A stretch of 64,000 nt of DNA from a virus, in the IMG/VR virus record IMGVR_UViG_3300009506_000009, positions 1 to 64,000 of that record; one strand, written 5' to 3'. Shown one piece after another: positions 1-64,000 of the stretch. Position 1 is the first letter of the stretch. The number at the start of each line of letters is the position of its first letter. Under the pieces are notes generated by a model that ran no database searches, was not told the DNA's origin, and was given only the letters and a program-made list of their open reading frames with translations. A program made the translations under genes and the position numbers.

Positions 1-2206
1 GAATATCATTGTACTTCAACCAGTCTTTGATTAGCTCACGAACATTATCAGAGATAGGACCAAGGCCGTCTGTAATCTTACGAAGCATATCGGTATCTAT
101 GATCCCAGTCTTATTGAACTGATCAATTAGTTTAGAGAGATCGAAGCGTGCACCAGCAACTTTTTCTAATGCGCTGGACAGCCCTTTGCCTTCTAATCCA
201 CGTGTGAGAACCTGCTGTATAATTCGCCCAACGTCATTTAATATACTGAAGTCTGCAAGTTTGAAGCCTTCAAGATAGGCTTCCATAACTTTAGAACCCC
301 ACTTGTCGATTGTACTAAGAGGTCCCTTCTTAGGAGGCGAGTGCCCCTGGAAGAAGCTTGCAATAAAGTTGGCTACCTTATTCAATGCTTGACTGATCCA
401 ACGAATTGCTCCACCAAGGAATCCATCGGCATATGTTCGTGCTAGTCTTTCACCCCAAGCTAATGCTCGTGTGCCTAAGTCAGTGAAGAACCCGGCAATA
501 TTTACTCCTGCGTTAGACAGGACTTTCATAATTCCGACGATGGCTGTGGCAACGATAGCAGGCCACCCTAGGAATACCTTACCAATACCGAGTAGGGAAG
601 TGAACAATGAAGCAAACATCCCTAATGCCTGTGGTACAAGCAGAAGTAGTCTACCAAATCCAAGTACCACCAATGAGACAGCATTAGCAAGCTGGCCTAC
701 CATAAATAGGACAGGTCCAAGAGCGACTAATGCAACAGCACCTAATACGAATAAACGTTTCTTACCACTATCAAGAGTCTTAAACCAGTCATTAAACAGG
801 CGGATGGCTGGTACAAGCATCATTATAATCTCATTTAATGGAGGAAGAAGAGCCTGACCTAGTGTTATACCAACATCATTAATGTTGTTTCTCAATAGCC
901 CCATCTGGCTCTTAGTGGAAGTCATAGCAAGCTCATACTCTTCCATCAAGGAAGAAGCTCGCTCCCATTCAGTTCGAGCAATAGATAAATTCCTACGAAC
1001 CATGTCAATATTCTCTGCAAGTGCCGCCATACCACGACCACCACGGGCACCACCAATTTCCATCATTTCTGCAAGAGCCAGAGCCTCGTTGCTTCCATTG
1101 TGAGCGGCATCAATAATATCAAGCATGACGCCCAAGGCATCCTCATTGATCTTATTTAATACTTCTTGAGCAGAACCATACCCTTCGATGGCAGACATGG
1201 ACTTAGCTACGGCATCCTTATGGGTGATCATACCCTCTGTAGCACGACGCAATGCAGTGCCTGCTTCACTTTCAGTCAAACCAAGAGCAATCAATGTAGT
1301 TGTAAGAGCGGCGGCATCCTGTGCGTTGATATCAAGAAGTGCGGCCTGCTGTGCCCAACTGGAGAGACCACGCATGATCTGCGCCGCAGTAGCACCTGTA
1401 CTGTTTTCAAGTTTGTTAAGAACATTTGCTAATCGTTCTACTTTTTCTGTGCTCTCATTTAAGTTCCATGACTTATCTGCACCAGAGAATGCATTTGCAA
1501 TCTTTCCAAGTGCAAGTGCCGCTTCATCAGCCGCAATGCCAGTAGAAACAGAAAACATGTTCATAATACGAACAGAATCTGAGATTGCTTCTACAGATGT
1601 AACACCCATTGTTCCTAATACCTCAGCGATACTTAATAGATCGTCATGAGATGTGGTTGTATTTATAGCTAGTTCACGAATCTTATCAGATAACTCCCCC
1701 ATCTGTTGAACAGTGAACCCAGTAACCTTACGAACACGAGTTAATGCATCCTCATATTCAATTGCTAGTGAAGCTTGATTCTTTAAGAATGCACCCAATG
1801 GAATGGATACAACAAAAGTAAGCACACGTCCAACCGTGGATATGGACTGTGACAACAGACGCATAGAGTCACCAACGTTTTGAATGGCTTTCTGCCATCC
1901 CATAAACGTTTGTTGCGCTGATCTTACCCTATCCTGTATGCCTTTGATCGCACTATCTATAGCCCCCCTTCCCTTTGCAAGTGCACTGCTGATCCCACCA
2001 ACAAATGAGGTTCCGGCTGTACCTACACCCCCAATACCACCTGCGATACCACCCGTGGTACCTGCTTGCTTCGCTGAAGCTGTGGCTACTTTGTTAAGTG
2101 CGGCAGTTAGGCTGTTGACCTTTGTAATTAAAGCACCAACAGCCTTCTGTGCACCGCTTGTGTCCCCACCTATTGTAAGGATAATATTATTTTTGTTTGC
2201 CGCCAT
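1..2206 (-). CDS. tail tape measure protein (3' end outside window)
   Basis: Open minus-strand frame from an ATG at 2206 to the window edge (735 codons so far), so the C-terminus is missing. It sets tail length and is threaded through the tail tube. The N-terminal half reads like the TP901-type tape measure core (small-residue-rich start, then helical repeats with SHDDLLSIAEVLG and SGADKSWNLN type segments). Roughly residues 480-560 are strongly hydrophobic (LFVLGAVALVALGPVL and following), as expected for membrane-active tape measure segments. It follows the tail assembly chaperone pair directly, the canonical order in siphophages. Confidence 0.9.
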   Translation of the reverse strand, partial: MAANKNNIILTIGGDTSGAQKAVGALITKVNSLTAALNKVATASAKQAGTTGGIAGGIGGVGTAGTSFVGGISSALAKGRGAIDSAIKGIQDRVRSAQQTFMGWQKAIQNVGDSMRLLSQSISTVGRVLTFVVSIPLGAFLKNQASLAIEYEDALTRVRKVTGFTVQQMGELSDKIRELAINTTTSHDDLLSIAEVLGTMGVTSVEAISDSVRIMNMFSVSTGIAADEAALALGKIANAFSGADKSWNLNESTEKVERLANVLNKLENSTGATAAQIMRGLSSWAQQAALLDINAQDAAALTTTLIALGLTESEAGTALRRATEGMITHKDAVAKSMSAIEGYGSAQEVLNKINEDALGVMLDIIDAAHNGSNEALALAEMMEIGGARGGRGMAALAENIDMVRRNLSIARTEWERASSLMEEYELAMTSTKSQMGLLRNNINDVGITLGQALLPPLNEIIMMLVPAIRLFNDWFKTLDSGKKRLFVLGAVALVALGPVLFMVGQLANAVSLVVLGFGRLLLLVPQALGMFASLFTSLLGIGKVFLGWPAIVATAIVGIMKVLSNAGVNIAGFFTDLGTRALAWGERLARTYADGFLGGAIRWISQALNKVANFIASFFQGHSPPKKGPLSTIDKWGSKVMEAYLEGFKLADFSILNDVGRIIQQVLTRGLEGKGLSSALEKVAGARFDLSKLIDQFNKTGIIDTDMLRKITDGLGPISDNVRELIKDWLKYNDI

Positions 2207-2209
2207 AGG

Positions 2210-2563
2210 TCACTCTCGAATAGTTTTGACACCCGTGAATAATGGGTTCTGTTTGATACCCTTTTCACTTTCACCTTTGCCCAAGATGACCCGTACTTCG
2301 CCTGATGGTATCTTATCACGCAAGTGAGACAGTCTTCCTCCTCCCCTGGAGGCCCTACTCCAAGGTACTCGGTTGCCTAACGCTCGTGTGACTTTCTTTG
2401 TATAGTCTTGTAGACTCTTTGCTCCCTTCTTATCCATCGGGGTACGTGCTATTGGTAGCAACATAACCATGTCGTTTAGGAATTGTACCTTGTCTTCTTG
2501 TACTAGTTTCCAGGTTTCAAGAAGCCAATCAAATCCATATAAACGAACGTGATCAAGGATCAC
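2210..2563 (-). CDS. tail assembly chaperone, frameshifted distal part (gpT-like)
   Basis: This frame sits between the chaperone gene and the tape measure gene and lies in the -1 frame relative to the upstream chaperone. It stays open upstream past its nominal GTG start to the T TTT TTC slippery site at 2641-2647, so it is most likely expressed as a fusion: about 125 residues of the upstream protein plus 143 residues from this frame (2210-2641). This matches the lambda gpG/gpGT arrangement. The basic C-terminal part would recruit tape measure or tube protein during tail assembly. Independent expression from the GTG cannot be excluded. Confidence 0.8.
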   Translation of the reverse strand: MILDHVRLYGFDWLLETWKLVQEDKVQFLNDMVMLLPIARTPMDKKGAKSLQDYTKKVTRALGNRVPWSRASRGGGRLSHLRDKIPSGEVRVILGKGESEKGIKQNPLFTGVKTIRE

Positions 2564-2583
2564 ATCATCAGGCCAACCATAGG

Positions 2584-3015
2584 CTACTCTGATGTCGTGG
2601 AGGATTCGGGCTGTCCGTCCTGTTCCGAATCTGAAGTAGAGAAAAAACGGTCTATCAAGCTCCTGACTGTTGGATGTTTCTCGTATACTACAATCCCGGC
2701 TTCAATAAGGACTGCGGCATCAAAATATAATTCAGCCTCTTCTGCCGTACACCCAGTAATTGCATGAAATAAGTCAATCATAGCATCCGCAGTGAGAAGG
2801 GTAAGGATATTAGCAAGAAACTCAACTCCGGCCTCGGCGTCTGAGTTACCTTGTTTCTGAAGTTCTGAATATATAGAACCACCATATTTAGCGGCCCATC
2901 TTGTCAGACCCTGCATCTGGATAGCCTGACGCCTACCTCGTGTGATTAACGGGTATTCATTCCCATCAATGAAGATACTTTCATTTTCAACATATACTAC
3001 TTGTTCTGTGCTCAT
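2584..3015 (-). CDS. tail assembly chaperone (gpG-like)
   Basis: 143-residue protein between the tail tube gene and the tape measure gene, the canonical position of the tail assembly chaperone. The start chosen is the ATG at 3015, with GGAGAG a few bases upstream; a TTG four codons earlier is less likely. The late part of the gene carries an in-frame T TTT TTC heptamer, and a -1 slip there yields the longer fusion with the 2210-2563 frame. No enzymatic motif is seen. The stop at 2584 ends the short product. Confidence 0.8.
   Translation of the reverse strand: MSTEQVVYVENESIFIDGNEYPLITRGRRQAIQMQGLTRWAAKYGGSIYSELQKQGNSDAEAGVEFLANILTLLTADAMIDLFHAITGCTAEEAELYFDAAVLIEAGIVVYEKHPTVRSLIDRFFSTSDSEQDGQPESSTTSE
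2641..2647 (-). promoter_or_regulatory. -1 ribosomal frameshift slippery heptamer
   Basis: Minus strand reads T TTT TTC with X XXY YYZ phasing exactly in frame with the 3015 start. The -1 frame is open from here through 2210, and the zero frame stops at 2584. Position and geometry match the programmed frameshift of siphophage tail chaperones. Confidence 0.8.
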
Positions 3016-3030
3016 TCTACTCTCCAATGT

Positions 3031-3055
3031 AAAAAGCCGTCTTGTTCAGACGGCT
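3031..3055 (-). terminator. Rho-independent terminator after tail tube gene
   Basis: Minus strand: 8-bp stem AGCCGTCT/AGACGGCT with a 5-nt loop followed by TTTTT. It lies between the tail tube gene and the chaperone gene. No promoter is visible behind it, so it probably attenuates, leaving a high tube-to-chaperone ratio. Confidence 0.8.
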
Positions 3056-3085
3056 CATGTGTTTTTAATTGTTCTCTACTCAGGA

Positions 3086-3514
3086 TTATGCTGGTGTCGC
3101 AGTAACTCGTGATAGAGCACCTTGACCTTCGGCATCAACATCTAGGGTAGCGTAGTCATCGGTTCCAACGCTGTGGTCAACGCTGGTCAGCACTGCTAAG
3201 CCTTCCCAACAATCACCATCGTCGTTCTGCGATACCCAAAAGCGAAGTTTACAAGTTGTACCTGCAACCACCTGATCAAAGATGGTATCGTCGCCAATGC
3301 TGAAGTAACCAGAGATACTTGCACTCCAAGACATCCAGGTTCGGGCCTTAGTGATCCACGCATCCGATAAGCTGGCAACAAACGGTTTGTACTCCGCTGT
3401 ATCAACGGTGATTGAAATGCTGAACTCATTTCGCTCAGGCAAATCAACGAATGCGGTGTAAGGTGATGTATCAGAAATCTGAATAAGAGCGTCAATTCCT
3501 ACAATAGCCGCCAT
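3086..3514 (-). CDS. major tail protein (tail tube subunit)
   Basis: 142 residues, ATG at 3514 with AAGGAG upstream. The position (after the connector/completion genes and before the chaperones) and an N-terminus MAAIVGIDALIQISD followed by beta-rich sequence fit a siphophage tail tube protein. It is flanked upstream by a long leader with a NATTGTAG motif and downstream by a terminator, so it appears to be its own highly expressed unit. The assignment rests on synteny and size; no catalytic motif is expected. Confidence 0.75.
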   Translation of the reverse strand: MAAIVGIDALIQISDTSPYTAFVDLPERNEFSISITVDTAEYKPFVASLSDAWITKARTWMSWSASISGYFSIGDDTIFDQVVAGTTCKLRFWVSQNDDGDCWEGLAVLTSVDHSVGTDDYATLDVDAEGQGALSRVTATPA

Positions 3515-3646
3515 AGTTTATTCTCCTTGGTGTTAAATATTCATATACCAATCTCCTTTGCTCGTGAGTGTTCTCAATAGATTGTGTAGTGTGTGTGTTC
3601 TCAAAGTCAGAGTGCCATCTCATCTATCACTCTGCCACGTTGCTTT

Positions 3647-3654
3647 CTACAATC
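3647..3654 (-). promoter_or_regulatory. NATTGTAG motif (candidate late promoter) upstream of tail tube
   Basis: Minus strand GATTGTAG just after the stop of the 3664-4095 gene and about 130 nt before the tail tube ATG. It is one of ten intergenic copies, each oriented toward the next gene or RNA. Confidence 0.5.
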
Positions 3655-3663
3655 GAAGTATAG

Positions 3664-4095
3664 TTACTTCGTATACTTCTTGTATCCCTCTACATGTGCT
3701 CTAGCTGGATTCACATCAACAGGTAATACAGGGAAGTCAGCCGGGATAAACAAACAGCTTCCAGGCTTAAGGCTCTTCCAGAATATACGTACAAGGGCAG
3801 TTGCCTCTCTTGCTTTGTAACTAGACTCCATAGCCAGCACCACATCTCCTAATGATCCTGCCTTTGGTTGGGCATAGGTGTTATGTAAAACCAACTGGGC
3901 AAAGTCGTCATTGACGTATGTTCCCTTTGGTGGTAACTTTGTTGGATCAGGCTCTGGCTCCGGCATATCTTGTGGGGCCATGCGAAGCTTCCCTGTGGAT
4001 TCTGGCTTCACACTAGGCACTTCCATCACGTACTTTTCCTTGGCAACCAAGTGATCAACACCCTTCTCTTCTTCCTTCTTTTCTTTATCAGACAT
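3664..4095 (-). CDS. hypothetical virion protein
   Basis: 143 residues with a highly charged Lys/Glu-rich N-terminus and a Pro-rich middle (PEPEPDPTKLPP). ATG at 4095 has GGAG upstream. It sits in the head-tail connector operon between a tail completion-like gene and the tail tube gene. No family recognised; a minor structural or assembly role is inferred from position only. Confidence 0.75.
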   Translation of the reverse strand: MSDKEKKEEEKGVDHLVAKEKYVMEVPSVKPESTGKLRMAPQDMPEPEPDPTKLPPKGTYVNDDFAQLVLHNTYAQPKAGSLGDVVLAMESSYKAREATALVRIFWKSLKPGSCLFIPADFPVLPVDVNPARAHVEGYKKYTK

Positions 4096-4105
4096 GACTC
4101 ATCTC

Positions 4106-4573
4106 CTATAGAGCAATACTACGATCCAACGCCTCAACATAGAAGGGGATCAAGTAAAAGCTAATATCATTTAACTGACCAATTGCCGCATCCCCAATGT
4201 CCGTAACATAGGCTTTGGGAGTGACACTGCTAAGCCGTGGGTCTTCCTGTAAGGAAGTGGGCAACCTTGAAACAACTTCACGAAGGTCTGCTTCAATTCC
4301 ATCATGATAGCGGATCATATAGACACAAGAGATTACCCAGGCCCATTTAATATTACCAAATGTTCTACGAGGTTGGCTAGTTCCTCCGCCAAACTCTAAC
4401 ACAATACCGTCTGTGACACCCTCATCAACGCTACCTGCCATTATTCTGTCGAAAACGGTATCAACATCGCCTATCTGACACCGCTCTTCAGAGAGACGGT
4501 CCTGGAAGGCCACAACGAATGCTTGTCTTACGGCTTCCTCGATGGTGCTATAACTTAAACCGGATACTGCCAT
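4106..4573 (-). CDS. tail terminator / completion-like protein
   Basis: 155 residues, start codon overlapping the stop of the upstream gene (translational coupling) with GAGGAG upstream. Its position between a gp10-like protein and the tail tube gene is where siphophages encode the tail terminator that caps the tube. The sequence itself has no diagnostic motif, so the call is by synteny. Confidence 0.6.
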   Translation of the reverse strand: MAVSGLSYSTIEEAVRQAFVVAFQDRLSEERCQIGDVDTVFDRIMAGSVDEGVTDGIVLEFGGGTSQPRRTFGNIKWAWVISCVYMIRYHDGIEADLREVVSRLPTSLQEDPRLSSVTPKAYVTDIGDAAIGQLNDISFYLIPFYVEALDRSIAL

Positions 4574-5274
4574 CAGCTTCTCCTCTTCAAAAACTCTTTG
4601 ATCATCAGCTTTCCCCAGTCCTCTAGCTCTTTCGCAATAAACTGGGAATCATTCTCTAAAACATAAAGTGGGTAGTCAAACTTTCCTTGACCAGCCGGGA
4701 CCAATGGGTACCAGTCCGCAGTAGGTCTCTCAGTACCATGCTTGAATAGGGCAAACCGTAGGGCATATATAGCATTACGGGTTACACTAGTGTCTGGCTT
4801 CCTCTTACTCCTGGTAGGTTTAGTTCCAACAGCTTTAAACCAGCGGGAGTCATATTTAAACCCGGAGACTTGCTTTACATCCTTGAGTTGTGTAGTCTCT
4901 CCAGGCATAGACTTATAGTACAGCGTAATCCCCTTGTCCATGGCCCACTTACGCAGGACATTGTAGGATACTTTTCGTCCAGGCTTGATGCCGGATCGGA
5001 TGGTGCGATTCGCACCACGCCTACCTTCAAATAGGACCCATTGAGGATTGTCACCTTCTTGCCACTCGTGTAAAATATTCTGTGCTGACCTGCCACTAGC
5101 ACCAACGTCAACAGTATGCCCCTTCTTGAGCACGTTTTTGAATCTCTGTTCGATTCGAATAACGTGATGGAACCCTTTACGTAGGGCCTGAGTAGAGGCA
5201 AGCTGTACTTGTTTTAACTCTTCAATGGTTTCAGGACCATTGATTAGCTGAACGTTTAACGTAACAATAGGCAT
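4573..5274 (-). CDS. HK97 gp10-like head-tail protein
   Basis: 233 residues, basic, in the head-tail connector block. It overlaps both neighbours by one base, showing a coupled operon. The N-terminus (helical, with Leu/Gln-rich ALRKGFHHVIRIEQRFKNVL) and C-terminal helical ending resemble HK97 gp10-type neck proteins, but it is longer than most. Assignment mainly from gene order. Confidence 0.6.
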   Translation of the reverse strand: MPIVTLNVQLINGPETIEELKQVQLASTQALRKGFHHVIRIEQRFKNVLKKGHTVDVGASGRSAQNILHEWQEGDNPQWVLFEGRRGANRTIRSGIKPGRKVSYNVLRKWAMDKGITLYYKSMPGETTQLKDVKQVSGFKYDSRWFKAVGTKPTRSKRKPDTSVTRNAIYALRFALFKHGTERPTADWYPLVPAGQGKFDYPLYVLENDSQFIAKELEDWGKLMIKEFLKRRS

Positions 5275-5846
5275 TAGGCAATCTTCAAAGTCTTCTTTTT
5301 GATCATTGATTTCATGATACCATCGAGGTGGGAAGCAAGACCTAAATTCTTATCGGGACTTGGTTCTCCGCCCTTATCTTTGCTATCTGTCATCGTTGAC
5401 CACTTCAAGCTGGAGTCTGATCCCTGGCGACCATAGAAGTTATTGATAGCAACAATCATAGTAGCCGCCGCCAATCGAATATCAGCCGTAACATCACCTG
5501 ACCCTGCGGTATAAGTAATGTCTACATTACGTACACCACGGGTAAAGGACAAATTGTTCTTTAGCTGTACATAATACTCGCCAACATAAATATTGTCAGC
5601 ATCTACAGCTACATCAGACACTAGAATCTGACTGACAGCCACAATAGGAGTATGCTTTAGCCGCATCCATGTGGAGCCATCACCTGATTTAGTTTCTGTA
5701 AAGGAAGTGGTGGTCAGCCCAAGCTGAGGACGACCAATAAATTCTCGGATCATACCTTCTACCATCTCACTCCAGGTCTCTGGAATAGTTGAAGGTATCG
5801 TTTGGATGTCTCGGACATCCTGCTCAGTGCATAAAGTCCACGCCAT
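5274..5846 (-). CDS. head-tail connector (adaptor) protein
   Basis: 190 residues, first gene of its transcription unit (ATG at 5846, AGGAGAAGAAT upstream). The N-terminus with an acidic helix (TEQDVRDIQTIPSTIPETW) followed by a beta segment and a later helical stretch with a YGRQG motif is typical of gp6/gp15-type adaptors that attach under the portal. It follows the capsid gene, separated by a terminator and a NATTGTAG motif. Confidence 0.65.
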   Translation of the reverse strand: MAWTLCTEQDVRDIQTIPSTIPETWSEMVEGMIREFIGRPQLGLTTTSFTETKSGDGSTWMRLKHTPIVAVSQILVSDVAVDADNIYVGEYYVQLKNNLSFTRGVRNVDITYTAGSGDVTADIRLAAATMIVAINNFYGRQGSDSSLKWSTMTDSKDKGGEPSPDKNLGLASHLDGIMKSMIKKKTLKIA

Positions 5847-5873
5847 ATTCTTCTCCTAAAAGTAGTTCATCAT

Positions 5874-5881
5874 CTACAATT
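5874..5881 (-). promoter_or_regulatory. NATTGTAG motif (candidate late promoter) upstream of connector operon
   Basis: Minus strand AATTGTAG located directly behind the capsid terminator and 28 nt before the connector ATG. Confidence 0.5.
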
Positions 5882-5882
5882 G

Positions 5883-5913
5883 AAAAAAAGAGCACCCCGG
5901 TTAGGGGGTGCTC
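5883..5913 (-). terminator. Rho-independent terminator after major capsid gene
   Basis: Minus strand: 9-bp stem GAGCACCCC/GGGGTGCTC, 6-nt loop, then seven T. Ends the portal-protease-capsid unit. Confidence 0.9.
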
Positions 5914-5940
5914 CGTAAGGGTTAATATGATGACTGTGGA

Positions 5941-7245
5941 TTAGACAGTCTTGACGTTGCGGGTTACACTGATCAAGTTAGGATGTACCACACGAGGTGC
6001 CACATAGGTCTTGATGAAGTAACCGTAAGCATCCTTGGTGCGTGCTAGTTCAACGAAGTTGAACATGTTGCCAACGGACTCACCCATGTCATCGTAGAGA
6101 GATCGGATACCAAGACAACGATCAGGATTGATGTTGACAAGGACAATAATCTGCTCACCAGATGCAAGAGGAGTAATGTTGGCTTCACCAGCGGTTGCGC
6201 CCAAGTCTTCGTAGGTTGCAACGGTACCAGTGACATCACCATTGGAGTCGTAGGTCTTTGCGGCAATAATGTCAACCAACTTGAAGTCACCTGCGCCTGC
6301 GTCCTGACGGAAGATCATGTAAGCAAGAGCAGTAGCATCAGCAGTCCAGGCCAAAGTAACCTTCTGGTTAAGGGTAACAGCGGTCGCACCAACAGCGGTT
6401 CCGGCAACCTGCTCACCATCAGCGGTGACGGAGGCAATCTGCCAGTCGTAGTTTGCGGCGGCGAAGCTACCACCAGATGCAGGGGTTGCACTGGTTACAG
6501 CAGGGCTGGTGCTAGTGGACTGAGGAGCAACATAGTGAGACTCAAAGATCGGAGTATCACCGTATGCTCGCATGGTCAAACGACCTTCAAGCAGTTCAGC
6601 GTTCTGTAGAGGAAGCTGTACCTTGGTTTGTAGACCGTCAACAACCTGCTTCATTTTCATGCCCATCAAGAAAATACGAGGGTCATTACGTACACCACGA
6701 TAGTGGTTAACGTCATAAAGCATGTCGTCAAGTGCGGTTAGTGTGACCTTTGCACCTGCGAAGTCATGAACATTGGAAGGGGCCTCAGAATAAACAATAG
6801 GAAGAAGACCGGACGCCTGATAAGCATCACCAGTCCAATCGTAGTCATCTGCGGTACCGTAAAGAAGCATCCATTCCATAGCATCTGCCATACCTTCGAG
6901 GCTGTTCATAATCTCCTTTTCAAGAGCATTGATGAACTTAGCGGTAACACGCTGAGCGAACCCAGTTACCTCACCCCAAATACGGATGATCTTCATCTGA
7001 ACAGTCTTACGGGTGTATGCGCCCTTCTGGTTGGTACCAGTGGCGGACTCACCTTCGAACCAACCACTTGGGTGACTGGTCTGGACGTTGTACTCGTGGG
7101 TCTTACCTTCGGCTGGATCGATTGCGATAAGCTCGAACAATGGAGCAAGGTTCAAAAGCTCATCCTTCAATACAGGATCAAGATTCTCAGGAATAAGAGC
7201 AACGGCATCAACGCTGGTAAGGGCTTTGTTAATTTCAGTAGCCAT
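5941..7245 (-). CDS. major capsid protein with inserted Ig/FN3-like domain
   Basis: 434 residues, HK97-fold type: conserved N-terminal region with E-loop-like segment (around residues 50-90, NVQTSHPSGWFEG), long spine helix region (about 100-130) and a C-terminal axial part (YGYFIKTYVAPRVVHP). Residues about 243-357 are a Ser/Thr/Ala/Val-rich beta segment (YDWQIASVTADGEQVAG, VTLAWTADATALAYMIFRQ) that looks like a fibronectin-III/Ig domain inserted in the capsid fold, which would project from the shell. It follows the protease-scaffold gene and ends in a strong terminator. Confidence 0.9.
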   Translation of the reverse strand: MATEINKALTSVDAVALIPENLDPVLKDELLNLAPLFELIAIDPAEGKTHEYNVQTSHPSGWFEGESATGTNQKGAYTRKTVQMKIIRIWGEVTGFAQRVTAKFINALEKEIMNSLEGMADAMEWMLLYGTADDYDWTGDAYQASGLLPIVYSEAPSNVHDFAGAKVTLTALDDMLYDVNHYRGVRNDPRIFLMGMKMKQVVDGLQTKVQLPLQNAELLEGRLTMRAYGDTPIFESHYVAPQSTSTSPAVTSATPASGGSFAAANYDWQIASVTADGEQVAGTAVGATAVTLNQKVTLAWTADATALAYMIFRQDAGAGDFKLVDIIAAKTYDSNGDVTGTVATYEDLGATAGEANITPLASGEQIIVLVNINPDRCLGIRSLYDDMGESVGNMFNFVELARTKDAYGYFIKTYVAPRVVHPNLISVTRNVKTV

Positions 7246-7264
7246 TTTTATCTCCTAAATAATA

Positions 7265-8338
7265 TTAGTTGTTGAAGTGAAAACGTGCGGATAACGCCTT
7301 GTGTAAGCGGGTTGTTGCATCGTCATCTTCAACATCATTTTCAATAACAGTAGACTCATCAGTTTCAGGTACGACTGCTTTGTGGGCATCGGTCGGAACT
7401 TCGGCATCTTCACTGTCACCGTCTACTTCATCAGTATCCTGATCCTTTTCGACGGTCTCTTCAATGACTTCGGCTTCCTTTTCAACCAGTGACTTCACTA
7501 GGTCAGTAAGAACTGCCAACTGTGATTCGATATTTTCGAGACGGTCCGTTTCCTCTTCGGGAGTTTCGTCAACTTCCTCGGTGGTCTCATCGGTCTCTTC
7601 TTCTTCAATCGCTTCCTCGGTCTCTTCTACAACTTCTGTTGCATCTTCAACTTCGGTTTCGATTTCCTTGGTGGTCTCAACATCTTCCTCTTCAACAGGT
7701 ACATCTTCTGTTTCAATGGCTTCCGCTTCGATTTCATCCAGGACATCCTTTTCAAGGTCTGTTTTTTCTGACATCGGATTTTTCTCCTCTAGGATTGCAA
7801 GCATTTCCTTCGACAGTGTGTCCATACCGTATCGTTTGATCAATAGGTTAACATCAGTGTGTGCGGCTTTGTCACTGCTAAGGACTGCATCGTAATTGCC
7901 TGGGTGATCGACAAGTGAGATTTCACCCAGTAGGTAATCACTAATAAGCATGCCACCATCTTCAAGCCATGTGATGTCTTCAAAGTTGATCATCGCTCCA
8001 ATAGATAAAGCCTGGAGTAAACCAGTCTCAACTTCATCAGCGGCCTGCTTATTAATAACTTCGATCTTAACTTCGTTCCACTCCAGACCATCTTCAACAC
8101 CAATACCTAGAACCTTTCCAACTGGGTCGGGCTGGTGCATGCGGCGAATGTTGCCCCATTGTCGGTATCGAGAGATTGCTTTCTCTGTAGCGGATCGGGT
8201 AATAATATCACCGTGCATGTCCTTATTGTCGCTTGTGAAGAAACCCTTTGTGACTAACGTACCAGCTTTGGTACGGGTCATGGCTTCTTTACTCAGACGG
8301 ACCCCCACGGTTTTCTGAATAACGGTTGTGTTAGGCAT
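7265..8338 (-). CDS. prohead protease fused to acidic scaffold domain
   Basis: 357 residues. The N-terminal 160 resemble S78/XkdF-like prohead serine proteases: catalytic His in RRMHQPDPVGKV (about residue 68) and Ser in LLQALSIGAM (about residue 112). Residues about 190-330 are an extremely Glu/Asp/Thr/Val-rich low-complexity segment, likely a coiled or disordered scaffold, ending in LHKALSARFHFNN, a plausible capsid-binding tail. Protease-scaffold fusions next to the capsid gene are a known HK97-type arrangement. It would assemble inside the prohead and then degrade itself and the scaffold. Confidence 0.85.
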   Translation of the reverse strand: MPNTTVIQKTVGVRLSKEAMTRTKAGTLVTKGFFTSDNKDMHGDIITRSATEKAISRYRQWGNIRRMHQPDPVGKVLGIGVEDGLEWNEVKIEVINKQAADEVETGLLQALSIGAMINFEDITWLEDGGMLISDYLLGEISLVDHPGNYDAVLSSDKAAHTDVNLLIKRYGMDTLSKEMLAILEEKNPMSEKTDLEKDVLDEIEAEAIETEDVPVEEEDVETTKEIETEVEDATEVVEETEEAIEEEETDETTEEVDETPEEETDRLENIESQLAVLTDLVKSLVEKEAEVIEETVEKDQDTDEVDGDSEDAEVPTDAHKAVVPETDESTVIENDVEDDDATTRLHKALSARFHFNN

Positions 8339-8600
8339 TTGAATTTACCTCTGCGGCATGGTGAATACGTTCACCACGTACTTTACCGAATGTACGGTTT
8401 AGTTTGGACTGGGGTACTTGTAACACAGCTTCACAGGAGATACCTTTTACTCCGCCAGGAAACTCAATAGGTGCAGGCCAATCGCTCTTCCAGCGACTGT
8501 ATAGGACTTCAATATCTTCATCAGAAAGGAAGCCATCAATGATAATTTCGCTGACAACGTTAGGCGCACCTTCAGTAGTAATCGTGTAATTAGTGCTCAT
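8331..8600 (-). CDS. hypothetical head-region protein
   Basis: 89 residues from the ATG at 8600 (GGAG six bases upstream); an upstream in-frame TTG is less likely. It overlaps the protease gene by 8 bases and its upstream neighbour's end. No domain recognised; a middle segment FPGGVKGISCEAVLQV is distinctive. Role unknown, co-transcribed with portal and protease. Confidence 0.7.
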   Translation of the reverse strand: MSTNYTITTEGAPNVVSEIIIDGFLSDEDIEVLYSRWKSDWPAPIEFPGGVKGISCEAVLQVPQSKLNRTFGKVRGERIHHAAEVNSNA

Positions 8601-8898
8601 TTGTTTCTCCAATCGATTTTTCGAAGTCTTGTCTCAATTGATACAATTCGTGGCTCACAGCTTTAACTGCGGCACGTGCCGTTTCAGACGCAATTACATC
8701 AATGAGTTGCTTTAATACTCGCAACATTGGATCAGCGGGATACCACACCTTTCGTGCTCCACACTTTGGGCAGGTTATGACAAGGTTTGCTCCTTGTGTG
8801 CGTACTTGGGCATTATCAATCGGGAATAACTCGGACCCAACAAGATCGCCCAACGAGGTACCACATGATATACACACCCACGTGTTATTTTTACTCAT
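8590..8898 (-). CDS. zinc-ribbon protein
   Basis: 102 residues with two Cys pairs, CISCG near residues 9-13 and CPKCG near 43-47, forming a plausible zinc ribbon, followed by a helical C-terminus. ATG at 8898 with AGGAG upstream. It overlaps the portal gene and the next gene. Zinc-ribbon small proteins are common beside phage portal genes; function unknown. Confidence 0.75.
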   Translation of the reverse strand: MSKNNTWVCISCGTSLGDLVGSELFPIDNAQVRTQGANLVITCPKCGARKVWYPADPMLRVLKQLIDVIASETARAAVKAVSHELYQLRQDFEKSIGETNEH

Positions 8899-10522
8899 TC
8901 GATTCTTCTCCTATAACTTCCAGAACAGCCTGGAAGATCGCAGTAACGTCCTCTTCTGTCTTGGCCTCATCCAAGAATGTTTGGATTAAGTTAGCAGATT
9001 CTGGACTAATATGTTCAGCATTGAATTTGCGTGCATTCGCAGAGCCTAGTCGGTTCTTTGCAAAGCGACGCCATGCCCTTACTTCTTTAAGTGTTTCTTC
9101 CCGAACACGGGTGTCATGGTCATCTCCACGTTCTGGATCACTATCGAAGTCATCCTCTGGTGGAGCATCATCATCCGGTTCTTCATCACGACCTTCAGGT
9201 GGGCTACCCTGTGGTTCGTCTGGTTCCATGTCTGTGTCTTCCTGGGCAGAGGACTTAGCCTTTAACTGATCCAGGAACAGATCACCATCTTCATCCTTGC
9301 GTGCAGTCATATCTCGACCAGCACGGATTTCATTAGGTGTCACAGAGTTATTCTGGTAGTAGCGCATGTCTACAGTAGCACGTTCAAGAGCAGTCAAGAA
9401 GTCTGGTGAATTAAAACGGAACCACCAATCTCGGAACTGAAACTCACGAACAATAATCTGCCAGTAGAAAGCCTCTTCAACAACACGGAAGAGTGGCTCC
9501 ATGACAGTCTCGTGAAACTCTCGGCGAGCTTCTTTCATACCAGAGGCAGAGAGACCATCATATAATCCTACCTTGGCACCAGAAACACCAGTGACTGCAA
9601 ACTCTTCATCACGAGCAGACCCACGGCTTTCATTATATGGAAGTGCATCAGGAAGATTGCCAAGCTTATGGACCTTAAAGTTGCCTTGGACAACAATAGG
9701 TGTGCGGCCTGCATTATCAGGACCACGCCAACGGGCTGTGACCTCTTCAACAAAATCCTGGAAGCTTTCTTCAGAAATAGTATCCGGGAGTTCGTAGATC
9801 AACTCCGGTCTGGTATTGTTCTGAAGATAGGATCGTGCTAGTGTCTGTAAGTATATGTCAATTGGGAATGTGAAGTCGGAAAGAGCAACTAAATCGGACG
9901 CTCCCATTGGTGAGCCTCCGAAGTCAGGGTTAATTATATACACAATATCCCGTGGGTTTGAGTACTCCACTGGATCACCTGTTCCAGAAACAGGATATGC
10001 AATAAACGCTGGTGTTTTAAAGTTACCAAACCGATCAACTTGTGGTACCATAAATGCAGGAATGTGATCCATACTAATTGGAGTCCCACCCTCATCACGC
10101 ACTATATGGTAAGCTACCTGCCCAAATAATTTCAGGTACATTGTGCCTATAATAATCTTATAGGCCATTGAATAAAAGTCATTAATATTAGTCCAGGTTC
10201 CAGATGGTTCCGCAAAGAAACGGTACAGCTTTTTACGATGTAATTCTCGTGGACTGTTTGTCTCTTTATCGGGTACCAAAGACCACCATGCACCAACAGC
10301 GGAGCGACCAATCACAGCGATTGCCGCTCGAAGATAACCATGTTTGTCAATCAGACTATACAAGTCTTGAAGGTCAAGTATCCTTGTCTTTGTGTTGCCA
10401 AACGATGTCTTCTCGGACTGTAACAACGGTGTCTTATGAGTCACCGCTTTATCGGTTGCTACGAAGCCAACTCTCCCAGTACTGTTAGTTGACTTAGCAG
10501 TAGAGATAATTTGTATACTCAT
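8891..10522 (-). CDS. portal protein
   Basis: 543 residues, size and position of a phage portal that forms the dodecameric DNA gate. Recognisable portal features: the N-terminal wing, a stem/clip region with PRDIVYIINPDFGGSPMGAS and LARSYLQNNTRPELIYELP, and a helical part RDEEFAVTGVSGAKVGLYDG. The C-terminal 100 residues carry an acidic Asp/Glu/Pro-rich stretch (EPDEPQGSPPEGRDEEPDDD) and a helical tail. It is first in the portal-protease-capsid operon, ATG at 10522 with GGAG upstream. Confidence 0.92.
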   Translation of the reverse strand: MSIQIISTAKSTNSTGRVGFVATDKAVTHKTPLLQSEKTSFGNTKTRILDLQDLYSLIDKHGYLRAAIAVIGRSAVGAWWSLVPDKETNSPRELHRKKLYRFFAEPSGTWTNINDFYSMAYKIIIGTMYLKLFGQVAYHIVRDEGGTPISMDHIPAFMVPQVDRFGNFKTPAFIAYPVSGTGDPVEYSNPRDIVYIINPDFGGSPMGASDLVALSDFTFPIDIYLQTLARSYLQNNTRPELIYELPDTISEESFQDFVEEVTARWRGPDNAGRTPIVVQGNFKVHKLGNLPDALPYNESRGSARDEEFAVTGVSGAKVGLYDGLSASGMKEARREFHETVMEPLFRVVEEAFYWQIIVREFQFRDWWFRFNSPDFLTALERATVDMRYYQNNSVTPNEIRAGRDMTARKDEDGDLFLDQLKAKSSAQEDTDMEPDEPQGSPPEGRDEEPDDDAPPEDDFDSDPERGDDHDTRVREETLKEVRAWRRFAKNRLGSANARKFNAEHISPESANLIQTFLDEAKTEEDVTAIFQAVLEVIGEESNE

Positions 10523-10549
10523 TTTTCTCCTATTTACACACTACACCAT

Positions 10550-10557
10550 CTACAATC
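10550..10557 (-). promoter_or_regulatory. NATTGTAG motif (candidate late promoter) upstream of portal
   Basis: Minus strand GATTGTAG between the upstream terminator (10577-10600) and the portal RBS, 28 nt before the ATG. Confidence 0.55.
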
Positions 10558-10576
10558 TTATTTGCAAGCTGACGAC

Positions 10577-10600
10577 AAAAAGCCCCCTATATAAGGGGGC
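10577..10600 (-). terminator. Rho-independent terminator after fibre/adaptor operon
   Basis: Minus strand: 7-bp stem GCCCCCT/AGGGGGC, 5-nt loop, followed by five T. Confidence 0.85.
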
Positions 10601-10624
10601 ATGCGGCCTTACAGATAGGATCAC

Positions 10625-10897
10625 CTACCTCTCTTGTACTCGAATAGTCATAGTACGCTGGCAGATTCTACTAGCGTCAGTTGTTATCTTACAAGAAAGT
10701 TTATAGACTGTGCCTGCTACACCCGCACTGAGCCAAGCGGTTACGATTCCACTGTTCTCGGAATAACTATCGATCACTAAACCAGAGTCATCGACAGTGA
10801 CCTCTTGAGCGGTGATAGTCTCCGTGGTATCGAGCCAGTCTGTCCAGTCGAATAAGTAGTCTAGGGTCGAGTCCGGGTCTTTGAAAAATTGTAACAT
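10625..10897 (-). CDS. phage fiber-tail adaptor-like protein
   Basis: 90 residues with the hallmark layout of a small widespread phage/prophage family: an opening FKDPDSTLDYLFDWTDWL, then a beta-sandwich segment (ITAQEVTVDDSGLVIDS), a turn SGIVTAWLSAGVAGTVYKL and an ending TMTIRVQER. This family is annotated as a fiber-tail adaptor or Ig-like minor structural protein. GGAGG lies upstream of the ATG at 10897. Last gene before the terminator. Confidence 0.8.
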   Translation of the reverse strand: MLQFFKDPDSTLDYLFDWTDWLDTTETITAQEVTVDDSGLVIDSYSENSGIVTAWLSAGVAGTVYKLSCKITTDASRICQRTMTIRVQER

Positions 10898-10921
10898 GAA
10901 GACCTCCGACTGTTAGATTAC

Positions 10922-11296
10922 TTATGCAGGATCAGGGAACTCAACGTCAAATGCAGTAAGTGTGAATGTGTTACCGTTGGTAACGTTCTGAGTGGATGCA
11001 AGCGCACCTGCAACCAACAGCTTGGTTGCGGAGTTGTCAGTAAGTGACCACCAACCAGCAAGCTGTGTGTCATCTACAGTTCCGTCAGTGATAGCATCAA
11101 CGGTAATCTTACGACCAGATGCGTCACCATTGGCAGGTCCTGTAAACGAAGGTGCCGCTTTATAACCACACTCATAGGTTGACTGTGCCTCGGCATAAGT
11201 CGTAGGTTCCTGTGTGAAGTTGATATATAGATACTCAGTGTTCGTAGAGATATATGAACACGCCGCATCAAGGATATCATCGTGGATAAAAGCCAT
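10922..11296 (-). CDS. conserved phage structural protein
   Basis: 124 residues. The pattern ILDAACSYISTNTEYLYINFTQEPTTY, then AQSTYECGYKAAPSFTGPANGDASGRKITV and TNGNTFTLTAFDVEFPDP, matches a small family found beside fiber-tail adaptor genes in many phages; biochemical role unknown. Beta-rich, likely a minor virion component. Confidence 0.75.
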   Translation of the reverse strand: MAFIHDDILDAACSYISTNTEYLYINFTQEPTTYAEAQSTYECGYKAAPSFTGPANGDASGRKITVDAITDGTVDDTQLAGWWSLTDNSATKLLVAGALASTQNVTNGNTFTLTAFDVEFPDPA

Positions 11297-11317
11297 GGTT
11301 TTTCTCCTTAAAGATTG

Positions 11318-14188
11318 TTATGCAGTCAAAACACGTGTCTCAATTGGTATACTAAGTGTCCTCATATCGCTTTCAACACTCAACACACGTACCTCTCCCG
11401 GAACTGCTAATGTTCGATCATCTTCTTCAATCGCCAATACTCGTGTCTCTGCATCAACGACTAAGACTCTATCATATGGTCTAAAGTAATTCCATAAAGT
11501 TGGTGCATCATACGCTACTGTTCCAGCTAATACATCACTTGCAAGCAGAACGTGTACCTGACCAATACTTGGAGTGTCTATGGTTGGTACGCCACTGGCA
11601 ATGTCAGCAGAGATCAAGTAGTTCCAACCATATGCTCCAATAGTTGGCTCTTCGATTGTAACCTGACTTGTTAAATCATTAATGGATAGTACATGTACCT
11701 GTCCAATAGTCGCATTGTCAATAGTCGGTGTTGATGTTAAGTCAACAGACGTTAAAATATGTATCTGCCATACCGTAGGATTTTCAACAGTTGGTGAAAG
11801 TGCTGAAATTTCTGAAGAAACAAGCTGGTGTACCTGTCCAATATCAACACTATCAAATGTAGGAACAGGTGTGGTAATCTCGGTAGCAGATAAGGCATGT
11901 ATCTGGTTTATGGTAGTTGAGTCTACCGTAGCCTGGGAGGATAGCTCGGTTGCAGTCAGGACATGGACTTGACCTATTGTGCTTGTGTCTACTGTAGCTG
12001 TTCCAGATAGAAGATCGTTAGCCACCAAAGCCACAATCTGAACTAGTGCAGGTTGATCTACCCCAGGTCCTACTGAAATCAGATCAGAGGATGTCAGTAT
12101 ATGCGTCTGACCAATCGTAGACGTATCAACCGTTGGCGTTCCAGACAATAAGTCACTAGCTACAAGATTGTCTTCACCTTCTGTAGACAAAGAAGGTTGG
12201 TCTGTTGTTGGTGCTCCGGCTGTAACTTCGCTGGATGTCAGTACATGGGTTTGCCCAATAGTGCTGGTGTCAAGCGTTGGTGTCCCGGAAGTGACATCAT
12301 TGGCTGTCAGGTTGTCGGTTGCCTCTGAAACCGTAGGTGCGTCTAATGTTGGAGTGCCAGATGTAACATCAGAAGCAGTTAATACATGCACCTGTCCAAT
12401 CGTAGGTACATCAATGGTTGCTTGACTATAAACATCAACAGCACTAAGATTATGAATTTCTGTAACTGTTGGAGCATCAAGCGTTGGTGTACCCGAAGTT
12501 ACATCATTAGCTGTTAGAGCATGTTGTCCTTCGGCAAGAGTTGGAGCATCATAGGTTGGGGCACCGCTAGTAATATCAGTAGCTACTAATACCTGGGTTT
12601 GTCCAACCGTAGGTGTATCTAAAGTAGGTAGGCCACTAGTAGTATCCGTTGATACAAGCACATGAGTTTGCCCAATAGTTGGTGTATCAACAGTAGGTGT
12701 TCCACTAGTTACTTCTGTAGCCGTTAATGGATGCGTCTGCCCCACAATAGGAGTATCTAATGTTGGGGTACCGGACGTGATCTCAGATGCGGATAGGGCA
12801 TGCTCTTGACCAATAGTTGGCTGGTCAATAGTCACTTGACTTGTGAGATCGTTTATAGATAAAGTATGTACCTGCCCAATAGTTGGTGCATCTATCGTAG
12901 GTACTCCACTAGTGACATCACTGGTAGTAAGCGTATGCGTCTGGCCTAGAGTCGGGCTGTCTGCTGTTGGGGTGCTAGAAGTCAACGCTGATGCTGTAAG
13001 GATGTGTGTTTGCCCAATCGTTGCGGTATCAGTTGTTGGTACCCCGATGGTAACATCAGACGCTGTAAGGACGTGGGACTGCCCTATAGTTGGCGTATCC
13101 GTGGCTGGTACACCACTGGTATTATCGGAAGCAGTCAGGACATGGGTCTGCCCTACAGTTGGAGTATCCGCTGTTGGGGTACCACTTGTAATATCAGCCC
13201 CGGTAAGATGGTCAACAGTTCCCGATCCCTGTGGGATGGAGAACATTACCCAGGTAACAACAGCATAAGTATTTTCTGTAAGTGTAGACGTATCTGTGGT
13301 TGGCGTACCAGAAGTACTCTCAGAAGCAGTGAGAACATGGGTCTGCCCAATTGTGGAAGTATCTAGGGTTGGTGCACCTGATGTTATTTCAGACGCAGTT
13401 AGATGTACCACCTCTGCAATAGTTGGAGCATCCATCGTTGGCACTGCATTGGTAAGCTCAGATGAAGTCAAAATATGGGTTTGACCAATGGTACTTGTGT
13501 CAAGAGTAGGTGTTCCACTCGTAACATCTGAAGCTGTTAGGCTATCTTCGGTTGATGCTATTATTGGGAAGCAAACAGCCCCACATACCCACGAATCTGT
13601 CTGTGCTGTACTAAAGGTTGTAGTTAACGATCCACTAGCTGTGTCTGTTGCGTAAGCTGACGCCGTTTGGTATGATCCACGATCCGTTGCATCTAGGGTT
13701 GTCTGCCCGGTTACCCCACTCCATGTATTAACTCCAGCACCAGAGTTTGCCTCAGACACCATTGCCGCAAGCACATGACCGCCATCTGCGGTAGGAGAGA
13801 TGGTGGCTTCTGGGGCTGAACTTGTTCCTGTTCCTACAGTGTATCCATCTGTGATGGCTGTTGTATCCATCCCGGACATGTCAAGAGCCGAGATTGTTAC
13901 TACCGTACTAGAAGACGTGGTTACTCGAAGAGTTTGGCTGGCACCTGCTGTTGGGTTTAGGTACCTATACACATATATATAGTTATTGCCATTATTACCC
14001 GATGTAACCAGGGTCAAGGTTTCATCATTTCCACCAGGGTCAAGCACTACTGATGATAACAAATCTCCGTCTCCATAAAGACAGATTACTGCACCCAAAA
14101 TACGATCACTATTAGATGAGATCGTGATCGTTGCATCATGCTGTGTAGTGCCCGATGAGTATTGGAAAGCGGTATTATCTATAGCCAT
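11318..14188 (-). CDS. repeat-rich fibre-like/adhesin protein
   Basis: 956 residues. N-terminal ~215 residues form a beta-rich domain (SSGTTQHDATITISSNSDRI; DMSGMDTTAITDGYTVGTG; VCGAVCFPI). Residues about 216-900 are about 29 tandem units of 22-25 residues with consensus LTASDVTSGTPTLDTPTIGQ plus THV. The last 50 residues contain shorter repeats of the form RVLxVExDxRTLxV, typical of phage proteins encoded next to fiber-tail adaptors. Likely an extended virion fibre or decoration. Shares its repeat with the neighbouring 14188-15354 gene, so unequal recombination between them is likely. Starts one base before its neighbour's stop. Confidence 0.8.
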   Translation of the reverse strand: MAIDNTAFQYSSGTTQHDATITISSNSDRILGAVICLYGDGDLLSSVVLDPGGNDETLTLVTSGNNGNNYIYVYRYLNPTAGASQTLRVTTSSSTVVTISALDMSGMDTTAITDGYTVGTGTSSAPEATISPTADGGHVLAAMVSEANSGAGVNTWSGVTGQTTLDATDRGSYQTASAYATDTASGSLTTTFSTAQTDSWVCGAVCFPIIASTEDSLTASDVTSGTPTLDTSTIGQTHILTSSELTNAVPTMDAPTIAEVVHLTASEITSGAPTLDTSTIGQTHVLTASESTSGTPTTDTSTLTENTYAVVTWVMFSIPQGSGTVDHLTGADITSGTPTADTPTVGQTHVLTASDNTSGVPATDTPTIGQSHVLTASDVTIGVPTTDTATIGQTHILTASALTSSTPTADSPTLGQTHTLTTSDVTSGVPTIDAPTIGQVHTLSINDLTSQVTIDQPTIGQEHALSASEITSGTPTLDTPIVGQTHPLTATEVTSGTPTVDTPTIGQTHVLVSTDTTSGLPTLDTPTVGQTQVLVATDITSGAPTYDAPTLAEGQHALTANDVTSGTPTLDAPTVTEIHNLSAVDVYSQATIDVPTIGQVHVLTASDVTSGTPTLDAPTVSEATDNLTANDVTSGTPTLDTSTIGQTHVLTSSEVTAGAPTTDQPSLSTEGEDNLVASDLLSGTPTVDTSTIGQTHILTSSDLISVGPGVDQPALVQIVALVANDLLSGTATVDTSTIGQVHVLTATELSSQATVDSTTINQIHALSATEITTPVPTFDSVDIGQVHQLVSSEISALSPTVENPTVWQIHILTSVDLTSTPTIDNATIGQVHVLSINDLTSQVTIEEPTIGAYGWNYLISADIASGVPTIDTPSIGQVHVLLASDVLAGTVAYDAPTLWNYFRPYDRVLVVDAETRVLAIEEDDRTLAVPGEVRVLSVESDMRTLSIPIETRVLTA
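11490..13545 (-). repeat. about 29 tandem ~69-bp coding repeats
   Basis: Each unit encodes 22-25 residues of the LTASDVTSGTPTxDTPTIGQTHV type. Codon choice varies among copies while protein identity is kept, so the array is old and under protein-level selection rather than freshly amplified. One unit (near 13,270) carries an 18-20 residue insertion. Confidence 0.9.
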
Positions 14189-15354
14189 TAGACTACATCA
14201 GCCTCAATTCGTATTCGCAGGTTAGCATAGTTAGTAATGCTGTCCGCCTCGGCTCCAGACAAGGTATAAGAACCTCCAACCACAGAAGCACCAATATCGT
14301 TATGGCTCCAGGTTGCACGTTGGGTAACCCCTTCCATCAGGTAGAATGTAAGATTAACTGTGCTAGAACCAACTTTATAATAGCGGTAGTAAATAATATG
14401 GTCTGTAGAAGACTCCGGGTCATCACCGGGATCAAATGCCATTTCACATTGATCATTCGATGGGTTATTCCCACTGCGAATATAGTCTCCATCTACCGCA
14501 GGGTTTTCGTCAACCATGGCGTACAGGTCTACTCCAGTTGATGGGGTCCAGTTACCATCGGAAATATCAGATGCGGGTGAAAGCTGTTGTGGCTCTGTTA
14601 AAGTAGGAGCATCAAGAGTAGGTGTACCTGACGTTACTTCGGTAGCTGATAATACGTGTGTCTGTCCTATGGTAGGCGTATCGGTGGTAGGAGCTCCTGC
14701 TGTAACATCCGCAGAAGTTAAGGCGTGAGTTTGCCCAATCGTTGTAGTATCAACTATAGGTGTACCACTGGTCACATCGGATGCGGTTAAGGCATCAGCC
14801 CCACCTAAATCACCAGCCTCCCAATCATCGGCACGAGCGGTGGTGCTGTCACCATATGCATACATGCCCCCGTTGCCAGAAGATAAACCGGAATCTGTTT
14901 GCGCCCCTGGTGTGCCAGTAGTACTACCATCAATCGTAGGGGTAATTGTAGTGCCGCTGACTTCGATACGAAACACTTCACTAACGGCGGCAGTATGGCT
15001 TGCAGAACTGCCAAGCTGTGTTGGTGTAGATGCGGCATACCTCAATAAATAGTTGGTGTTGTTTAGCGTAACAAAAGTATAACAGCTTAAATTCGTCAAG
15101 CATCTTACGGCTGGACCAAAACTAACTGATGCAGATAAACCCGAAACAGATGCTAAAACAAATTGTGCATACTGATCGTTGTCAAATGTATCCGCATTCC
15201 AATATGGAAATTGTGGGATACTGGCCGCATCGGGTGCAACGGCATTGCTCTGAATATCAGGATCATAAGAACCTTGCTTAGACCAGCTAGTACCATGACT
15301 AGTTAGCTGTACTCCATCCGTATCAGTAAATGAATCGGTAGCCGGAAGTGCCAT
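14188..15354 (-). CDS. fibre-like protein with lectin-type domain and three repeats
   Basis: 388 residues. N-terminal ~180 residues look like a concanavalin/LamG-type beta sandwich (ATDSFTDTDGVQLTSH opening, FRIEVSGTTITPTIDG, ending with DDWEAGDL), a common carbohydrate-binding layout in phage tail proteins. Residues about 188-258 carry three copies of the same 23-residue repeat found in the next gene. The C-terminal ~130 residues are another beta domain. Probably binds the host surface or decorates the virion. Confidence 0.75.
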   Translation of the reverse strand: MALPATDSFTDTDGVQLTSHGTSWSKQGSYDPDIQSNAVAPDAASIPQFPYWNADTFDNDQYAQFVLASVSGLSASVSFGPAVRCLTNLSCYTFVTLNNTNYLLRYAASTPTQLGSSASHTAAVSEVFRIEVSGTTITPTIDGSTTGTPGAQTDSGLSSGNGGMYAYGDSTTARADDWEAGDLGGADALTASDVTSGTPIVDTTTIGQTHALTSADVTAGAPTTDTPTIGQTHVLSATEVTSGTPTLDAPTLTEPQQLSPASDISDGNWTPSTGVDLYAMVDENPAVDGDYIRSGNNPSNDQCEMAFDPGDDPESSTDHIIYYRYYKVGSSTVNLTFYLMEGVTQRATWSHNDIGASVVGGSYTLSGAEADSITNYANLRIRIEADVV

Positions 15355-15355
15355 A

Positions 15356-16189
15356 CTAGAACTCCAAACCCATTAAATAAAAAGGTTGATCTGCCCAATA
15401 GTTTCCTGCTGTTTTTACCAAAGATCGAAACTTTACATTAGGCAAAATAATTCCAGGATCATATCCGAAGGACTCAACTGTGGCATCAAACCATGCTTTT
15501 TCATAGTCAAGCAAGTCTCTATATGAGTCATCAAGTGCCACATTATCGAAGATTGATCTGTTTATACCTGACACAACAGAGAAAATAAGCACAGTTTCAG
15601 GAGTACCATTATTCCATCCAGGTAGTGTCAAGGCAGAATCCATATAAACATTCGCTGTGTCTGCGGTAGCATTTCCGATATGCCCTAAATGTGGTTGTAA
15701 TGCATCATCTAATACAATTACTGACATGCCAATGGTAGCGTAAGCATCAAAGCCCGCATCTAGTGCGGTAATCGATGTGTCCGCTACTGTAAATATACTA
15801 CTCTGAATAAGAGGAAAAGATATTGCTATACCACTGTATCTTTGGTTAAACTGAAACATTCCTGCTGTCTGTCGTAGGAGTTCACGATAGGTTGTGGAAG
15901 GGGTTAACCAATCTGTTGGAATATGTAATCCTTCAAAAAACGCATCGATTGTTGGATCGCTTATTGGGTCATCAAGACTTTCAGGAAAAGAGTATACGTC
16001 AGTATTCAAAATTAAAGCATCATGGTCTGTTTGCAATATATCTGCTAGTAGTAGCATAGTAGGAAGGAACCCATAATCCATGGCACCCCACTGACATACA
16101 ATGCCATCTGTGTTCATTATCCAATTAAAATATTTTGGACCTCGCCACCCATTAATGGTCTCAACAGGAATAAGGTAAAAGCGTAACAT
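15356..16189 (-). CDS. hypothetical virion-associated protein
   Basis: 277 residues, first gene of the fibre unit (ATG at 16189, AAGGAG upstream). It reads as a soluble alpha/beta protein with no motif I recognise; the N-terminus MLRFYLIPVETINGWRGPKYF is distinctive. Preceded by a terminator and a NATTGTAG motif, so late expression is inferred. Confidence 0.75.
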   Translation of the reverse strand: MLRFYLIPVETINGWRGPKYFNWIMNTDGIVCQWGAMDYGFLPTMLLLADILQTDHDALILNTDVYSFPESLDDPISDPTIDAFFEGLHIPTDWLTPSTTYRELLRQTAGMFQFNQRYSGIAISFPLIQSSIFTVADTSITALDAGFDAYATIGMSVIVLDDALQPHLGHIGNATADTANVYMDSALTLPGWNNGTPETVLIFSVVSGINRSIFDNVALDDSYRDLLDYEKAWFDATVESFGYDPGIILPNVKFRSLVKTAGNYWADQPFYLMGLEF

Positions 16190-16217
16190 GATTGTCTCCT
16201 TCTTTAGGTGCTATAGG

Positions 16218-16225
16218 CTACAATC
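16218..16225 (-). promoter_or_regulatory. NATTGTAG motif (candidate late promoter) upstream of fibre operon
   Basis: Minus strand GATTGTAG between the exonuclease terminator and the RBS of the 15356-16189 gene, 29 nt before its ATG. Confidence 0.55.
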
Positions 16226-16237
16226 GGTGCATAAAAC

Positions 16238-16261
16238 AAAAAAGCCCCGCAAATGCGGGGC
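16238..16261 (-). terminator. Rho-independent terminator after exonuclease gene
   Basis: Minus strand: stem of CCCCGC with GCGGGG, 4-nt loop, followed by six T. Separates the early minus-strand exonuclease gene from the late fibre operon. Confidence 0.9.
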
Positions 16262-16280
16262 CATTATCTCCACTAAGACT

Positions 16281-16958
16281 TTAGATATTCGGGTTGTCTT
16301 GTCTCCATTTTACTGTTAGCTGAGCCATCCTGGTAAACACTCTGTAGTTCAGCTTCGCTCCTTCCAGAGCATTGTGGATTTCTGGTTCAGGCTCTACATT
16401 CAACGCTAGTGCCAACCCTTTACCATTCTTTCCTTTACGGCTTCGAGAGCCGTTGATGAATGGAACAATGAACTTACTTTCAGCTACGGAGTATAAGTCG
16501 ATGTTGTCAAACACACGACCACCATCAGGCACCCAACCGTATCGCTTGATAATCTGTGGAGCCTCAGCTTCCATAAAGGCAAGGTCAAATCCTGGGTTCT
16601 GACCAACATACTGCCATCTGGTTGCATTTACTTTAAGCTCCTTTAACCACTTTTCAAACTTTCCCCAAGCTTCATCAACAGGGATACCCTCCTTACGAAG
16701 AGCTTCCTCCGTCCATCCGTTTACTTCCAAGGCTTTAGGACTAGCCTTAGCCATCAACTCATCAGACGGCATAATAACACAATAGAACTCGTCCAGTACT
16801 TCCCCATCAAGTCCCATTGCAACCGCACCAATTGATAATGTACAGGCGTCTGGAATATGATGCTGTAATCCAGAAGTCTCAAGGTCCACAAACAACACAT
16901 GCTTAGTGAACGCACAGTCGCTTAGTGCGGGTAGTACGCTTTCATCGATTGTATTCAT
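16281..16958 (-). CDS. DEDDh 3'-5' exonuclease (DnaQ-like)
   Basis: 225 residues. ExoI motif VDLETSG near the N-terminus, ExoII NPGFDLAFM in the middle and ExoIII HNALEGAK near the C-terminus give the DEDDh catalytic set of DNA polymerase III epsilon-like exonucleases, which remove 3' nucleotides (proofreading, repair or RNA trimming). The ATG at 16958 is preferred because GAGGTG lies 9 nt upstream; the ATG at 16964 is too close. Driven by a minus-strand TTGACA-17-TATACT promoter and followed by a terminator, a single-gene unit. Confidence 0.9.
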   Translation of the reverse strand: MNTIDESVLPALSDCAFTKHVLFVDLETSGLQHHIPDACTLSIGAVAMGLDGEVLDEFYCVIMPSDELMAKASPKALEVNGWTEEALRKEGIPVDEAWGKFEKWLKELKVNATRWQYVGQNPGFDLAFMEAEAPQIIKRYGWVPDGGRVFDNIDLYSVAESKFIVPFINGSRSRKGKNGKGLALALNVEPEPEIHNALEGAKLNYRVFTRMAQLTVKWRQDNPNI

Positions 16959-16974
16959 ATTCACCTCGGTGAGT

Positions 16975-17003
16975 AGTATACCATACTACAGTAATTATGT
17001 CAA
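16975..17003 (-). promoter_or_regulatory. sigma70-type promoter for exonuclease
   Basis: Minus strand TTGACA, 17-bp spacer, TATACT. Predicted start is about 16968, just upstream of the RBS of the exonuclease gene. Confidence 0.8.
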
Positions 17004-17237
17004 GGCTGTAAACTCAATTAGCTGTGCGTGTGATCCATGTATGATTGCAATATTTGACCCCTTCAACCCCTCGACAAGGGCATCTACTTGTTCATTGGTT
17101 AATACATCTTGAATAACTAACATATAGTTTTTCTTTGGGTCAAGCTCCATCAGGGATGGTTGTCCAATCAATTGGAATACTTCACCTGCAAATTCAGGAT
17201 CAGTCTTCAAGGCTTTACGCAGTAGTTGTTTGATCAT
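16995..17237 (-). CDS. hypothetical small protein
   Basis: 80 residues, expressed from its own TTGACA-17-TATAAT promoter whose predicted start leaves only a 2-3 nt leader before the ATG at 17237. Its last codons overlap the promoter of the exonuclease gene downstream. No family recognised; soluble alpha/beta composition (KNYMLVIQDVLTNEQVDAL). Confidence 0.75.
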   Translation of the reverse strand: MIKQLLRKALKTDPEFAGEVFQLIGQPSLMELDPKKNYMLVIQDVLTNEQVDALVEGLKGSNIAIIHGSHAQLIEFTALT

Positions 17238-17246
17238 AGTGGAGTA

Positions 17247-17275
17247 ATTATATCATAGTTATCTTTGTATGTCAA
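17247..17275 (-). promoter_or_regulatory. sigma70-type promoter (minus), near-leaderless
   Basis: Minus strand TTGACA, 17-bp spacer, TATAAT; the -10 ends 9 nt before the ATG at 17237. It forms a divergent pair with the 17333-17361 promoter. Confidence 0.85.
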
Positions 17276-17332
17276 GGTTTTCCACAAATTAGATCATAAG
17301 ACACAAAGTGTATGCAATATTGTTTGGTCCCC

Positions 17333-17361
17333 TTGACAATTGAACCGCTTTGGGTTATACT
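17333..17361 (+). promoter_or_regulatory. sigma70-type promoter, leaderless
   Basis: TTGACA, 17-bp spacer, TATACT. Only 7 nt separate the -10 from the ATG at 17369, so the transcript should start at or beside the start codon. Confidence 0.85.
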
Positions 17362-17368
17362 TATTGGC

Positions 17369-18781
17369 ATGACTCCTCCCCACGTTTCTGCATATACAAT
17401 GTTGGGCTTTAAAACACTGCCTATTACCTACGGTAAGAAAGCATCTCCACCTCCTGAATGGACTCACACAGATAGTGAAACGCTGTGGGCTGATGCTCCC
17501 CGCCGATGTAATACCGCATTACAAGCCGGATATAATAATATGTTCCTTCTTGACCCGGACACAGACGTGGGTCAAAAGCATGTTGAGTCTTACTTATCTG
17601 CGCTAGGCATAAACCCCTGGCGCATTATTACATGGCGTGGATATACCCACTTTTGGTTGAAGACGGAAGTACCTACTAACACACAATGGAATGGTAAACT
17701 GAAAGATGGTATGGGAGATTGGCGTGGTAAAAATGGGTATGGGCTTGCCGCCCCATCATACGTTCGCATAGGTAACCAATCGGGGGTATATACTCTCCCT
17801 GGTAACAACCCACTAGAAGTACCCTTTGTTCAATGGTCTGATATCCTTCCATTGTTACAACTTGGCAAAAGTGTAAATATAGACCCTGAGTTATTGACAC
17901 TTCCAGTCCAAACTGTACGTAGATCAGTTCCTCGTTGGGCTTATGATGTTGTTAAGATTGTGAATGATATGGACGCTCCGGGAGATATAAAGCTTGGTCA
18001 CCGCTCATGGTACTCCCGATCTGAGGCCGTCTTTAGTGTAATCATGTCTGGCCTTTTAAGTGGTCGTTCCTTTCGAGAAGTACAACATTGGTTTAGTGAT
18101 TATCGAACTGAAAGCTGGTGGAAGGCATCTACTGCCAAAGCAATTGCGTACATGCGTGACGAAGCCGAACGTCCAGTGTTAGAAGAGATGTATAACTCCG
18201 CCTTTAAACTGCCGTTAAAAGATGAGCGGGTACTGCGTGCTATGATTGCAATCTTATGGTACGTTGGGGACCTGGAAGGATGTGTTGCCAATCGTGATCT
18301 GCAATTATTGGTTGCTCGTGGTCGTCATTCGGTATCATCCTCAGTAAGTCGGCTTATCAAACAAGGTTACGTTGAGTTAGTAGAGGAGTCAGAAGGTGCC
18401 AAAGCTTCCAAATACAGAATTAATCCAGATGTTGAACGATCCAAACGTACAGAAACTATTCTTGACCGAGTACATCATGAAGCATTCCGTCATGGTGGCA
18501 TCCCTGCTTCCGCTGTCACGGTCTTACAGTCCTTATCCCAACCACGAACGGTCAACGAACTGGTTCAAACAACAGACCTTAGTCAATCCGCAGTCTACTC
18601 TGCCCTCCACACCCTTAAGGACCTCGATCTTGCCGTCAAGAGCGGAAAGCATTGGGCTAAAAATGGTACGACAGTGGATCAGCTTAACTCCACGTTGGAT
18701 ACCACTACGTCGCACGCAAAGCGGAAGCATAGAATAATTGAGGAACGAAGCAGGTACTACCGTAACAGAGGGACAGCTTGA
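17369..18781 (+). CDS. bifunctional primase-polymerase with C-terminal HTH
   Basis: 470 residues from the ATG at 17369. The N-terminal ~150 residues carry archaeo-eukaryotic primase features seen in prim-pol proteins: a metal-binding LLDPDTD motif (about residues 61-66), a following THFWLK strand and GLAAPSYVRIG. The C-terminal half contains winged-helix segments (LQLLVARGRHSVSSSVSRLIKQGYVELV; PRTVNELVQTTDLSQSAVYSALHTLKDLDL), suggesting DNA recognition. It likely primes replication. An upstream ATG at 17312 lies before the promoter and is rejected. No helicase domain is present in this protein. Confidence 0.8.
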   Translation: MTPPHVSAYTMLGFKTLPITYGKKASPPPEWTHTDSETLWADAPRRCNTALQAGYNNMFLLDPDTDVGQKHVESYLSALGINPWRIITWRGYTHFWLKTEVPTNTQWNGKLKDGMGDWRGKNGYGLAAPSYVRIGNQSGVYTLPGNNPLEVPFVQWSDILPLLQLGKSVNIDPELLTLPVQTVRRSVPRWAYDVVKIVNDMDAPGDIKLGHRSWYSRSEAVFSVIMSGLLSGRSFREVQHWFSDYRTESWWKASTAKAIAYMRDEAERPVLEEMYNSAFKLPLKDERVLRAMIAILWYVGDLEGCVANRDLQLLVARGRHSVSSSVSRLIKQGYVELVEESEGAKASKYRINPDVERSKRTETILDRVHHEAFRHGGIPASAVTVLQSLSQPRTVNELVQTTDLSQSAVYSALHTLKDLDLAVKSGKHWAKNGTTVDQLNSTLDTTTSHAKRKHRIIEERSRYYRNRGTA

Positions 18782-18807
18782 CAATGCCTAAGTAACCCTG
18801 TTATAAT
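18778..18807 (+). promoter_or_regulatory. sigma70-type promoter for sigma-like/terminase genes
   Basis: TTGACA, 18-bp spacer, TATAAT; the -35 overlaps the stop codon of the prim-pol gene. Predicted start about 18814. Confidence 0.75.
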
Positions 18808-18837
18808 TAGAGTATCTTTATCTAATTAGGGTACTTA

Positions 18838-19077
18838 ATGACAAATACATCACTAACGGCTCCAGGTATTCTACCAGTAGATCAAGACCTGATTGAAGAC
18901 ATTACGGATATCGCAAAAAGGTTGCCCGTCATCGAACGGGCTGTTTTGTCTCTCATAATGATGGACTATAGTCAGGTTGAAATAGCACACCTCTTTCATG
19001 TGCGGAAGAATAAGATAAGCACCATAAAGATTAGTGCTAGGAATCATGTACTGGAGAAGTTTAATGAGTCAATATAA
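18838..19077 (+). CDS. sigma-70 region 4-like DNA-binding protein
   Basis: 79 residues. Residues about 28-75 (LPVIERAVLSLIMMDYSQVEIAHLFHVRKNKISTIKISARNHV) read like sigma factor region 4: the LPxxER..VL..L segment, then the EIA helix-turn-helix. It lacks regions 2 and 3, so it is not a whole sigma factor; it could be a transcription switch protein or a terminase-region regulator. It begins an overlapping chain into the terminase genes. Confidence 0.7.
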   Translation: MTNTSLTAPGILPVDQDLIEDITDIAKRLPVIERAVLSLIMMDYSQVEIAHLFHVRKNKISTIKISARNHVLEKFNESI

Positions 19078-19291
19078 GCATATGTGTACAGCAGGGTGTG
19101 GGAAAGTAATCACTTGGAGATTCGCAATCTGTTCTGACTGCGAAAAGATTTATGGAAACCGGGCAACTGGCTGGCCTGATTGGTTGCGTGAACGGTGGAA
19201 CATGACACAGCGTGAAAGGCGTCAACATAAGCGGGTTGTTATGCATGAGGTTGAAGCCGGGATCAATGACGAGGTGTTCCATGTTGCCTAA
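19064..19291 (+). CDS. small cysteine-rich protein
   Basis: 75 residues from the ATG at 19064, overlapping the upstream stop. N-terminal Cys spacing CTAGCGKVITWRFAICSDC resembles a treble-clef/zinc-knuckle. Its end overlaps the small terminase start by 11 bases. Function unknown; context suggests a regulator or packaging accessory. Confidence 0.7.
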   Translation: MSQYKHMCTAGCGKVITWRFAICSDCEKIYGNRATGWPDWLRERWNMTQRERRQHKRVVMHEVEAGINDEVFHVA

Positions 19292-20102
19292 TAACGAAGA
19301 AAATGCTCTTGCTATTCCTGACGAGCTAGATTGGTCTGAGCTTATTGATGAGGTGGCAGACCTTGTTGATATGGGGGACCTCCCGTCAAAGGCCCTGGAA
19401 GCGGTACCTTACTTAATGGCAGGATTGCCTAAAGCAGAAGTTGCTCGCATAGTGCATGTAACCAGACCAACTATATCTAATTGGTTACGACAGTACCCCG
19501 CCATGCAGATAGCTGTTTCTCGTGGTAAGGAACTCGCCCAACAGTACCGTTTATCTATGCTTGAAGGTCAGTTCATCCAGGCACTCCGTGTATCTGAGCA
19601 GATTCTTGGTCTTGAAATGACAGGTAAGAAAGAAGTTATGGGAGAGGATGCTCCTGAAGAGGAGCAGGTAAACTCAAAACTTGTCACTGCCATGGGTCAA
19701 CATGCCCGGTACATATTGGGGTTATTTGTATCATCCAAACATGATCTCACTATTACACATGAAGTAGGGGATAGTGTCCTTGAAGCTAAGAAGGATGCTT
19801 TAGATTACTTGGCGCATGTCATGTCTTCTCCAGAAGGAGATGAACCAATTGATGTGACGTACCGGGTGATCGATGCAAATGTGCACAACGAAGGGCCTAT
19901 GCTGAAAGCAAATGGAGAACCAAACTTTGGTACGCTTGGGGAGTTTGTTACTGATCCAGAGATAGGAACACAATGTCATGATTGTGGACAGTTTTACCAA
20001 TCGCTATCGTCCCATATTCGTAAAGCGATGAACATATCGATCTCTGCTTATGAAACAGTTTATGGTCTTGAACCAGGAAGTGTATCGAGGGTCTCACCCT
20101 AA
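19281..20102 (+). CDS. terminase small subunit-like DNA-binding protein
   Basis: 273 residues from the ATG at 19281. A helix-turn-helix lies near residues 55-75 (AEVARIVHVTRPTISNWLRQY), followed by a long helical region. The C-terminus holds a MucR/Ros-like single zinc finger (CHDCGQFYQSLSSHIRKAM, then ISAYETVYGL). It directly precedes and overlaps the large terminase gene, the usual place of the small subunit that recognises packaging sites. Confidence 0.75.
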   Translation: MLPNNEENALAIPDELDWSELIDEVADLVDMGDLPSKALEAVPYLMAGLPKAEVARIVHVTRPTISNWLRQYPAMQIAVSRGKELAQQYRLSMLEGQFIQALRVSEQILGLEMTGKKEVMGEDAPEEEQVNSKLVTAMGQHARYILGLFVSSKHDLTITHEVGDSVLEAKKDALDYLAHVMSSPEGDEPIDVTYRVIDANVHNEGPMLKANGEPNFGTLGEFVTDPEIGTQCHDCGQFYQSLSSHIRKAMNISISAYETVYGLEPGSVSRVSP

Positions 20103-21967
20103 TGTCTAAACAAGTTGGTATGGATGAGCGCATGTCAGATGCGGCTCTCCGAGATATTTTATCCTATGGTATCCTGCATGTCCCTCTTGGTGATGCTAAA
20201 GAGTGGGAAGTAGATTCACGCAAGTGGATGGTAGACCTCTACAAGGTTATGAATCCATATTGGATTGAAAAGAAACCACTAGGTCAGCCGCACTCATTTG
20301 TGTGTACAAAATCTACCCAGGCAGGGGTAACTACTATGGCCTTGGTCCGTATGCTTCATTTCATGACGCATTGGACTGGGAAAGTTATGTATATGATGCC
20401 ACGGCAAAAAGATGTCTTGGATATGGTAGGTACTCGCCTCGATCCTATCTTGGCAAGGTCACCTATGCTGAACAAGCTACGTGGTACCCCGGACAATATG
20501 CAGACAAAGCAGATCGGAAACAGCTTTGTTTATTTCCAGGAAGGAACGATGGAGCCTAGGTCTATTCCAGTTGATCTTCTTTTTGTGGATGAAGTAGATT
20601 TGACTGATCCGGCAAACATTGGTACAGCAACCAACCGTCTCGACGCTTCAAACTGGAAACTTCGATACTACCTGTCCACTCCTACAGTCAACAACTATGG
20701 TATTCATAAAATGTGGCTGTCTTCTGACATGCGCCACTGGCTTGTGCGATGCCCATCCTGTGGTAAGTGGCAGGACATCACCTGGGATGAGAATCTTCGT
20801 TACACAGGTGAGCCTTCTAAACCAGACCGAGTATGGTACGGTTGTAAATATTGTCAGGATGCTGAGATCACAGTACAGCATATGCAGACAGGTAAATGGG
20901 TTGCGGAGAAACCAGACCGTTCTTATGATACGGTAGGGTTTCACGTGCACCAAATGCTTACCACACCTGCGGATGTTCTATACCGACACTTCCGTGATCC
21001 TCTTGAAACCAACGTAGAGTTTCATCGTAAGCGACTGGGTATGCCGTTCGAAATCGGTGGTGGTAGTCTGGATGCTGACGAGGTTTATGCGGCTGGATAC
21101 TTAGATGAAGAGTTTGAGCAGGAGCTTAGGTGGGATGGAAAAAGTCAATACTATATGGGTGTTGACCAAGGTAACCAGCTTCAGGTATTAATAGCAAAAC
21201 TGGAACCTGGGTTAGAAATTCCTAAGATCATACACATTGAACTCGTTGAGTTGGATGAGGGGTTTGCGAGAATCGCACAGCTTATGAGGTACTTTCGTGT
21301 CCGCAAATGTGTGGTCGATGCCAATCCTAATCGTCACTCAGCTATTGATTTGGCTGTTGACTTTCCTGGTAGAGTTTATATTGCAGACTACAATGAGTCT
21401 GGTGTTCTATTCAGTGTTGCTAAGAAGAAGAAAGGTAAGAAGCAATACTTCCAGACTTTCATTGACCGTACCCTAGGATTTGATGAACTGTTCACCGACA
21501 TACGTAATGGTCAGTGGAGTTTATTTGGTAGTTTAACCAGCATCCCCCAGGATGTCCGGTTGTTGGTTGACCAAGTTACTGCTTTGAAAAGGGACGTTGA
21601 AGAACGGCAGAAGGCAGGGATCAAAGTAGAGGTCCCAGTCTATCGTGCTGTTCGTGCTGATCACCTTGGGCATTCATGGTCATATCTGAACATTGCTAAG
21701 ATGCTTGGTCAGAGTGCATCAGGAAAGATAAAGATTATTAAAGAGGAAGAAGACAAGGAAGAGCTTCCTGTTTTGGAGATGCCAGAAGATGACTACCGCA
21801 CCATCATCTCTCATACGGCTGAAGTTAAGAAGGAAGAGATGGAAGCCTGGATATATAAGGGGGAGGAACCTTCGGTTGTGCTGGCACATAAGCTGACTTT
21901 CTTAAAAGCGTATGATGATGATATGATCCGTGACGCTCTATCATACTACCTCTTGACAAACGCATAG
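20102..21967 (+). CDS. terminase large subunit (GpA-like)
   Basis: 621 residues. ATPase part: Walker A-like CTKSTQAGVTT (about 69-78), ATPase aromatic segment VMYMMPRQKDV, Walker B LLFVDEVDL, and a motif III-like YYLSTPTVNNYGI. A zinc-binding insert CPSCGKW...CKYC lies near residue 220, as in GpA family terminases. The nuclease half begins at YMGVDQGNQ with later acidic residues VVDANPN. The Walker A lacks the classic Gly-Lys pair, as is common in this family. It motors DNA into the prohead. Note that capsid genes lie on the opposite strand. Confidence 0.92.
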   Translation: MSKQVGMDERMSDAALRDILSYGILHVPLGDAKEWEVDSRKWMVDLYKVMNPYWIEKKPLGQPHSFVCTKSTQAGVTTMALVRMLHFMTHWTGKVMYMMPRQKDVLDMVGTRLDPILARSPMLNKLRGTPDNMQTKQIGNSFVYFQEGTMEPRSIPVDLLFVDEVDLTDPANIGTATNRLDASNWKLRYYLSTPTVNNYGIHKMWLSSDMRHWLVRCPSCGKWQDITWDENLRYTGEPSKPDRVWYGCKYCQDAEITVQHMQTGKWVAEKPDRSYDTVGFHVHQMLTTPADVLYRHFRDPLETNVEFHRKRLGMPFEIGGGSLDADEVYAAGYLDEEFEQELRWDGKSQYYMGVDQGNQLQVLIAKLEPGLEIPKIIHIELVELDEGFARIAQLMRYFRVRKCVVDANPNRHSAIDLAVDFPGRVYIADYNESGVLFSVAKKKKGKKQYFQTFIDRTLGFDELFTDIRNGQWSLFGSLTSIPQDVRLLVDQVTALKRDVEERQKAGIKVEVPVYRAVRADHLGHSWSYLNIAKMLGQSASGKIKIIKEEEDKEELPVLEMPEDDYRTIISHTAEVKKEEMEAWIYKGEEPSVVLAHKLTFLKAYDDDMIRDALSYYLLTNA

Positions 21968-21982
21968 CAGTTGTGTTATAAT
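21953..21982 (+). promoter_or_regulatory. sigma70-type promoter overlapping terminase end
   Basis: TTGACA, 18-bp spacer, TATAAT. Predicted start about 21989, producing a leader that contains a GC-rich hairpin (around 22010-22040) before the 22129 gene and the tRNA region. Confidence 0.75.
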
Positions 21983-22109
21983 ACTCTGTGTAACCTCCTG
22001 TTGAAACGAGGGGCACTTGCCTGCGGTGCCATTGGTAGCCTCGCCGTTGTAGTCGGTAGCAGGTATTTAATATTTCCCCATGTTATTTAAAGTTATGACA
22101 TTCGTAACT

Positions 22110-22117
22110 AATTGTAG
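22110..22117 (+). promoter_or_regulatory. NATTGTAG motif upstream of small gene
   Basis: AATTGTAG 12 nt before the ATG at 22129, plus strand. Confidence 0.4.
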
Positions 22118-22128
22118 TAAATGATACT

Positions 22129-22317
22129 ATGAACGAAACTATGACTAACGAAGAGATTGAAAAGTATTTGCGTAATTCTGGTTGGAAGAAAAACTCTAAC
22201 GGTTTATGGGTTGACCCTGATCGTGATACTATTCGAATGGGAATGCAGTCTGCTTTTTATTCACAGCTTCGTAGGTCAAAGAACAACATAAAAAGCAAAA
22301 CGCACATAGAGAAGTAA
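22129..22317 (+). CDS. hypothetical small protein
   Basis: 62 residues; a second possible start is the ATG at 22141 (MTNEEIEKYLRNSGWKK). Charged, soluble, no family recognised. It sits between two promoters at the entry to the tRNA region. Confidence 0.6.
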   Translation: MNETMTNEEIEKYLRNSGWKKNSNGLWVDPDRDTIRMGMQSAFYSQLRRSKNNIKSKTHIEK

Positions 22318-22321
22318 ATTC

Positions 22322-22329
22322 AATTGTAG
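22322..22329 (+). promoter_or_regulatory. NATTGTAG motif before tRNA cluster
   Basis: AATTGTAG on the plus strand immediately upstream of a TTGACA promoter. Confidence 0.35.
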
Positions 22330-22340
22330 AAATTCCACCC

Positions 22341-22369
22341 TTGACAACATTTAATTTCTTTGGTAAAAT
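22341..22369 (+). promoter_or_regulatory. sigma70-type promoter at start of tRNA region
   Basis: TTGACA, 17-bp spacer, TAAAAT. Drives the 22411 small gene and the first tRNA genes. Confidence 0.8.
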
Positions 22370-22410
22370 GTGAGCAGTTTGATAAACTACTATGTCATTA
22401 AGGAGAATCA

Positions 22411-22551
22411 ATGAGTAAACCCCTAAGTAGTGTCAAGGATGAGAAAGCACGAACAAAGCTTGCTCTTCAGCGATATGCAAAAAACTCAAAGGGCTTAGGC
22501 TGGTTATCAGCCAGGGACTACCTTGTAAAGAAGGGAGCCTTGCCCAAGTAA
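22411..22551 (+). CDS. small basic protein, 46 aa
   Basis: ATG at 22411 preceded by AAGGAG at proper spacing and by a clear promoter. Lys/Arg-rich 46-residue product (QRYAKNSKGLGWLSARDYLV). Ends 7 bases before tRNA-Trp. No family recognised. Confidence 0.65.
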   Translation: MSKPLSSVKDEKARTKLALQRYAKNSKGLGWLSARDYLVKKGALPK

Positions 22552-22557
22552 CTTATT

Positions 22558-22629
22558 GGTGCGGTCGGTTAATGGATAAACCAACGGACTCCAAACCCGT
22601 GACTGAAGGTTCGAATCCTTCTCGCACCG
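22558..22629 (+). tRNA. tRNA-Trp(CCA)
   Basis: 7-bp acceptor GGTGCGG/TCGCACC, T arm GAAGG-TTCGAAT-CCTTC, anticodon loop CTCCAAA. No encoded 3' CCA. Confidence 0.9.
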
Positions 22630-22777
22630 CAATGAGAGCGGCCTAGCTCTCAGAATACCTATAGGCCCCTTTTCTGGCGGGGTCAAGGCCAGTACCGTTT
22701 CTCCAGGTCTAAGGGAGACGCAGGTGTGCCTGCGTGAACAGCACTCGCCACTCCTTTCTAGGAGGAGTGGCAGTCAT
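22630..22777 (+). ncRNA. structured spacer between tRNA-Trp and tRNA-Ile
   Basis: No gene. Contains successive hairpins: GAGAGC/GCTCTC at its start, CGCAGG/CCTGCG in the middle and a long GCCACTCCT/AGGAGTGGC-like hairpin near the end. Role unknown. Confidence 0.4.
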
Positions 22778-22851
22778 GCCCCGGTAGCTCAGGTGGTTAG
22801 AGCGGCATCCTGATAAGGTGCAGGTGGGTGGTTCGAGTCCACTCCGGGGTA
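22778..22851 (+). tRNA. tRNA-Ile(GAT)
   Basis: Acceptor GCCCCGG/CCGGGGT, canonical D and T arms, anticodon loop CTGATAA. Confidence 0.92.
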
Positions 22852-23243
22852 CTCTTGCTTCGAAGCAGTGAATGGGCAATGCCCTGTGGATACTGTACTC
22901 TGGTAGACAACCCGGAGCGTCTGGAATATGACGATAAGTACAGTCAGTTGGTCACCGAAGCGCAATGTGATAACGCCACCAAACCAGCTAACACGCTAGG
23001 GTAGGAAAATACTCGGTAGAGCGAGAGCGTGTAAACCTGACACCAACCGAGCCGCTCCGTCCAGGCGAAACCTGTCCCTGGTTATCAAAACTAAGTGAAA
23101 GCGGTTTAGCTGATCCACCATGCGTGGAAACAGTATCATCCTGGGCGTAGGATGCGGGTGTAACAGCACCGTCAAGAATAAGAGCATACGCCTATTTGTG
23201 TGAAAGCATACAGAGCGGAAGCACTATGTCGAGTAACACATTT
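22852..23243 (+). ncRNA. 392-nt gene-free structured spacer
   Basis: No coding frame or tRNA seen. It folds on inspection: ACTGTAC (22892-22898) pairs with GTACAGT (22938-22944) around CTCTGG/CCGGAG-like pairs; ACACGCT (22991-22997) pairs with AGCGTGT (23026-23032); CAGG-CGAAA-CCTG and CATCCT/AGGATG hairpins follow, with several GAAA-type loops. It looks like one or more stable RNAs of unknown family. Confidence 0.5.
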
Positions 23244-23317
23244 GCTCCGTTAGCTCAGTTGGTTAGAGCGTTGCGTTGACATCGCAGAGGTCAGAAGTTC
23301 AAGTCTTCTACGGGGCA
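23244..23317 (+). tRNA. tRNA-Val(GAC)
   Basis: Acceptor GCTCCGT/ACGGGGC, anticodon stem TTGCG/CGCAG, loop TTGACAT, T arm canonical. Confidence 0.92.
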
Positions 23318-23385
23318 CTTCTGAAAGGCCCACGTAACTCTGTCACCTGATGCATAAGGTGTGGTTGAAGAACAGTAGCAGAACA

Positions 23386-23461
23386 TGGAGGCATAACTCA
23401 GTTGGTTAGAGTACCTTTCTTACAAAAAGGAAGCCGTTGGTTCGAGTCCAACTGTCTCCAC
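23386..23461 (+). tRNA. tRNA-Val(TAC)
   Basis: Acceptor TGGAGGC/GTCTCCA (T1-A72), anticodon stem CCTTT/AAAGG, loop CTTACAA. Confidence 0.9.
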
Positions 23462-23492
23462 AGCATAAAACTATTCTGATCGGAGCAAGAAC

Positions 23493-23621
23493 ATGTGGTT
23501 AGTTGCAGTTATTTCTATTACAGGCACCATCATTGTTATACGAAATGCTCTACACAACAAAATGAAACAGCCAAAGACAAAGTATCCAGCACTTGAGTAC
23601 TTTGCTAACCTTATTGATTAA
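23493..23621 (+). CDS. small membrane protein, 42 aa
   Basis: ATG at 23493 with CGGAGCAAGA upstream. One N-terminal membrane segment (LVAVISITGTIIVI) followed by a basic tail. Ends one base before tRNA-Glu. Function unknown. Confidence 0.6.
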   Translation: MWLVAVISITGTIIVIRNALHNKMKQPKTKYPALEYFANLID

Positions 23622-23696
23622 GGCGACATCGTCTAACTGGACCAGGACACTAGACCTTCAATCTAGGAAATAGGGGTTCGACTCCCCTTGTCGTCA
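23622..23696 (+). tRNA. tRNA-Glu(TTC)
   Basis: Acceptor GGCGACA/TGTCGTC, T arm GGGG-type, anticodon stem CTAGA/TCTAG with loop CCTTCAA. Position 33 is C instead of U. Confidence 0.88.
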
Positions 23697-23814
23697 CCTA
23701 ATACGCACTGGTATCTGGTACCTTCTCGGAGCTAATTACTCCAATGTTAGGACGGCCCTTTTTAGGGCGGCAGTTCCCCATAAGCGTGCGGCGGAGAAGA
23801 CAAACAGATATAAT

Positions 23815-23887
23815 GCCCCCATCTGCTAATTGGTCAGGCACCCCGCCTCTCAAGTGGGAAATCGGAGTTCGAGCCTCCGTGAGGGCA
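23815..23887 (+). tRNA. tRNA-Glu(CTC)
   Basis: Acceptor GCCCCCA/TGAGGGC (one mismatch), anticodon loop CTCTCAA, canonical T arm. Confidence 0.85.
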
Positions 23888-23889
23888 CT

Positions 23890-24000
23890 ATGTTAGAGCA
23901 CGAAGCTAAAGGTCTTATCATAGACTTACTACATTACTACAGCATCAAAGGTATTATAACCGGGGTTATACTAATCGTAACTATGTCTCAATTGATATAG
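23890..24000 (+). CDS. small membrane protein, 36 aa
   Basis: ATG at 23890 directly after tRNA-Glu(CTC). Hydrophobic C-terminal half (SIKGIITGVILIVTM) suggests one membrane span. No clear RBS, so support is modest. Confidence 0.45.
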   Translation: MLEHEAKGLIIDLLHYYSIKGIITGVILIVTMSQLI

Positions 24001-24003
24001 CCT

Positions 24004-24080
24004 GGGGTCGTATCGGACGGGTGTTCTAAGCCTGAAAACCGTAAAGGATGAAAATGAAGGTTCGAATCCTTCCGGCCTCG
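24004..24080 (+). tRNA. atypical tRNA, probable Arg(TCT), reduced D arm
   Basis: Acceptor GGGGTCG/CGGCCTC and T arm GAAGG-TTCGAAT-CCTTC are canonical and total length is 77 nt. The best anticodon arm, CGGGT-GTTCTAA-GCCTG, lies only 7 nt after the acceptor, leaving no room for a D arm, while 21 nt lie between it and the T arm. A sister gene at 26506 has the same layout with anticodon TCG. Decoding function uncertain. Confidence 0.5.
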
Positions 24081-24081
24081 C

Positions 24082-24115
24082 AAAAGAAAAGCCACACAAA
24101 TGTGTGGCTCTTTTT
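24082..24115. terminator. bidirectional Rho-independent terminator
   Basis: Stem AGCCACAC/GTGTGGCT with 4-nt loop, T-rich on the plus side and A-rich on the other, between plus-strand tRNAs and the minus-strand lysis gene. Confidence 0.85.
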
Positions 24116-24116
24116 G

Positions 24117-25049
24117 TTAGAATGTGTGGCGTGGTCGGATTGGTGGCATACTCTCTAGGGTCCAGTCCGTATAATAGAAAGCAATGTTAAACCCAGGTGA
24201 CGGTAGGTATTGAAGGGCTATCCACCCTCCAACGGTCCTAGCCCATATCCCGGTATGGCATGGGTAGTATTTATCAATAGTCACGGTCTTATACGGATCA
24301 AGAACATCAAGCTGACTCCCGTTTTCAACGTCAGGGAAACTTCTGACAGATAACCTTTCAACCGTAGTGACAGTACGTGGTACCGATGGGAGAAACTCGA
24401 TCCGGTTTGTACAGTACTTATCTTTGAATGGTACCCAGGCGTCATCTGGAGCAATCAAAGGAAAATACACATCCTGTGCTATACCTGTTCTAGCTCCTGA
24501 TGAGATGTTAACGTAGTATCCATCCCGGTGACCAGCCATAAAATGAACGATCCGAGTAGCCGCAGTCATATGGTTCACTTCAGTGGCATTTGGGGGGGTG
24601 TCTGTAGTTCGGAATGTATCCAATAAAACCCCTGTTCCTGTCCTTTCTAATATACGAACCACAGTACCAGAGGATACAATAAACTCCGGCTTAGGCATCT
24701 CCTCTTCTGGAAGATTCTCGATCTGCCAAGGATCAATCTGCTGTGTTGGGTCTCCGGCTTCATTGATCCAGCCAGCTTCTACCTTAAAGATAACGTTGAC
24801 GGCATCCGGGTTGCCATCGGGGTCCATTGGCTCATGAGAGTTCAGGTCACGAACAAACAGCATCCACTCTTTTGATAACCTCCTACGTGGATGCTGAGTT
24901 GCATCGGCACCATCTTTTATTCTCAATGGTACCACTAGTGGATATGTATCTGCCTGTGCATGTCCCCCCCAAAAGTCATCCAGGGAACTTCTCATGACTG
25001 GCAGGTCTTCTCGGATCACTGCTAGATCAGAATCGTCTGGAAGATTCAT
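24117..25049 (-). CDS. lysis-module protein with SH3-like C-terminus
   Basis: 310 residues, second gene of the minus-strand lysis unit. The last ~75 residues (ERLSVRSFPDVENGSQLDVL...GIWARTVGGWIALQYL) have the shape of a bacterial SH3 domain, a cell-wall binding module. The N-terminal 230 residues are not recognised and contain no obvious hydrolase motif. Probably an accessory wall-binding or virion-associated lytic factor. Confidence 0.7.
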   Translation of the reverse strand: MNLPDDSDLAVIREDLPVMRSSLDDFWGGHAQADTYPLVVPLRIKDGADATQHPRRRLSKEWMLFVRDLNSHEPMDPDGNPDAVNVIFKVEAGWINEAGDPTQQIDPWQIENLPEEEMPKPEFIVSSGTVVRILERTGTGVLLDTFRTTDTPPNATEVNHMTAATRIVHFMAGHRDGYYVNISSGARTGIAQDVYFPLIAPDDAWVPFKDKYCTNRIEFLPSVPRTVTTVERLSVRSFPDVENGSQLDVLDPYKTVTIDKYYPCHTGIWARTVGGWIALQYLPSPGFNIAFYYTDWTLESMPPIRPRHTF

Positions 25050-25069
25050 AGATACATATGGTATGTCAG

Positions 25070-26164
25070 TTACTTTTTTTTTAAGTACCAGTCAGCCAAC
25101 CAGCCTTCATATGCATTCCATTTGGCTTCGACCCAATAACCTCGACCCGCACTGTCCGCTATTGCGCTTCCTGGCTTTACAAGTACGGTTTGACCATATG
25201 GGATACCCACAACTACTGCTCCGGTTTCAGGAGCATCCCGCATGCGAAGGTTTGGGTCCGCAGTAATGATGTACTCTTCTGAATATGTAGGTGGTGGAGT
25301 TCCACCATCATGGGTATGAGTGGCAAGCTGTTCAGCTAACACGTCTAATGTTGCTTGTTGTTCATCAATTCTTTCTTTCAGTTCAAGATATTCTGCACTT
25401 GACATTTCGTCGTCTCCATTCTCTTCTGGTAAGTGCCACGCATCAAACTCTTCCTGAGTACCGTGGAACTCATTAAAATCTATACTAATGGAAGCCGCAC
25501 CGTATGGCTTCCCACAGGCACCACATGTGGTACAATTGTCACATTTCTGGTGGATCAGGTATGTCTTACCTGCGTTATACCATTCTCGTGGGATCGATGG
25601 GGTATCTGTTCCGTAGTGAGCAATCCATAGGTCTCGCTCTGCGATCTCAGGCATCCAAGAAATGTTATCAGTCCATCCATAATAGGATGTGTATATACCA
25701 AATCGAATACCTGGGCACAACCGTTCCACTTCTTCCAGGAATGTACGCAACCACAAACGCCCCTGATCTTTCGTGTACCCTCGAAAGCCTGCGTTCTCAA
25801 CGTCTAACCAGTGCCGGGTAATCTCTGTCGAGGATCGGTATATATCTTCTGGTAAAGCATTAATCTGAGCGGCCCAATATCGAGCAGATGCTATAGCAGA
25901 GTAGCGCATATCTGCAAAGTGGTAGGTACCATAGAATATTGCACGTGCTAATATCTGTAGGATATGATAAGCGTATCGGTAGTCTGCATAAATACCTTGG
26001 GATGCTTTTACAATCAGATGCTGACTATCTGATGTCTCATAGATGTCAAAGTTAAATAGCTTCGAGTCGTCATAGGTGCTCTGCCACTTACTTATGTCTA
26101 TGATCCGCACAACTTGTGAAGTCAAAGTACGAATTACATTTAAAGCCTTGACAAGAAAATCCAT
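25070..26164 (-). CDS. endolysin: GH25 lysozyme with C-terminal SH3 domain
   Basis: 364 residues from the ATG at 26164 (AAAGGAG upstream). Residues about 23-215 match GH25 muramidases: opening RIIDISKWQ with catalytic Asp, then HLIVKASQGIY, GTYHFADM, HWLDVENAG with the catalytic Asp/Glu pair, RFGIYTSYYGW, LWIAHYG and an ending ISIDFNEFHG. A helical linker (MSSAEYLELKERIDEQQATL) joins an SH3 domain (LRMRDAPETGAVVVGIPYGQTV...EGWLADWYLKK). It cleaves peptidoglycan for host lysis. Confidence 0.93.
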   Translation of the reverse strand: MDFLVKALNVIRTLTSQVVRIIDISKWQSTYDDSKLFNFDIYETSDSQHLIVKASQGIYADYRYAYHILQILARAIFYGTYHFADMRYSAIASARYWAAQINALPEDIYRSSTEITRHWLDVENAGFRGYTKDQGRLWLRTFLEEVERLCPGIRFGIYTSYYGWTDNISWMPEIAERDLWIAHYGTDTPSIPREWYNAGKTYLIHQKCDNCTTCGACGKPYGAASISIDFNEFHGTQEEFDAWHLPEENGDDEMSSAEYLELKERIDEQQATLDVLAEQLATHTHDGGTPPPTYSEEYIITADPNLRMRDAPETGAVVVGIPYGQTVLVKPGSAIADSAGRGYWVEAKWNAYEGWLADWYLKKK

Positions 26165-26176
26165 TAGTGGTATACT
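26148..26176 (+). promoter_or_regulatory. sigma70-type promoter for 26206 gene
   Basis: TTGACA, 17-bp spacer, TATACT on the plus strand, overlapping the start of the minus-strand endolysin gene. Predicted start about 26183. Confidence 0.8.
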
Positions 26177-26187
26177 CCTTTCACAGA

Positions 26188-26195
26188 CTACAATC
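26188..26195 (-). promoter_or_regulatory. NATTGTAG motif (candidate late promoter) upstream of endolysin
   Basis: Minus strand GATTGTAG 24 nt before the endolysin ATG; opposes the plus-strand promoter at 26148-26176. Confidence 0.55.
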
Positions 26196-26205
26196 GGAGG
26201 TATGT

Positions 26206-26400
26206 ATGCAAACAATATTCAAAGCGTTTAGCTGTTCTGGAGACTATGTATCGTCTTTGAGTCGGGAAGTGAACGAGTTCATAGATAGTTGTGAACGTTT
26301 GGGATACACTGTAGTGTCTCACTCAGAGCATCTTCGAGGATCAGGAGACAACTCATTAATCAAACCAACTTTTGTTGTTACTGTTTGGATGGAACGATAG
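26206..26400 (+). CDS. hypothetical small protein
   Basis: 64 residues from the ATG at 26206 with CGGAGG upstream, behind a strong promoter. Compact alpha/beta sequence (LSREVNEFIDSCERLGYTVVSHSEHL) suggesting a ferredoxin-like fold, but no family recognised. Confidence 0.75.
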   Translation: MQTIFKAFSCSGDYVSSLSREVNEFIDSCERLGYTVVSHSEHLRGSGDNSLIKPTFVVTVWMER

Positions 26401-26405
26401 TAAAC

Positions 26406-26413
26406 GATTGTAG
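26406..26413 (+). promoter_or_regulatory. NATTGTAG motif upstream of tRNA-Thr
   Basis: GATTGTAG on the plus strand, 14 nt before the 5' end of tRNA-Thr(GGT). Confidence 0.5.
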
Positions 26414-26427
26414 AAAGATACATTATT

Positions 26428-26500
26428 GCCGATGTGGTCTAATGGTTATGACGCCAACTTGGTAAGTTGGAGATTGAGAGTTCAATTCTCTCCTTCGGCT
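26428..26500 (+). tRNA. tRNA-Thr(GGT)
   Basis: Acceptor GCCGATG/CTTCGGC (one mismatch), anticodon stem CCAAC/GTTGG, loop TTGGTAA. Confidence 0.9.
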
Positions 26501-26505
26501 CACAT

Positions 26506-26580
26506 GCCAGTGTACCTGTGCGGTCTTCGAAACCGTAAGCAGTAACGGAGGAAATGCAGGTTCGAATCCTGTCGCTGGCT
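26506..26580 (+). tRNA. atypical tRNA, probable Arg(TCG), reduced D arm
   Basis: Acceptor GCCAGTG/CGCTGGC and T arm canonical; total 75 nt. Strong anticodon-type hairpin GCGGT-CTTCGAA-ACCGT begins only 7 nt after the acceptor, with 19 nt before the T arm. Same unusual layout as 24004-24080. Confidence 0.5.
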
Positions 26581-26592
26581 CAAAACTGACCC

Positions 26593-26621
26593 TTGACAAT
26601 ACGTAAGCTTTATGATAAAAT
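26593..26621 (+). promoter_or_regulatory. sigma70-type promoter for tRNA-Arg
   Basis: TTGACA, 17-bp spacer, TAAAAT. Predicted start is about 10 nt before tRNA-Arg(CCT). Confidence 0.8.
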
Positions 26622-26637
26622 GTTCGTATAGATGAAT

Positions 26638-26711
26638 GCCTGTGTAGTTCAAACGGATAGAACGTGCGTTTCCTAAACGCAAGGCTGGTGGCTCGAATCC
26701 ACCCATGGGCA
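26638..26711 (+). tRNA. tRNA-Arg(CCT)
   Basis: Acceptor GCCTGTG/CATGGGC, anticodon stem TGCGT/ACGCA, loop TTCCTAA; T loop CTCGAAT. Confidence 0.9.
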
Positions 26712-26977
26712 CTGATTTCTGGAAACCGTTCGATTAAACGGAACCTCTGGACTTGCGCCTAGAATATTCGTGCAAGCAGGCGGGGCTGTCGTAAACCCTG
26801 ACGAAGCGGATAACGGTAATGGACCGCAACGGGGCTGAACTGGAGGTCGCACCTCCGGTGGCCTATGCCCCCGTTCTTTAACATCAGTCGAATAACGAGG
26901 CGTTCGTACCTAGAGTACAACCACACCTACATCTGAGTTGATCACAGATGAGACCAGTGAGGTCGTGAGATTACCAC
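26712..26977 (+). ncRNA. structured spacer before insertion-bearing tRNA
   Basis: No gene. Contains hairpins such as CCGTTCGATTAAACGG, GGAGGTCGCACCTCC and ATCTGAGTTGATCACAGAT. Unknown RNA. Confidence 0.4.
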
Positions 26978-27096
26978 GCCCCTGTAGCTCAGAGTCAGAG
27001 CATTTCCAGCTAGTATGTGCATAATGCACGGGCTGATCTCCGTGAGTAGTGCATGAAAACTGGAGAAGGTCGTAGGTTAGAATCCTACCAGGGGTA
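26978..27096 (+). tRNA. tRNA-like gene with ~50-nt insertion in the anticodon arm
   Basis: Acceptor GCCCCTG/CAGGGGT, D arm GCTC/GAGC, T stem GTAGG/CCTAC and the anticodon stem base (TTTCCAG 27003-27009 with CTGGAGA 27060-27066) are all intact. The 7-nt loop is replaced by 50 nt (27010-27059) that can fold (CACGG/CCGTG, ATGCAC/GTGCAT). Joining its ends CT and GAAAA would give a Phe(GAA) loop on a lengthened stem, so an intron is possible. The T loop TTAGAAT lacks C56, which favours decay or a non-decoding role. Confidence 0.55.
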
Positions 27097-27135
27097 GCCA
27101 CTGGTGTAGACTACTGACATAAGCTTATTTATCAT

Positions 27136-27207
27136 TGCGGAGTGGAGAAGTGGCATCTCGTTAGCCCCATAAGCTAAAGGTCCCAGGTTCGAGTCCTGGC
27201 TCCGCTA
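27136..27207 (+). tRNA. tRNA-fMet(CAT), initiator type
   Basis: T1/T72 mismatch at the acceptor end (then GCGGAG/CTCCGC) as in initiator tRNAs, and GTGGAGAAG D-arm start. Anticodon stem TTAGC/GCTAA, loop CCCATAA with C at position 33. The stem lacks the usual three G-C pairs. Confidence 0.8.
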
Positions 27208-27442
27208 CTAGGTTCTCTTGTACCTTCTTACAAGAGTGGTGGTTGTCGCATACACGACCCGCAGGCTGAGGAAACTGCGTTATCATATCCTCCAGGAGTG
27301 AATGTCAGGTTGCACACTCCTTGACAAAAACTATCCTGACCCCTGGATACCTTGATAGTGGCGAAGGTTAAACTATCTGGCACCCCTGGTGTGAAGGCAG
27401 TTTACCGGAATCGGGTTCTGCTGTATCAAAAACTCGATACAT
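27208..27442 (+). ncRNA. structured spacer
   Basis: No gene or tRNA. Starts with TCTTGT/ACAAGA hairpin and contains a TTGACA element at about 27323 without a convincing -10. Unknown RNA. Confidence 0.35.
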
Positions 27443-27514
27443 GCCGATATGGAGTAGCGGTCAACTCGTCACCCTCATAAGGTGAAACCCCTGGTTCAAA
27501 TCCAGGTGTCGGCA
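27443..27514 (+). tRNA. tRNA-Met(CAT) (elongator or Ile2)
   Basis: Acceptor GCCGATA/TGTCGGC, anticodon stem TCACC/GGTGA, loop CTCATAA. Could be Ile2 if C34 is lysidinylated. Confidence 0.88.
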
Positions 27515-27679
27515 CACGGTCACGGATGACCTATGACAGTTTGCGGTCTGCCCTAACAAAACCGCTCAACTTTACCAATGGCAGAGTTGGCAGGTCTCTG
27601 TCGATATAAGTTAAACTGCTCCCTACAGAGACCGTATGGTTGGCTATCATGAAACCAATGATACGCAGTAGGGTTACTA

Positions 27680-27751
27680 GCCGATGTAGCTCAATGGTGG
27701 AGCAGGCCCCTTGTAAGGGCAAGGTTAAGAGTTCAAGTCTCTTCTTCGGCT
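27680..27751 (+). tRNA. tRNA-Thr(TGT)
   Basis: Acceptor GCCGATG/CTTCGGC like tRNA-Thr(GGT), anticodon loop CTTGTAA, T arm canonical. Confidence 0.9.
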
Positions 27752-27869
27752 CCTGGGTACAGTTTTAGCAGGTTTCGATGCCGTAGTGTACACATGGTGA
27801 GATACACCCAACAGAAACCAGCCGTTTTTATGACCACTCTTTACGGAAAAAATGATGTGGGACCCTGCA

Positions 27870-27937
27870 TGGGGTATAGACTAGTGGAAGGACGCCGGAG
27901 AGTTCCGGGGACATGGGTTCGAATCCTGTTGCCCAAC
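27870..27937 (+). ncRNA. tRNA-like RNA with 4-nt anticodon loop
   Basis: Acceptor TGGGGTA/TGCCCAA (one mismatch) and T arm ATGGG-TTCGAAT-CCTGT. The anticodon-position hairpin is CCGGA-GAGT-TCCGG: 5 bp with only 4 loop nt, so it cannot decode. 68 nt. Confidence 0.5.
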
Positions 27938-27947
27938 ATGCAGTTAT

Positions 27948-28020
27948 GCCGAAATAGTTTCAGCGGTCAGAACGTCCGCTTCGTAAGCGGTAGGCGTCAG
28001 TTCGAATCTGACTTTCGGCT
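27948..28020 (+). tRNA. tRNA-Thr(CGT)
   Basis: Acceptor GCCGAAA/TTTCGGC, anticodon stem TCCGC/GCGGT, loop TTCGTAA. Confidence 0.92.
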
Positions 28021-28076
28021 CAGAAGTTCACAATTTATTCTTGTGCTTGAGACACACGAGATAGGAGGATGTGAAC

Positions 28077-28169
28077 GTGAAGAACGAGATTAAGCGAATT
28101 ACGATCTATGTAGTTGTTTGTATTATCGTTTTAAGTGTGTTGGTGTGCGTAGCACCAGAGGTGTTTTAG
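28077..28169 (+). CDS. small membrane protein, 30 aa
   Basis: GTG start at 28077 behind AGGAGG; one membrane span (IYVVVCIIVLSVLVCVA). Its stop overlaps the GTG of the next gene by one base (TAGTG), showing coupling. Confidence 0.6.
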   Translation: MKNEIKRITIYVVVCIIVLSVLVCVAPEVF

Positions 28170-28429
28170 TGAAGCGGATTGTGATCCTTGAAGTAGATGA
28201 TTGGCAAGGTATGTATGACAACGGAGAACTTGTGGACGAAGGTCATACACTTGCAGAAGGTGACCTGCTATACATGCTAAAGGAATCCGAAAAGCGTGGG
28301 TTCACTACAAAGGATGTAGAAATCCACTGGTTGACTTCTGACGGTGAACGCTGGATGAACGATATCGGTAGGTTTCCAGGACTACTTTCGGAAGTGCCTG
28401 CACAGTTCATTCCCGGCACAGCAGATTAA
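28169..28429 (+). CDS. hypothetical protein
   Basis: 86 residues from the GTG at 28169 coupled to the upstream mini-gene. Acidic alpha/beta protein (KRIVILEVDDWQGMY...GDLLYMLKESEKRGF). No family recognised. Confidence 0.7.
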   Translation: MKRIVILEVDDWQGMYDNGELVDEGHTLAEGDLLYMLKESEKRGFTTKDVEIHWLTSDGERWMNDIGRFPGLLSEVPAQFIPGTAD

Positions 28430-28440
28430 AAAGAAGAGAA

Positions 28441-28472
28441 GTACAAGTATAGGTGTCATACCTATACTGTAC
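28441..28472 (+). other. strong inverted repeat
   Basis: GTATAGGT/ACCTATAC with short loop inside an outer GTAC/GTAC pair, between the 28169 gene and tRNA-Ala. It lacks a T run, so it is not an ordinary terminator; it may be a processing or protective hairpin. Confidence 0.4.
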
Positions 28473-28519
28473 CTTAAAAAGTGATTGAAGTCAATTGGGT
28501 GAATAACCCATTTGCATAT

Positions 28520-28592
28520 GGGCGGCAGGTGTTGGTGAGTGACACGCTGGTCCTGCAAACCAGAGTACAGGGTTTGACTCCCTGGCTGTCCA
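28520..28592 (+). tRNA. tRNA-Ala(TGC)
   Basis: Acceptor GGGCGGC/GCTGTCC carries the G3-U70 wobble that marks alanine tRNAs. Anticodon stem CTGGT/ACCAG, loop CCTGCAA with C33. Confidence 0.9.
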
Positions 28593-28598
28593 CTATAT

Positions 28599-28671
28599 GG
28601 GTCTGTAGCTCAACGGTTAGAGCAACTCCCTCTTAAGGAGAAGGTTGGTGGTTCAAATCCACTCAGGCTCA
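28599..28671 (+). tRNA. tRNA-Lys(CTT)
   Basis: Acceptor GGGTCTG/CAGGCTC, anticodon loop CTCTTAA, canonical T arm. Confidence 0.9.
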
Positions 28672-29024
28672 CACGAGGCATCCGGCATTGGTTAGCCGGG
28701 AAACGCACGTATGACCGTAACCCTTCACAGGTACGTAGAAGCGTATTCTAGTGTGATAAAAATGATGACTGCGTGACTAGGCAGAGGTACTGTCCGGGCA
28801 GATGTAAGACTGCACTAAACAACTGGTCTGAGCGAAAGTCCGAGGACGCAAACGGGCGTGGAAGGAAAAACCGTATAGCTGTGCTTTGCAACCACAGTGA
28901 GTGGGAAACCACCTAGCCTTTACGGTTACGGACAATCACTGTCGGGAATACGATGCTCGTATTAGCCCGATGGAGGATCGAGCATAGTTGTGTGCCTGTC
29001 CTGGAGCACTTAATCCAGGCATAT
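28672..29024 (+). ncRNA. 353-nt structured noncoding RNA candidate
   Basis: No gene. Clear nested pairing: an outer AACCGTA/TTACGGTT helix encloses a GTGGGAAACCAC hairpin and TAG/CTA pairing; TCGGG/CCCGA encloses ATACGATGCTCGTAT; CTGG/CCAG closes the 3' end. It contains GCGAAAGTCC, faintly like RNase P CR-I, but no partner strand. Unknown family. Confidence 0.5.
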
Positions 29025-29096
29025 CCTCCCATGGTCTAACGGAAATGATAGCTGACTGTCGATCAGCAGGCCGGGGTTCGACTCCCCGTGGGAGGG
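29025..29096 (+). tRNA. tRNA-Asp(GTC)
   Basis: Perfect acceptor CCTCCCA/TGGGAGG, anticodon stem GCTGA/TCAGC, loop CTGTCGA. Confidence 0.93.
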
Positions 29097-29223
29097 CTAG
29101 ACCCTTTACCGCTGATGAAATTCACCGAAATACATGTTAAGTAGGTGTGCGTAGTTCCCGGTACCGTTGAAGCAGATCACTTTAATGGGTGGTAGCAGAC
29201 CACATTGGTCTTACAAAATTATT

Positions 29224-29246
29224 GCCCCACTTATGTGGGGCTTTTT
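29224..29246 (+). terminator. Rho-independent terminator after first tRNA block
   Basis: GCCCCAC-TTAT-GTGGGGC followed by TTTTT. Confidence 0.9.
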
Positions 29247-29249
29247 CTA

Positions 29250-29278
29250 TTGACAAGTAATGCTTGTTGTGGTATACT
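29250..29278 (+). promoter_or_regulatory. sigma70-type promoter for 29296 gene
   Basis: TTGACA, 17-bp spacer, TATACT, immediately after the terminator. Confidence 0.85.
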
Positions 29279-29295
29279 TTAGTGGTGGAGGTAAC

Positions 29296-30354
29296 ATGAC
29301 AAATTTATTCATCCCTAAAAAATTGATGGTTGGTTTTCAAAAACGAGGAGGAACCTACAATGGTCGCCTTGCATACGTCATCTACTATGATGAGAGGGGC
29401 AAGCTTCGTAAGGAAAAATCTTGGCAAAGCTGGCGGCACGATGATATTGAACCAGTAGAGATGGAGAACATGCCTTTCGAAGGGTTTGTTTTAAATAAAA
29501 AAGCCGGGGGATACACCTCACATTGGAACACACGTAAGACGTACTCACGTGTGTACGACCCTCGTGGTGGCGGTTTTGAGTTCGAGATTGACATCACCAA
29601 CCTATTGTTTATCCTTGAGCACTTAGGGAGCCAGCCTGGGAAAGCAATCCAGGGAGAACTGGTTTACGCATGGAATGGAACAGAGCTTGTTCTGTTGCCA
29701 ACCAACTCGTTGGACTACCAGGAAGCACAGGATATTAGTAAGAAGATGCTTGCTGACAAAGCTCTAGTTAAGGCAGATATGATTGAAGGTGCTCGGTACC
29801 TTATGAAAGACGGTGAGATTGCAACCTTCATGTGTCATGCTAACCGATATGCAGGACCCTATACATCCTATAAGCGTGATGAAGGGGAATCAATGGGAAA
29901 ATATTATTGGTTCTGTCTGCCAAGTGGTAACTTCAGTTATGTTAAATCATTACGTGGTAACATCATAGAACGAGTAGGATCAGATATCGATCAAGAATAC
30001 CCGTTTAAGATGGACGCCCTTGAGACCAACGACGAGTTCTGTCCTAAGAGCTTGGATGACTTTGAGTATATTAAGCTAAATAAACCAGGATACTGGGATA
30101 AAATCTACTTAGTTCCACGAGAAGAAGAGCGTGAACCAGATATTGATGATCGTGTTTCTTGGAAGAGTGGGTGGGGCTACTCGTCATACTCACAAATAAC
30201 GTTTACCTATCGACATCACACATACAAAATGGTGCAAGATGAACTTAAACGGAAGTTCAAACTGTACAAAAGAGTAGCCAAACTGCAAAATGGAAGATCA
30301 AATAAAGGACGGTATATACCAAATGAAAACAGACAGCAAAGTATTATCTCTTAA
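29296..30354 (+). CDS. conserved large-phage protein of unknown function
   Basis: 352 residues from the ATG at 29296 (GGTGGAGG upstream). The N-terminus MTNLFIPKKLMVGFQKRGGT with GRLAYVIYYDERGKLRKEKSW and RVYDPRGGGFEFEI is a pattern I have seen in unannotated proteins of many large phages. A second half repeats the theme (GKYYWFCLPSG...; YLVPREEERE). No enzymatic motif. Followed by an overlapping partner gene, a pairing that looks functional. Confidence 0.8.
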   Translation: MTNLFIPKKLMVGFQKRGGTYNGRLAYVIYYDERGKLRKEKSWQSWRHDDIEPVEMENMPFEGFVLNKKAGGYTSHWNTRKTYSRVYDPRGGGFEFEIDITNLLFILEHLGSQPGKAIQGELVYAWNGTELVLLPTNSLDYQEAQDISKKMLADKALVKADMIEGARYLMKDGEIATFMCHANRYAGPYTSYKRDEGESMGKYYWFCLPSGNFSYVKSLRGNIIERVGSDIDQEYPFKMDALETNDEFCPKSLDDFEYIKLNKPGYWDKIYLVPREEEREPDIDDRVSWKSGWGYSSYSQITFTYRHHTYKMVQDELKRKFKLYKRVAKLQNGRSNKGRYIPNENRQQSIIS

Positions 30355-30724
30355 AAAGATTGTTGAGGAGAAGAAGGCAAACCTAAAGAAGGTCAGCTTC
30401 CAACCACGAACAAACTGTAGCATCAAATGGGTGGGTCAGTCCGTCAACCTGCACGTAGCAACCATGCCGGAATTGGTAGTTACCTTGGGATTATTGCAGT
30501 CCGTTGTTAACGCTACCCCGGTGGAGTTACACTCTTACCTGCTTCTTGGTTCGTTTACCTTCCAGGAATACCTGGAGGATATCCGCTCTAAGATAGCAGT
30601 CCTGGAGTATCAAGCAGACCTTGCTGAACTCAGACGATACCAGACAAAACTAGATGAGCTACTCTCGTCTGAAGCTAAGGTGGACCTAGAGCTTCAAGAA
30701 CTAGAAGAGTTGATCAAAGGGTAA
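30323..30724 (+). CDS. hypothetical coiled-coil protein
   Basis: 133 residues from the ATG at 30323, overlapping the end of the preceding gene; an ATG at 30290 is an alternative. The C-terminal third is a Leu/Glu/Lys helix likely to form a coiled coil (LAELRRYQTKLDELL). Probably works with the 29296 product because they are coupled. Ends in a terminator. Confidence 0.7.
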   Translation: MKTDSKVLSLKKIVEEKKANLKKVSFQPRTNCSIKWVGQSVNLHVATMPELVVTLGLLQSVVNATPVELHSYLLLGSFTFQEYLEDIRSKIAVLEYQADLAELRRYQTKLDELLSSEAKVDLELQELEELIKG

Positions 30725-30730
30725 TAGTTA

Positions 30731-30754
30731 AGCCCCGTAGTACGGGGCTTTTTA
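30731..30754 (+). terminator. Rho-independent terminator
   Basis: AGCCCCGTA/TACGGGGCT stem followed by TTTTT. Confidence 0.88.
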
Positions 30755-30766
30755 TTTAAAACAGCC

Positions 30767-30795
30767 TTGACATAAAACCGTTGGTATGATATTAT
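30767..30795 (+). promoter_or_regulatory. sigma70-type promoter, leaderless HNH gene
   Basis: TTGACA, 17-bp spacer, TATTAT; 7 nt to the ATG at 30803. Confidence 0.8.
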
Positions 30796-30802
30796 TGTAC
30801 AC

Positions 30803-31336
30803 ATGAACAAGCTCTATTATGGAGGATCAGGTCTTCCAATTGAACCACGTGAAGTTAAATCTGTCTGTCGAGAATATAATATCCAAACCACAGATGGTAT
30901 GAGTCTATGCTTGGTTCTTGACTGGGACGGCCCATTTATGCAAGTGATGTATGTCAACGGAGAAGTGGAAGTTGTTGATCGTCGCTTCATGGGATGGGAG
31001 CGTCCACTACTACCAAATGGTAAACCAGACTGGAATGCTAATCGCCCATCACAAACACACTTCTATAAGACGATCCTCTCGAACCTTTATGGTCCAGTTT
31101 GCATGGCATGTGGTGTACCTGTCCAAATGAACGAAGATGGTATTACGGATAACCTAACCATCGACCATGTAATCCCTAGAGCAGAGAATGGCTGGTCTAG
31201 TCTTGATAACCTACAGCTTCTATGCAAGACGTGTAATGTTAAAAAGTCGGACTCCTATATTGATTATCGTCTTATGACCCCATCAGAAATCTTCTGGCTT
31301 TGGGCTGACCGATATGACAAACGAGTTAACGGGTGA
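30803..31336 (+). CDS. HNH endonuclease
   Basis: 177 residues. HNH fold: CMACGVPV near residue 97, core DNLTIDHVIPRAENG, then NLQLLCKTCNVKK with the second Cys pair. It is a stand-alone gene with its own leaderless promoter and terminator context, typical of phage homing-type nucleases that sit between other genes. It would cut DNA at a target site; whether this one moves is unknown. Confidence 0.88.
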   Translation: MNKLYYGGSGLPIEPREVKSVCREYNIQTTDGMSLCLVLDWDGPFMQVMYVNGEVEVVDRRFMGWERPLLPNGKPDWNANRPSQTHFYKTILSNLYGPVCMACGVPVQMNEDGITDNLTIDHVIPRAENGWSSLDNLQLLCKTCNVKKSDSYIDYRLMTPSEIFWLWADRYDKRVNG

Positions 31337-31342
31337 TTGTAG
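31335..31342 (+). promoter_or_regulatory. NATTGTAG motif upstream of small RNA unit
   Basis: GATTGTAG on the plus strand overlapping the HNH stop region and preceding the 31343-31454 RNA and its terminator. Confidence 0.5.
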
Positions 31343-31454
31343 AAAGGTACAATGAACATGTTATGTGGATTCCCCTTCGGTTATAGCTCACATTCTGGTC
31401 TCAATCAGAGTGTACTTAATGTTGGGTAGTCGATAACGTCTAGCAGGCAATCCT
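31343..31454 (+). ncRNA. candidate small RNA
   Basis: Between a NATTGTAG motif and a strong terminator with no convincing gene. Contains an 8-bp hairpin ACATTCTG/CAGAGTGT with loop GTCTCAAT and flanking GGATT/AATCC pairing that resembles a decayed tRNA without a T loop. The terminator implies a discrete transcript. Confidence 0.4.
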
Positions 31455-31487
31455 AAAGGACTACCCGGAAAAGGTGGTCCTTTTTTT
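31455..31487 (+). terminator. Rho-independent terminator
   Basis: AAAGGAC...GTCCTTT stem with ACC/GGT inner pairs and a run of seven T. Confidence 0.8.
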
Positions 31488-31572
31488 ATTGTATATTTTT
31501 CCAGTAATTAACCCATAAGACACAAGGTTTATATATAGAAGCCTATGGGTGAGATAGCGGAAAAATTCCCCC

Positions 31573-31601
31573 TTGACAACTAGCTTGACCTGTAGTAGAA
31601 T
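31573..31601 (+). promoter_or_regulatory. sigma70-type promoter for tRNA-Tyr/tmRNA
   Basis: TTGACA, 17-bp spacer, TAGAAT, about 100 nt before tRNA-Tyr. Confidence 0.75.
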
Positions 31602-31699
31602 AGGGACAGTCGGAACTTTAATAATCGAATAGCTTCAAACTAACAATCAACATGTGTGCAGAATGTACGCTCTAATGTATACAAACTGCACACATTCAT

Positions 31700-31780
31700 G
31701 GTGCGTCTGGTCCTGGGAGAGATCAAGTGGCTGTAACCCACCCGCCAACGGCTGAGTAGGTTCGAATCCTACACGCACCA
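31700..31780 (+). tRNA. tRNA-Tyr(GTA)
   Basis: Acceptor GGTGCGT/ACGCACC, loop CTGTAAC, long variable arm (GCC-AAC-GGC) as expected for bacterial type-II Tyr. Confidence 0.9.
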
Positions 31781-31784
31781 CTAT

Positions 31785-32069
31785 GGGCCTGCCCTGGCTT
31801 CGATTGTTGTCAGTATGCTTCGGTTTCTATCATAAAACATAATTGCAAACGAACCAACGTTAGCAGACGCTCTGTTCAGCGGCGTCCAATCCCTAGCTGA
31901 ACAACTGTTTTCTGCGCCCGTAGCAGTTGCGGCCTAATAGCAACTCTTGGTGGAGTCACCCTAGCCGTTATCCCCAGGTGACAAACTCTACTCAGTGAGT
32001 GACTGAGAATGATAGTAACAAACCAACAGTGAAATCAGCAAGACATCGGTTCAATTCCGATCAGGTCCA
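31785..32069 (+). ncRNA. ssrA: transfer-messenger RNA (tmRNA)
   Basis: The tRNA-like ends pair (GGGCCTG at 31785 with CAGGTCC at 32062-32068) with G3-U70, the alanine identity pair, and a T arm ATCGG-TTCAATT-CCGAT near the 3' end. The 5' part has CTGGCTTCGA, as in other tmRNAs. A resume codon GCA at 31845 opens a 30-codon tag, ANEPTLADAL at its start and APVAVAA at its end, then TAA TAG. The hydrophobic VAA end is a protease degron. It would release stalled ribosomes and tag their products. 285 nt, on the short side; encoded 5 nt after tRNA-Tyr. Confidence 0.9.
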
Positions 32070-32323
32070 CTTCGCCACGCAGGGGCGACTAAAAATACCT
32101 GACACATGACCTTGGTATGTCAGAAACTACCCATTATTAGATGGCTTTAAAAAGGGCTGGCCTGCTAAACCAGTTACCGAGGAATAAAGTGGAGTAGCTA
32201 ACCATATAATACTTGGTCGAAATCTAACAAAGGCGGCGAGTCGCCGTCCACTGGATGCAAACGCAGTAACGGATAGGACAGTGCTTTGTAAAGATGCACC
32301 CCGGATCATGTAACCGGGATAAT
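32070..32323 (+). ncRNA. structured spacer after tmRNA
   Basis: No gene. Hairpins CGCC/GGCG at once after tmRNA, CTGACA/TGTCAG, GGCG-GCGAGT-CGCC and CCCGG/CCGGG. Unknown RNA. Confidence 0.4.
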
Positions 32324-32405
32324 GCCCACTTGGTGGAATTGGTATACACAACAGCCTTAGAAACTGTCGCCTTCGGGATTAGAGGTTCGACTCCTCTAGT
32401 GGGCA
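32324..32405 (+). tRNA. tRNA-Leu(TAG)
   Basis: Acceptor GCCCACT/AGTGGGC, Leu-type D arm TGGTGGAATTGG, loop CTTAGAA, long variable arm. Confidence 0.9.
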
Positions 32406-32554
32406 CTTGATGTCGTCACACGGTATTAGCCCTGTGCGTGGAAAAGCATCAACAAAGGGAAGAAGCCTGTTCAATAGTATCCGTTTCCACGATGCTGAAC
32501 AGGGGGGTGCAAGCGGTTCCCCACGGTAGCTGACAAGCTAGGCTACCCTACTAT
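32406..32554 (+). ncRNA. structured spacer
   Basis: No gene. TTGATG/CATCAA and CCTGTTC/GAACAGG long-range helices, then GGTAGC/GCTACC hairpin. Confidence 0.4.
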
Positions 32555-32626
32555 ACGGGAATGGTCTAAAGGTAAGGCACTCGGTTTGGGACCGAGACGA
32601 TGGAGGTTCGAATCCTCTTTCCCGTA
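32555..32626 (+). tRNA. tRNA-Pro(TGG)
   Basis: Acceptor ACGGGAA/TTCCCGT, anticodon stem CTCGG/CCGAG, loop TTTGGGA. Confidence 0.92.
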
Positions 32627-32696
32627 CAACACGGTGACGTGGTAACTATAGATGCCACGGTGATCGGTTGGCTAAGACTTGATCACTTTGACTGTG

Positions 32697-32762
32697 GAGC
32701 GCATGGCGGAATTGGCATACGCATCGAGGGGACCCGTCCAGGTTCGAGTCCTGGTGCGCTCA
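32697..32762 (+). ncRNA. tRNA-like RNA (Leu-type body) with minimal anticodon hairpin
   Basis: Perfect acceptor GAGCGCA/TGCGCTC, Leu-type D arm GCGGAATTGGCATACGC, T arm CCAGG-TTCGAGT-CCTGG. Only 13 nt separate D and T arms and form at best CGAG-GGGA-CCCG with a 4-nt loop. No anticodon. 66 nt. Confidence 0.55.
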
Positions 32763-32799
32763 CATGTGTCGTCATTCCTGGTGGTATGACCGATCCAGG

Positions 32800-32871
32800 T
32801 ATGCAGTAGCGAAGGCGCAGATAACGGTTCAGACCCTGCGTAGATAGGTGGTGTGAGTCCACCCGGCATAA
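32800..32871 (+). ncRNA. tRNA-like RNA with TCAG-loop arm
   Basis: Acceptor-like TATGCAG/CGGCATA (6 of 7 pairs), T-stem-like GGTGG/CCACC with loop TGTGAGT. The central arm is CGCAG/CTGCG enclosing GGT-TCAG-ACC, again a 4-nt loop. 72 nt. Weakest member of the set. Confidence 0.35.
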
Positions 32872-32876
32872 GATAT

Positions 32877-32960
32877 GCCTCATTGCTGGAATTGGCATAC
32901 AGGCTCGGCTAAGAACCGAGTGTCGTAACAGACGTATAGGTTCGACTCCTATATGGGGCA
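32877..32960 (+). tRNA. tRNA-Leu(AAG)
   Basis: Acceptor GCCTCAT/ATGGGGC, anticodon stem CTCGG/CCGAG, loop CTAAGAA, long variable arm. A34 is unusual for a bacterial Leu tRNA. Confidence 0.85.
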
Positions 32961-33077
32961 CACTGAGTTTCATCAGTTCTCAGGCAACAAAGACTGAAGT
33001 GGTCCAGCCATGACTGCCTATCGACGGGTAGGTGTACGTTACAGCACACAGCATCGACGGATGGTGTGGGATTACGT

Positions 33078-33143
33078 TCGGACAGTGGTGTAATTGGAAG
33101 CATGCCAGATGTGGTAGGAAAGGTTCGAGTCCTTCTGTCTGAA
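33078..33143 (+). ncRNA. tRNA-like RNA with 4-nt anticodon loop
   Basis: Perfect acceptor TCGGACA/TGTCTGA and T loop TTCGAGT. The anticodon-position hairpin is TGCCA-GATG-TGGTA: 5 bp and 4 loop nt. 66 nt. Confidence 0.5.
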
Positions 33144-33148
33144 TTTAT

Positions 33149-33223
33149 AGCGGAGTGGGGAAGCCCGGAGTTCCCGCCTGCCTTGGACGCAGGAGATCGC
33201 TGGTTCAAATCCAGTTTCCGCTA
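33149..33223 (+). tRNA. tRNA-Pro(TGG), second copy
   Basis: Acceptor AGCGGAG/TTCCGCT, anticodon stem CCTGC/GCAGG, loop CTTGGAC. Sequence differs clearly from the copy at 32555. Confidence 0.88.
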
Positions 33224-33227
33224 CTTA

Positions 33228-33301
33228 TGGAGACGTAGCTCAGTGGTAGAGCGACGGTCTGAAGAGCCGTGCGTCGGTGGTTCGATCCCACTCGTCTCCA
33301 C
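33228..33301 (+). tRNA. tRNA-Phe(GAA)
   Basis: Acceptor TGGAGAC/GTCTCCA, loop CTGAAGA, canonical D and T arms. Confidence 0.92.
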
Positions 33302-33417
33302 TAACCTCTTGGAAAGTTGGCTTAAAAGCAGTCATCTTTTAAAGAGTGACGCCTGTGTCGTGCCTTTGAGTCTTTGGCGTAATAGCACACCAGAGGTTAA
33401 GTGGAAGAGAGGTAGAA

Positions 33418-33720
33418 ATGGAATCAATAGAGTTTGAGACTAACCCCGATGGTGGGGTTAACCTATATGTTAACGACGTATTCATCTCCCCTAAGCGATC
33501 ACAGAAAGTATGGAACCATAGCCCCGATGGATTTAACATTGGGTACCATGGTTCTGGTCCTGCACAAACAGCTTTGGCTATCTTAATGTGCTTTACCATC
33601 GACAATAACGATCTGGCTGTTCGATTGCATCAGGACTTCAAGCGGGAGTTTGTTGCTAACTGGGAAGTTGGTACGGTTTATTATGTTGATGTTGACAAGT
33701 GGATCGAGGAGCACAAATGA
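33418..33720 (+). CDS. DUF6166-like conserved phage protein
   Basis: 100 residues with the family pattern SPDGFNIGYHGSGPAQTALAIL followed by a helical region with LHQDFKREFV and a C-terminal tail. This small family is common in phages and mobile elements; function unknown. ATG at 33418 after GAGAGG. Its stop overlaps the next start (ATGA). Confidence 0.75.
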   Translation: MESIEFETNPDGGVNLYVNDVFISPKRSQKVWNHSPDGFNIGYHGSGPAQTALAILMCFTIDNNDLAVRLHQDFKREFVANWEVGTVYYVDVDKWIEEHK

Positions 33721-33989
33721 AAGTATGGGTTGTAACTGCTGAATCAGAATCTGGCGATGACTATGGCCCGGTTGTTTATACTGAAGAGCCAGCACCGCAA
33801 GTACTGAAGCACCTTGCCCAATCCTGGGATTACGACGACGGTGATGGCCCTGGTGACTATGGGTCGTATGTATACCTTGTTACAACGGCTGTGCGAGTTA
33901 TCGAGTTATGCCCCGGATGTGGACATCTACCCCACAAAGATATCTGTCCATCAGGATGTGCCTGTGAATATGTGGGATACACGGAGTAG
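33717..33989 (+). CDS. hypothetical protein with Cys-rich C-terminus
   Basis: 90 residues, coupled to the preceding gene. The last third CPGCGHLPHKDICPSGCAC is a probable zinc-binding segment. The stop codon TAG lies inside the acceptor strand of tRNA-Ser(TGA). Confidence 0.7.
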   Translation: MKVWVVTAESESGDDYGPVVYTEEPAPQVLKHLAQSWDYDDGDGPGDYGSYVYLVTTAVRVIELCPGCGHLPHKDICPSGCACEYVGYTE

Positions 33990-34068
33990 CAAGCAGATTG
34001 GCTGACTGCACCCGGCTTGAACCCGGACGAGCCTAACGGCCTTGGGAGTTCGAATCTCTCCTGCTCCG
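33983..34068 (+). tRNA. tRNA-Ser(TGA)
   Basis: Acceptor GGAGTAG/CTGCTCC, loop CTTGAAC, long variable arm. Its first 7 nt overlap the end of the upstream gene. Confidence 0.9.
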
Positions 34069-34073
34069 CCTTT

Positions 34074-34155
34074 GGGGTGTAGCTGACATGGTGTCTAACG
34101 GGCTTCGAACACCCGGCCTACCGAAAGGTAGATGGTTCGAGTCCATTACGCCCCG
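34074..34155 (+). tRNA. tRNA-Ser(CGA)
   Basis: Acceptor GGGGTGT/ACGCCCC, loop TTCGAAC, variable arm CTACC-GAAA-GGTAG. Confidence 0.88.
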
Positions 34156-34181
34156 CTAATGTGATAAATGTAGTTCCTAAT

Positions 34182-34266
34182 GGAGAGTGCCTGGGTTGGC
34201 TCCCTAACTGCGTTGGAAGCGCAGGGTGTCTCAGTTGAGACAGAAGTTCGATGCTTCCATTCTCCG
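34182..34266 (+). tRNA. tRNA-Ser(GGA)
   Basis: Acceptor GGAGAGT/ATTCTCC, anticodon stem CTGCG/CGCAG, loop TTGGAAG, variable arm TGTCTC/GAGACA. Confidence 0.9.
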
Positions 34267-34307
34267 CCTAAATGTCCCGCTTAGGGACACCTGGAGAGGT
34301 GTAACTT

Positions 34308-34559
34308 ATGTCCCATGAAATGTCCCTGAAACATATATATCCTACTGGTGCTGAACTATGGGAGTGCAACGAGTGTAGTAGAATGTTCGTCCTCACATGG
34401 CCCCCAAACTACCGAAAGATTGTTCTTGATCGTGGTGAGTTTGACATTGAACATACAGGAGTCAAGGGTGGTATGCAGATTAAGCCACCAGATGTGATCC
34501 AGCAGGATCGGTACTTGGACATTTGGGAGGAAGGACTGAAAGGTTTGTTTGATGAGTGA
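34308..34559 (+). CDS. hypothetical protein with Cys pair
   Basis: 83 residues, RBS GGAGAGG. A CNECSRMF zinc-knuckle-like segment follows an aromatic-rich stretch. No family recognised. Overlaps the next gene. Confidence 0.7.
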   Translation: MSHEMSLKHIYPTGAELWECNECSRMFVLTWPPNYRKIVLDRGEFDIEHTGVKGGMQIKPPDVIQQDRYLDIWEEGLKGLFDE

Positions 34560-34767
34560 AGATATCAACGAGTATATACTCACATACTCATTTGGAGTTG
34601 AACCCATTGGTGTAATCAAAGCCAACCAGAAAGTTATTGATATGCTCCTTAGTGGGGAAGCTGAATTGGCTGGAGCTTATAAGGTAGATGGAGAGCACAT
34701 GGAGCTTATTAGTGTCAGTGTTGTTCCATTACCTTTGATGAAAAGAACTACTTACTTAGAAGAATAA
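34552..34767 (+). CDS. hypothetical protein
   Basis: 71 residues, start inside the end of the preceding gene. Small alpha/beta protein (INEYILTYSFGVEPIGVIKAN). Unknown function; ends just before tRNA-Asn. Confidence 0.65.
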   Translation: MSEDINEYILTYSFGVEPIGVIKANQKVIDMLLSGEAELAGAYKVDGEHMELISVSVVPLPLMKRTTYLEE

Positions 34768-34770
34768 TAT

Positions 34771-34842
34771 TCTCCCTTAGCTCAGTGGCAGAGCGGCGTG
34801 CTGTTAACTCGACGGTCCCTGGTTCGATCCCAGGAGGGAGAG
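34771..34842 (+). tRNA. tRNA-Asn(GTT), degenerate anticodon stem
   Basis: Perfect acceptor TCTCCCT/AGGGAGA and T arm CCTGG-TTCGATC-CCAGG; loop CTGTTAA. The anticodon stem GCGTG/CTCGA pairs poorly, so it may be weaker than the second Asn copy. Confidence 0.75.
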
Positions 34843-34846
34843 CTAA

Positions 34847-34931
34847 GTCCACTGCATCGAGGGCATAGTAGGATGACGTTGCGAGGACGCACCCTAGACC
34901 CCTTCCGAATTGAGTGACCTGGACAGTGGAC
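34847..34931 (+). ncRNA. closed hairpin-domain RNA element
   Basis: 8-bp closing helix GTCCACTG (34847-34854) with CAGTGGAC (34924-34931) around an 69-nt interior. No gene. Unknown RNA between tRNA-Asn and the 34960 gene. Confidence 0.45.
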
Positions 34932-34959
34932 CTACTTTTGATTGATGAAGGAGATTACA

Positions 34960-35139
34960 ATGTACTTTATCTTTAATCTAAAAGCAACTAGTGGTACTGC
35001 ACACTATATTAAATGTGAAACCAGACAGGACCTTGAAGATCAGGTTGAATGGGCAATGAATCGAGAAGTTGCCTTCTTTGTTTCCCCTGATCTTGAAACC
35101 GTTCGCAGGGTTGCGGGTGTTGAATTAGAAGAGTTTTAG
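34960..35139 (+). CDS. hypothetical small protein
   Basis: 59 residues from the ATG at 34960 (GAAGGAG upstream). Compact alpha/beta composition (MYFIFNLKATSGTAHYIKC). The stop codon touches the 5' helix of the RNase P RNA. Confidence 0.7.
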   Translation: MYFIFNLKATSGTAHYIKCETRQDLEDQVEWAMNREVAFFVSPDLETVRRVAGVELEEF

Positions 35140-35343
35140 ATTGACCAGAGAACTCGTCGCTGTACGGCAGTGCCGTATAGAGGAACTTCAGGACTCCACT
35201 GCTAGAGGAAGGAGGCTAACGCCGATTGCACTTCCGAGGGAGCAAGCCAAACAGACCTAGCTGGAAAGCAGGGCAATGATGGTCGGGTTGGTGCATAGGT
35301 AGATGACGAGATAGAACAGAATCCTGGGTAAGCTCAGTCAATC
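35139..35343 (+). ncRNA. rnpB: RNase P RNA (bacterial type, reduced)
   Basis: Layout matches bacterial RNase P RNA. P1: GATTGAC (35139-35145) with GTCAATC (35337-35343). P2: CTCGTC (35153-35158) with GACGAG (35305-35310). P3 hairpin TACGGCA/TGCCGTA (35163-35177). CR-I follows at once as GAGGAACTTCAGGACTCC (consensus GAGGAAAGTCCGGGCTCC). CR-V after P2' is ACAGAATCCTGG. P4 core CAGGA pairs with TCCTG, a compensatory version of the E. coli CCGGG/CCCGG pairing. GGAGCAAG then GCCAAACAG recalls CR-IV. About 205 nt, much smaller than host RNAs. It would cleave tRNA 5' leaders; it sits 5 nt before tRNA-Asn. Confidence 0.85.
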
Positions 35344-35348
35344 TTTCA

Positions 35349-35422
35349 CTGACATGTGGTATAATGGTATTATGTCCGGCTGTTAACCGGAACGATGTAG
35401 GTTCGAATCCTACCGTGTCAGC
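35349..35422 (+). tRNA. tRNA-Asn(GTT)
   Basis: Acceptor CTGACAT/GTGTCAG, perfect anticodon stem TCCGG/CCGGA, loop CTGTTAA. Confidence 0.92.
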
Positions 35423-35436
35423 CTTTAGGAGGAACC

Positions 35437-35787
35437 ATGGCGAAAGATCGAAACATCAGAAAGAAGACCCGCTTCAACCCATACAAGAGTTGGGAAGGCG
35501 ACTGTGAGAGCTTCTCAGATGCTAGTCGTCGCCAGTTTGCCGAAGAACAAGTGGACCCCCCACGCAATAGACATATTAGAAAAAAGAAGAAACTGATCTT
35601 CATTATGGCTACAGCCTATGGTACCCCAAAGTGGTACATGCCAAAGGGTGCCTGGAGAATAGGCAAGTATGAGAAGATGCGGGATGCTGAAAAGGCTCTG
35701 GAGACCATGCAGAATAAACGCTGGCCTGGAGACTTCTACGAATTGAGAATCGAAGACAGGAGACCTGAGAGTGAAAAGACTGCGTAG
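35437..35787 (+). CDS. hypothetical basic protein
   Basis: 116 residues, RBS TTAGGAGGAA. Basic N-terminal half (RNIRKKTRF...NRHIRKKKK) and a C-terminal alpha/beta segment (KYEKMRDAEKALETMQNKRW). Overlaps the start of the lipoprotein gene. Unknown. Confidence 0.7.
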   Translation: MAKDRNIRKKTRFNPYKSWEGDCESFSDASRRQFAEEQVDPPRNRHIRKKKKLIFIMATAYGTPKWYMPKGAWRIGKYEKMRDAEKALETMQNKRWPGDFYELRIEDRRPESEKTA

Positions 35788-36820
35788 CTTTTTAATTGGG
35801 ATTGTAATCGGGCTGATCGTTGTGTATCTACTTTCATCCTGTAAGCCAGAAGAAGAGATCAAATCTATCCCACAGACTCTACCAAGGCAGTACCAAGTAA
35901 TCCTTCCATTAGCGATGAAGAATTATAGAGTTCCTACTATCGTTGCTGTTGAAGCAGAGACTCCTGCTGATCCCAATCAATACCTATGGATGGGGGATAT
36001 TCTAAAAGTGTCATGTGGTGCTGAGAATACTGAACGGTATGGTATGTCGTACTGTACTGACAAGGTTAAAGGGTTCCCGGATGGAACACACATCTGGTTA
36101 CAGTTAAAGCAGGGACACTCCTGGTGGGTTACTCCAGCATGTAGACCTATACCAGAGAAGTATTGGGATGCCTGGGTTGAGCAGTTTGCTCTTGTTGTGA
36201 TCCAGGAAATGGAAGACATTCTTGGTCCAGATGCAGTTTGGTATCTGTCGTATACAAATGAACCAGATACTTCTTTTGCAGGTTTGGGTGAGTGGCTCGG
36301 GTGTTGGGGTGAGACCTTTGAAGAAGGTCAATATTATGCTCAGTTCGCAAATCATGTAATCCCACAAATCCGGGCACGATATCCACATATTAGGCATGTT
36401 GTAGGTGAGTTTATTAATTATGGGTTGCCTTTTGCAGAGGGTGTAGCATCAACAATTACAGAGGCTGATGTTATCTCTTTTCATAGTTATAGTGGATGTG
36501 GCTGGAGCACAACAGGACTTGTTGAGCGTAAGATAGCTTGGTTCACAGAAAACTTTCCTGGTTTTCCCTTAGCTTTATCTGAGACAGGAATGACCTATGA
36601 TACCCCATCGGATGAATGTGATCTTCAGCAAGCAGAGTATGTAAAGTTTGTAACCAGCGATATTGATGTAGAAGCAGTGGGTTTATATACAGGCTGGCCT
36701 AACGGTTGGAAAAATACAGACTTGACAAGGTTTGATAAAGATGGTAAAATTGAACTTAAGCCGTCATATTTTGTTTACGAGTCACTACAGATATCCAAGG
36801 GATGGGAACCTTGGAGATAA
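35771..36820 (+). CDS. secreted lipoprotein, clan GH-A-like glycoside hydrolase
   Basis: 349 residues from a GTG at 35771. Signal peptide with membrane stretch LIGIVIGLIVVYL and lipobox LSSC, giving a lipid-anchored Cys at residue 24. The catalytic domain looks like a TIM-barrel glycosidase: YLSYTNEPD with the acid/base Glu (E164) after beta-4 and LALSETGMT with the nucleophile Glu (E271) after beta-7; FHSYSGCGW is typical of the beta-6 region. It would act outside the membrane of the infected cell on polysaccharide. An unusual phage-borne function. Confidence 0.75.
   Translation: MKRLRSFLIGIVIGLIVVYLLSSCKPEEEIKSIPQTLPRQYQVILPLAMKNYRVPTIVAVEAETPADPNQYLWMGDILKVSCGAENTERYGMSYCTDKVKGFPDGTHIWLQLKQGHSWWVTPACRPIPEKYWDAWVEQFALVVIQEMEDILGPDAVWYLSYTNEPDTSFAGLGEWLGCWGETFEEGQYYAQFANHVIPQIRARYPHIRHVVGEFINYGLPFAEGVASTITEADVISFHSYSGCGWSTTGLVERKIAWFTENFPGFPLALSETGMTYDTPSDECDLQQAEYVKFVTSDIDVEAVGLYTGWPNGWKNTDLTRFDKDGKIELKPSYFVYESLQISKGWEPWR
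36722..36750 (+). promoter_or_regulatory. internal sigma70-type promoter
   Basis: TTGACA, 17-bp spacer, TAAAAT inside the 3' end of the lipoprotein gene, about 75 nt before tRNA-Gln(CTG). Confidence 0.55.
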
Positions 36821-36825
36821 ATAAT

Positions 36826-36897
36826 TGCCCTGTCGTACAACTGGCAGTATGCCTGACTCTGACTCAGGTGATCTAGGTTCAAATCCTAGCGGGGCGG
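36826..36897 (+). tRNA. tRNA-Gln(CTG)
   Basis: Acceptor TGCCCTG/CGGGGCG, anticodon stem CCTGA/TCAGG, loop CTCTGAC. Confidence 0.9.
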
Positions 36898-36900
36898 CTA

Positions 36901-37027
36901 GTGTATATAAGGTTCGTTACTAAGACGTATGCAGTGGAAGGTTGTTGGAGTTGCGTCCAAGAGGAAGCCTTTATCCGGGCACGTCGGGATACGGCATTCC
37001 ACAAACCTCACTTCGAAGTATATACAC
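36901..37027 (+). ncRNA. structured RNA element A
   Basis: 9-bp closing helix GTGTATATA (36901-36909) with TATATACAC (37019-37027), inner TGGAA/TTCCA pairing. No gene. Confidence 0.5.
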
Positions 37028-37029
37028 AA

Positions 37030-37126
37030 ACAGGCTAATAAAGGCAAGTCTCGATTGAGACAGGAACTGTATGGTAGCCACTACACACCGTAGACCCGGA
37101 GACTCCCTCACCTTGCCTTGGCCTGT
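37030..37126 (+). ncRNA. structured RNA element B
   Basis: Closing helices ACAGGC/GCCTGT and AAGGCAAG/CTTGCCTT (37030-37048 with 37112-37126), inner hairpin GTCTC-GATT-GAGAC. No gene; ends 8 nt before tRNA-His. Confidence 0.5.
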
Positions 37127-37133
37127 ATAACAT

Positions 37134-37207
37134 GGAGCCTATAGTATAACGGTTCAACATTCCTGACTGTGGATCAGGAGATACGGGTTCGAATCCCGTT
37201 AGGCTCC
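37134..37207 (+). tRNA. tRNA-His(GTG)
   Basis: Acceptor GAGCCTA/TAGGCTC with extra G at -1 opposite C73, the histidine identity element; loop CTGTGGA. Confidence 0.93.
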
Positions 37208-37219
37208 CAAGGAGTTACA

Positions 37220-37393
37220 ATGAGTAAATATCAGATCGAAGAAAACCCAGGTGATCTGCCTACAGTATTGATGGTTGGTACCTTTAGCATTGATCAGCTT
37301 CAAGAGATTATTGCTGAGATGGAAGACTTGTATGCTTCCCAGGATACTGACTTTACTGATGAGATTGTTTCTCAGATGATGGAGGATCGCTAA
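37220..37393 (+). CDS. hypothetical acidic small protein
   Basis: 57 residues from the ATG at 37220 (AAGGAG upstream). Very acidic C-terminal helix (EIIAEMEDLYASQDTDF). Stop overlaps the next start (TAATGG). Unknown. Confidence 0.7.
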   Translation: MSKYQIEENPGDLPTVLMVGTFSIDQLQEIIAEMEDLYASQDTDFTDEIVSQMMEDR

Positions 37394-37803
37394 TGGCAGT
37401 TCTCGTAGGCAAGAATGCTGTAATCACCATTGACAACTCCAAACCGTTTTATACCACTGAGTTTGACTTGACGCCTATCAAGTATGTCAAAGATGCTCTT
37501 CCAGAAGTTAGCATCACTGCTAATTTTGATGGTCTTGGTCCTTCATTAGACCTGTTCAGTTATGCTCAATACCATACAACCACGTTGTATTACGAGACTG
37601 GAACATATTGGTTCTGCCACCGCAACAAGATGGAAGTATATACACGTGGTATGACAGTACTTGATAATACAGTTAGTATTGACTTCGAAGTTGTTCCTGG
37701 ATCAGAAGTTGACCTAACAAACTATAGCTGGATTGCACGCTTCCTACGTTTCGTGTTTCGCCACAAAATGGGAAGAGTGGCAATTGAATACTTTACGAGG
37801 TGA
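37393..37803 (+). CDS. hypothetical protein
   Basis: 136 residues, coupled to the preceding gene. Beta-rich N-terminal 100 residues and a basic helical end (RFLRFVFRHKMGRVAIEYF). Not recognised. Confidence 0.7.
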   Translation: MAVLVGKNAVITIDNSKPFYTTEFDLTPIKYVKDALPEVSITANFDGLGPSLDLFSYAQYHTTTLYYETGTYWFCHRNKMEVYTRGMTVLDNTVSIDFEVVPGSEVDLTNYSWIARFLRFVFRHKMGRVAIEYFTR

Positions 37804-37805
37804 GT

Positions 37806-38078
37806 ATGCCTGTTATCTGGAAGTATGATCTTAGTGAAGTAGAGAGGCTAACGTATGTAGACATTCCAGGTCTGATACAGGTTTTGTCCGTTGGCACTCA
37901 GGATGATCAACCAGTTGTATGGGTTATGTGCCAGCCAAAAGAGCCAACGAAAAGGTACTTATTCTGGTATGCTCAAACAGGCCGTCCGTTTGATCCAGAC
38001 AAAGGTCTAAAGTATATTAATACAACTCAACACATGGGCGGTTTGTATGTAGCTCATTGGTTTTATATGCGGGTGTGA
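37806..38078 (+). CDS. DUF7352-like protein
   Basis: 90 residues from the ATG at 37806 (GAGG upstream). The layout IWKYDLSEVERLTYVDIPG, VVWVMCQP and C-terminal GGLYVAHWFYM matches a small phage/bacterial family of unknown function. The last codons and TGA stop overlap the 5' part of tRNA-Gly(TCC). Confidence 0.7.
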   Translation: MPVIWKYDLSEVERLTYVDIPGLIQVLSVGTQDDQPVVWVMCQPKEPTKRYLFWYAQTGRPFDPDKGLKYINTTQHMGGLYVAHWFYMRV

Positions 38079-38139
38079 TGTAATGGTAACGTGCCGTCCT
38101 TCCAAGTCGGTCTTCGGAGTTCGAGTCTCCGCACCCGCA
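38069..38139 (+). tRNA. tRNA-Gly(TCC)
   Basis: Perfect acceptor GCGGGTG/CACCCGC, loop CTTCCAA. Overlaps the upstream gene by 10 bases. Confidence 0.9.
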
Positions 38140-38195
38140 CTTTTCATGTAATGATAATACCCCTTAGGAGGCACTATCACTACACAAAACATCAT

Positions 38196-38266
38196 GCGGT
38201 ATTAGTTTAGGGGTAAAACGAGTGCTTGCCAAGTACTAGTCAGCAGTTCAAATCTGCTATACCGCT
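38196..38266 (+). tRNA. tRNA-Gly(GCC)
   Basis: Perfect acceptor GCGGTAT/ATACCGC, anticodon stem AGTGC/GTACT, loop TTGCCAA. Confidence 0.9.
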
Positions 38267-38294
38267 CTGGTAACCATTAGACAGGAGAGAGGAT

Positions 38295-38567
38295 ATGTCT
38301 GAAAAAGTGTTTGTTTTGGTGAGTGAAGAAGGGGATGTGTATGGTGTGTTCAAAGATAAGGAAAATCTTGAATGGGAAATCCTGCGAGCCGCAATGGACG
38401 GGTATGACCGGGACCCGGAACTACCATCGCCAGAGTTTGCATCCTTCTGTCTGATCCCGAACTACTATTCAGAAAACTCATATGGAGTTTACGTTGCAGG
38501 TATGGGAAAACACCCTGAGCCTTTCCTTTGGGATGTTGTTTATCTAGAAGAGAGCACACTCTATTAA
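38295..38567 (+). CDS. hypothetical protein
   Basis: 90 residues, RBS AGGAGAGAGG. Soluble acidic alpha/beta protein (MSEKVFVLVSEEGDVYGVF). Ends one base before tRNA-Arg. Unknown. Confidence 0.7.
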   Translation: MSEKVFVLVSEEGDVYGVFKDKENLEWEILRAAMDGYDRDPELPSPEFASFCLIPNYYSENSYGVYVAGMGKHPEPFLWDVVYLEESTLY

Positions 38568-38568
38568 T

Positions 38569-38640
38569 GCCCTGGTAGTCGAGCGGATAAGACGCTACCC
38601 TGCGAAGGTAGAAGCGAAGGTTCGAGTCCTTCCTGGGGCA
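38569..38640 (+). tRNA. tRNA-Arg(GCG)
   Basis: Acceptor GCCCTGG/CTGGGGC, anticodon stem CTACC/GGTAG, loop CTGCGAA. Confidence 0.9.
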
Positions 38641-38641
38641 C

Positions 38642-38670
38642 TTGACAACTTCCGGCTCGTATGGTAAAAT
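38642..38670 (+). promoter_or_regulatory. sigma70-type promoter upstream of HNH gene
   Basis: TTGACA, 17-bp spacer, TAAAAT. The transcript would begin with a strong GC-rich hairpin (GCCGGG/CCCGGC, about 38678-38727). Confidence 0.7.
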
Positions 38671-38978
38671 ACTTTTGCCGGGTTGGGGAAACTCTGGAGC
38701 GAGTCACTCCACCCCTCCCGGCTCCACGATATGGCGCAGATACCGAACGGTCAGAGTATTCTTGTATCATCTGTGGTTGGAATGAGATTAGTCCATCACT
38801 AGGATATTCTCCCCTACAAATAGACCATATCAACGGAGATTGGACGGATAACTCTCCAAAAAATCTTAGAGTTATATGTCCTAATTGTCACAGCCTCACG
38901 CCAACATACGGTTCTCAGAATACAACAATAGAGAAAAACGCAAGAGGTAGAGGCTTACAAAGAGAGTACAAGGGGTAA
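38661..38978 (+). CDS. HNH endonuclease, start uncertain
   Basis: The HNH core is clear: CIICGWN, LQIDHINGDW, NLRVICPNCH. The frame's only ATG (38661) overlaps the promoter -10 at 38665-38670, so the true start is unknown and the N-terminus may be missing or use a rare codon. Its stop TAA lies inside the acceptor stem of tRNA-Cys. HNH genes adjoining tRNA genes are typical mobile nucleases. Confidence 0.65.
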   Translation: MVKYFCRVGETLERVTPPLPAPRYGADTERSEYSCIICGWNEISPSLGYSPLQIDHINGDWTDNSPKNLRVICPNCHSLTPTYGSQNTTIEKNARGRGLQREYKG

Positions 38979-39041
38979 GAGCCATATGGAGAGGCTACGG
39001 TCTGCAAAACCGTTTAAGGAGTTCGATTCTCCATTACCCCT
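38972..39041 (+). tRNA. tRNA-Cys(GCA)
   Basis: Perfect acceptor GGGGTAA/TTACCCC, anticodon stem ACGGT/ACCGT, loop CTGCAAA. Overlaps the HNH gene end. Confidence 0.92.
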
Positions 39042-39052
39042 CTGGAGAAACT

Positions 39053-39235
39053 ATGTGGTTAAACTTAAAGCTCTGGTTAGAAGAATGGTGGATACTAATG
39101 TATAATTGGTATCGCTTAAAGAAGATCAACTACTTGATGTGGAAGCTTGATCGTCTAATGAAAAAGCATATTGTGGTTGAAGGTGACTTTAAAGTGAGTG
39201 AAGAACAGGAGAGTAGTAATGAGTCGAAGCAATAA
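39053..39235 (+). CDS. hypothetical small protein
   Basis: 60 residues, Trp/Leu-rich N-terminal amphipathic stretch (WLNLKLWLEEWWILMYNWY) and charged tail. Possibly membrane-peripheral. Overlaps the next small gene. Confidence 0.6.
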   Translation: MWLNLKLWLEEWWILMYNWYRLKKINYLMWKLDRLMKKHIVVEGDFKVSEEQESSNESKQ

Positions 39236-39368
39236 AGAAATCAAACGGTTGGTGTCTGATGCGGCCTTGATAGTTGCTGGAATGGTTTTGTTTGTGTATG
39301 GTTTTGTGTCCAAAGACCCGTATGTGGCTTTTGGCGGGGCTGTTTGTTTTATTGTGGGGTTAATATAG
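39219..39368 (+). CDS. small membrane protein, 49 aa
   Basis: ATG at 39219 inside the end of the previous gene with GAG upstream. Two hydrophobic spans (ALIVAGMVLFVYGFV and VAFGGAVCFIVGLI) with a KDPY turn. Unknown function. Confidence 0.65.
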   Translation: MSRSNKEIKRLVSDAALIVAGMVLFVYGFVSKDPYVAFGGAVCFIVGLI

Positions 39369-39411
39369 TGTGCCTATATCGACTCCCACTTGCGTCTCTA
39401 GGAGTTTAGTA

Positions 39412-39609
39412 ATGGCAGGAGAAAATATAGAACTAGGGTTGACGTGCATTAACGATGAGTTTCAGGATGCAGATGCGGTTGCCTTTGAAGACGATCATGG
39501 TTTGCTTATTAGCTTATCCCACGATACGTACATCCGAATTGAGCCACAGGTGTTCCCAAAGCTGATCGCACTGATGGCAGAAACAATGGATGGGATGGTA
39601 GCCTTTTAA
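39412..39609 (+). CDS. hypothetical protein
   Basis: 65 residues from the ATG at 39412 (TAGGAG upstream); acidic, soluble (DEFQDADAVAFEDDHGLLISL). Not recognised. Confidence 0.65.
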   Translation: MAGENIELGLTCINDEFQDADAVAFEDDHGLLISLSHDTYIRIEPQVFPKLIALMAETMDGMVAF

Positions 39610-39618
39610 TAATCGTAT

Positions 39619-39705
39619 GGAGTCGTGACAGAGTACGGTAATGTGCCCGGTTGCTACCCGGAGACCATGGGAAACCATGCGGAGGTTCAAATCCCCCCGG
39701 CTCCG
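39619..39705 (+). tRNA. tRNA-Ser(GCT)
   Basis: Acceptor GGAGTCG/CGGCTCC, loop TTGCTAC, variable arm CATGG-GAAA-CCATG. Confidence 0.88.
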
Positions 39706-39710
39706 CTGAT

Positions 39711-39718
39711 GATTGTAG
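39711..39718 (+). promoter_or_regulatory. NATTGTAG motif after tRNA-Ser
   Basis: GATTGTAG on the plus strand, followed by an RBS-bearing mini-ORF and a terminator. Confidence 0.4.
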
Positions 39719-39752
39719 TATGAAGATGTTCGAAACTAACATAAGGAAAATC

Positions 39753-39827
39753 ATGTTTTACTTTAACACTCAGAGCTTATCCATAGCTAAATCCCAATTG
39801 CCACTACTTGTGGAGTTTTTGGTTTGA
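39753..39827 (+). CDS. possible 24-aa peptide
   Basis: ATG with AAGGAAAA upstream between a NATTGTAG motif and a terminator. Very short (MFYFNTQSLS start, VEFLV end). May be only part of a small RNA. Confidence 0.3.
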   Translation: MFYFNTQSLSIAKSQLPLLVEFLV

Positions 39828-39856
39828 GTGGATAAGTCTCGATTGATACAATGATT

Positions 39857-39884
39857 GGACCACCCAGGCCGGATGGTCTTTTTA
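39857..39884 (+). terminator. Rho-independent terminator
   Basis: GACCA/TGGTC stem extended by CC/GG, followed by TTTTT. Confidence 0.7.
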
Positions 39885-39893
39885 TTTGGAACC

Positions 39894-39922
39894 TTGACAA
39901 CTGAATAGTAATGTGGTAAACT
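39894..39922 (+). promoter_or_regulatory. sigma70-type promoter, leaderless mini-gene
   Basis: TTGACA, 17-bp spacer, TAAACT; 6 nt to the GTG at 39929. Confidence 0.7.
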
Positions 39923-39928
39923 ATACTC

Positions 39929-40021
39929 GTGACGAAAAACAAACTCTTTCTCATTATTGCAATCTGCATCTTTCTAGGTCTCAGCCTGCTAGGTGCAATC
40001 TCATATCTGATGTTTTCTTAG
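39929..40021 (+). CDS. small membrane protein, 30 aa
   Basis: GTG start placed exactly at the predicted transcription start. Short basic N-terminus then one membrane span (LFLIIAICIFLGLSLLGAI). Unknown; ends 10 bases before tRNA-Met. Confidence 0.55.
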   Translation: MTKNKLFLIIAICIFLGLSLLGAISYLMFS

Positions 40022-40031
40022 CAATAATATT

Positions 40032-40104
40032 GGAGGCGTAGCGCAAAGGTTAGAGCACCCGTCTCATAAACGGTAGGTTGAGAGTTCGATTCTCTCCGCC
40101 TCCA
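40032..40104 (+). tRNA. tRNA-Met(CAT), third CAT tRNA (possibly Ile2)
   Basis: Acceptor GGAGGCG/CGCCTCC, loop CTCATAA. One of two non-initiator CAT tRNAs; one of them may be the lysidine-modified Ile tRNA. Confidence 0.88.
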
Positions 40105-40115
40105 CAGGAGTTCTT

Positions 40116-40628
40116 ATGATCATTGGATGTGTATATAGGCTAGAAGCAAGTGGTGATGTGAATGGTATCCCGCTGTTTCTGTATGATAACGGAAGTACCG
40201 TGGATGTCCGTGGTTTCCCTAACATAACGTCTGACGACATGAAGTTCGTGCTCTCATGGGCGTCCAAACCAACGGATGATGATATAGAGATCGTGTGGAA
40301 AAATATCTCAGCACCATACTTTTTGCACCTGTTCCGTGATCAGTATGTATCTGAGGTCCCAATTCAATACGTGCATATTGGTATCTTCAAACATCTGGCG
40401 TACAAGTATCCGCCAGCAATGGTACAGCACGATGTCACCAGCCAATTAAAATCCCTTGATGCATATTGGTCAAACGTGGCACGGCAGGTTGCTGGACTAA
40501 CTAACTTACAACAGTGGACCATGCTTGAGCTTCGTGACCTGAAATATACACCGGAGCAGATTGCTAATGAGCTTGGGATCGATGAAGCTGTTGTGATCGA
40601 GTACTTCAAAACAAACATATTGGTATAG
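40116..40628 (+). CDS. hypothetical protein with C-terminal HTH
   Basis: 170 residues. The last ~40 residues (QQWTMLELRDLKYTPEQIANELGIDEAVVIEYF) read as a helix-turn-helix; the first 130 are unrecognised alpha/beta. Possibly a regulator. Ends two bases before tRNA-Lys. Confidence 0.7.
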   Translation: MIIGCVYRLEASGDVNGIPLFLYDNGSTVDVRGFPNITSDDMKFVLSWASKPTDDDIEIVWKNISAPYFLHLFRDQYVSEVPIQYVHIGIFKHLAYKYPPAMVQHDVTSQLKSLDAYWSNVARQVAGLTNLQQWTMLELRDLKYTPEQIANELGIDEAVVIEYFKTNILV

Positions 40629-40629
40629 A

Positions 40630-40703
40630 GCCGTCATAGTTTAATGGATAAAACAGACGCCTTTTAAGCGATCAGACTGAGGGTTCGAGTCCTTCTGGCG
40701 GCA
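40630..40703 (+). tRNA. tRNA-Lys(TTT)
   Basis: Acceptor GCCGTCA/TGGCGGC, loop CTTTTAA; anticodon stem has one mismatch. Confidence 0.87.
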
Positions 40704-40724
40704 TAAAAACTATGGAAATCATAA

Positions 40725-41006
40725 ATGCACATTGACAAGTTCAACAGCTACGTGCGTATTCTAAGCACACGTTTTTGGGTAAGACATTGGTACAACTTCT
40801 ATGATGTGCCCCTGTTTACTGACCACAAGCGCACTATGGCGATCAGCCTAATTGACCTTGTTGATCGTAAGAATATGTTTGAAGAAGTCTGTCGGGACTT
40901 AAAGAAAGCCGGGTTTGATGTCCGAGTAAAGCTGGATGCAACTAGCCCCTACCCATATGCGGAGTTGGTTGCGTTTGTAGAAAGAACAGATTGGCCTATA
41001 GTGTAA
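40725..41006 (+). CDS. hypothetical protein
   Basis: 93 residues, no motif recognised (MHIDKFNSYVRILSTRFWVR start). Its last 15 bases and TAA stop lie inside tRNA-Gln(TTG). Confidence 0.65.
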   Translation: MHIDKFNSYVRILSTRFWVRHWYNFYDVPLFTDHKRTMAISLIDLVDRKNMFEEVCRDLKKAGFDVRVKLDATSPYPYAELVAFVERTDWPIV

Positions 41007-41063
41007 TGGTTATCACGTCTGCCTTTGAAGCAGAAGACCCAGGTTCGAACCCTGGTGGGCCAG
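40992..41063 (+). tRNA. tRNA-Gln(TTG)
   Basis: Acceptor TGGCCTA/TGGGCCA, perfect anticodon stem TCTGC/GCAGA, loop CTTTGAA. Confidence 0.92.
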
Positions 41064-41093
41064 CTAACCTATCAATGAGTGAAGGAGATTAAA

Positions 41094-41621
41094 ATGATTA
41101 ACCCAAATCAAGGAAGCGGTGTGAAAATCCAGATTAACAGTTTAGCGGCATTAGAACGTCTGCTCGGTGATGATGCGAAAATGGAGATCGAAGTTCGGCA
41201 GTCTGTTGTAGAAGCTTTTGCTCGTGGTTTTGTAAAGAACATTGCGAATGCTGATGCTGTTGCTAAGGTTATCGAAGACCTTAAAGACTTTGTGAAACGG
41301 GAAGTTGTGGAAGAGACATCTAACCAGATGGCAATGGCTGGTATTGTCAAGGATGGGTCCTGGTATCAGACGAAGTTGAAACTTACCGATACTGCTGAAG
41401 AGAAGATCGCATCGGAAGTACGTATACAAGTGTATGATAATATACGTAAAGCAATCAGCGAAATGAATATTGATGAGATTGTAACCCGTTATGTTACGGA
41501 TGCTATCCGTCGTGAAGTCAACCATCAGGTCAAGGCTATCACCCAATCCACTGTTATGGCATCCCTACAGTTGGCAATGGATCAAGCCTTAGATACTGAC
41601 CCGGTAGATAATGAAGATTAA
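41094..41621 (+). CDS. hypothetical helical protein
   Basis: 175 residues from the ATG at 41094 (GAAGGAG upstream). Almost wholly helical and charged (MEIEVRQSVVEAFARGFVKN...), with no motif recognised. Overlaps the next ORF by 11 bases. Confidence 0.7.
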   Translation: MINPNQGSGVKIQINSLAALERLLGDDAKMEIEVRQSVVEAFARGFVKNIANADAVAKVIEDLKDFVKREVVEETSNQMAMAGIVKDGSWYQTKLKLTDTAEEKIASEVRIQVYDNIRKAISEMNIDEIVTRYVTDAIRREVNHQVKAITQSTVMASLQLAMDQALDTDPVDNED

Positions 41622-41838
41622 ACTTACGCTTTACAATGATGATGGTCAGCCTGTTGCATCTGCTACTCTGAAGTCCGGGGTAGTGGATGCCAACGGTAAT
41701 ATCTTGACAGAAGAAGCCCTACGAAGTATGGTAGGTAGTATAAATACCAGCGTGGCGGAACTGGTTTACGCAGAGGACTTAAAACCCTCCGACTCCGGTC
41801 ATGTGGGTTCGACTCCCACCGCTGGTACAAAGGATTAG
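41611..41838 (+). CDS. small ORF running through tRNA-Leu(TAA)
   Basis: The first ~45 codons (MKIKLTLYNDDGQPVASATL) look protein-like and overlap the preceding gene. The frame then continues across the whole of tRNA-Leu(TAA) to a TAG at 41838, so the C-terminal ~30 residues are a translated tRNA. Either the gene lost its stop when the tRNA arrived or the read-through tail is tolerated. Confidence 0.5.
   Translation: MKIKLTLYNDDGQPVASATLKSGVVDANGNILTEEALRSMVGSINTSVAELVYAEDLKPSDSGHVGSTPTAGTKD
41746..41827 (+). tRNA. tRNA-Leu(TAA)
   Basis: Perfect acceptor ACCAGCG/CGCTGGT, Leu-type D arm GTGGCGGAACTGG, loop CTTAAAA, long variable arm. Embedded in a reading frame. Confidence 0.9.
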
Positions 41839-41839
41839 C

Positions 41840-42271
41840 ATGGACATTCTCGAAGTGCAGTATGGTATCATCGTCCATCAGGTAAACTTACAAGGTAAGA
41901 TGGGTGCTGGTCTTGCAAAGCAAGTCAAAGAAACGTACCCACTCAATTATGAGAAATACCTGGAAGATTATCATGTACGTGTCCTTGGGGATGTCTTGGT
42001 TGTGACTGTAAAAAAGAACCTTCACATTGCTAACCTGTATGGACAAGAGAGCGTTGGTGCAGGTCTCCAAACAGATTATACCGCTATAGCAACAGGTCTC
42101 GACTTGATTGCTCATTGGTCTGAGCATGCACAGCTTCCTGTATATATTCCAGAGAAGATGGGATGCGGCCTCGGTGGTGGAAACTGGAATGCAATCAAAG
42201 CGATTATTAAAGATACAATTCCGTATGCCTGGATCGTTTCTTTAGAAAGGTCTACACCGTATAGATTATGA
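41840..42271 (+). CDS. macro domain protein (Poa1-like ADP-ribose phosphatase type)
   Basis: 143 residues from the ATG at 41840. Macro domain signatures: GIIVHQVNLQGKMGAGLAKQ (ADP-ribose binding Asn and glycine loop) near the N-terminus and VYIPEKMGCGLGGGNWNAI in the second phosphate loop. The family removes phosphate from ADP-ribose-1''-phosphate, a by-product of tRNA splicing, or reverses ADP-ribosylation. Beside tRNA genes and with RtcB/RlaP elsewhere in the window, an RNA-repair link is possible; counter-defence is an alternative. Confidence 0.85.
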   Translation: MDILEVQYGIIVHQVNLQGKMGAGLAKQVKETYPLNYEKYLEDYHVRVLGDVLVVTVKKNLHIANLYGQESVGAGLQTDYTAIATGLDLIAHWSEHAQLPVYIPEKMGCGLGGGNWNAIKAIIKDTIPYAWIVSLERSTPYRL

Positions 42272-42738
42272 CTCCTATACCACAACCTGCTAACTTGTCG
42301 TACATTGTAGGTTCTCACTTTAACCATATTGAAGTATGTACTGCATTCCCACGCACACGAGAAGATATCTCCAGGATGTCTTGTGGTCACATTTCGGTAG
42401 AGAGTGTAACGTATGATGATAGGCCAGATGGCACAGTTATGTGGGTAAAACCTGGAACAGCAGGAGATATTATTAGAAGCGGTACTGTTACATACTTTGC
42501 AATCTGTGACAGTCACAGTACACCTATCCTGGTAAATACATTCACACAGAAGTTTCAATTGCAGGAAGGTTGCATCTTTACATTGGCTCCGTTTGATGTT
42601 ACTTTGGCTCCAACAGATGTAGTGGTAGGCACGTATCCATACAACGATTCGGGCCTAAACGAAATAGAGTGCATCTACTGTGGACAACCAAGGCGTCCAA
42701 ATATACCGTGCCCACATTGTGGTGGGCGCATAGACTAG
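42268..42738 (+). CDS. hypothetical protein with C-terminal zinc ribbon
   Basis: 156 residues, start overlapping the macro domain stop (ATGA type). The last 25 residues hold CIYCG and CPHCGG, a zinc ribbon. The remainder is beta-rich and unrecognised. Overlaps the first base of tRNA-Leu(CAA). Confidence 0.72.
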   Translation: MTPIPQPANLSYIVGSHFNHIEVCTAFPRTREDISRMSCGHISVESVTYDDRPDGTVMWVKPGTAGDIIRSGTVTYFAICDSHSTPILVNTFTQKFQLQEGCIFTLAPFDVTLAPTDVVVGTYPYNDSGLNEIECIYCGQPRRPNIPCPHCGGRID

Positions 42739-42819
42739 CCAGCATGGTGGAATTGGCAGACACAGTGTCCTCAAAAGGCACCGGGTAAAACCGTGAGAGT
42801 TCGACTCTCTCTGCTGGCA
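42738..42819 (+). tRNA. tRNA-Leu(CAA)
   Basis: Perfect acceptor GCCAGCA/TGCTGGC, loop CTCAAAA, long variable arm ACCGGGTAAAACCGT. Confidence 0.9.
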
Positions 42820-42831
42820 CAAAGGATCAAC

Positions 42832-43062
42832 ATGCTTCCAACACAGATTTATGATCTTGAGATTGACGTACAAGGGGTCTTCACCATGACAGGCAACTCC
42901 CCTATCCCTATTGTGGTTGGTCATATTTTCATTACATCTACTGGTATGATTGTTCGCATTACTGAGGTTGAGATAGATTTTGACACAAGAAAGATTATGT
43001 GTAAAGCAATGTCCAACCTAATCACGTTTACAGAAATTGAAAATGGTTCAGCCTATAACTGA
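42832..43062 (+). CDS. hypothetical protein
   Basis: 76 residues from the ATG at 42832, just after tRNA-Leu(CAA). Beta-rich (IYDLEIDVQGVFTMTGNSPI). Overlaps the next gene. Unknown. Confidence 0.65.
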   Translation: MLPTQIYDLEIDVQGVFTMTGNSPIPIVVGHIFITSTGMIVRITEVEIDFDTRKIMCKAMSNLITFTEIENGSAYN

Positions 43063-43471
43063 TAAGAGAGTAGAGTGGTACTATATTTACCTACCAGAAT
43101 TAGGAACCAACCCATTAACCATATCCCTGTTATCCCGAAGAGCCGTCCCAGGATTGTTCCTAGGTTTTGATAACAGGGTTTATTTGTATTCAGAGGTTGT
43201 AGATATTAGTAACCCGCACCATCCATACATCGTATGTACACATGTTGATGGTGATCTAAAATATTTAAATGTGGAGGCCACACGTGCGAGTCATTTACAA
43301 AGGACGGGTGATCGGGGAGTGCCCCGACGAACACAGATCAGGAGAAACTGTGCAATTAGCTGGATCGGATTACGTAATTTTATACGTAGACAAGCTAAAC
43401 GATTTAGTAGCTATAGTTCAAAAGGTAGAGTGATAAATGAAGAAAGCACCTGCATACTGTTATGGAACTAG
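43043..43471 (+). CDS. hypothetical protein, C-terminal part doubtful
   Basis: The first ~80 codons (VQPITDKRVEWYYIYLPELG) look genuine. After about 43285 the frame becomes Arg/Ser-rich and overlaps a better-looking frame with its own RBS (43284-43433), so the real stop may have been lost through a frameshift, or the overlap is real. Confidence 0.5.
   Translation: MVQPITDKRVEWYYIYLPELGTNPLTISLLSRRAVPGLFLGFDNRVYLYSEVVDISNPHHPYIVCTHVDGDLKYLNVEATRASHLQRTGDRGVPRRTQIRRNCAISWIGLRNFIRRQAKRFSSYSSKGRVINEESTCILLWN
43284..43433 (+). CDS. small protein, 49 aa, GTG start
   Basis: GTG at 43284 has GGAGG 7 nt upstream. Natural-looking beta-rich product (RVIYKGRVIGECPDEHRSGE...). Overlaps the preceding frame heavily and ends 3 bases before the next ATG. 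Confidence 0.6.
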   Translation: MRVIYKGRVIGECPDEHRSGETVQLAGSDYVILYVDKLNDLVAIVQKVE

Positions 43472-43730
43472 AGATGGGACCTATCTTGTTATCCGGGATT
43501 GGGGGCACGCTAGGATTGTTCCTGCTGAGGAGGCGTTGGATGGGAGGCATATTCTTCTTGTATATACCGCACTTGGGACTGCGAAGAAGGCCCTATCCTC
43601 CAGAGTAATATATCCTTTTTATCAAGACGGTAACCGTTGGCATTATAAGAATGACGGCAGTACGCCGTTGGTAACAAAGGAGCTACTTGTGATCTTACCT
43701 CTAAAACTGACCCTTGACATCGAAGATTGA
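43437..43730 (+). CDS. hypothetical protein
   Basis: 97 residues, start 3 bases after the previous stop. Soluble alpha/beta (YCYGTRDGTYLVIRDWGHAR). Its end overlaps the SSB promoter. Unknown. Confidence 0.65.
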   Translation: MKKAPAYCYGTRDGTYLVIRDWGHARIVPAEEALDGRHILLVYTALGTAKKALSSRVIYPFYQDGNRWHYKNDGSTPLVTKELLVILPLKLTLDIED

Positions 43731-43742
43731 CTGTGGTAAAAT
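43714..43742 (+). promoter_or_regulatory. sigma70-type promoter for ssb
   Basis: TTGACA, 17-bp spacer, TAAAAT; predicted start about 43749, then a ~45-nt leader with AAGGAG. Confidence 0.85.
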
Positions 43743-43792
43743 AGTGTTGCTGTCGAAAAAATTCTAACAACTAATTAATAAGGAGCAAACAA

Positions 43793-44209
43793 ATGTCAGC
43801 ACAGAATCAACTCACTTTACTTGGAAACGTTGGAGGTGAAAACACAATCCGTCAGTCTACAAACGACGAGGGTAAAGTTACCGTTATCTCGTTTTCTTTT
43901 GCTGTTAATGAGTGGAGGTACAACAAAGCTACCAACCAGAAAGAACGCATGACCGACTTCCATAACGCTCAGGCGTTCGGTTACGTGGCTGGTCGCTTGG
44001 CCCAGTTCGTTGAGCAAGGCCAAGGTCTGTTACTTCAAGGGCGACTATACAAAGACCAATACACCAACAGTGAAGGCGAACAGCGCACCGCTTATGGTAT
44101 CGAGGTCGAGGACTTCGCTCTAGTTGGTGGTGGTGGACGTGGTGCCTCACAAGATGCTGAAGAGTCGGATGCCTCATCTGGATTGGAAGAGGATGAGTTC
44201 CCGTTCTAA
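43793..44209 (+). CDS. ssb: single-stranded DNA-binding protein
   Basis: 138 residues. OB-fold SSB signatures: MSAQNQLTLLGNVGGENTI start, VISFSFAVNEW, FHNAQAFGYVAGRLAQFVEQGQGLLLQGRLY and GIEVEDFALVGG. The C-terminus is acidic and ends in EEDEFPF, the protein-interaction tip that recruits partners. It coats ssDNA during replication and recombination. Confidence 0.95.
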   Translation: MSAQNQLTLLGNVGGENTIRQSTNDEGKVTVISFSFAVNEWRYNKATNQKERMTDFHNAQAFGYVAGRLAQFVEQGQGLLLQGRLYKDQYTNSEGEQRTAYGIEVEDFALVGGGGRGASQDAEESDASSGLEEDEFPF

Positions 44210-44450
44210 CCCCTTCTCGTCACCAGAAGTAGTTGTAAATACCGTGCCCCCTACCGAACTGGATGGGGGCACATTTGCAGAGCAGATGATGTATCACTTA
44301 TATGTTGCCCTTTGGTACGCCGAGCAAAACCATGCATCAACCAGGATAACACAGCCAATCCGTCTTGCTTTACGAATGACACTAACGCTTCACCAACGTG
44401 GTAAATACTTTGATGAACATGGTCGTATCCGGCGATCAGCTAGGAGATAA
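44193..44450 (+). CDS. hypothetical protein
   Basis: 85 residues from the ATG at 44193, overlapping the SSB end. Helical with a basic C-terminus (RLALRMTLTLHQRGKYFDEHGRIRR). Unknown; likely coupled to ssb. Confidence 0.65.
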   Translation: MSSRSNPFSSPEVVVNTVPPTELDGGTFAEQMMYHLYVALWYAEQNHASTRITQPIRLALRMTLTLHQRGKYFDEHGRIRRSARR

Positions 44451-44452
44451 GC

Positions 44453-44659
44453 ATGAGCACTGAAATACTTTTGAATTGGATAGCAGATACGTTTGCTAAG
44501 ACTGATGTCATTGACTTATATTTTATATTATCTGACCTAGTTGATATTCCTATCAGCGAAGCTGAATTATGTGAGACTGCTTACTTTGATGCCATGGCAA
44601 GTGAGTCTGTCAATCAATATACGGGAGACAATACACCCATTGGTAAGACAGTAATATGA
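44453..44659 (+). CDS. hypothetical protein
   Basis: 68 residues, acidic and helical (LLNWIADTFAKTDVIDLYFIL). Stop overlaps the next start. Unknown. Confidence 0.65.
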   Translation: MSTEILLNWIADTFAKTDVIDLYFILSDLVDIPISEAELCETAYFDAMASESVNQYTGDNTPIGKTVI

Positions 44660-45033
44660 TCTCATTAGCAGAATACCGTAAACAAATGCGCTTCCTCGCC
44701 ATTACTCGTGACGGGGGACTTTGCATGATATGCAAATGGGTCCACCATCGAGAACGGGATGCTCAGGAAGTACACCACGTGTTTGGTAGGGGGACCAGTA
44801 ATGCATCGGTCAAAGAATATTATACTTCTCTCATGAGTGTTTGTATAGAGTGTCACCCACAACCAATCCTGTTACCACCAACAATGGAATGGCAGGCTAC
44901 GATCCTCAGAGTTTGGAGAAACATGAACTGTGATCATCATAATAAAACAATGTTGATTGCACCAGAACTCGTTGTTGATAACCCGGTTGGCCTATCAAGA
45001 TTTAACATAAGTGATGGTCTGATCTACGATTGA
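44656..45033 (+). CDS. HNH-type nuclease
   Basis: 125 residues. CMICKW near residue 25, core QEVHHVFGRG, then SLMSVCIECHPQ give the Cys-His-His-Cys pattern of small HNH endonucleases. In an operon between ssb and a PD-(D/E)XK nuclease, so a recombination or DNA-processing role fits better than homing. Confidence 0.75.
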   Translation: MISLAEYRKQMRFLAITRDGGLCMICKWVHHRERDAQEVHHVFGRGTSNASVKEYYTSLMSVCIECHPQPILLPPTMEWQATILRVWRNMNCDHHNKTMLIAPELVVDNPVGLSRFNISDGLIYD

Positions 45034-45044
45034 AGGAAGTAAGA

Positions 45045-45614
45045 ATGAGTAAGCCGCCAGCTACCTGGAAAAAGGTAGAGTTACGGATAGCACGATACTT
45101 AGGTGGTCAACGCCGGGGTGCGGATTTTTCGGAGAGAGATGGTTCCAATATTGGGAAAGACGATGTTATTGATGTCCCAGGTTGGGCTATAGAAATCAAG
45201 CACGCCAAAGATGCAAGCTACGGATTAGCTTGCGAGGCGTTAGATCAGGTTGATCAAGTCTATGGAGTGGTGCAAGGCGAGGCCATGCCCGTAGCAATCA
45301 TCCACCGTGGGGGAACACGGATAATTGAAGAGTCAGTGGTATGCTTCAGACCCAGGAAGTTCTGGTACTTAATGGCAGAACGCCCTAACGATAGCAAGTT
45401 TACGCTAGAAGCACCTATCTACTCGTCAACCAAACCGCTGTGGAAAAATATTATATCTGGTGTAACCAAGGTAAAACAGTTTATAGATGTTCCTTGTGTC
45501 CAAGTATATAAAATAGTTATGACAGAGGAGGGTCCTGATGTATATCGGAATCCTTGCTTTGTAGCCTGCTCTCTCCCGAACTTTAAAGAGTTCATCCTTC
45601 CTTTGCGTCAATAG
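45045..45614 (+). CDS. PD-(D/E)XK nuclease (Holliday junction resolvase-like)
   Basis: 189 residues from the ATG at 45045 (GAAGGAAG upstream). The N-terminal core KKVELRIARYLGGQRRG, DDVIDVPGWAIEIKHAK contains E, D and E-x-K of the fold used by resolvase-like endonucleases. It probably cuts branched DNA. Followed by a terminator before the reductase gene. Confidence 0.75.
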   Translation: MSKPPATWKKVELRIARYLGGQRRGADFSERDGSNIGKDDVIDVPGWAIEIKHAKDASYGLACEALDQVDQVYGVVQGEAMPVAIIHRGGTRIIEESVVCFRPRKFWYLMAERPNDSKFTLEAPIYSSTKPLWKNIISGVTKVKQFIDVPCVQVYKIVMTEEGPDVYRNPCFVACSLPNFKEFILPLRQ

Positions 45615-45636
45615 GCGCAACTACAACTGAATACCC

Positions 45637-45658
45637 AAGCCACCTAGTGTGGCTTTTT
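45637..45658 (+). terminator. Rho-independent terminator
   Basis: AAGCCAC/GTGGCTT stem, 5-nt loop, TTTTT. Confidence 0.8.
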
Positions 45659-45672
45659 GTTTAGGAGTTATT

Positions 45673-47331
45673 ATGGTAGAATATACCCCTATGTCTCCGC
45701 TTAGTCCAGAAGCGGAGAATGTTTTACGGTCTCGATATTACAAAGATGGTGAAACGTCTTGGGAAGAGGTAGTGGATCGTGTGTGTGAGCATATGCACAT
45801 TACCGATAAAAGTACACATGACATGTTGTTGCATCGTTACTTTCTTCCCAATACCCCTACTCTTGTAAATGCCGGGACACAATCTGGACTGAGTGCCTGC
45901 TTTGTACTTGATATGTACGACAGCATCGAAGATATCTACTCCGTAAAGTTTGACGTTGCACGGATAGCCAGAGCAGGTGGCGGAGTTGGGATCAGTTTGT
46001 CTCACTTGAGACCGATGGACCAACCAGTAAAGGGATCGTCTCATGGTAAGGCCGCAGGTCCGGTTGCCTTTGCCAGTACAATCTCCGTAGATGCTATGAT
46101 TTTGACCCAGGCGGGATCACTACGGCCTATGGCTTTGATGTTTGTCATGGATGTTAGCCACCCTGATATACGAAAATTCATCACGGCTAAATCAGAAGAG
46201 GGAGTTATCACCAATGCGAATATTAGTGTTATGGTTGACGATGAGTTTATGCTTGCTGTTATTGAGGATCGGGATTATGACCTTACGTTTGAAGGCACAG
46301 TTTACGAAACAGTAAAAGCACGAGAGCTTTTCGATCTAATCACGGAGCACACCCACAAGAACGGTGAGCCTGGACTTCTCTTCAAAGATAAGATTAACAA
46401 TAACACCCCATATAGGTATGATAATAGAGTAATCTATGCCACAAATCCTTGTGGAGAGATACCTGCTCCAGACAATGCTGTCTGCAACCTTGGTTCATTG
46501 AACCTTGCTAACTTTGTACACGAAGATGGGTATGTAGATGCGTCACTACTTTCTGATGCCACTATACGTGCGGTAAAGTTTCTGGATAACGTGATCACTT
46601 ACAATCACTATCCTACAGAGGATATACGCAACTTCGTTGAAAGGTACCGTCCTATTGGTCTAGGCGTCATGGGTGTGGCGGACATGTTTCTTAAACTTGG
46701 TGTGCGATACGGCAGTCAAGAGTCGTTGGACCTCTTGGACAGTGTCATGGAGATAATCGCTACCGTAGCCAACCAGACATCTATGGCTTTGGGAATTACA
46801 CTAGGAATACCCGAAGGGTGTGAGAACTTGCCAACACCACGTCGCCACGTAACCTGGGGTTCAGTTGCGCCCACAGGCAGTATCTCTATGATAGGTGGTT
46901 GTTCTTCGGGTATCGAACCTGTTTTTTCTCCTGTCGTGTATCGTCAAGACAACACAGGGACCTACACGATACCACACCCTGATGCTGACTTAGATTGTTT
47001 TGTTAGTGCTGTTAATTCAGACCCCTCTCGCATAGTGTCGGTAGAGGAGCACATAAAGATGCTCTCTGTGGCACAGAAACACGTTGACAGCGGCGTAAGC
47101 AAGACAATCAACCTCCCACATGAGTCTACCGTGGAAAACGTCGCAGAAGCCGTCCTGATGGCTTGGAGAGACCCTTTCATCAAAGGTACTGCATTGTACC
47201 GTGATGGGTCCAGGGATGTGCAAGTGCTCTCATCCGTTGATCTGTGCCCTGAATGTGAGACCCCATTGGAGTCTGATGGAGGTTGTCAACACTGCCCAAG
47301 CTGTGGATGGGGAGCTTGTGCTATTTCTTGA
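45673..47331 (+). CDS. nrdJ: ribonucleotide reductase, class II (B12-dependent) type
   Basis: 552 residues from the ATG at 45673 (TTAGGAG upstream). Reductase barrel motifs: PNTPTLVNAGTQSGLSACFVL with the first redox Cys, ARAGGGVGISLSHLRP, NPCGEIP with the thiyl Cys, CNLGSLNLANF, and GSVAPTGSISMIGGCSSGIEP. The C-terminus has a Cys-rich tail (CPECETPLE...CQHCPSCGWGAC) for re-reduction. The absence of an ATP cone and of a beta-subunit gene nearby, with this size, points to class II. It makes dNTPs for phage replication; it would need host cobalamin. Confidence 0.88.
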   Translation: MVEYTPMSPLSPEAENVLRSRYYKDGETSWEEVVDRVCEHMHITDKSTHDMLLHRYFLPNTPTLVNAGTQSGLSACFVLDMYDSIEDIYSVKFDVARIARAGGGVGISLSHLRPMDQPVKGSSHGKAAGPVAFASTISVDAMILTQAGSLRPMALMFVMDVSHPDIRKFITAKSEEGVITNANISVMVDDEFMLAVIEDRDYDLTFEGTVYETVKARELFDLITEHTHKNGEPGLLFKDKINNNTPYRYDNRVIYATNPCGEIPAPDNAVCNLGSLNLANFVHEDGYVDASLLSDATIRAVKFLDNVITYNHYPTEDIRNFVERYRPIGLGVMGVADMFLKLGVRYGSQESLDLLDSVMEIIATVANQTSMALGITLGIPEGCENLPTPRRHVTWGSVAPTGSISMIGGCSSGIEPVFSPVVYRQDNTGTYTIPHPDADLDCFVSAVNSDPSRIVSVEEHIKMLSVAQKHVDSGVSKTINLPHESTVENVAEAVLMAWRDPFIKGTALYRDGSRDVQVLSSVDLCPECETPLESDGGCQHCPSCGWGACAIS

Positions 47332-47356
47332 CAAAACAAATCAAGTGTGTTATACT
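47328..47356 (+). promoter_or_regulatory. sigma70-type promoter overlapping reductase stop
   Basis: TTGACA, 17-bp spacer, TATACT. Predicted start about 47363 lies inside the 5' arm of the following terminator. Confidence 0.8.
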
Positions 47357-47358
47357 GT

Positions 47359-47387
47359 AGCCCAATGAAACCGTTGGGCTTTTTTTG
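47359..47387 (+). terminator. Rho-independent terminator with embedded start site
   Basis: AGCCCAA (47359-47365) with TTGGGCT (47374-47380), 8-nt loop, seven T. It ends the reductase transcript, while RNA starting at about 47363 lacks most of the 5' arm and should escape. Confidence 0.8.
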
Positions 47388-47404
47388 TTTACCTGGAGGT
47401 TCCT

Positions 47405-47674
47405 ATGTTGAGAGATATACTTGAGGTAATACAGGATATCTGGAATGATGCGTTTGGTAAGGCGATTGCAATTACATGTATGGTTGGGATCGTTCTAATT
47501 ATTGTTCTTGGCGTGCTTGCAAGCCAGCACTCAACCAATACAATGATGCTACGTAAAACTTGTGCCGACAATGGATACCCAACCTTTCGTGAGATTGGAG
47601 GGGAGTATTACTGTCAGAGGTTAGTTGATGGTACTGATGAGATTGTGCCTGTCACTATCTTCATAGGAGACTGA
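47405..47674 (+). CDS. membrane-anchored small protein
   Basis: 89 residues, RBS CTGGAGG. One membrane span (AIAITCMVGIVLIIVLGVLA) and a C-terminal soluble part with two Cys. Unknown; first of a membrane-protein trio. Confidence 0.7.
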   Translation: MLRDILEVIQDIWNDAFGKAIAITCMVGIVLIIVLGVLASQHSTNTMMLRKTCADNGYPTFREIGGEYYCQRLVDGTDEIVPVTIFIGD

Positions 47675-47675
47675 T

Positions 47676-48401
47676 ATGGCTAGTCGTGCTAAGGCTAAGA
47701 ATTATACAAACAACACACGTACAACTAAATCCACTGGAAAGATCAGGCCAGAAGAGGCTCGTGTTTGGATGCTACGGTTTATGGGTTTGCTCTGGTCTCT
47801 TGGTGCCGCTGGTTTTACTATCTACTTTTCAGCCAGTGGGTTTGGTACCTTGTTTGATGGTGGACCTGTCATTAAAGCGTTTGGTGGGTTTATTGCGTTT
47901 GGTGTTGTCTTCTGGCAACTTTACTTCTACCAGGGGTATACTGAGAACAAGACCTTCCTATCTGTAAGTGTGTTCGCTATGCTGTACTCTCTTTGGAGCA
48001 CATGGATTGGACTGATGACTTTGGGCAACACAGATATGTTTGCTGAACCTATGAAGGCTCTCTGGAAGCTGTTCTTTGCTGTTCTTATTGACTGGACTGC
48101 TGAGCCTGTCTTTCTGTTTGCTGTCTTTGGTAAGGAAGCTCTTAGAGTTTCTGATGCTATTGGTGCGTTCTTTGATATCATTATCCCTGGTGATCAGAGT
48201 GGCTTGTACAAGAAGCGGTCCTTTTCTCTCTTCAACCGAAAGAAGAACCACACACCATATACCACCCCCTCTACGGCTCCGTTACGAACTACACCAGTTG
48301 CTGGTGGTCGTACCAACTTTAACGCTACAGCACATGGTGAGGATCGTCGCACAATCCCATCACATGTTGCTGAGTTACAGGAACGACTAAAGAGGATATA
48401 A
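47676..48401 (+). CDS. polytopic membrane protein
   Basis: 241 residues with a basic N-terminal 30, about four membrane spans (residues 35-55, 65-85, 90-112 and 130-150) and a hydrophilic C-terminal tail rich in Lys/Arg/Thr. Not a recognised holin or transporter. Sits between two small membrane proteins, suggesting a complex. Confidence 0.7.
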   Translation: MASRAKAKNYTNNTRTTKSTGKIRPEEARVWMLRFMGLLWSLGAAGFTIYFSASGFGTLFDGGPVIKAFGGFIAFGVVFWQLYFYQGYTENKTFLSVSVFAMLYSLWSTWIGLMTLGNTDMFAEPMKALWKLFFAVLIDWTAEPVFLFAVFGKEALRVSDAIGAFFDIIIPGDQSGLYKKRSFSLFNRKKNHTPYTTPSTAPLRTTPVAGGRTNFNATAHGEDRRTIPSHVAELQERLKRI

Positions 48402-48404
48402 TAT

Positions 48405-48623
48405 ATGAGCGTGATTACTGTACTATTGTTGATCTGGCTAGTTGGCTTTGCATTAACAACGTTGGCGGTTTTTTGGATAGATGGAGATGATGCAGGTCAA
48501 CCAGGATGGGGATGCACCGCTCTTGTGGTCTCGGTGTTTTGGTTTGTCTTCTGGCCTTATATTGTGATAGCTCAACGTAAAAGGGAAAAGAAACTGAGGA
48601 GGTTTATCCATGATGACCATTAA
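48405..48623 (+). CDS. small two-span membrane protein
   Basis: 72 residues: span 1 ITVLLLIWLVGFALTTLAVF, loop DGDDAGQPGWG, span 2 ALVVSVFWFVFWPYIVIA, then a very basic tail. The N-in/loop/basic tail form recalls small holins but this is only a resemblance. Confidence 0.7.
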   Translation: MSVITVLLLIWLVGFALTTLAVFWIDGDDAGQPGWGCTALVVSVFWFVFWPYIVIAQRKREKKLRRFIHDDH

Positions 48624-48891
48624 ATCAGATACCTATATGCTCTGGCAGAATAATGACCCCTCCAAAGATGTCACAGTTGAAATGACTATTCGGTGGGGTA
48701 TTGAGCACTTTGAACGTAAGTATCAACAGCCAGTTGTGCATATCTCATGTCATAAGCAGGTACCTCTATCGGACTTGGTGAAAACCTTTCCTGGGATCAC
48801 TTTTAATCATGATGAGTCCATCTATACCACGTCCCTGCTTTACATTTATGGTAAGTTGAAACCAGAAGTAGAGCAGGAAGAATTACTCTAG
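48613..48891 (+). CDS. hypothetical protein
   Basis: 92 residues from the ATG at 48613, overlapping the previous stop. Soluble, aromatic-rich (YMLWQNNDPSKDVTVEMTIRW). Unknown. Confidence 0.65.
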   Translation: MTIKSDTYMLWQNNDPSKDVTVEMTIRWGIEHFERKYQQPVVHISCHKQVPLSDLVKTFPGITFNHDESIYTTSLLYIYGKLKPEVEQEELL

Positions 48892-48899
48892 GAGAAACT

Positions 48900-49433
48900 A
48901 TGTATGTAGAATTAGCAAAAGCTTTAAGTGAATACCAGCCCAATACCCACTTGACTGCCATCTACCCACGGGAGCATGCCCTTAGCTATCTTTTAATGGG
49001 TCTTATGGCAGAGGTCTCTGAGTTTGGTAACAGCGAGACTAGAGAGGACGCCATCAAAGAGTTGGGCGACCTATTCTGGTTTACCTCCGAACTTGCCACC
49101 CTCATTAATGCCGACCTCTCTACTCTCTATCAGGCCAGCCCCGGCATCAACGAACTCGGAGAAGCTTGGCGACCACCCAAGGGCGATGTAATCGCTATGG
49201 CGATCTTCTCCAACGAGGTCATGGACATCCAGGGTGTAGCCGCAAAACATCTTCGTGATGGTACACCCTATGAAGATGAGATGTCTTTGTTCCTGACACG
49301 AGCACTCCGCACCTGGGAAACGATTGCAGATGCGATGGGGGCAGATGCTGTACCGCTATTATATGACAATCTGGCAAAACTACAGTCCAGACAACGCCGG
49401 GGTGTACTCGGTGGATCAGGAGATAATAGATAA
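48900..49433 (+). CDS. MazG-like nucleotide pyrophosphohydrolase
   Basis: 177 residues. The first 75 have the MazG/dUTPase-like all-alpha motif: LLMGLMAEVSEFGN (ExxE) and DAIKELGDLFWFTSELA (ExxD). It would hydrolyse (d)NTPs or alarmones. The C-terminal half is a second helical region without the motif. Followed by a terminator. Confidence 0.78.
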   Translation: MYVELAKALSEYQPNTHLTAIYPREHALSYLLMGLMAEVSEFGNSETREDAIKELGDLFWFTSELATLINADLSTLYQASPGINELGEAWRPPKGDVIAMAIFSNEVMDIQGVAAKHLRDGTPYEDEMSLFLTRALRTWETIADAMGADAVPLLYDNLAKLQSRQRRGVLGGSGDNR

Positions 49434-49455
49434 CCGCCCCCGTAAGGGGGTTTTT
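49434..49455 (+). terminator. Rho-independent terminator
   Basis: CCCCC-GTAA-GGGGG stem within AACC...GGTT, followed by TTTTT. Confidence 0.85.
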
Positions 49456-49460
49456 CATCC

Positions 49461-49489
49461 TTGACACAGCCTGCCTTCTGTGTTAAAAT
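49461..49489 (+). promoter_or_regulatory. sigma70-type promoter for rtcB
   Basis: TTGACA, 17-bp spacer, TAAAAT, right after the MazG terminator. Confidence 0.85.
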
Positions 49490-49516
49490 CATTCTACTTT
49501 TTATGGAGGTGTAACT

Positions 49517-50707
49517 ATGGCAGACCTTTATATCCCAGGCAACCCATCAATAGATGAGGCAATAGAATACTTCGGCGCAGAAGCAATGAAGCAGGTCCAG
49601 ACCCTGGTCTCTCGACCAGAGTTTACTCATGTGCGCCTAATGCGGGATGGTCACCTTGGCTATCAGTCTATGCCAATCGGTGGGGTAACTGTATCACATC
49701 GATATATTGCTCCTGGTGGGGCAGGGTTTGATATTGGGTGTGGTAATTGGGCTGGTAAAACAGAAGTTCATATGTCTTACTTAACCAGAGGTGACCTGTA
49801 TGAATTGGGGATCGAAATCTCTAAGAAGATTGCTATTGGTCTTGGTCAGGCTTATGGTACGTTCGCTGACCACCCACTGCTTCCAGACATCATCCATGCA
49901 GTTAAGGATGCTCATATCAATATCACACCTGAAGTTATCATTAACCAGTTTGGTTCCGTTGGTGCAGGCAACCACTATATTGACCTGATGACAGACTCCG
50001 AAGGATATATCTGGATCGCTCTTCACTATGGCTCCCGTAAGCTTGGGCATACCATTGCTGATCACTACCTTAAGATGCTTGGAGCTAATGACGGTATGTT
50101 CTCGATGCCTGTATTCCTGGATACATGGTCGATGGTTGGTCAAGAGTACCTACGCCTTATGGAGCTTGCAGGTGAGTATGCTAGAGTATCACGCCGCTTG
50201 GTAGGTACAAAGATTGCTACGCAAATCCTTCAAGACACTGTGGTTGATGTAGTAGAGAACCACCACAACTACATCTGGCAGGAAGTACATCATGGTGAAG
50301 CTGTCTATGTTACCCGCAAGGGTGCAACTCCCGTTCACCCAGGTGTACGTGCTTTCATCGGTGGCTCCATGGGTACGGACTCAATTATTGTGGAAGCAAT
50401 TGACTGTGACGAAAACAACAAGACATTCCGCTCGGCTATGCATGGTGCTGGACGTACTATCAGCCGTGGTATGGCAAAGGGTAAGTTTACACGCAGTGGA
50501 GAAATGAAGCGTGCTCCACTAGTAACAAAGGAAATGATGAACGGCTGGATGAATACGGAAGGGATCATTCGGATTGGTGGTGGGGTTGACGAGTCACCAC
50601 ACTGCTACCGTAACTTGATCGAAGATGTGCTTCCTTATTACCCGCACCTTAAGGTTAAGGAAATCCTATCTCCAGTCGTAGTTATCATGAACCCTGATGA
50701 GCATTAA
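49517..50707 (+). CDS. rtcB: RtcB RNA ligase
   Basis: 396 residues, close to bacterial RtcB length, ATG behind GGAGG. Metal and guanylation motifs are in order: GFDIGCGN (D72, C75), FGSVGAGNHYIDL (H153), HYGSRKLGH (H170), GSMGTDSIIVE, and MHGAGRTISRGMAKG with the guanylated His, ending in GGVDESPHCYRNL. RtcB joins 2',3'-cyclic phosphate or 3'-phosphate RNA ends to 5'-OH ends, repairing cleaved tRNAs or splicing tRNA exons. It heads a two-promoter block with the RlaP-like gene. Confidence 0.96.
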   Translation: MADLYIPGNPSIDEAIEYFGAEAMKQVQTLVSRPEFTHVRLMRDGHLGYQSMPIGGVTVSHRYIAPGGAGFDIGCGNWAGKTEVHMSYLTRGDLYELGIEISKKIAIGLGQAYGTFADHPLLPDIIHAVKDAHINITPEVIINQFGSVGAGNHYIDLMTDSEGYIWIALHYGSRKLGHTIADHYLKMLGANDGMFSMPVFLDTWSMVGQEYLRLMELAGEYARVSRRLVGTKIATQILQDTVVDVVENHHNYIWQEVHHGEAVYVTRKGATPVHPGVRAFIGGSMGTDSIIVEAIDCDENNKTFRSAMHGAGRTISRGMAKGKFTRSGEMKRAPLVTKEMMNGWMNTEGIIRIGGGVDESPHCYRNLIEDVLPYYPHLKVKEILSPVVVIMNPDEH

Positions 50708-50712
50708 TGAGT

Positions 50713-50735
50713 GGCCCACTTCGGTGGGCCTTTTT
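50713..50735 (+). terminator. Rho-independent terminator after rtcB
   Basis: GGCCCAC-TTCG-GTGGGCC followed by TTTTT. Confidence 0.92.
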
Positions 50736-50736
50736 C

Positions 50737-50765
50737 TTGACTTTTACTAGGGAGTATGGTACAAT
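50737..50765 (+). promoter_or_regulatory. sigma70-type promoter, near-leaderless RlaP gene
   Basis: TTGACT, 17-bp spacer, TACAAT; 9 nt to the ATG at 50775. Confidence 0.75.
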
Positions 50766-50774
50766 ACCTGCACT

Positions 50775-51575
50775 ATGAAAAACGAACTCAGCCTACTAGA
50801 ATATATGTACAACCTGGACCTGCTAGGGTTCAGGGGTTCCCTGCCACCTGTGGAAAATAAAATCTTCGAAGTGTATGCCGGGTCCTATGGTCGTAAGATC
50901 GCTGGTCTTATGTCAGATGTAGATATCGTGGCTGTGTATGTACCAGACTATGATGACCTTTACGGGCACCTTGTACCTGGGTTTGGTACAAAGACAGAAC
51001 GCTTCAAAGCCTTTCACACACCAGACTATATGGTGAAGCTCAATGCTGGTATGAAGAAAGTAGATGTAACAGCGTTTGATGTGGTACACTTCTTCAACTT
51101 ACTACTCAAAGGTAGCCCAAATCATGTGGAATACCTATTCCTTGAGCCAGGACGTAAGCTCACAGAAGCTGGAAGTATCCTGCTGGCTAATCGTGATCTG
51201 TTTGTTACGCAAACACTGGTTACCAAGCTGATCGCCGCAGGCAAACACATCATGCTTAGAGAAAGCCCACACTCCATCAAAGACTACATGCTGGCTACCC
51301 GCTTCTTTATCTATGCGGTACACGCCTACAGCCATGGAACACTGATGCCTGAACTTACGGTTAAGCTAATGCGAGAGATTAGGGATACAAATGATTGGGA
51401 TTACGCTCAGATGTGGGCAAAATCTTTCTATGAGCATGTCACTCAACTAGTAGAGACAAAAGATACTTTTATCCCGAAAGAAACCAGTGAAGAGCTTGCT
51501 AATGAAGTCCTGCTACAGGTCCTACACGCTCATTGGAACTCACGAGCAAAGGAGAACTATGACTGCTACTCTTGA
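50775..51575 (+). CDS. RlaP-like nucleotidyltransferase (RNA-repair associated)
   Basis: 266 residues. Pol-beta type core YAGSYGRKIAGLMSDVDIVAVYV provides G-S and D-x-D (D48, D50), with a third acidic residue in KKVDVTAFDV; the C-terminal half is helical. This is the layout of RlaP (DUF2310/PF10127-type) proteins, which accompany RNA ligases. Next to rtcB, it likely prepares or protects RNA ends during repair. Overlaps recA by 17 bases. Confidence 0.85.
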   Translation: MKNELSLLEYMYNLDLLGFRGSLPPVENKIFEVYAGSYGRKIAGLMSDVDIVAVYVPDYDDLYGHLVPGFGTKTERFKAFHTPDYMVKLNAGMKKVDVTAFDVVHFFNLLLKGSPNHVEYLFLEPGRKLTEAGSILLANRDLFVTQTLVTKLIAAGKHIMLRESPHSIKDYMLATRFFIYAVHAYSHGTLMPELTVKLMREIRDTNDWDYAQMWAKSFYEHVTQLVETKDTFIPKETSEELANEVLLQVLHAHWNSRAKENYDCYS

Positions 51576-52569
51576 TCTTGTACGTAAAGCGTTTGGTCCT
51601 GAAATCGCATATCAGCTAGGAGAGGAAGGCCGATCACCGAATGTGACCTTCCTCCCTACAGGCATTGCTACACTCGATGAAGCTTTGGGGGGTGGGGTAC
51701 CTGCTGGACGGATTATAGAGATTTACGGTCCTGAAAGCTCAGGAAAGACTGCCACTGCGTGTGCCATTGTGGGGTCCTTACAACGCCATGGGTATGATGC
51801 TGTCTACGTTGATCTTGAATATTCTCTCAACCTACAGGAGGCTGACAGCAATGGAATGAGCATCGATGATGTGATTATCTCTCAGCCTGACGATGCTCGT
51901 ACAGCTATGAAAGTTATTGAAACCGTTGTTCGGGGAGCACAGAACAAAACTGTTGTCGTGCTCGATAGTGTTGCTGGCCTCGTCACACCCGCAGAGTTAG
52001 AGGCTGATCCTGGTGATGCCAGGATTGGCGAGACAGCTAGACTTATGTCTCAGATGATGCGTAAGTTGGCTGGTCCTACCAGTACTGGAGAGCATGTGCT
52101 AATATTCACAAACCAACTACGTATGAAGATTGGTGTAATGTTTGGCAACCCGGAGACTACTACAGGGGGTCGTGCCTTGCGCTTTTGGGCGTCTCAACGG
52201 ATACAGCTACTTGGTCGTCAGAAACTCATGGAAGGCAAAACCACCCCTATTGGCATTAACTGTAGGGCACGTATTGACAAAAATAAAGTAGCTCCACCAT
52301 TCAAGAATGCCGACTACGTGATCCTGTTTGATGGTACCGGGATCGACCGAGTACCTGCAACCCTTACCGTTGCAAACAAGTATGGGATCGTCCGTAAGAG
52401 CGGTGGATATCACTACTACCCACCAGACGCCGAGAAGTATACTGCTTCATCGTTTGACAACATGGTGGCATGGTTGAAAGATAAAGAGCACGTAGAAGAC
52501 TACCAAGAAATATACAACCAAGTTGTTGAAGCTGTAAAGCCCCCTACTATCGAAACCCCTTCTGCGTAA
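51559..52569 (+). CDS. recA: RecA recombinase
   Basis: 336 residues from the ATG at 51559 (AAAGGAG upstream). Walker A GPESSGKT (57-64), Walker B VVVLDSVAG, MLRKLAGPTS and FTNQLRMKIGVMFGNPETTTGGRALRFWAS (loop L2-type) are diagnostic. It pairs homologous DNA. The stop region overlaps the terminator. An in-frame ATG 24 codons upstream lies inside the RlaP gene and lacks an RBS. Confidence 0.95.
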   Translation: MTATLDLVRKAFGPEIAYQLGEEGRSPNVTFLPTGIATLDEALGGGVPAGRIIEIYGPESSGKTATACAIVGSLQRHGYDAVYVDLEYSLNLQEADSNGMSIDDVIISQPDDARTAMKVIETVVRGAQNKTVVVLDSVAGLVTPAELEADPGDARIGETARLMSQMMRKLAGPTSTGEHVLIFTNQLRMKIGVMFGNPETTTGGRALRFWASQRIQLLGRQKLMEGKTTPIGINCRARIDKNKVAPPFKNADYVILFDGTGIDRVPATLTVANKYGIVRKSGGYHYYPPDAEKYTASSFDNMVAWLKDKEHVEDYQEIYNQVVEAVKPPTIETPSA

Positions 52570-52578
52570 GGGGTTTTT
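52553..52578 (+). terminator. Rho-independent terminator overlapping recA end
   Basis: ACCCCTT (52555-52561)/AAGGGGT (52568-52574), then TTTTT; the 5' arm is in the last codons of recA. Confidence 0.85.
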
Positions 52579-52638
52579 CTTGTTTTTCACGCCTGGGGAA
52601 GTGGTTAGTATAGGCATATCATTGGAGTGGGGGAGGGG

Positions 52639-52667
52639 TTGACAGTTGTCCTCGTATGTGATATAAT
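52639..52667 (+). promoter_or_regulatory. sigma70-type promoter, leaderless
   Basis: TTGACA, 17-bp spacer, TATAAT; 6 nt to the ATG at 52674. Confidence 0.85.
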
Positions 52668-52673
52668 GACGAC

Positions 52674-53231
52674 ATGCCCGATGGAAAGACTCACCTAACA
52701 TATAATAACCGATGGAAACCTGCCCTACTTTTTCTAGGGTCTATCTTCTTTCTATCTGTTGGCTTTGGCATGTTCCCTGATCTTCCCAGTTTATCCTGGA
52801 AGGTAACCATCCTGGGGTATGTGGGATACTTATGTGGGATATTCATCAGCCGTTGGATTGATCCAGACTCTGACCTCATGGGTATGACAGAATCAGAAGG
52901 TCGCTTAATGAATGAATGGCGCATCACAAAGTTTCGTTTTATCCAGGAGCTTGGTGGTGCCTTTGGTTTCTTGATCGTTTGGTGGATGCTACCTTATGCA
53001 TATATCATGCGCTTCTTTGGTGGACATCGTGGACTATCCCATGTCTATGTCCTTGGGACCCTTACTAGAGTCCTCTGGTTGCTGGTCCCCATTGCCCTAG
53101 TCTGGTGGTGGTATTACTGGAGCTACCCTGAGTTTGTGACTCCCTGGCTAATTGGGGTCTTCATCGGACTATCCATAATGGATAGTCTACACGTTTGGTT
53201 AGATAATCACCCACCCAGGAGGCTAAGATGA
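52674..53231 (+). CDS. DUF2227-like metal-binding membrane protein
   Basis: 185 residues with about four membrane spans. The conserved polar residues of this family are present: PDGKTH at the N-terminus, WIDPDSDLMG, and GGHRGLSHVYVLG. It is related to YdjM-type putative metal-dependent hydrolases. Leaderless start. Overlaps the next gene (ATGA). Substrate unknown. Confidence 0.75.
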   Translation: MPDGKTHLTYNNRWKPALLFLGSIFFLSVGFGMFPDLPSLSWKVTILGYVGYLCGIFISRWIDPDSDLMGMTESEGRLMNEWRITKFRFIQELGGAFGFLIVWWMLPYAYIMRFFGGHRGLSHVYVLGTLTRVLWLLVPIALVWWWYYWSYPEFVTPWLIGVFIGLSIMDSLHVWLDNHPPRRLR

Positions 53232-53461
53232 CAGCCCCATTTCTTCCAGACTTTCAGATTGAATTAGAGGCTGAGGACTTTACATTGTGCAGGCTAAACA
53301 TAGATGTTAAACCTGTATTATGGGGAGAGTGGTATGTTAGAATAAGTGAAAAACGATGGTATGTGGTTGACTTTAAAATGGGTCATATCGCTAGAATGAA
53401 GTTGAAAAGACAGTGGTCCAGGCTAGAGGCTCTGTACCAAAAAACAAAGGAGATGAAATGA
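53228..53461 (+). CDS. hypothetical protein
   Basis: 77 residues, coupled on both sides by overlaps. Beta-rich then a basic helix (RMKLKRQWSRLEALY). Unknown. Confidence 0.65.
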   Translation: MTAPFLPDFQIELEAEDFTLCRLNIDVKPVLWGEWYVRISEKRWYVVDFKMGHIARMKLKRQWSRLEALYQKTKEMK

Positions 53462-53853
53462 AAAAGTTAGTTGGTTTGGTTATAGCATTGGTGTTGCTGT
53501 TTGGGTCGTTGACAAGTTGTATGACATCTGATGCAGATATTGCATCAAAGAACTTATCCCGGTCTGCGGATCAGTTTGAGGTTACTCGTCGGATCGTGTT
53601 TTATAACGGGATCACTGGTGAGTATATCCTGCAACTAGAAGGGCTGTGCTCACTTGGTAATTACGATTCCGCTGGAGAACTGACGGTCACGTGTAAGACT
53701 GGACCAGACCAGTACAAGAAACACTTCCTGGGCCTATCGGATAATGTTACGTACTTCGCTGAACAGATTGACTCTGCTGGTGTCAGCCCGTATCACTACC
53801 GAGTGATCTTCAAGCCTGCCGCAATCATCCCGGACATCGACCTGGAGCCGTAA
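53458..53853 (+). CDS. phage beta-sandwich lipoprotein
   Basis: 131 residues. Signal peptide KKLVGLVIALVLLFG with lipobox LTSC anchors Cys21. The mature part (ADQFEVTRRIVFYNGITGEY, GLCSLG, VTCKTGPDQYKKHFLGLSDN, YRVIFKP) matches a small lipoprotein family common in tailed phages, thought to act at the envelope, possibly against superinfection. Function not proven. Confidence 0.78.
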   Translation: MKKLVGLVIALVLLFGSLTSCMTSDADIASKNLSRSADQFEVTRRIVFYNGITGEYILQLEGLCSLGNYDSAGELTVTCKTGPDQYKKHFLGLSDNVTYFAEQIDSAGVSPYHYRVIFKPAAIIPDIDLEP

Positions 53854-54326
53854 TGAGCGTAATCGAACAGCGGTGGGTAGGAACGGGGTTCGAATTAAAC
53901 CATGTGGGCACGGACGATGTGCCCACAACAACTCTTTCCTATGTCAGCATGGGGTCCAAGCTTGAGCGGGTCACTCACTCCGTTATTTTGCGAGACTCCA
54001 CCAGGATTCAATACCCACATTGGAACTACAAGCGTGAGGTCCAGGACGCAATGGAGTACCTTACTCGCTGTCTCAAAGAAAGTTGTCGAGGCAAAGGCAT
54101 CCTGGACGAGAGTAGCATCGAGTTCACTACTGACTATGATTATGATAGAAAAGGTGAAATCCTTCGCATCCATGCTAACTTGATGGTTCCGTACTCACCA
54201 CCACCAACGATAATTAAGGCAGAGCCTAAAAAGTATTATTGTGATCACTGCGACTCCGTTGCATTAGAAGATGAGTACCACTCAGGCACCTGCGAGAATT
54301 GCGGTGCACCGTTTCCAAAACCATAG
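53853..54326 (+). CDS. hypothetical protein with C-terminal zinc ribbon
   Basis: 157 residues, start overlaps the lipoprotein stop. C-terminal CDHCDSV...CENCGAPF is a zinc ribbon; the rest is unrecognised. AGGAG between this and the kinase gene. Confidence 0.7.
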   Translation: MSVIEQRWVGTGFELNHVGTDDVPTTTLSYVSMGSKLERVTHSVILRDSTRIQYPHWNYKREVQDAMEYLTRCLKESCRGKGILDESSIEFTTDYDYDRKGEILRIHANLMVPYSPPPTIIKAEPKKYYCDHCDSVALEDEYHSGTCENCGAPFPKP

Positions 54327-54335
54327 GAGAACATC

Positions 54336-54938
54336 ATGCCGTTAATCGTAATTGAAGGACCAGACTTTTCAGGTAAGAGCACACTAGCAAAACAGCTTTA
54401 TGAAGACTGCTTCCCGGCACAGTTACTTCACGAGCCTGGGTCCACCAAATTAACTGAGCATATTCGCCTGGGTATGAAAAGTTACCCGATGCAGATTGAT
54501 GCTCGACAGCTTATTATGCATGGCTGTAGACTTGATCTAGTTGGAACAGAAAACCTTTGGGATACTCAGGATCGACTGGTGATCCTGGATCGGTATGTCC
54601 CGTCCACAATCGTTTATGGTGTCACTGATGGAATCCCACTTGATACCTTACAGAATCTGTTTCATCTATTCCCGGTCCCGGTGCCGGATGTCACGTTTGT
54701 GCTAGTCCCTCACCTTGAGACAATCTTAGGCAGGTTTGCGATGCGATCTGGACTCGATGCATTGGAAGGGTCCAGAGAAAGAATCATTCGAATATACCAA
54801 AATTATAAGGCTCTTGCCCATAATTTCCCTGGTATGGTACACATTATTGAAGAGCACAACCCATACCCCGCTATCAGAGAAATCCTATTGTCTAATCCCA
54901 GGTATGCATCCTACCTATATGAAACCTGGACAAGATAG
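54336..54938 (+). CDS. thymidylate kinase-like (deoxy)nucleotide kinase
   Basis: 200 residues. P-loop IEGPDFSGKSTLAKQL at the N-terminus, LDRYVPSTIVYG (DRY motif of thymidylate kinases) near residue 87, and a lid-like region with Arg residues (GRFAMRSGLDALEGSRERI). It would phosphorylate dTMP or a related deoxynucleotide for DNA synthesis. Confidence 0.85.
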   Translation: MPLIVIEGPDFSGKSTLAKQLYEDCFPAQLLHEPGSTKLTEHIRLGMKSYPMQIDARQLIMHGCRLDLVGTENLWDTQDRLVILDRYVPSTIVYGVTDGIPLDTLQNLFHLFPVPVPDVTFVLVPHLETILGRFAMRSGLDALEGSRERIIRIYQNYKALAHNFPGMVHIIEEHNPYPAIREILLSNPRYASYLYETWTR

Positions 54939-54955
54939 CTATCTTGTGGTATACT
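54927..54955 (+). promoter_or_regulatory. sigma70-type promoter
   Basis: TGGACA, 17-bp spacer, TATACT over the kinase stop; drives the 54972 operon. Confidence 0.7.
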
Positions 54956-54971
54956 TGCAGTGGAGGTATCT

Positions 54972-55544
54972 ATGATATCATTTGAACGAGAAATCCGAGA
55001 GTACTTGAAAGCCAAGAATGTTACATTCATTGACTATGGTGCCTCTTATGACCAGCCTGACTTTGAGATCAAAGGGCGGACAACAACCTTTTTGGCGGAA
55101 GCCAAAGAGAAGAGGCAGACCTACTCTACCAGCACATGGCCTATTAACTTCCCTGAAACCAAGGCGTTCATCTTGGATGAACTAACAGCACGTAAGTTGA
55201 TGATGTACCCACAGAACGGATGCCTTGTTATCCGGGATAACACCACCGGATTGTACTACTTCACTGATCCTGTCCGACTCTGGTTGATGCCACGCACCCG
55301 CTGTGAACGCAACCATAACGGCTTTATGAAGGGTAAGTGGGTTCTAAACTTTGATAGCTTCATGCAGTCTGACCGTTTATCTGATCTGTTCGTCTGGATG
55401 AGAGATTGGGTAAATGAGTCCAAAGAGTTATTCAGCAGGGACGCACACTTACACGCTGTGGATATCCCAGGTGAAACCATTGTAGAAGCTGGTACCCCAC
55501 GTACCGAAGAACAGAAGGAGCACGATGTCCAGGAAACCCGCTAG
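54972..55544 (+). CDS. putative PD-(D/E)XK nuclease
   Basis: 190 residues from the ATG at 54972 (GGAGG upstream). DQPDFEIKGRTTTFLAEAKEK carries D, E-A-K spacing of a PD-(D/E)XK core, followed by a fold-like second half and an acidic C-terminal tail. Family not named; DNA cleavage is inferred. Confidence 0.6.
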   Translation: MISFEREIREYLKAKNVTFIDYGASYDQPDFEIKGRTTTFLAEAKEKRQTYSTSTWPINFPETKAFILDELTARKLMMYPQNGCLVIRDNTTGLYYFTDPVRLWLMPRTRCERNHNGFMKGKWVLNFDSFMQSDRLSDLFVWMRDWVNESKELFSRDAHLHAVDIPGETIVEAGTPRTEEQKEHDVQETR

Positions 55545-55818
55545 AAAACTTCGTACCAAATACATGAAACAGATCACGCAACAACCTGTCACTGTGATGC
55601 AGTCTATTATGCAATCTAATGGGGGGTTATCTGTTAAGCTGTTGATGCTTATGTTCGCTCGGCTGGTACACATCTTAGTATCCCGTGGCTTTCTTCATGC
55701 TGGAGAAGTTTTGTTTATTACCTCCGGGTATTACTTCCCGGATGAAGAGTACGCTGATTGGACCCCTGCGGATGAGCTAGATCAAGGTCCAGAAATCCCA
55801 ATTATAAGGACAAGATAA
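55525..55818 (+). CDS. hypothetical protein
   Basis: 97 residues, starts within the previous gene. Basic N-terminus, hydrophobic middle (LMLMFARLVHILVSRGF) and acidic tail. Unknown. Confidence 0.65.
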   Translation: MSRKPARKLRTKYMKQITQQPVTVMQSIMQSNGGLSVKLLMLMFARLVHILVSRGFLHAGEVLFITSGYYFPDEEYADWTPADELDQGPEIPIIRTR

Positions 55819-56123
55819 TGCCTAAACACAAACCAACACCGATGGATATTGATGCCTTGTTTTCGAAGGTACCCTTCAAACCAGGGTTCTCTTTCACCCC
55901 TCACATCCCTACACAGCTTAAGGAAATCCTCAAGGCTATGCCTGAGTATGATGTAACCTACCTGAAGAAGGTTGTCCCAAAACCTCAGTCGGTAAAAACT
56001 CTGTTGGCCCAGGCTGGCTATGGTCCACTGCGTGGGGTAGGATATACACGCAAGAATAAGGATCAAACCAAGAAGGCCAGGAAAACATCTGCACGCTCAC
56101 GAGCCAGGAATAGGAGGAGCTAA
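55818..56123 (+). CDS. hypothetical basic protein
   Basis: 101 residues, overlaps neighbours by one base on each side. Strongly basic C-terminus (RKNKDQTKKARKTSARSRAR), likely nucleic-acid binding or cationic. Unknown. Confidence 0.65.
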   Translation: MPKHKPTPMDIDALFSKVPFKPGFSFTPHIPTQLKEILKAMPEYDVTYLKKVVPKPQSVKTLLAQAGYGPLRGVGYTRKNKDQTKKARKTSARSRARNRRS

Positions 56124-56230
56124 TGTGTAATTGCTGGTGTCCAGACCTTACGTTCGTAGTGGCACAGTTGGTGGTTACAATAATTGTCTGTGCGCTCTAT
56201 ATTATTCTGAGGCTAAAGTATGATGATTGA
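56123..56230 (+). CDS. small membrane protein, 35 aa
   Basis: ATG at 56123 behind AGGAGG. N-terminal Cys/Trp pair then one span (FVVAQLVVTIIVCALYII). Overlaps the next start. Missed by length filters but well supported by RBS and packing. Confidence 0.6.
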   Translation: MCNCWCPDLTFVVAQLVVTIIVCALYIILRLKYDD

Positions 56231-56504
56231 TAAAACTGTTGATCTACTCGACTATATGCTTGATCTCCTTCTAAGTCACCTGAAGGATGTCAAGATTAAA
56301 CGCTTCACTTATGGTACCCTTATTGGTTACCGTATGGGCAAGCTGTCTCCTGAAGCTGTCGAAGGTCTATTTACCCATGGTGACCTGTGGACATTGATGT
56401 ATGACCTGTGTCTGCGGTGGGATGGCAGGGAAGACATCCATGGTCCTGTAGATATGGTAAACGATTGGTTCTCTGTGGAGGAAAGCCCCTATGCCAACTG
56501 CTGA
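56223..56504 (+). CDS. hypothetical protein
   Basis: 93 residues from the ATG at 56223 (an ATG at 56220 is equally possible). Helical, acidic (VDLLDYMLDLLLSHLKDVKI). Unknown. Confidence 0.65.
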   Translation: MIDKTVDLLDYMLDLLLSHLKDVKIKRFTYGTLIGYRMGKLSPEAVEGLFTHGDLWTLMYDLCLRWDGREDIHGPVDMVNDWFSVEESPYANC

Positions 56505-56835
56505 ATTAAGAACTGAACGCAAGTCTCTGATTAAGAGAGCCGCTGTGCTCCTGGGATGGTTCGTTGCCGGAGTCGTGGCTGTTATCGGGACAGTGCTACT
56601 GCTCCCCTATCCCACAGATTGGGTCGTAGCAGGTATCCTTGGATTCTTACACTTCTCTGTTGTTGGGTATGAGGTTGGTATCTATATCCGTAAATGGCAA
56701 ACGTATGCAAGGCTGGTTCACTACGCTCAGTATGATGATCAGGTGTGCAGTCAGTGTTCGTTGCAAAACTCAGCGGCATGTCAGGACTTGAAGGCACAAA
56801 TCTTTGAGGACTTGAAGAAAGGAATCCTAGAATGA
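56491..56835 (+). CDS. two-span membrane protein
   Basis: 114 residues: spans near residues 18-38 and 45-65, then a cytoplasmic part with CSQCSLQNSAAC that could bind metal. Overlaps both neighbours. Unknown. Confidence 0.65.
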   Translation: MPTAELRTERKSLIKRAAVLLGWFVAGVVAVIGTVLLLPYPTDWVVAGILGFLHFSVVGYEVGIYIRKWQTYARLVHYAQYDDQVCSQCSLQNSAACQDLKAQIFEDLKKGILE

Positions 56836-57392
56836 GTACAATCATCTTTGATGTGGATGGCACGGTCTTGGACCTGCATACCCCATGGGTAAAAGAGTAT
56901 AATCGCTTGACTGGCTCTGATCTGCGGCTCCATCAGATTACTGATTGGTATATACCTCCCTTCATGCCAAAACTCTCTGAGAAAGAGATCGTAGCTATCA
57001 TCGCCGACCCACTCATCTATGATGAGGTTGAACCTATCCCAGGCGTGTGGGAAGTGATTGAACAGCTTCGCAAGGAACAGCACACGGTCCTGTTTGCTTC
57101 TGATTGCTATCCTAGTTTGTTCCGGGCTAAGTTCATGTGCCTCAAACGCCATGGCTTCTTGGTTGAACGGGAAGACTTCTGGTCTGTCCCCATCAAGTAT
57201 AAGCACCTGCTGAAATGCTCTGCAATAATCGATGACCATAACGGGATAGTGAACGACCATCCTAATGGCATCCTGTATTGTCAGCCCTGGAATAAGTGGG
57301 CGAGGATGACTCCCGGCAAACAGTTCATCTATAACTGGTTGGATGTGGACGGAGCAATTGAAACCATCTATGATGTGGTGTTTGACGACTAG
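56832..57392 (+). CDS. HAD-type 5'(3')-deoxyribonucleotidase-like
   Basis: 186 residues. HAD motif I FDVDGTVLD at the N-terminus, motif II-like LFASDCYP, a Lys in IKYKHLL and motif IV SAIIDDHNG. Size and layout fit NT5C/YorS-type deoxynucleotidases acting on dNMPs. Last gene before a bidirectional terminator. Confidence 0.78.
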   Translation: MSTIIFDVDGTVLDLHTPWVKEYNRLTGSDLRLHQITDWYIPPFMPKLSEKEIVAIIADPLIYDEVEPIPGVWEVIEQLRKEQHTVLFASDCYPSLFRAKFMCLKRHGFLVEREDFWSVPIKYKHLLKCSAIIDDHNGIVNDHPNGILYCQPWNKWARMTPGKQFIYNWLDVDGAIETIYDVVFDD

Positions 57393-57411
57393 GGTTTTTG
57401 AAATCCACCAA

Positions 57412-57460
57412 CAAAAAAATTAAGGCCCCCTTTCCTTCGGGATTGGGGGTCTCTTTTTTT
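57412..57460. terminator. bidirectional terminator between convergent genes
   Basis: GGCCCCC/GGGGGTC-type stem flanked by an A run on the left and a T run on the right, serving both the plus-strand HAD gene and the minus-strand endonuclease gene. Confidence 0.8.
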
Positions 57461-58076
57461 ATTTATTTATTTCAATTTCTTTTTCTATTTTATTTTGTTT
57501 TAAATATTTTATTGCATTTTCTAATGTGGGTATTTTCTCTTTGAGTAAGCCTAGAGATACGTTACATCCATGACACAAAACTCCTCGATACTTTCCCGTG
57601 TCATGGTCATGATCGATGCATAGCTGTTCTTCACTCCCGCATATCTCACATTGCGTAGGCATCTGCTGTAGATCAGTTAATGTCATGTTGTACCGGGTAG
57701 CGTATACCCCCCACCCTTTATCTGTGCAGGATGTACAGTACTTTTTAGACGCAGGCTCCCCACATATCTCACAAACGACATCAAGCTCTATCTTGCCTTC
57801 TCTCTGCCACAGGTCTATGGTGCTTGAGTGCACATCGACTAGGGTTGCTAACTCCGTCCTCCGAATGTTAGGCCGTACCTCTAAAATATCCTGTGCCATC
57901 AGGAGCTTACGGTTGCAACTTTTTGATATGTTGTATAGATGGGGATCACGACTCTTTGCCCAGTAGCTTACTGATTGGGTTGAGATTCCGAACATTCGAC
58001 TTACCTGTTCCAGGGTTAGGTTTGTGTGCAGGAATATATCTGCAACTAGCTGTTTGTATTTTGGGTGGTATGCCAT
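57459..58076 (-). CDS. HTH plus endonuclease VII-like nuclease
   Basis: 205 residues from the ATG at 58076. N-terminal helix-turn-helix (LTLEQVSRMFGISTQSVSYWAK and a second near residue 60, TELATLVDVHSSTIDLWQ), then a Cys-pair linker and a recombination endonuclease VII domain: CEICGSEEQLCIDHDHDTGKYRGVLCHGCN, ending with NVSLGLLKEKIPTLENAIKYL. Phage proteins like this are often mobile nucleases. Only minus-strand gene on this side, with its own leaderless promoter, so a late arrival is plausible. Confidence 0.85.
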   Translation of the reverse strand: MAYHPKYKQLVADIFLHTNLTLEQVSRMFGISTQSVSYWAKSRDPHLYNISKSCNRKLLMAQDILEVRPNIRRTELATLVDVHSSTIDLWQREGKIELDVVCEICGEPASKKYCTSCTDKGWGVYATRYNMTLTDLQQMPTQCEICGSEEQLCIDHDHDTGKYRGVLCHGCNVSLGLLKEKIPTLENAIKYLKQNKIEKEIEINK

Positions 58077-58083
58077 ACCGGAC

Positions 58084-58112
58084 ATTATACCACAGGTGGG
58101 GGTAATTGTCAA
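58084..58112 (-). promoter_or_regulatory. sigma70-type promoter (minus), leaderless
   Basis: Minus strand TTGACA, 17-bp spacer, TATAAT; 7 nt to the ATG at 58076. Confidence 0.85.
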
Positions 58113-58262
58113 ATCGGGCCTACGGGTGGTGGTGGTCAGGGTTTTTGAAACACCACAAAAATTAACTGCCAGGGTGCCTACTTACACGTGTAAGGCGATC
58201 AATCCGCCCAACATTGGTCCGAATTGTCCACTTCACGTCTGGATGACCCTTCGTGTCACAGT

Positions 58263-58484
58263 GACACTAACCCACTGCTGGACGCCTAATCGGACGTATG
58301 CGACCGACTATATCTTATTACGTGCACGTATGCGTTAGTGTGCGTATGACACTAACTAATAATCGGACTAACATGGTCGGCAATATCCAAATAGGATGGT
58401 GTCATGCCGACACTAACCCCCCTTAGTGTTTACTTGACAATAACTCCCAGGTTGAAACATAGTGTCGCCGATACACTAACCCCC
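58263..58484. repeat. ACACTAAC repeat cluster
   Basis: ACACTAAC recurs at about 58264, 58349, 58410 and 58473, mostly followed by CCC. One copy forms GTTAGTGT-gcgtatg-ACACTAAC (58334-58356). Spacing and inverted copies suggest protein-binding sites. Confidence 0.5.
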
Positions 58485-58868
58485 ATTTTTGTCCAAACAT
58501 TGTCATAATTGGACAATGCAGGTCTTATTACACCAATTCCTTTTTGAATATGACAAAGGTTGTCCGATTCACGCCTGGGTGACGCCTGGGAGAATGGTGC
58601 GACAAATGTCATAAAAAACATGTGACAAATGACACTTGACCCATTACGAAAAAATTGGTTGAATAGTGGCAGAACCTTACCAACCCGCCTGACCCGCTCG
58701 CTCGCTCGCACATTCGTGTGCGGTCGGGTGAGTGCGAGCGCAGGCACACACACACACTCACGGGGGCGCACCAGCCCGCCTGTGCGACGCCACATGCGAC
58801 AGCCCGCCTAACGAGCATATACGTGAGTGTGTACGCCACCCTACGGGTGGCAGGCAACTAGCATAACG

Positions 58869-58929
58869 CACATCCGTGTCCGTGAAAGCCTGCACGCCTA
58901 TAACACCCACATCCGTGACCGTGAAAGCA
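58869..58929 (+). repeat. 21-bp direct repeat pair
   Basis: CACATCCGTGNCCGTGAAAGC at 58869 and 58908, one mismatch. Confidence 0.7.
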
Positions 58930-59405
58930 CCCCGTAGGGGTGGCGACCAATAACCAAGTCCTACGCTAGTCACGTAGTGACTGGGTTGCGACCTTAACAA
59001 CCAAGCCGTACCTGAAAGTCCCCTTTAGGGGACTGCCAATCAAGCCTTCCGCAAGGGTGACTTGTTCCAGGCAGGCGGCGGAATATCCACGCAATCTCAC
59101 CCCGTAAGGGGTGGGGCAACCACTGAGCGACGCAATAGCCAGCCGTAGGCTGAAGCTACCCCCACTGCAAGTACTGCCGTAGGCAGAGACCCTGGTGGGC
59201 AACCCAAAGCCGCACAAGCGAAGGCAACATATGTTGCCTGACTAGCAACTCACTCTCAAGTCCTTCGGACTTGGAGATGGCGACCAAACAGGCGTACCCT
59301 GCGAAGCAGAAGTGGGAGTGGGAGTTTCGCACCAAGCACTCGTAAGAGTGCTTCGCAGGCGGCTCGGATGTGCTGAGTACACACACAATTTACCGGAGGT
59401 AAATC

Positions 59406-59591
59406 ATGTCCCCTACCAGCAAAACCTACAACGTCGTGATCACAGTCCAAAGGACTGTGGATAGTAAGTCCACCACTTTTGGTCACCCTAAGTTTCTGCC
59501 TTTGGCAGAAGCATTGCAGGTGGTTAGCGATTATGCTAATCGCTATGCTAAGCACTACTCGGTTTCTAGCACCCTAATCCCCACCCGTTAG
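59406..59591 (+). CDS. hypothetical small protein
   Basis: 61 residues behind ACCGGAGG. Basic, soluble (YNVVITVQRTVDSKSTTFG). Contains an in-gene hairpin CAGTCC-aaa-GGACTG. Unknown early-type gene. Confidence 0.65.
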   Translation: MSPTSKTYNVVITVQRTVDSKSTTFGHPKFLPLAEALQVVSDYANRYAKHYSVSSTLIPTR

Positions 59592-59692
59592 TCCGTAGGA
59601 CTAACGATTTCACTCAGCACATCCGACCTGCTTGCGAAGCAGGCTAAGTACTTCGTACTTAGTCAACCTACCCCTAAATCGGAGATTTAGCC

Positions 59693-59821
59693 ATGAAAAA
59701 AGCACTCGTTATCGGTCTCGCAATCGTGATTATCCCCCTGCTCAACTACGTTGGGATGTCGTTGGCAGATGTCATCAATGTCCTTACGGACATTGGCAAC
59801 CAAGTACTGGCGGCTTTCTAA
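59693..59821 (+). CDS. small membrane or secreted peptide, 42 aa
   Basis: ATG at 59693 with GGAG upstream. Positively charged start and hydrophobic stretch (KKALVIGLAIVIIPLLNYVG) form a signal anchor. Includes GTCC-ttac-GGAC hairpin. Unknown. Confidence 0.55.
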   Translation: MKKALVIGLAIVIIPLLNYVGMSLADVINVLTDIGNQVLAAF

Positions 59822-59901
59822 GCACGCCAATTTCTCAACTCAGCGTATCCGACCTGCTTGCGAAGCAAGCAGAGATCACACATTAGTCCAAGGAGTATAT
59901 C

Positions 59902-60183
59902 ATGTCCACAAACCCGGAAGCCCACCTTTGGTGGAAATTTAGCGACAACTATACCGCCGCTTATTACAAGTTAGACCACAAAGTGGTCTATGTGCAAGCC
60001 AAGACCGAGACTGCCGCAGTCGCACGATTCGAGCGTGTGACAGGCTGTGACCCTTGGGTCACCCACTGCCGTTGCTGTGCAAGCCGTGACTTTCACTGGG
60101 AGCGTCTGGAAGGTACTCCCTATGGGGAGTATAGACCACAAGGTCTGTTGATCTTCGTGGATGATAGCACTGAAGTGCTATAG
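59902..60183 (+). CDS. hypothetical protein
   Basis: 93 residues behind AAGGAG. Contains CRCC and aromatic residues (NPEAHLWWKFSDNYTAAYY). Several in-gene hairpins, e.g. CTATGGGGAGTATAG. Unknown. Confidence 0.7.
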   Translation: MSTNPEAHLWWKFSDNYTAAYYKLDHKVVYVQAKTETAAVARFERVTGCDPWVTHCRCCASRDFHWERLEGTPYGEYRPQGLLIFVDDSTEVL

Positions 60184-60193
60184 GAGATAAGCC

Positions 60194-60424
60194 ATGTACA
60201 CGTATGTCATCCTGCAAGCGTATGCCGACCCTAGCGACCCGCAGTATTATACCTGCACACTCACCCGCTATGCTGGCCCAAGTAAGGCCATCGCCAACCG
60301 AACCATTGAGCAGGTTCGTAAAGAACCTGACACCGAATGGGTTGAAGTGGAAGTCTGGCAAGACACAGACAAAGTCTGTGAGTTTAGCGTGTCCCCCGAT
60401 GGGGAAGTAAGCCAATTCGAGTGA
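60194..60424 (+). CDS. hypothetical protein
   Basis: 76 residues behind AGGAG. Alpha/beta (MYTYVILQAYADPSDPQYY...), with GGTTC-gtaaa-GAACC hairpin. Unknown. Confidence 0.7.
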   Translation: MYTYVILQAYADPSDPQYYTCTLTRYAGPSKAIANRTIEQVRKEPDTEWVEVEVWQDTDKVCEFSVSPDGEVSQFE

Positions 60425-60458
60425 CGTTTGTCATAGTCAACTAGTGACATTTGTCACT
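60424..60458. promoter_or_regulatory. TGACAAATGTCA-type palindromes, candidate operator
   Basis: ACGTTTGTCAT at 60424 and AGTGACA-tt-TGTCACT at 60443-60458, upstream of the 60518 gene; related copies at 58601 and 58621. Confidence 0.45.
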
Positions 60459-60517
60459 GTCCAAGTCATGCCAACCCCAGTATACTGGGGATAAATCTGC
60501 ACCACAGGAGTTTAGCT

Positions 60518-60904
60518 ATGCTAAAGTTTACTCGCAAGATCGTTGTCCACGTCGTGACTGCCGAAGGCAGTCCAGAGAGCCACAAGTACTGGCGAGACCG
60601 CTTTGCGGCTTGTGCGCCAGACGGTTTCACCGTCTTCTTGCCGGAAGCCGTCGAAGGTGGGTGGCGGATGGCTGATGGCTCAGTTGTCACTGAGCCAGTG
60701 TCACTGTTCGAAGTGTGGGAACCTTCGGTTCCCCAGGTGGTCGATGTACTGACCGTTGCAAGTCAGTTGCAAACTGACGAGAACCAGGAAGCCGTGAGCG
60801 TGCAGTGGGTTTCACCCACTGGTTGGGTTGCGGCAATCTGCTTCGACAGTGCCGACTGGTTAGAGTTAGAAACTCTAATCCGGGCGGATCAACCAGCCGA
60901 CTAG
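60518..60904 (+). CDS. hypothetical protein
   Basis: 128 residues, ATG behind CAGGAG. Acidic alpha/beta protein (KIVVHVVTAEGSPESHKYW). Densely packed with in-gene perfect hairpins; its stop lies in CAGCCGAC/GTCGGCTG. Unknown. Confidence 0.7.
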   Translation: MLKFTRKIVVHVVTAEGSPESHKYWRDRFAACAPDGFTVFLPEAVEGGWRMADGSVVTEPVSLFEVWEPSVPQVVDVLTVASQLQTDENQEAVSVQWVSPTGWVAAICFDSADWLELETLIRADQPAD

Positions 60905-60959
60905 TCGGCTGACAAGTACTGGGACCCCTTCGGGGGTCCCAATTTCCAGGAGTAAAATC

Positions 60960-61562
60960 ATGATCGAGAATTTGTTGGCGTTTTACGCCAAAGCACTGCC
61001 CACCGAACGTGCCCAGGCACGCTGGTATCATACCGCCCACGATGAGTGCAAGTCCGTTGCCTACGAGTTAGGCGTGCCGTTCAAACACTTCGTGTTTGCA
61101 GTGGCGGCACTGTCACCGGGGTGCTACTGGGAGCGGAACATCCTAGGGGTCGAGCAACTGGTCACCGAAGGTGACACGGGGTACGGCTATCGGCGCAACA
61201 GAGCGAAAGCTCTGGAGTGCTTAGCAGGGAACCTGCAAGCACTGCGGGGACCGAAGGTCACTCGCTTTGCGGCGAATATCCTGGACCCGGACCAACACGC
61301 CTACGATGTGGTCGTGGACATGTGGGCATGGCGTGCCTGGGAAGGGGTCGTCATTGGCGAAGCCAAGAGCCTGACCCCGAAGCAGTACGAAGCCATAGCC
61401 GAAGGCTATGTGTCGGCGGCTAAGCAAGTCGGCCTAACCCCTTCGGCCTTTCAAGCAGTCGTCTGGACCGTAACCCGGCGACTGGGCAAGTCTGCTCTGT
61501 TAGAGCAGAGATTGGAGCGTAATCGTGAGAAGCGACAAGCAAAGGTTAGCGGAGCTAACTGA
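60960..61562 (+). CDS. DUF7178-like protein (HhH-glycosylase-like fold)
   Basis: 200 residues behind CAGGAG. The pattern WYHTAHDECKSVAYELGV, FAVAALSPGCYWERN, RNRAKALECLAG, LRGPKVTRFAANIL, VVVDMWAWRAWEG, YEAIAEGYVSAAKQVGLTPSAFQAVVWT follows a phage family whose layout resembles helix-hairpin-helix base-excision proteins. Activity unproven. Overlaps the next gene. Confidence 0.75.
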   Translation: MIENLLAFYAKALPTERAQARWYHTAHDECKSVAYELGVPFKHFVFAVAALSPGCYWERNILGVEQLVTEGDTGYGYRRNRAKALECLAGNLQALRGPKVTRFAANILDPDQHAYDVVVDMWAWRAWEGVVIGEAKSLTPKQYEAIAEGYVSAAKQVGLTPSAFQAVVWTVTRRLGKSALLEQRLERNREKRQAKVSGAN

Positions 61563-61761
61563 GAAAGCCAACCTGATCCTGGACATCCGGGATCGAGAGC
61601 ACTTGGCAGGTGTTCCACCTGTCAACCTGGAAGGTTACGACTGGCAAGCACTTCGTGCTTACTATCGGAGCCTGACCCCTGTTATCACAGGGGACGACCG
61701 ACCGTTCAACCCCGAAGCCCACTACGGGACCCTTGGGGATTATTACGACAGTCAGGAATGA
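61525..61761 (+). CDS. hypothetical protein, GTG start
   Basis: 78 residues from the GTG at 61525, overlapping the previous gene by 38 bases. Acidic C-terminus. Its stop lies within GACAGTCA-ggaa-TGACTGTC. Unknown. Confidence 0.6.
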   Translation: MRSDKQRLAELTEKANLILDIRDREHLAGVPPVNLEGYDWQALRAYYRSLTPVITGDDRPFNPEAHYGTLGDYYDSQE

Positions 61762-61785
61762 CTGTCAATTTGCAGGAGTAAAGCC

Positions 61786-62112
61786 ATGACCATCACACTG
61801 ACCGCCCACGTGTTAGACCGTATTGCCGACCGACCGCTCATCAGCTATGCTGACCTGTGCAAGGCCGTTGACAACATCGAGCAGTGGATTGGCAAGTATG
61901 CCAAGTGCCGCCAAGTGGCGGTAGTACTGCGTGAGTATGACCACTGCGTGAACCTGGGGAACACCTACGGTGACCGTCTGGTTCTCGTGGTGGATGTGGA
62001 ACAGGGTACTGTTCCGACGATCTTCTGCCGCAACAAAGTCCAACGTAAGCCGCAGTCAGTCCAGGCATACGTGAACATGTACGGGTATCCGGTGCAGGCC
62101 GGACGCCGATAG
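61786..62112 (+). CDS. hypothetical protein
   Basis: 108 residues behind CAGGAG. Looks like a small toxin/BrnT-like or DUF-type fold by shape (LTAHVLDRIADRP...LVLVVDVEQGTVPTIFC) but no family is claimed. Confidence 0.65.
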   Translation: MTITLTAHVLDRIADRPLISYADLCKAVDNIEQWIGKYAKCRQVAVVLREYDHCVNLGNTYGDRLVLVVDVEQGTVPTIFCRNKVQRKPQSVQAYVNMYGYPVQAGRR

Positions 62113-62121
62113 GAGCAAGTT

Positions 62122-62304
62122 ATGCCACCCCTAGTTGTTGTCCCAATCCTGATTGCACTGATTGCATGGTGCATTGGCCTGCTGTCCTACTTCGTAGGGC
62201 AGTTCTTCGAAGTCGAGAGCTTTATACTTGTGAGCAAGTTCTGTAAACTGACCATTGTGCTCTGCTTTTTAGCAGAGATCGCCGTAGTTGTATCCACCTG
62301 TTAG
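62122..62304 (+). CDS. small two-span membrane protein
   Basis: 60 residues, nearly all hydrophobic (VVVPILIALIAWCIGLLSYFVG and LTIVLCFLAEIAVVV). AGGAG upstream. Unknown. Confidence 0.65.
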   Translation: MPPLVVVPILIALIAWCIGLLSYFVGQFFEVESFILVSKFCKLTIVLCFLAEIAVVVSTC

Positions 62305-62392
62305 TCCAGCCAGACCTAAGCCAGTCGGCTTACATCGCAGTCACACGTCCCGACTGGCTAGGATTTCATCCTAGAACCGAAGGAGTAATGAG

Positions 62393-62596
62393 ATGACATA
62401 TTACACAGTCGAAATCCGCAGTGACGGTGAAACCGTCATGATAGGACGTACACCAGGGTTGGACACAGCCCTGCTCACCGTGCACACCAACCTGAAGCAC
62501 TACGGGGGATTGGTCAAGCCCGTGCGTAACGTCAAGCACCGATGGGTGGGGTACGTTGATGGGCACACCATCGCCATCCAGGTAACACAGGCGTAA
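62393..62596 (+). CDS. hypothetical protein
   Basis: 67 residues behind AAGGAG. Beta-rich (YYTVEIRSDGETVMIGRTPG). Unknown. Confidence 0.65.
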   Translation: MTYYTVEIRSDGETVMIGRTPGLDTALLTVHTNLKHYGGLVKPVRNVKHRWVGYVDGHTIAIQVTQA

Positions 62597-62803
62597 GTAC
62601 TGGCTGGTGCTTCGCTCTCCGCCGACCCTATTGGGGTAGCCTACCAAGGCATGGGCGATGATGGACGACCCCCAGGCGTCCGGGGCGGACAGCGGGGCAT
62701 CAGTTTTATTTTTTTTCTCTCGTGTGTACATGTGCGTACACGTATTGGGTTTTTTAGAGTACTTTGCGGGGTCCCTTTTCCGGTCCCTATAGGAGAGTGA
62801 GTG

Positions 62804-63160
62804 ATGAAAGTCGGACGTATTGCAGTAAACGCCCAATGTTTCTTGGGCAACCTTCCCTTCCAGGCTGTAAGCCTTCCCGAAAGTCTGGCACACTGGAAGT
62901 TCTACCTGGACACACACATGTCCATCATCGAGACCCCTGGTCTCAGCTTCACGGATTGGAACCTGGGCAACGACTGCTTTGGGTTCTACTTTTGGGATAC
63001 CGAAGGCAACGACATCACCACGCAAGCACTGGCACAGATCAGCGACGTGCACTTGCGCCTATATGCTGGTTGTCGGTCAGCCTGCCTAGTTTTCCACCTT
63101 ACCGAAGGTAACCACACAGATCAGGCATGGGTTTGGTTCCAAGCCTGCACCATCCGATAG
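62804..63160 (+). CDS. hypothetical protein
   Basis: 118 residues from the ATG at 62804 behind AGGAG. Aromatic-rich alpha/beta protein (FTDWNLGNDCFGFYFWDTEG). Preceded by a ~200-nt gene-free gap with a T-rich stretch (62704-62720). Unknown. Confidence 0.65.
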   Translation: MKVGRIAVNAQCFLGNLPFQAVSLPESLAHWKFYLDTHMSIIETPGLSFTDWNLGNDCFGFYFWDTEGNDITTQALAQISDVHLRLYAGCRSACLVFHLTEGNHTDQAWVWFQACTIR

Positions 63161-63169
63161 GAGAGTATC

Positions 63170-63397
63170 ATGTTGACAGTTTCGAAAGTTCGTGTTACCC
63201 TTAAGGGTAAGCAAGCAGTGAAGGCAGTATTCACCACCACAGGTGAGTACTTCACCTTCCGCTATGGGTCATGGATGACCCCTGGCTCCATCCTGCACCT
63301 GGACAGTGCGGGTAAGCCTGTCCGTGGTGACATCCGCAGGGGTGAGGACGCAGATGGACCCATCTTCACCGAAGGTGTGGCCTTGTGGCCCATCTAA
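63170..63397 (+). CDS. hypothetical protein
   Basis: 75 residues behind AGGAG. Beta-rich (KVRVTLKGKQAVKAVFTTTG). Contains TTACCC-ttaa-GGGTAA. Unknown. Confidence 0.65.
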   Translation: MLTVSKVRVTLKGKQAVKAVFTTTGEYFTFRYGSWMTPGSILHLDSAGKPVRGDIRRGEDADGPIFTEGVALWPI

Positions 63398-63465
63398 GTA
63401 CAGGCAGGGGTCGAAGGACCCCTGATTTCGGACCATTCAACCTAATGAGTACAAAGGAGTAGATC

Positions 63466-63702
63466 ATGAGAAACGTTTACGGAGTACGCTGTGGTAGTGA
63501 GAGTATGTACGGGCATGTGATCTGTGTGGTCGCCGCTGAAAGCGTAACAGAAGCACGTGATGTAGTTCGCAAATCACAGGAGTACGCCACACTCAACAAG
63601 CAATGGCAAGTATACTGCACATCGCTGAATGCAGTCAATGGTCCCTTCGGGATCACTAGTCAGGAAACAGGTGTTTTACACACCTATCCAGAGTTAAATT
63701 AG
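63466..63702 (+). CDS. hypothetical protein
   Basis: 78 residues behind AAAGGAG. Alpha/beta (MRNVYGVRCGSESMYGHVI). Unknown. Confidence 0.65.
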   Translation: MRNVYGVRCGSESMYGHVICVVAAESVTEARDVVRKSQEYATLNKQWQVYCTSLNAVNGPFGITSQETGVLHTYPELN

Positions 63703-63712
63703 GAGATTACAC

Positions 63713-64000
63713 ATGTTAACTTTAGTTCCAGCATACGGTCGTGATTACAAAAGCAAGGCGGCAGTCCAGGCGGACCTGGACGCAGGCAAGGACTTCGAAG
63801 TAGTCTGGACGCCTGTCGATCCTGGTGGGTACGCAACTGCGTCGGACCTGTTAGAAGACGGGCACACTCAGGTGCGGGTGCGCTACCAGCGTAAGACCAA
63901 GGTGGGAGTGTTTACACTCCATGAGCCTGAGCCATATGACAAGGGTCTTGAGCAGGGGGCAACGAACCTGGAAGAGTTCGTCAACACGTACATCAGTACG
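63713..64000 (+). CDS. conserved phage protein (3' end outside window)
   Basis: At least 96 residues from the ATG at 63713 (TAGGAG upstream). The opening MLTLVPAYGRDYKSKAAVQA followed by a DFEV segment and a basic RVRYQRKTKV strand matches a small protein family seen in many phages, function unknown. Continues past the window edge. Confidence 0.7.
   Translation, partial: MLTLVPAYGRDYKSKAAVQADLDAGKDFEVVWTPVDPGGYATASDLLEDGHTQVRVRYQRKTKVGVFTLHEPEPYDKGLEQGATNLEEFVNTYIST

What the first reader, a model, noticed from the sequence alone, without database searches (positions are those of the whole stretch)
31785..32069. Phage tmRNA with an unusually long tag
Acceptor pairing with the G3-U70 alanine pair, T arm and 5' consensus identify an ssrA RNA. 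The tag frame starts at GCA (31845) and runs 30 codons, ending PVAVAA then TAA TAG; most bacterial tags are nearer 10-15 residues. A phage tmRNA could rescue ribosomes when host mRNA is degraded, or tag proteins for a specific protease.
Basis: partly seen in the sequence, partly recalled or inferred. Interest (0 to 1): 0.85.

Follow-up and report, generated by a model that had tools for sequence, protein, structure and literature searches.

The report
Phage tmRNA with long repeat tag
An uncultured phage carries its own working-looking copy of the bacterial ribosome-rescue RNA (tmRNA), whose tag is about three times longer than usual; related phages keep the length and often a repeated tag motif but not the usual protein-destruction signal at its end, which suggests that phages have re-purposed what happens to rescued proteins.

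Summary
Window 31785-32069 is a one-piece tmRNA gene (ARAGORN; Rfam RF00023, E 9e-16), 3 bases downstream of a tRNA-Tyr gene, in an array of 36 tRNA genes of a 98.9-kb phage contig. Its tag is ANEPTLADALFSGVQSLAEQLFSAPVAVAA (30 codons, TAA TAG). A homologous tmRNA in a sister phage keeps the 30 codons (25/30 residues, third-position-biased changes, dN/dS about 0.2-0.4) and every pair of the tRNA-like domain and connector helix (26 pairs, 10 with two-sided changes). Five more phages of the same capsid family carry tmRNAs, all with 23-29-residue tags. A survey of about 100 Chloroflexota tags gave 9-18 residues.

Three features of the family stand out. Five of the seven have no room for pseudoknot 1. 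Four share an (S/T)LA(D/E)xLF motif, twice in three of them. Only two of seven end in Ala-Ala, against 101 of 103 in the survey.

No SmpB or ClpP was found; the phage encodes a CCA-adding enzyme, RtcB and an RlaP-like protein. Best reading: a functional phage tmRNA that uses host SmpB, with a lineage-specific tag whose fate may not be standard C-terminal degradation. Long tags also occur in unrelated permuted viral tmRNAs, so length alone is not unique. New variant of a known kind; the host is unproven.

The parts
31785..32069 (+). tmRNA (ssrA) gene, one-piece form, 285 nt to the discriminator base; CCA not encoded
   Evidence: ARAGORN; Rfam RF00023; structure conserved with compensatory changes in G001
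31785..31791 (+). 5' strand of the acceptor stem GGGCCTG (G3 at 31787)
   Evidence: two of seven pairs changed on both sides in G001, G3-U70 unchanged
32062..32069 (+). 3' strand of the acceptor stem CAGGTCC (U70 at 32066) and discriminator A
32045..32061 (+). T arm ATCGG-TTCAATT-CCGAT
31804..31807 (+). helix 2 proximal, 5' strand; partner 32038-32041
31822..31831 (+). helix 2 distal, 5' strand; partners 32020-32024 and 32011-32015; 13 nt then lead to the tag, leaving no room for pseudoknot 1
   Evidence: 5 two-sided changes in 10 pairs
31840..31844 (+). frame-setting sequence TAATT; T at -5 and A at -4 correspond to U85 and A86 of E. coli tmRNA
   Evidence: sequence; role from PMC2481249; A at -4 in all seven family members
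31845..31934 (+). tag reading frame, 30 codons: ANEPTLADALFSGVQSLAEQLFSAPVAVAA
31857..31877 (+). first copy of the (S/T)LA(D/E)xLF motif: TLADALF (tag residues 5-11)
31890..31910 (+). second copy of the motif: SLAEQLF (tag residues 16-22)
31935..31940 (+). double stop TAA TAG
   Evidence: sequence
31991..32007 (+). hairpin CTCAG-TGAGTGA-CTGAG downstream of the tag, compensatory change in G001
31700..31781 (+). tRNA-Tyr, 3 bases upstream of the tmRNA; same order and spacing in G001, probable co-transcript
31573..31601 (+). promoter-like site TTGACA-17-TAGAAT, 11 of 12 consensus bases, conserved at the same place in G001

Best explanation
This is a functional, reduced, one-piece phage tmRNA. It is probably transcribed from a conserved promoter with tRNA-Tyr, trimmed like a tRNA, given its CCA end (the phage encodes a CCA-adding enzyme), charged with alanine by host AlaRS through G3-U70, and carried by host SmpB and EF-Tu to ribosomes stalled on broken mRNA. 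Translation resumes at GCA 31845 and a 30-residue phage tag is added before release at TAA TAG. It belongs to a translation kit (36 tRNAs, CCA enzyme, RtcB, RlaP-like protein) that keeps protein synthesis running while RNA is cut during infection. The family keeps the tag long, and the window's subgroup keeps a repeated (S/T)LA(D/E)xLF motif, while the C-terminal Ala-Ala degron is not kept. So tagged proteins probably go to a route that reads the internal motif, or are degraded less by the route that reads the C-terminus. Shown: tmRNA structure, conservation of the frame, long tags across the family, motif repeats. Inferred: charging, SmpB use, rescue, fate of tagged proteins.
For: tmRNA models; 26 pairs all kept, 10 with two-sided changes; slid controls at most 1; 30 codons kept; 10 of 16 changes at third positions; dN 0.10/dS 0.58, or 0.14/0.32 by the second method; P 0.005; seven tmRNAs in one capsid family, tags 23-30; motif twice in window, G001 and L521; length and Ala-Ala end differ from Chloroflexota, P about 4e-6 each; no SmpB; RtcB, RlaP, CCA-adding-type enzyme; conserved promoter; (A at -4 in all seven).
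Against: No expression or tagging data. The Rfam score is barely above the cut-off, and G001's is just below it. Pseudoknot 1 and much of the downstream pseudoknot chain are missing. The window's own tag still ends AVAA, which is compatible with ordinary ClpXP-type degradation, as in Chloroflexota tags ending APVALAA. The host is unknown, so its tag could not be compared directly.
Confidence: 0.72

Rival explanations
1. An ordinary degradation tag that happens to be long: the phage tmRNA works exactly like the host's, the C-terminal AVAA sends tagged proteins to ClpXP or a similar protease, and the extra residues are a neutral or spacer extension.
For: The window and G001 tags end APVAVAA; Chloroflexota tags often end APVALAA and one ends APVAVAA. 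E. coli work shows that the tag template after the first codons can be changed without loss of tagging (PMC4236655).
Against: The extension is under codon-level constraint and carries a repeated motif kept in distant relatives, while five of the seven family tags do not end in Ala-Ala.
Confidence: 0.35
2. A decoy or inhibitor of host tmRNA: the tRNA-like domain titrates SmpB or AlaRS, as proposed for the tag-less phage DS6A RNA.
For: Reduced backbone of about 196 nt and no phage SmpB. A precedent exists in DS6A (PMC4131195 and PMC11915505).
Against: A decoy needs no tag, yet frame, start context, double stop and tag residues are conserved.
Confidence: 0.08
3. The tag has lost its degron and protects tagged proteins, or sends them to a place or partner through the repeated helix-forming motif.
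For: C-termini of relatives are VVTA, LVTV, VSAY, VLAS and PQVV. AlphaFold predicts helix 6-23 in the window tag and two helices matching the two repeats in G001.
Against: The window and G001 still end AVAA. The amphipathic signal seen in the window is not kept in L521 or L523. Models of 30-residue peptides are weak evidence.
Confidence: 0.25
4. A chance tmRNA-like fold or a decayed relic picked up from a host.
For: Low covariance-model scores and missing pseudoknots.
Against: Compensatory changes in acceptor, T arm and helix 2, and purifying selection on the frame.
Confidence: 0.01

Closest known systems
Standard (one-piece) bacterial tmRNA, Rfam RF00023
   Same: Acceptor stem with G3-U70, T arm, helix 2, resume codon GCA with U/A at -5/-4, tag, stop codons
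   Different: No room for pseudoknot 1, shortened pseudoknot chain (backbone about 196 nt against a median of 330 in Chloroflexota), tag 30 residues against a usual 10
Cluster C mycobacteriophage tmRNAs (Bxz1 and relatives; PMC4131195, PMC3029335)
   Same: Phage-encoded one-piece tmRNA together with about 30 tRNA genes
   Different: No DNA similarity found in the phage collection. Their tags could not be fetched here, so no tag comparison was made
Two-piece (permuted) tmRNAs of marine and aquatic phages (Melnitz and others, PMC9004378)
   Same: Phage tmRNA without phage SmpB; the survey of viral contigs finds tags up to 31 residues among permuted forms
   Different: Gene order is permuted there; the tag sequences are unrelated and most end LAA
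Tag-less tmRNA-like RNA of mycobacteriophage DS6A
   Same: Reduced phage RNA with a tmRNA tRNA-like domain
   Different: DS6A has no tag frame; here the frame is long and conserved

Membership tests
tmRNA (RF00023) | tRNA-like domain with alanine identity pair G3-U70 and T arm | tested here: met
   G3-U70 kept while neighbouring pairs change in G001
tmRNA (RF00023) | Score above the family's curated cut-off | tested here: met
   47.7 bits against 47; sister G001 45.6, below it; relatives L519-L523 52-135 bits
tmRNA (RF00023) | Tag reading frame with resume codon, frame-setting A upstream and in-frame stop, conserved as protein | tested here: met
tmRNA (RF00023) | Helix 2 joining the tRNA-like domain to the mRNA-like part | tested here: met
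   14 pairs kept in window and G001, 6 with two-sided changes
tmRNA (RF00023) | Pseudoknot 1 before the tag and pseudoknots 2-4 after it | tested here: not met
   PK1: only 13 nt between helix 2 and tag, no significant H-type pseudoknot in window or G001, while L519 and L520 have one (2 of 60 shuffles as good). PK2-4: model columns deleted, one hairpin supported. PK1 is typical rather than essential: replacing it by single strand kept tagging in E. coli (PMC4236655)
tmRNA (RF00023) | Alanine charging, SmpB binding, tagging of stalled proteins | not testable with these tools
   needs biochemistry
ClpXP-type ssrA degron | C-terminal LAA or similar Ala-Ala end | tested here: inconclusive
   window and G001 end AVAA; five of seven family tags do not end Ala-Ala
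Permuted two-piece tmRNA | 3' half of the tRNA-like domain encoded upstream of the 5' half | tested here: not met
   ARAGORN and Rfam both read the standard order
Tag-less decoy tmRNA (DS6A type) | No tag frame | tested here: not met
   30-codon frame, conserved

The most novel reading that the evidence does not exclude
A phage family has rebuilt the tmRNA tag: it drops pseudoknot 1 and, in most members, the C-terminal Ala-Ala degron, and (in the window's subgroup) carries tandem (S/T)LA(D/E)xLF helical repeats that are read by a different host or phage factor, so that trans-translation in infected cells rescues ribosomes but sends the rescued proteins to a fate other than standard Clp degradation.
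Probability: 0.3. Interest if true: 0.82.

Novelty: new variant of a known kind. Interest (0 to 1): 0.62.

Why it matters
Why phages carry tmRNA is an open question, and the tag is the one part of the molecule that tells what happens to rescued proteins. A phage family that keeps a long tag, in its window subgroup with repeats, but not the usual C-terminal degron gives a direct test: swap or trim the tag and see whether ribosome rescue alone or the tag itself matters for infection. It also gives natural tmRNAs without pseudoknot 1, beside sisters that have it, for structural work. In addition, it shows that search programs miss such forms (ARAGORN missed two of the seven).

Tried and rejected
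DNA similarity of the locus to known phages or plasmids: none. Terminase relatives in bacterial genomes: none. Host from capsid-protein hits in 400 Chloroflexota genomes: only weak hits, best 36.9 bits over part of the protein, not taken as host evidence. Host from tag C-terminus: APVAVAA occurs mostly in Alphaproteobacteria (permuted genes) and in one Chloroflexi MAG; suggestive of Chloroflexota together with an 'ILPLAMKNYRV' motif in ORF 35771-36820, a resemblance from memory only; not proven. Tandem duplication of the tag DNA: codon copies are only 13-15 of 33 identical, so the repeat is seen at protein level only. Amphipathic-helix hypothesis: significant in window and G001 but not in L521 or L523, so not claimed for the family. 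Two further DNA-pattern hits for the downstream helix (L475, L476) hold no tmRNA. The other two loci matching the tag pattern (L019, L021) hold no tmRNA. Bxz1 could not be fetched under two accessions. The Chloroflexota survey is limited to readable high-scoring tmRNAs; a few ARAGORN misreads were removed by eye.

Full report
WHAT IS THERE. ARAGORN finds a tmRNA at 31785-32070 with the tag ANEPTLADALFSGVQSLAEQLFSAPVAVAA and two stops. Rfam RF00023 agrees at 47.7 bits against a cut-off of 47, E 9e-16. The window is part of a 98,893-base virus record with major head, portal, terminase and endolysin genes. It carries 36 tRNA genes covering all 20 amino acids, an RtcB ligase and an RlaP-family protein, and, further on, a polyA-polymerase-head protein with an HD domain, as in CCA-adding enzymes. 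The tRNAs and the tmRNA do not encode CCA. No SmpB or ClpP was found in the record or in the relatives searched.

IS IT MORE THAN CHANCE. A sister phage (G001, 51-kb contig, terminase 68% and major head protein 81% identical) has a homologous tmRNA, scored by Rfam at 45.6 bits and missed by ARAGORN. It also lies 3 bases after tRNA-Tyr. On the two-sequence alignment, all 26 pairs of acceptor stem, T arm and helix 2 form in both, ten of them through changes on both sides; sliding the partners by 1-3 columns leaves at most one such pair. The structure and the alignment come from the same two sequences, so the slid controls matter more than the shuffles. The tag frame has 30 codons in both: 16 base changes fall 4/2/10 on codon positions, 25 of 30 residues are kept, dN 0.10 against dS 0.58 (0.14 against 0.32 by a second method), and only 0.5% of random placements of the same changes alter so few residues. 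A promoter-like site with 11 of 12 consensus bases is kept at the same place in both.

THE FAMILY. A search with the major head protein gave 42 related viral contigs. Of 30 records searched, five more carry a tmRNA over the Rfam cut-off. All five tags are long: AKDAFTFEEVFGSQPSLAEALFSKAVVTA (L523, 29), AKEESLADVLFAGPSLADALFSQHVLVTV (L521, 29, missed by ARAGORN and read by eye), AKPVSFTWQDILALPVAGEPALVSAY (L522, 26), GKNFANLLMINDPERHLVPQQAELVLAS (L520, 28) and ANTFKNFVGSYTPARHLATPQVV (L519, 23). The A at -4, which is critical in E. coli (A86; PMC2481249), is present in all seven. Several large records of the family show no tmRNA, so it is not universal.

HOW UNUSUAL. Of 97,179 curated tmRNAs the most frequent tag length is 10 (PMC11915505). 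Among 102 readable Chloroflexota tags lengths were 9-18. The seven family tags are all longer. However, a survey of viral contigs by sequence pattern found 42 of 160 permuted tmRNAs with tags of 20 or more, up to 31.

THREE FEATURES BEYOND LENGTH. (1) In five of seven the tag starts at base 59-62 and only about 13 nt lie between helix 2 and the tag; a 29-column block present in L519 and L520 is missing. A search for H-type pseudoknots finds a good one before the tag in L519 and L520 (2 of 60 shuffles as good) but nothing notable in the window, G001, L522 or L523, and a weak one in L521. Pseudoknot 1 can be replaced by single strand in E. coli without loss of tagging (PMC4236655), so this does not argue against function. 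(2) The motif (S/T)LA(D/E)xLF occurs twice in the window, G001 and L521 and once in L523. It was defined on the window, so L521 is the test: one or more copies arise in 0.02% of shuffles of the L521 tag and two copies in none of 200,000. Codons of the copies differ mainly at third positions. (3) Only the window and G001 end in Ala-Ala, against 101 of 103 Chloroflexota tags (Fisher P 3e-6; relatives are not independent, so the P value is indicative).

MECHANISM. By established tmRNA biology, G3-U70 and discriminator A would be charged by host AlaRS, host SmpB and EF-Tu would deliver the RNA to stalled ribosomes, and translation would resume at GCA 31845. Structure, frame and its conservation are shown here; charging, delivery and tagging are inferred. 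The setting (36 tRNAs, CCA enzyme, RNA repair proteins) suggests a role in keeping translation going when RNA is cut during infection. The fate of tagged proteins is the open point. For the window, the AVAA end is compatible with Clp-type degradation; for the family, conservation sits in length and, in four members, in the internal motif, not in the end. AlphaFold on single sequences predicts helix 6-23 for the window tag (mean pLDDT 84.5) and two helices, 3-12 and 14-23, for G001 (76.2), which match the two motif copies. This is weak evidence for such short peptides.

HOST. Not established. Tags ending APVA(V/L)AA occur in Chloroflexota and in Alphaproteobacteria.

VERDICT. Real and conserved: a new variant of a known kind, and of moderate to high interest because the tag's evolution makes a test of phage tmRNA function possible.

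Noticed in passing
window 26978-27096 (+); L009:18219-18337: A tRNA-shaped RNA of 119 nt (RF00005, 48 bits; missed by ARAGORN) with a 54-nt insertion in the anticodon arm that folds into a long hairpin (z -3.6). G001 has a 119-nt counterpart (53.9 bits) with very different sequence in the insert. It may be an intron-bearing tRNA, since the phage encodes RtcB, or a tRNA-like RNA without an anticodon.
   Followed up: partly
L005:3642-4066 (-), IMGVR_UViG_3300048930_000242: A 153-kb viral contig carries a permuted (two-piece) tmRNA gene with tag ANDEYFAPVAMAA, resembling alphaproteobacterial tags.
   Followed up: no
viral loci, e.g. L335, L373, L333, L348: Several unrelated families of viral permuted tmRNAs carry 20-31-residue tags with conserved cores such as ANADTFDFSAMSFTGNTV... 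and AKTSDTAANNIVAFSR...; long tags seem to recur in viral tmRNAs.
   Followed up: partly
window 31508-31533: A non-coding stretch TTAACCCATAAGACACAAGGTTTATA upstream of the tRNA-Tyr/tmRNA promoter is identical in G001 and occurs once in the window; possibly a regulatory element.
   Followed up: partly
window 49517-51575: RtcB ligase followed by an RlaP-family protein (Pfam RlaP barely above its cut-off): a possible RNA-repair pair in a tRNA-rich phage.
   Followed up: no
window 35771-36820 (+): Putative lipoprotein with an ILPLAMKNYRV motif that recalls secreted proteins of Chloroflexota (from memory); a weak host hint. No Pfam match.
   Followed up: no
L519 1..88 and L509 12..244: Some related phages carry tRNA genes with odd anticodon loops (ARAGORN 'tRNA-???', e.g. 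tctg, agtg).
   Followed up: no
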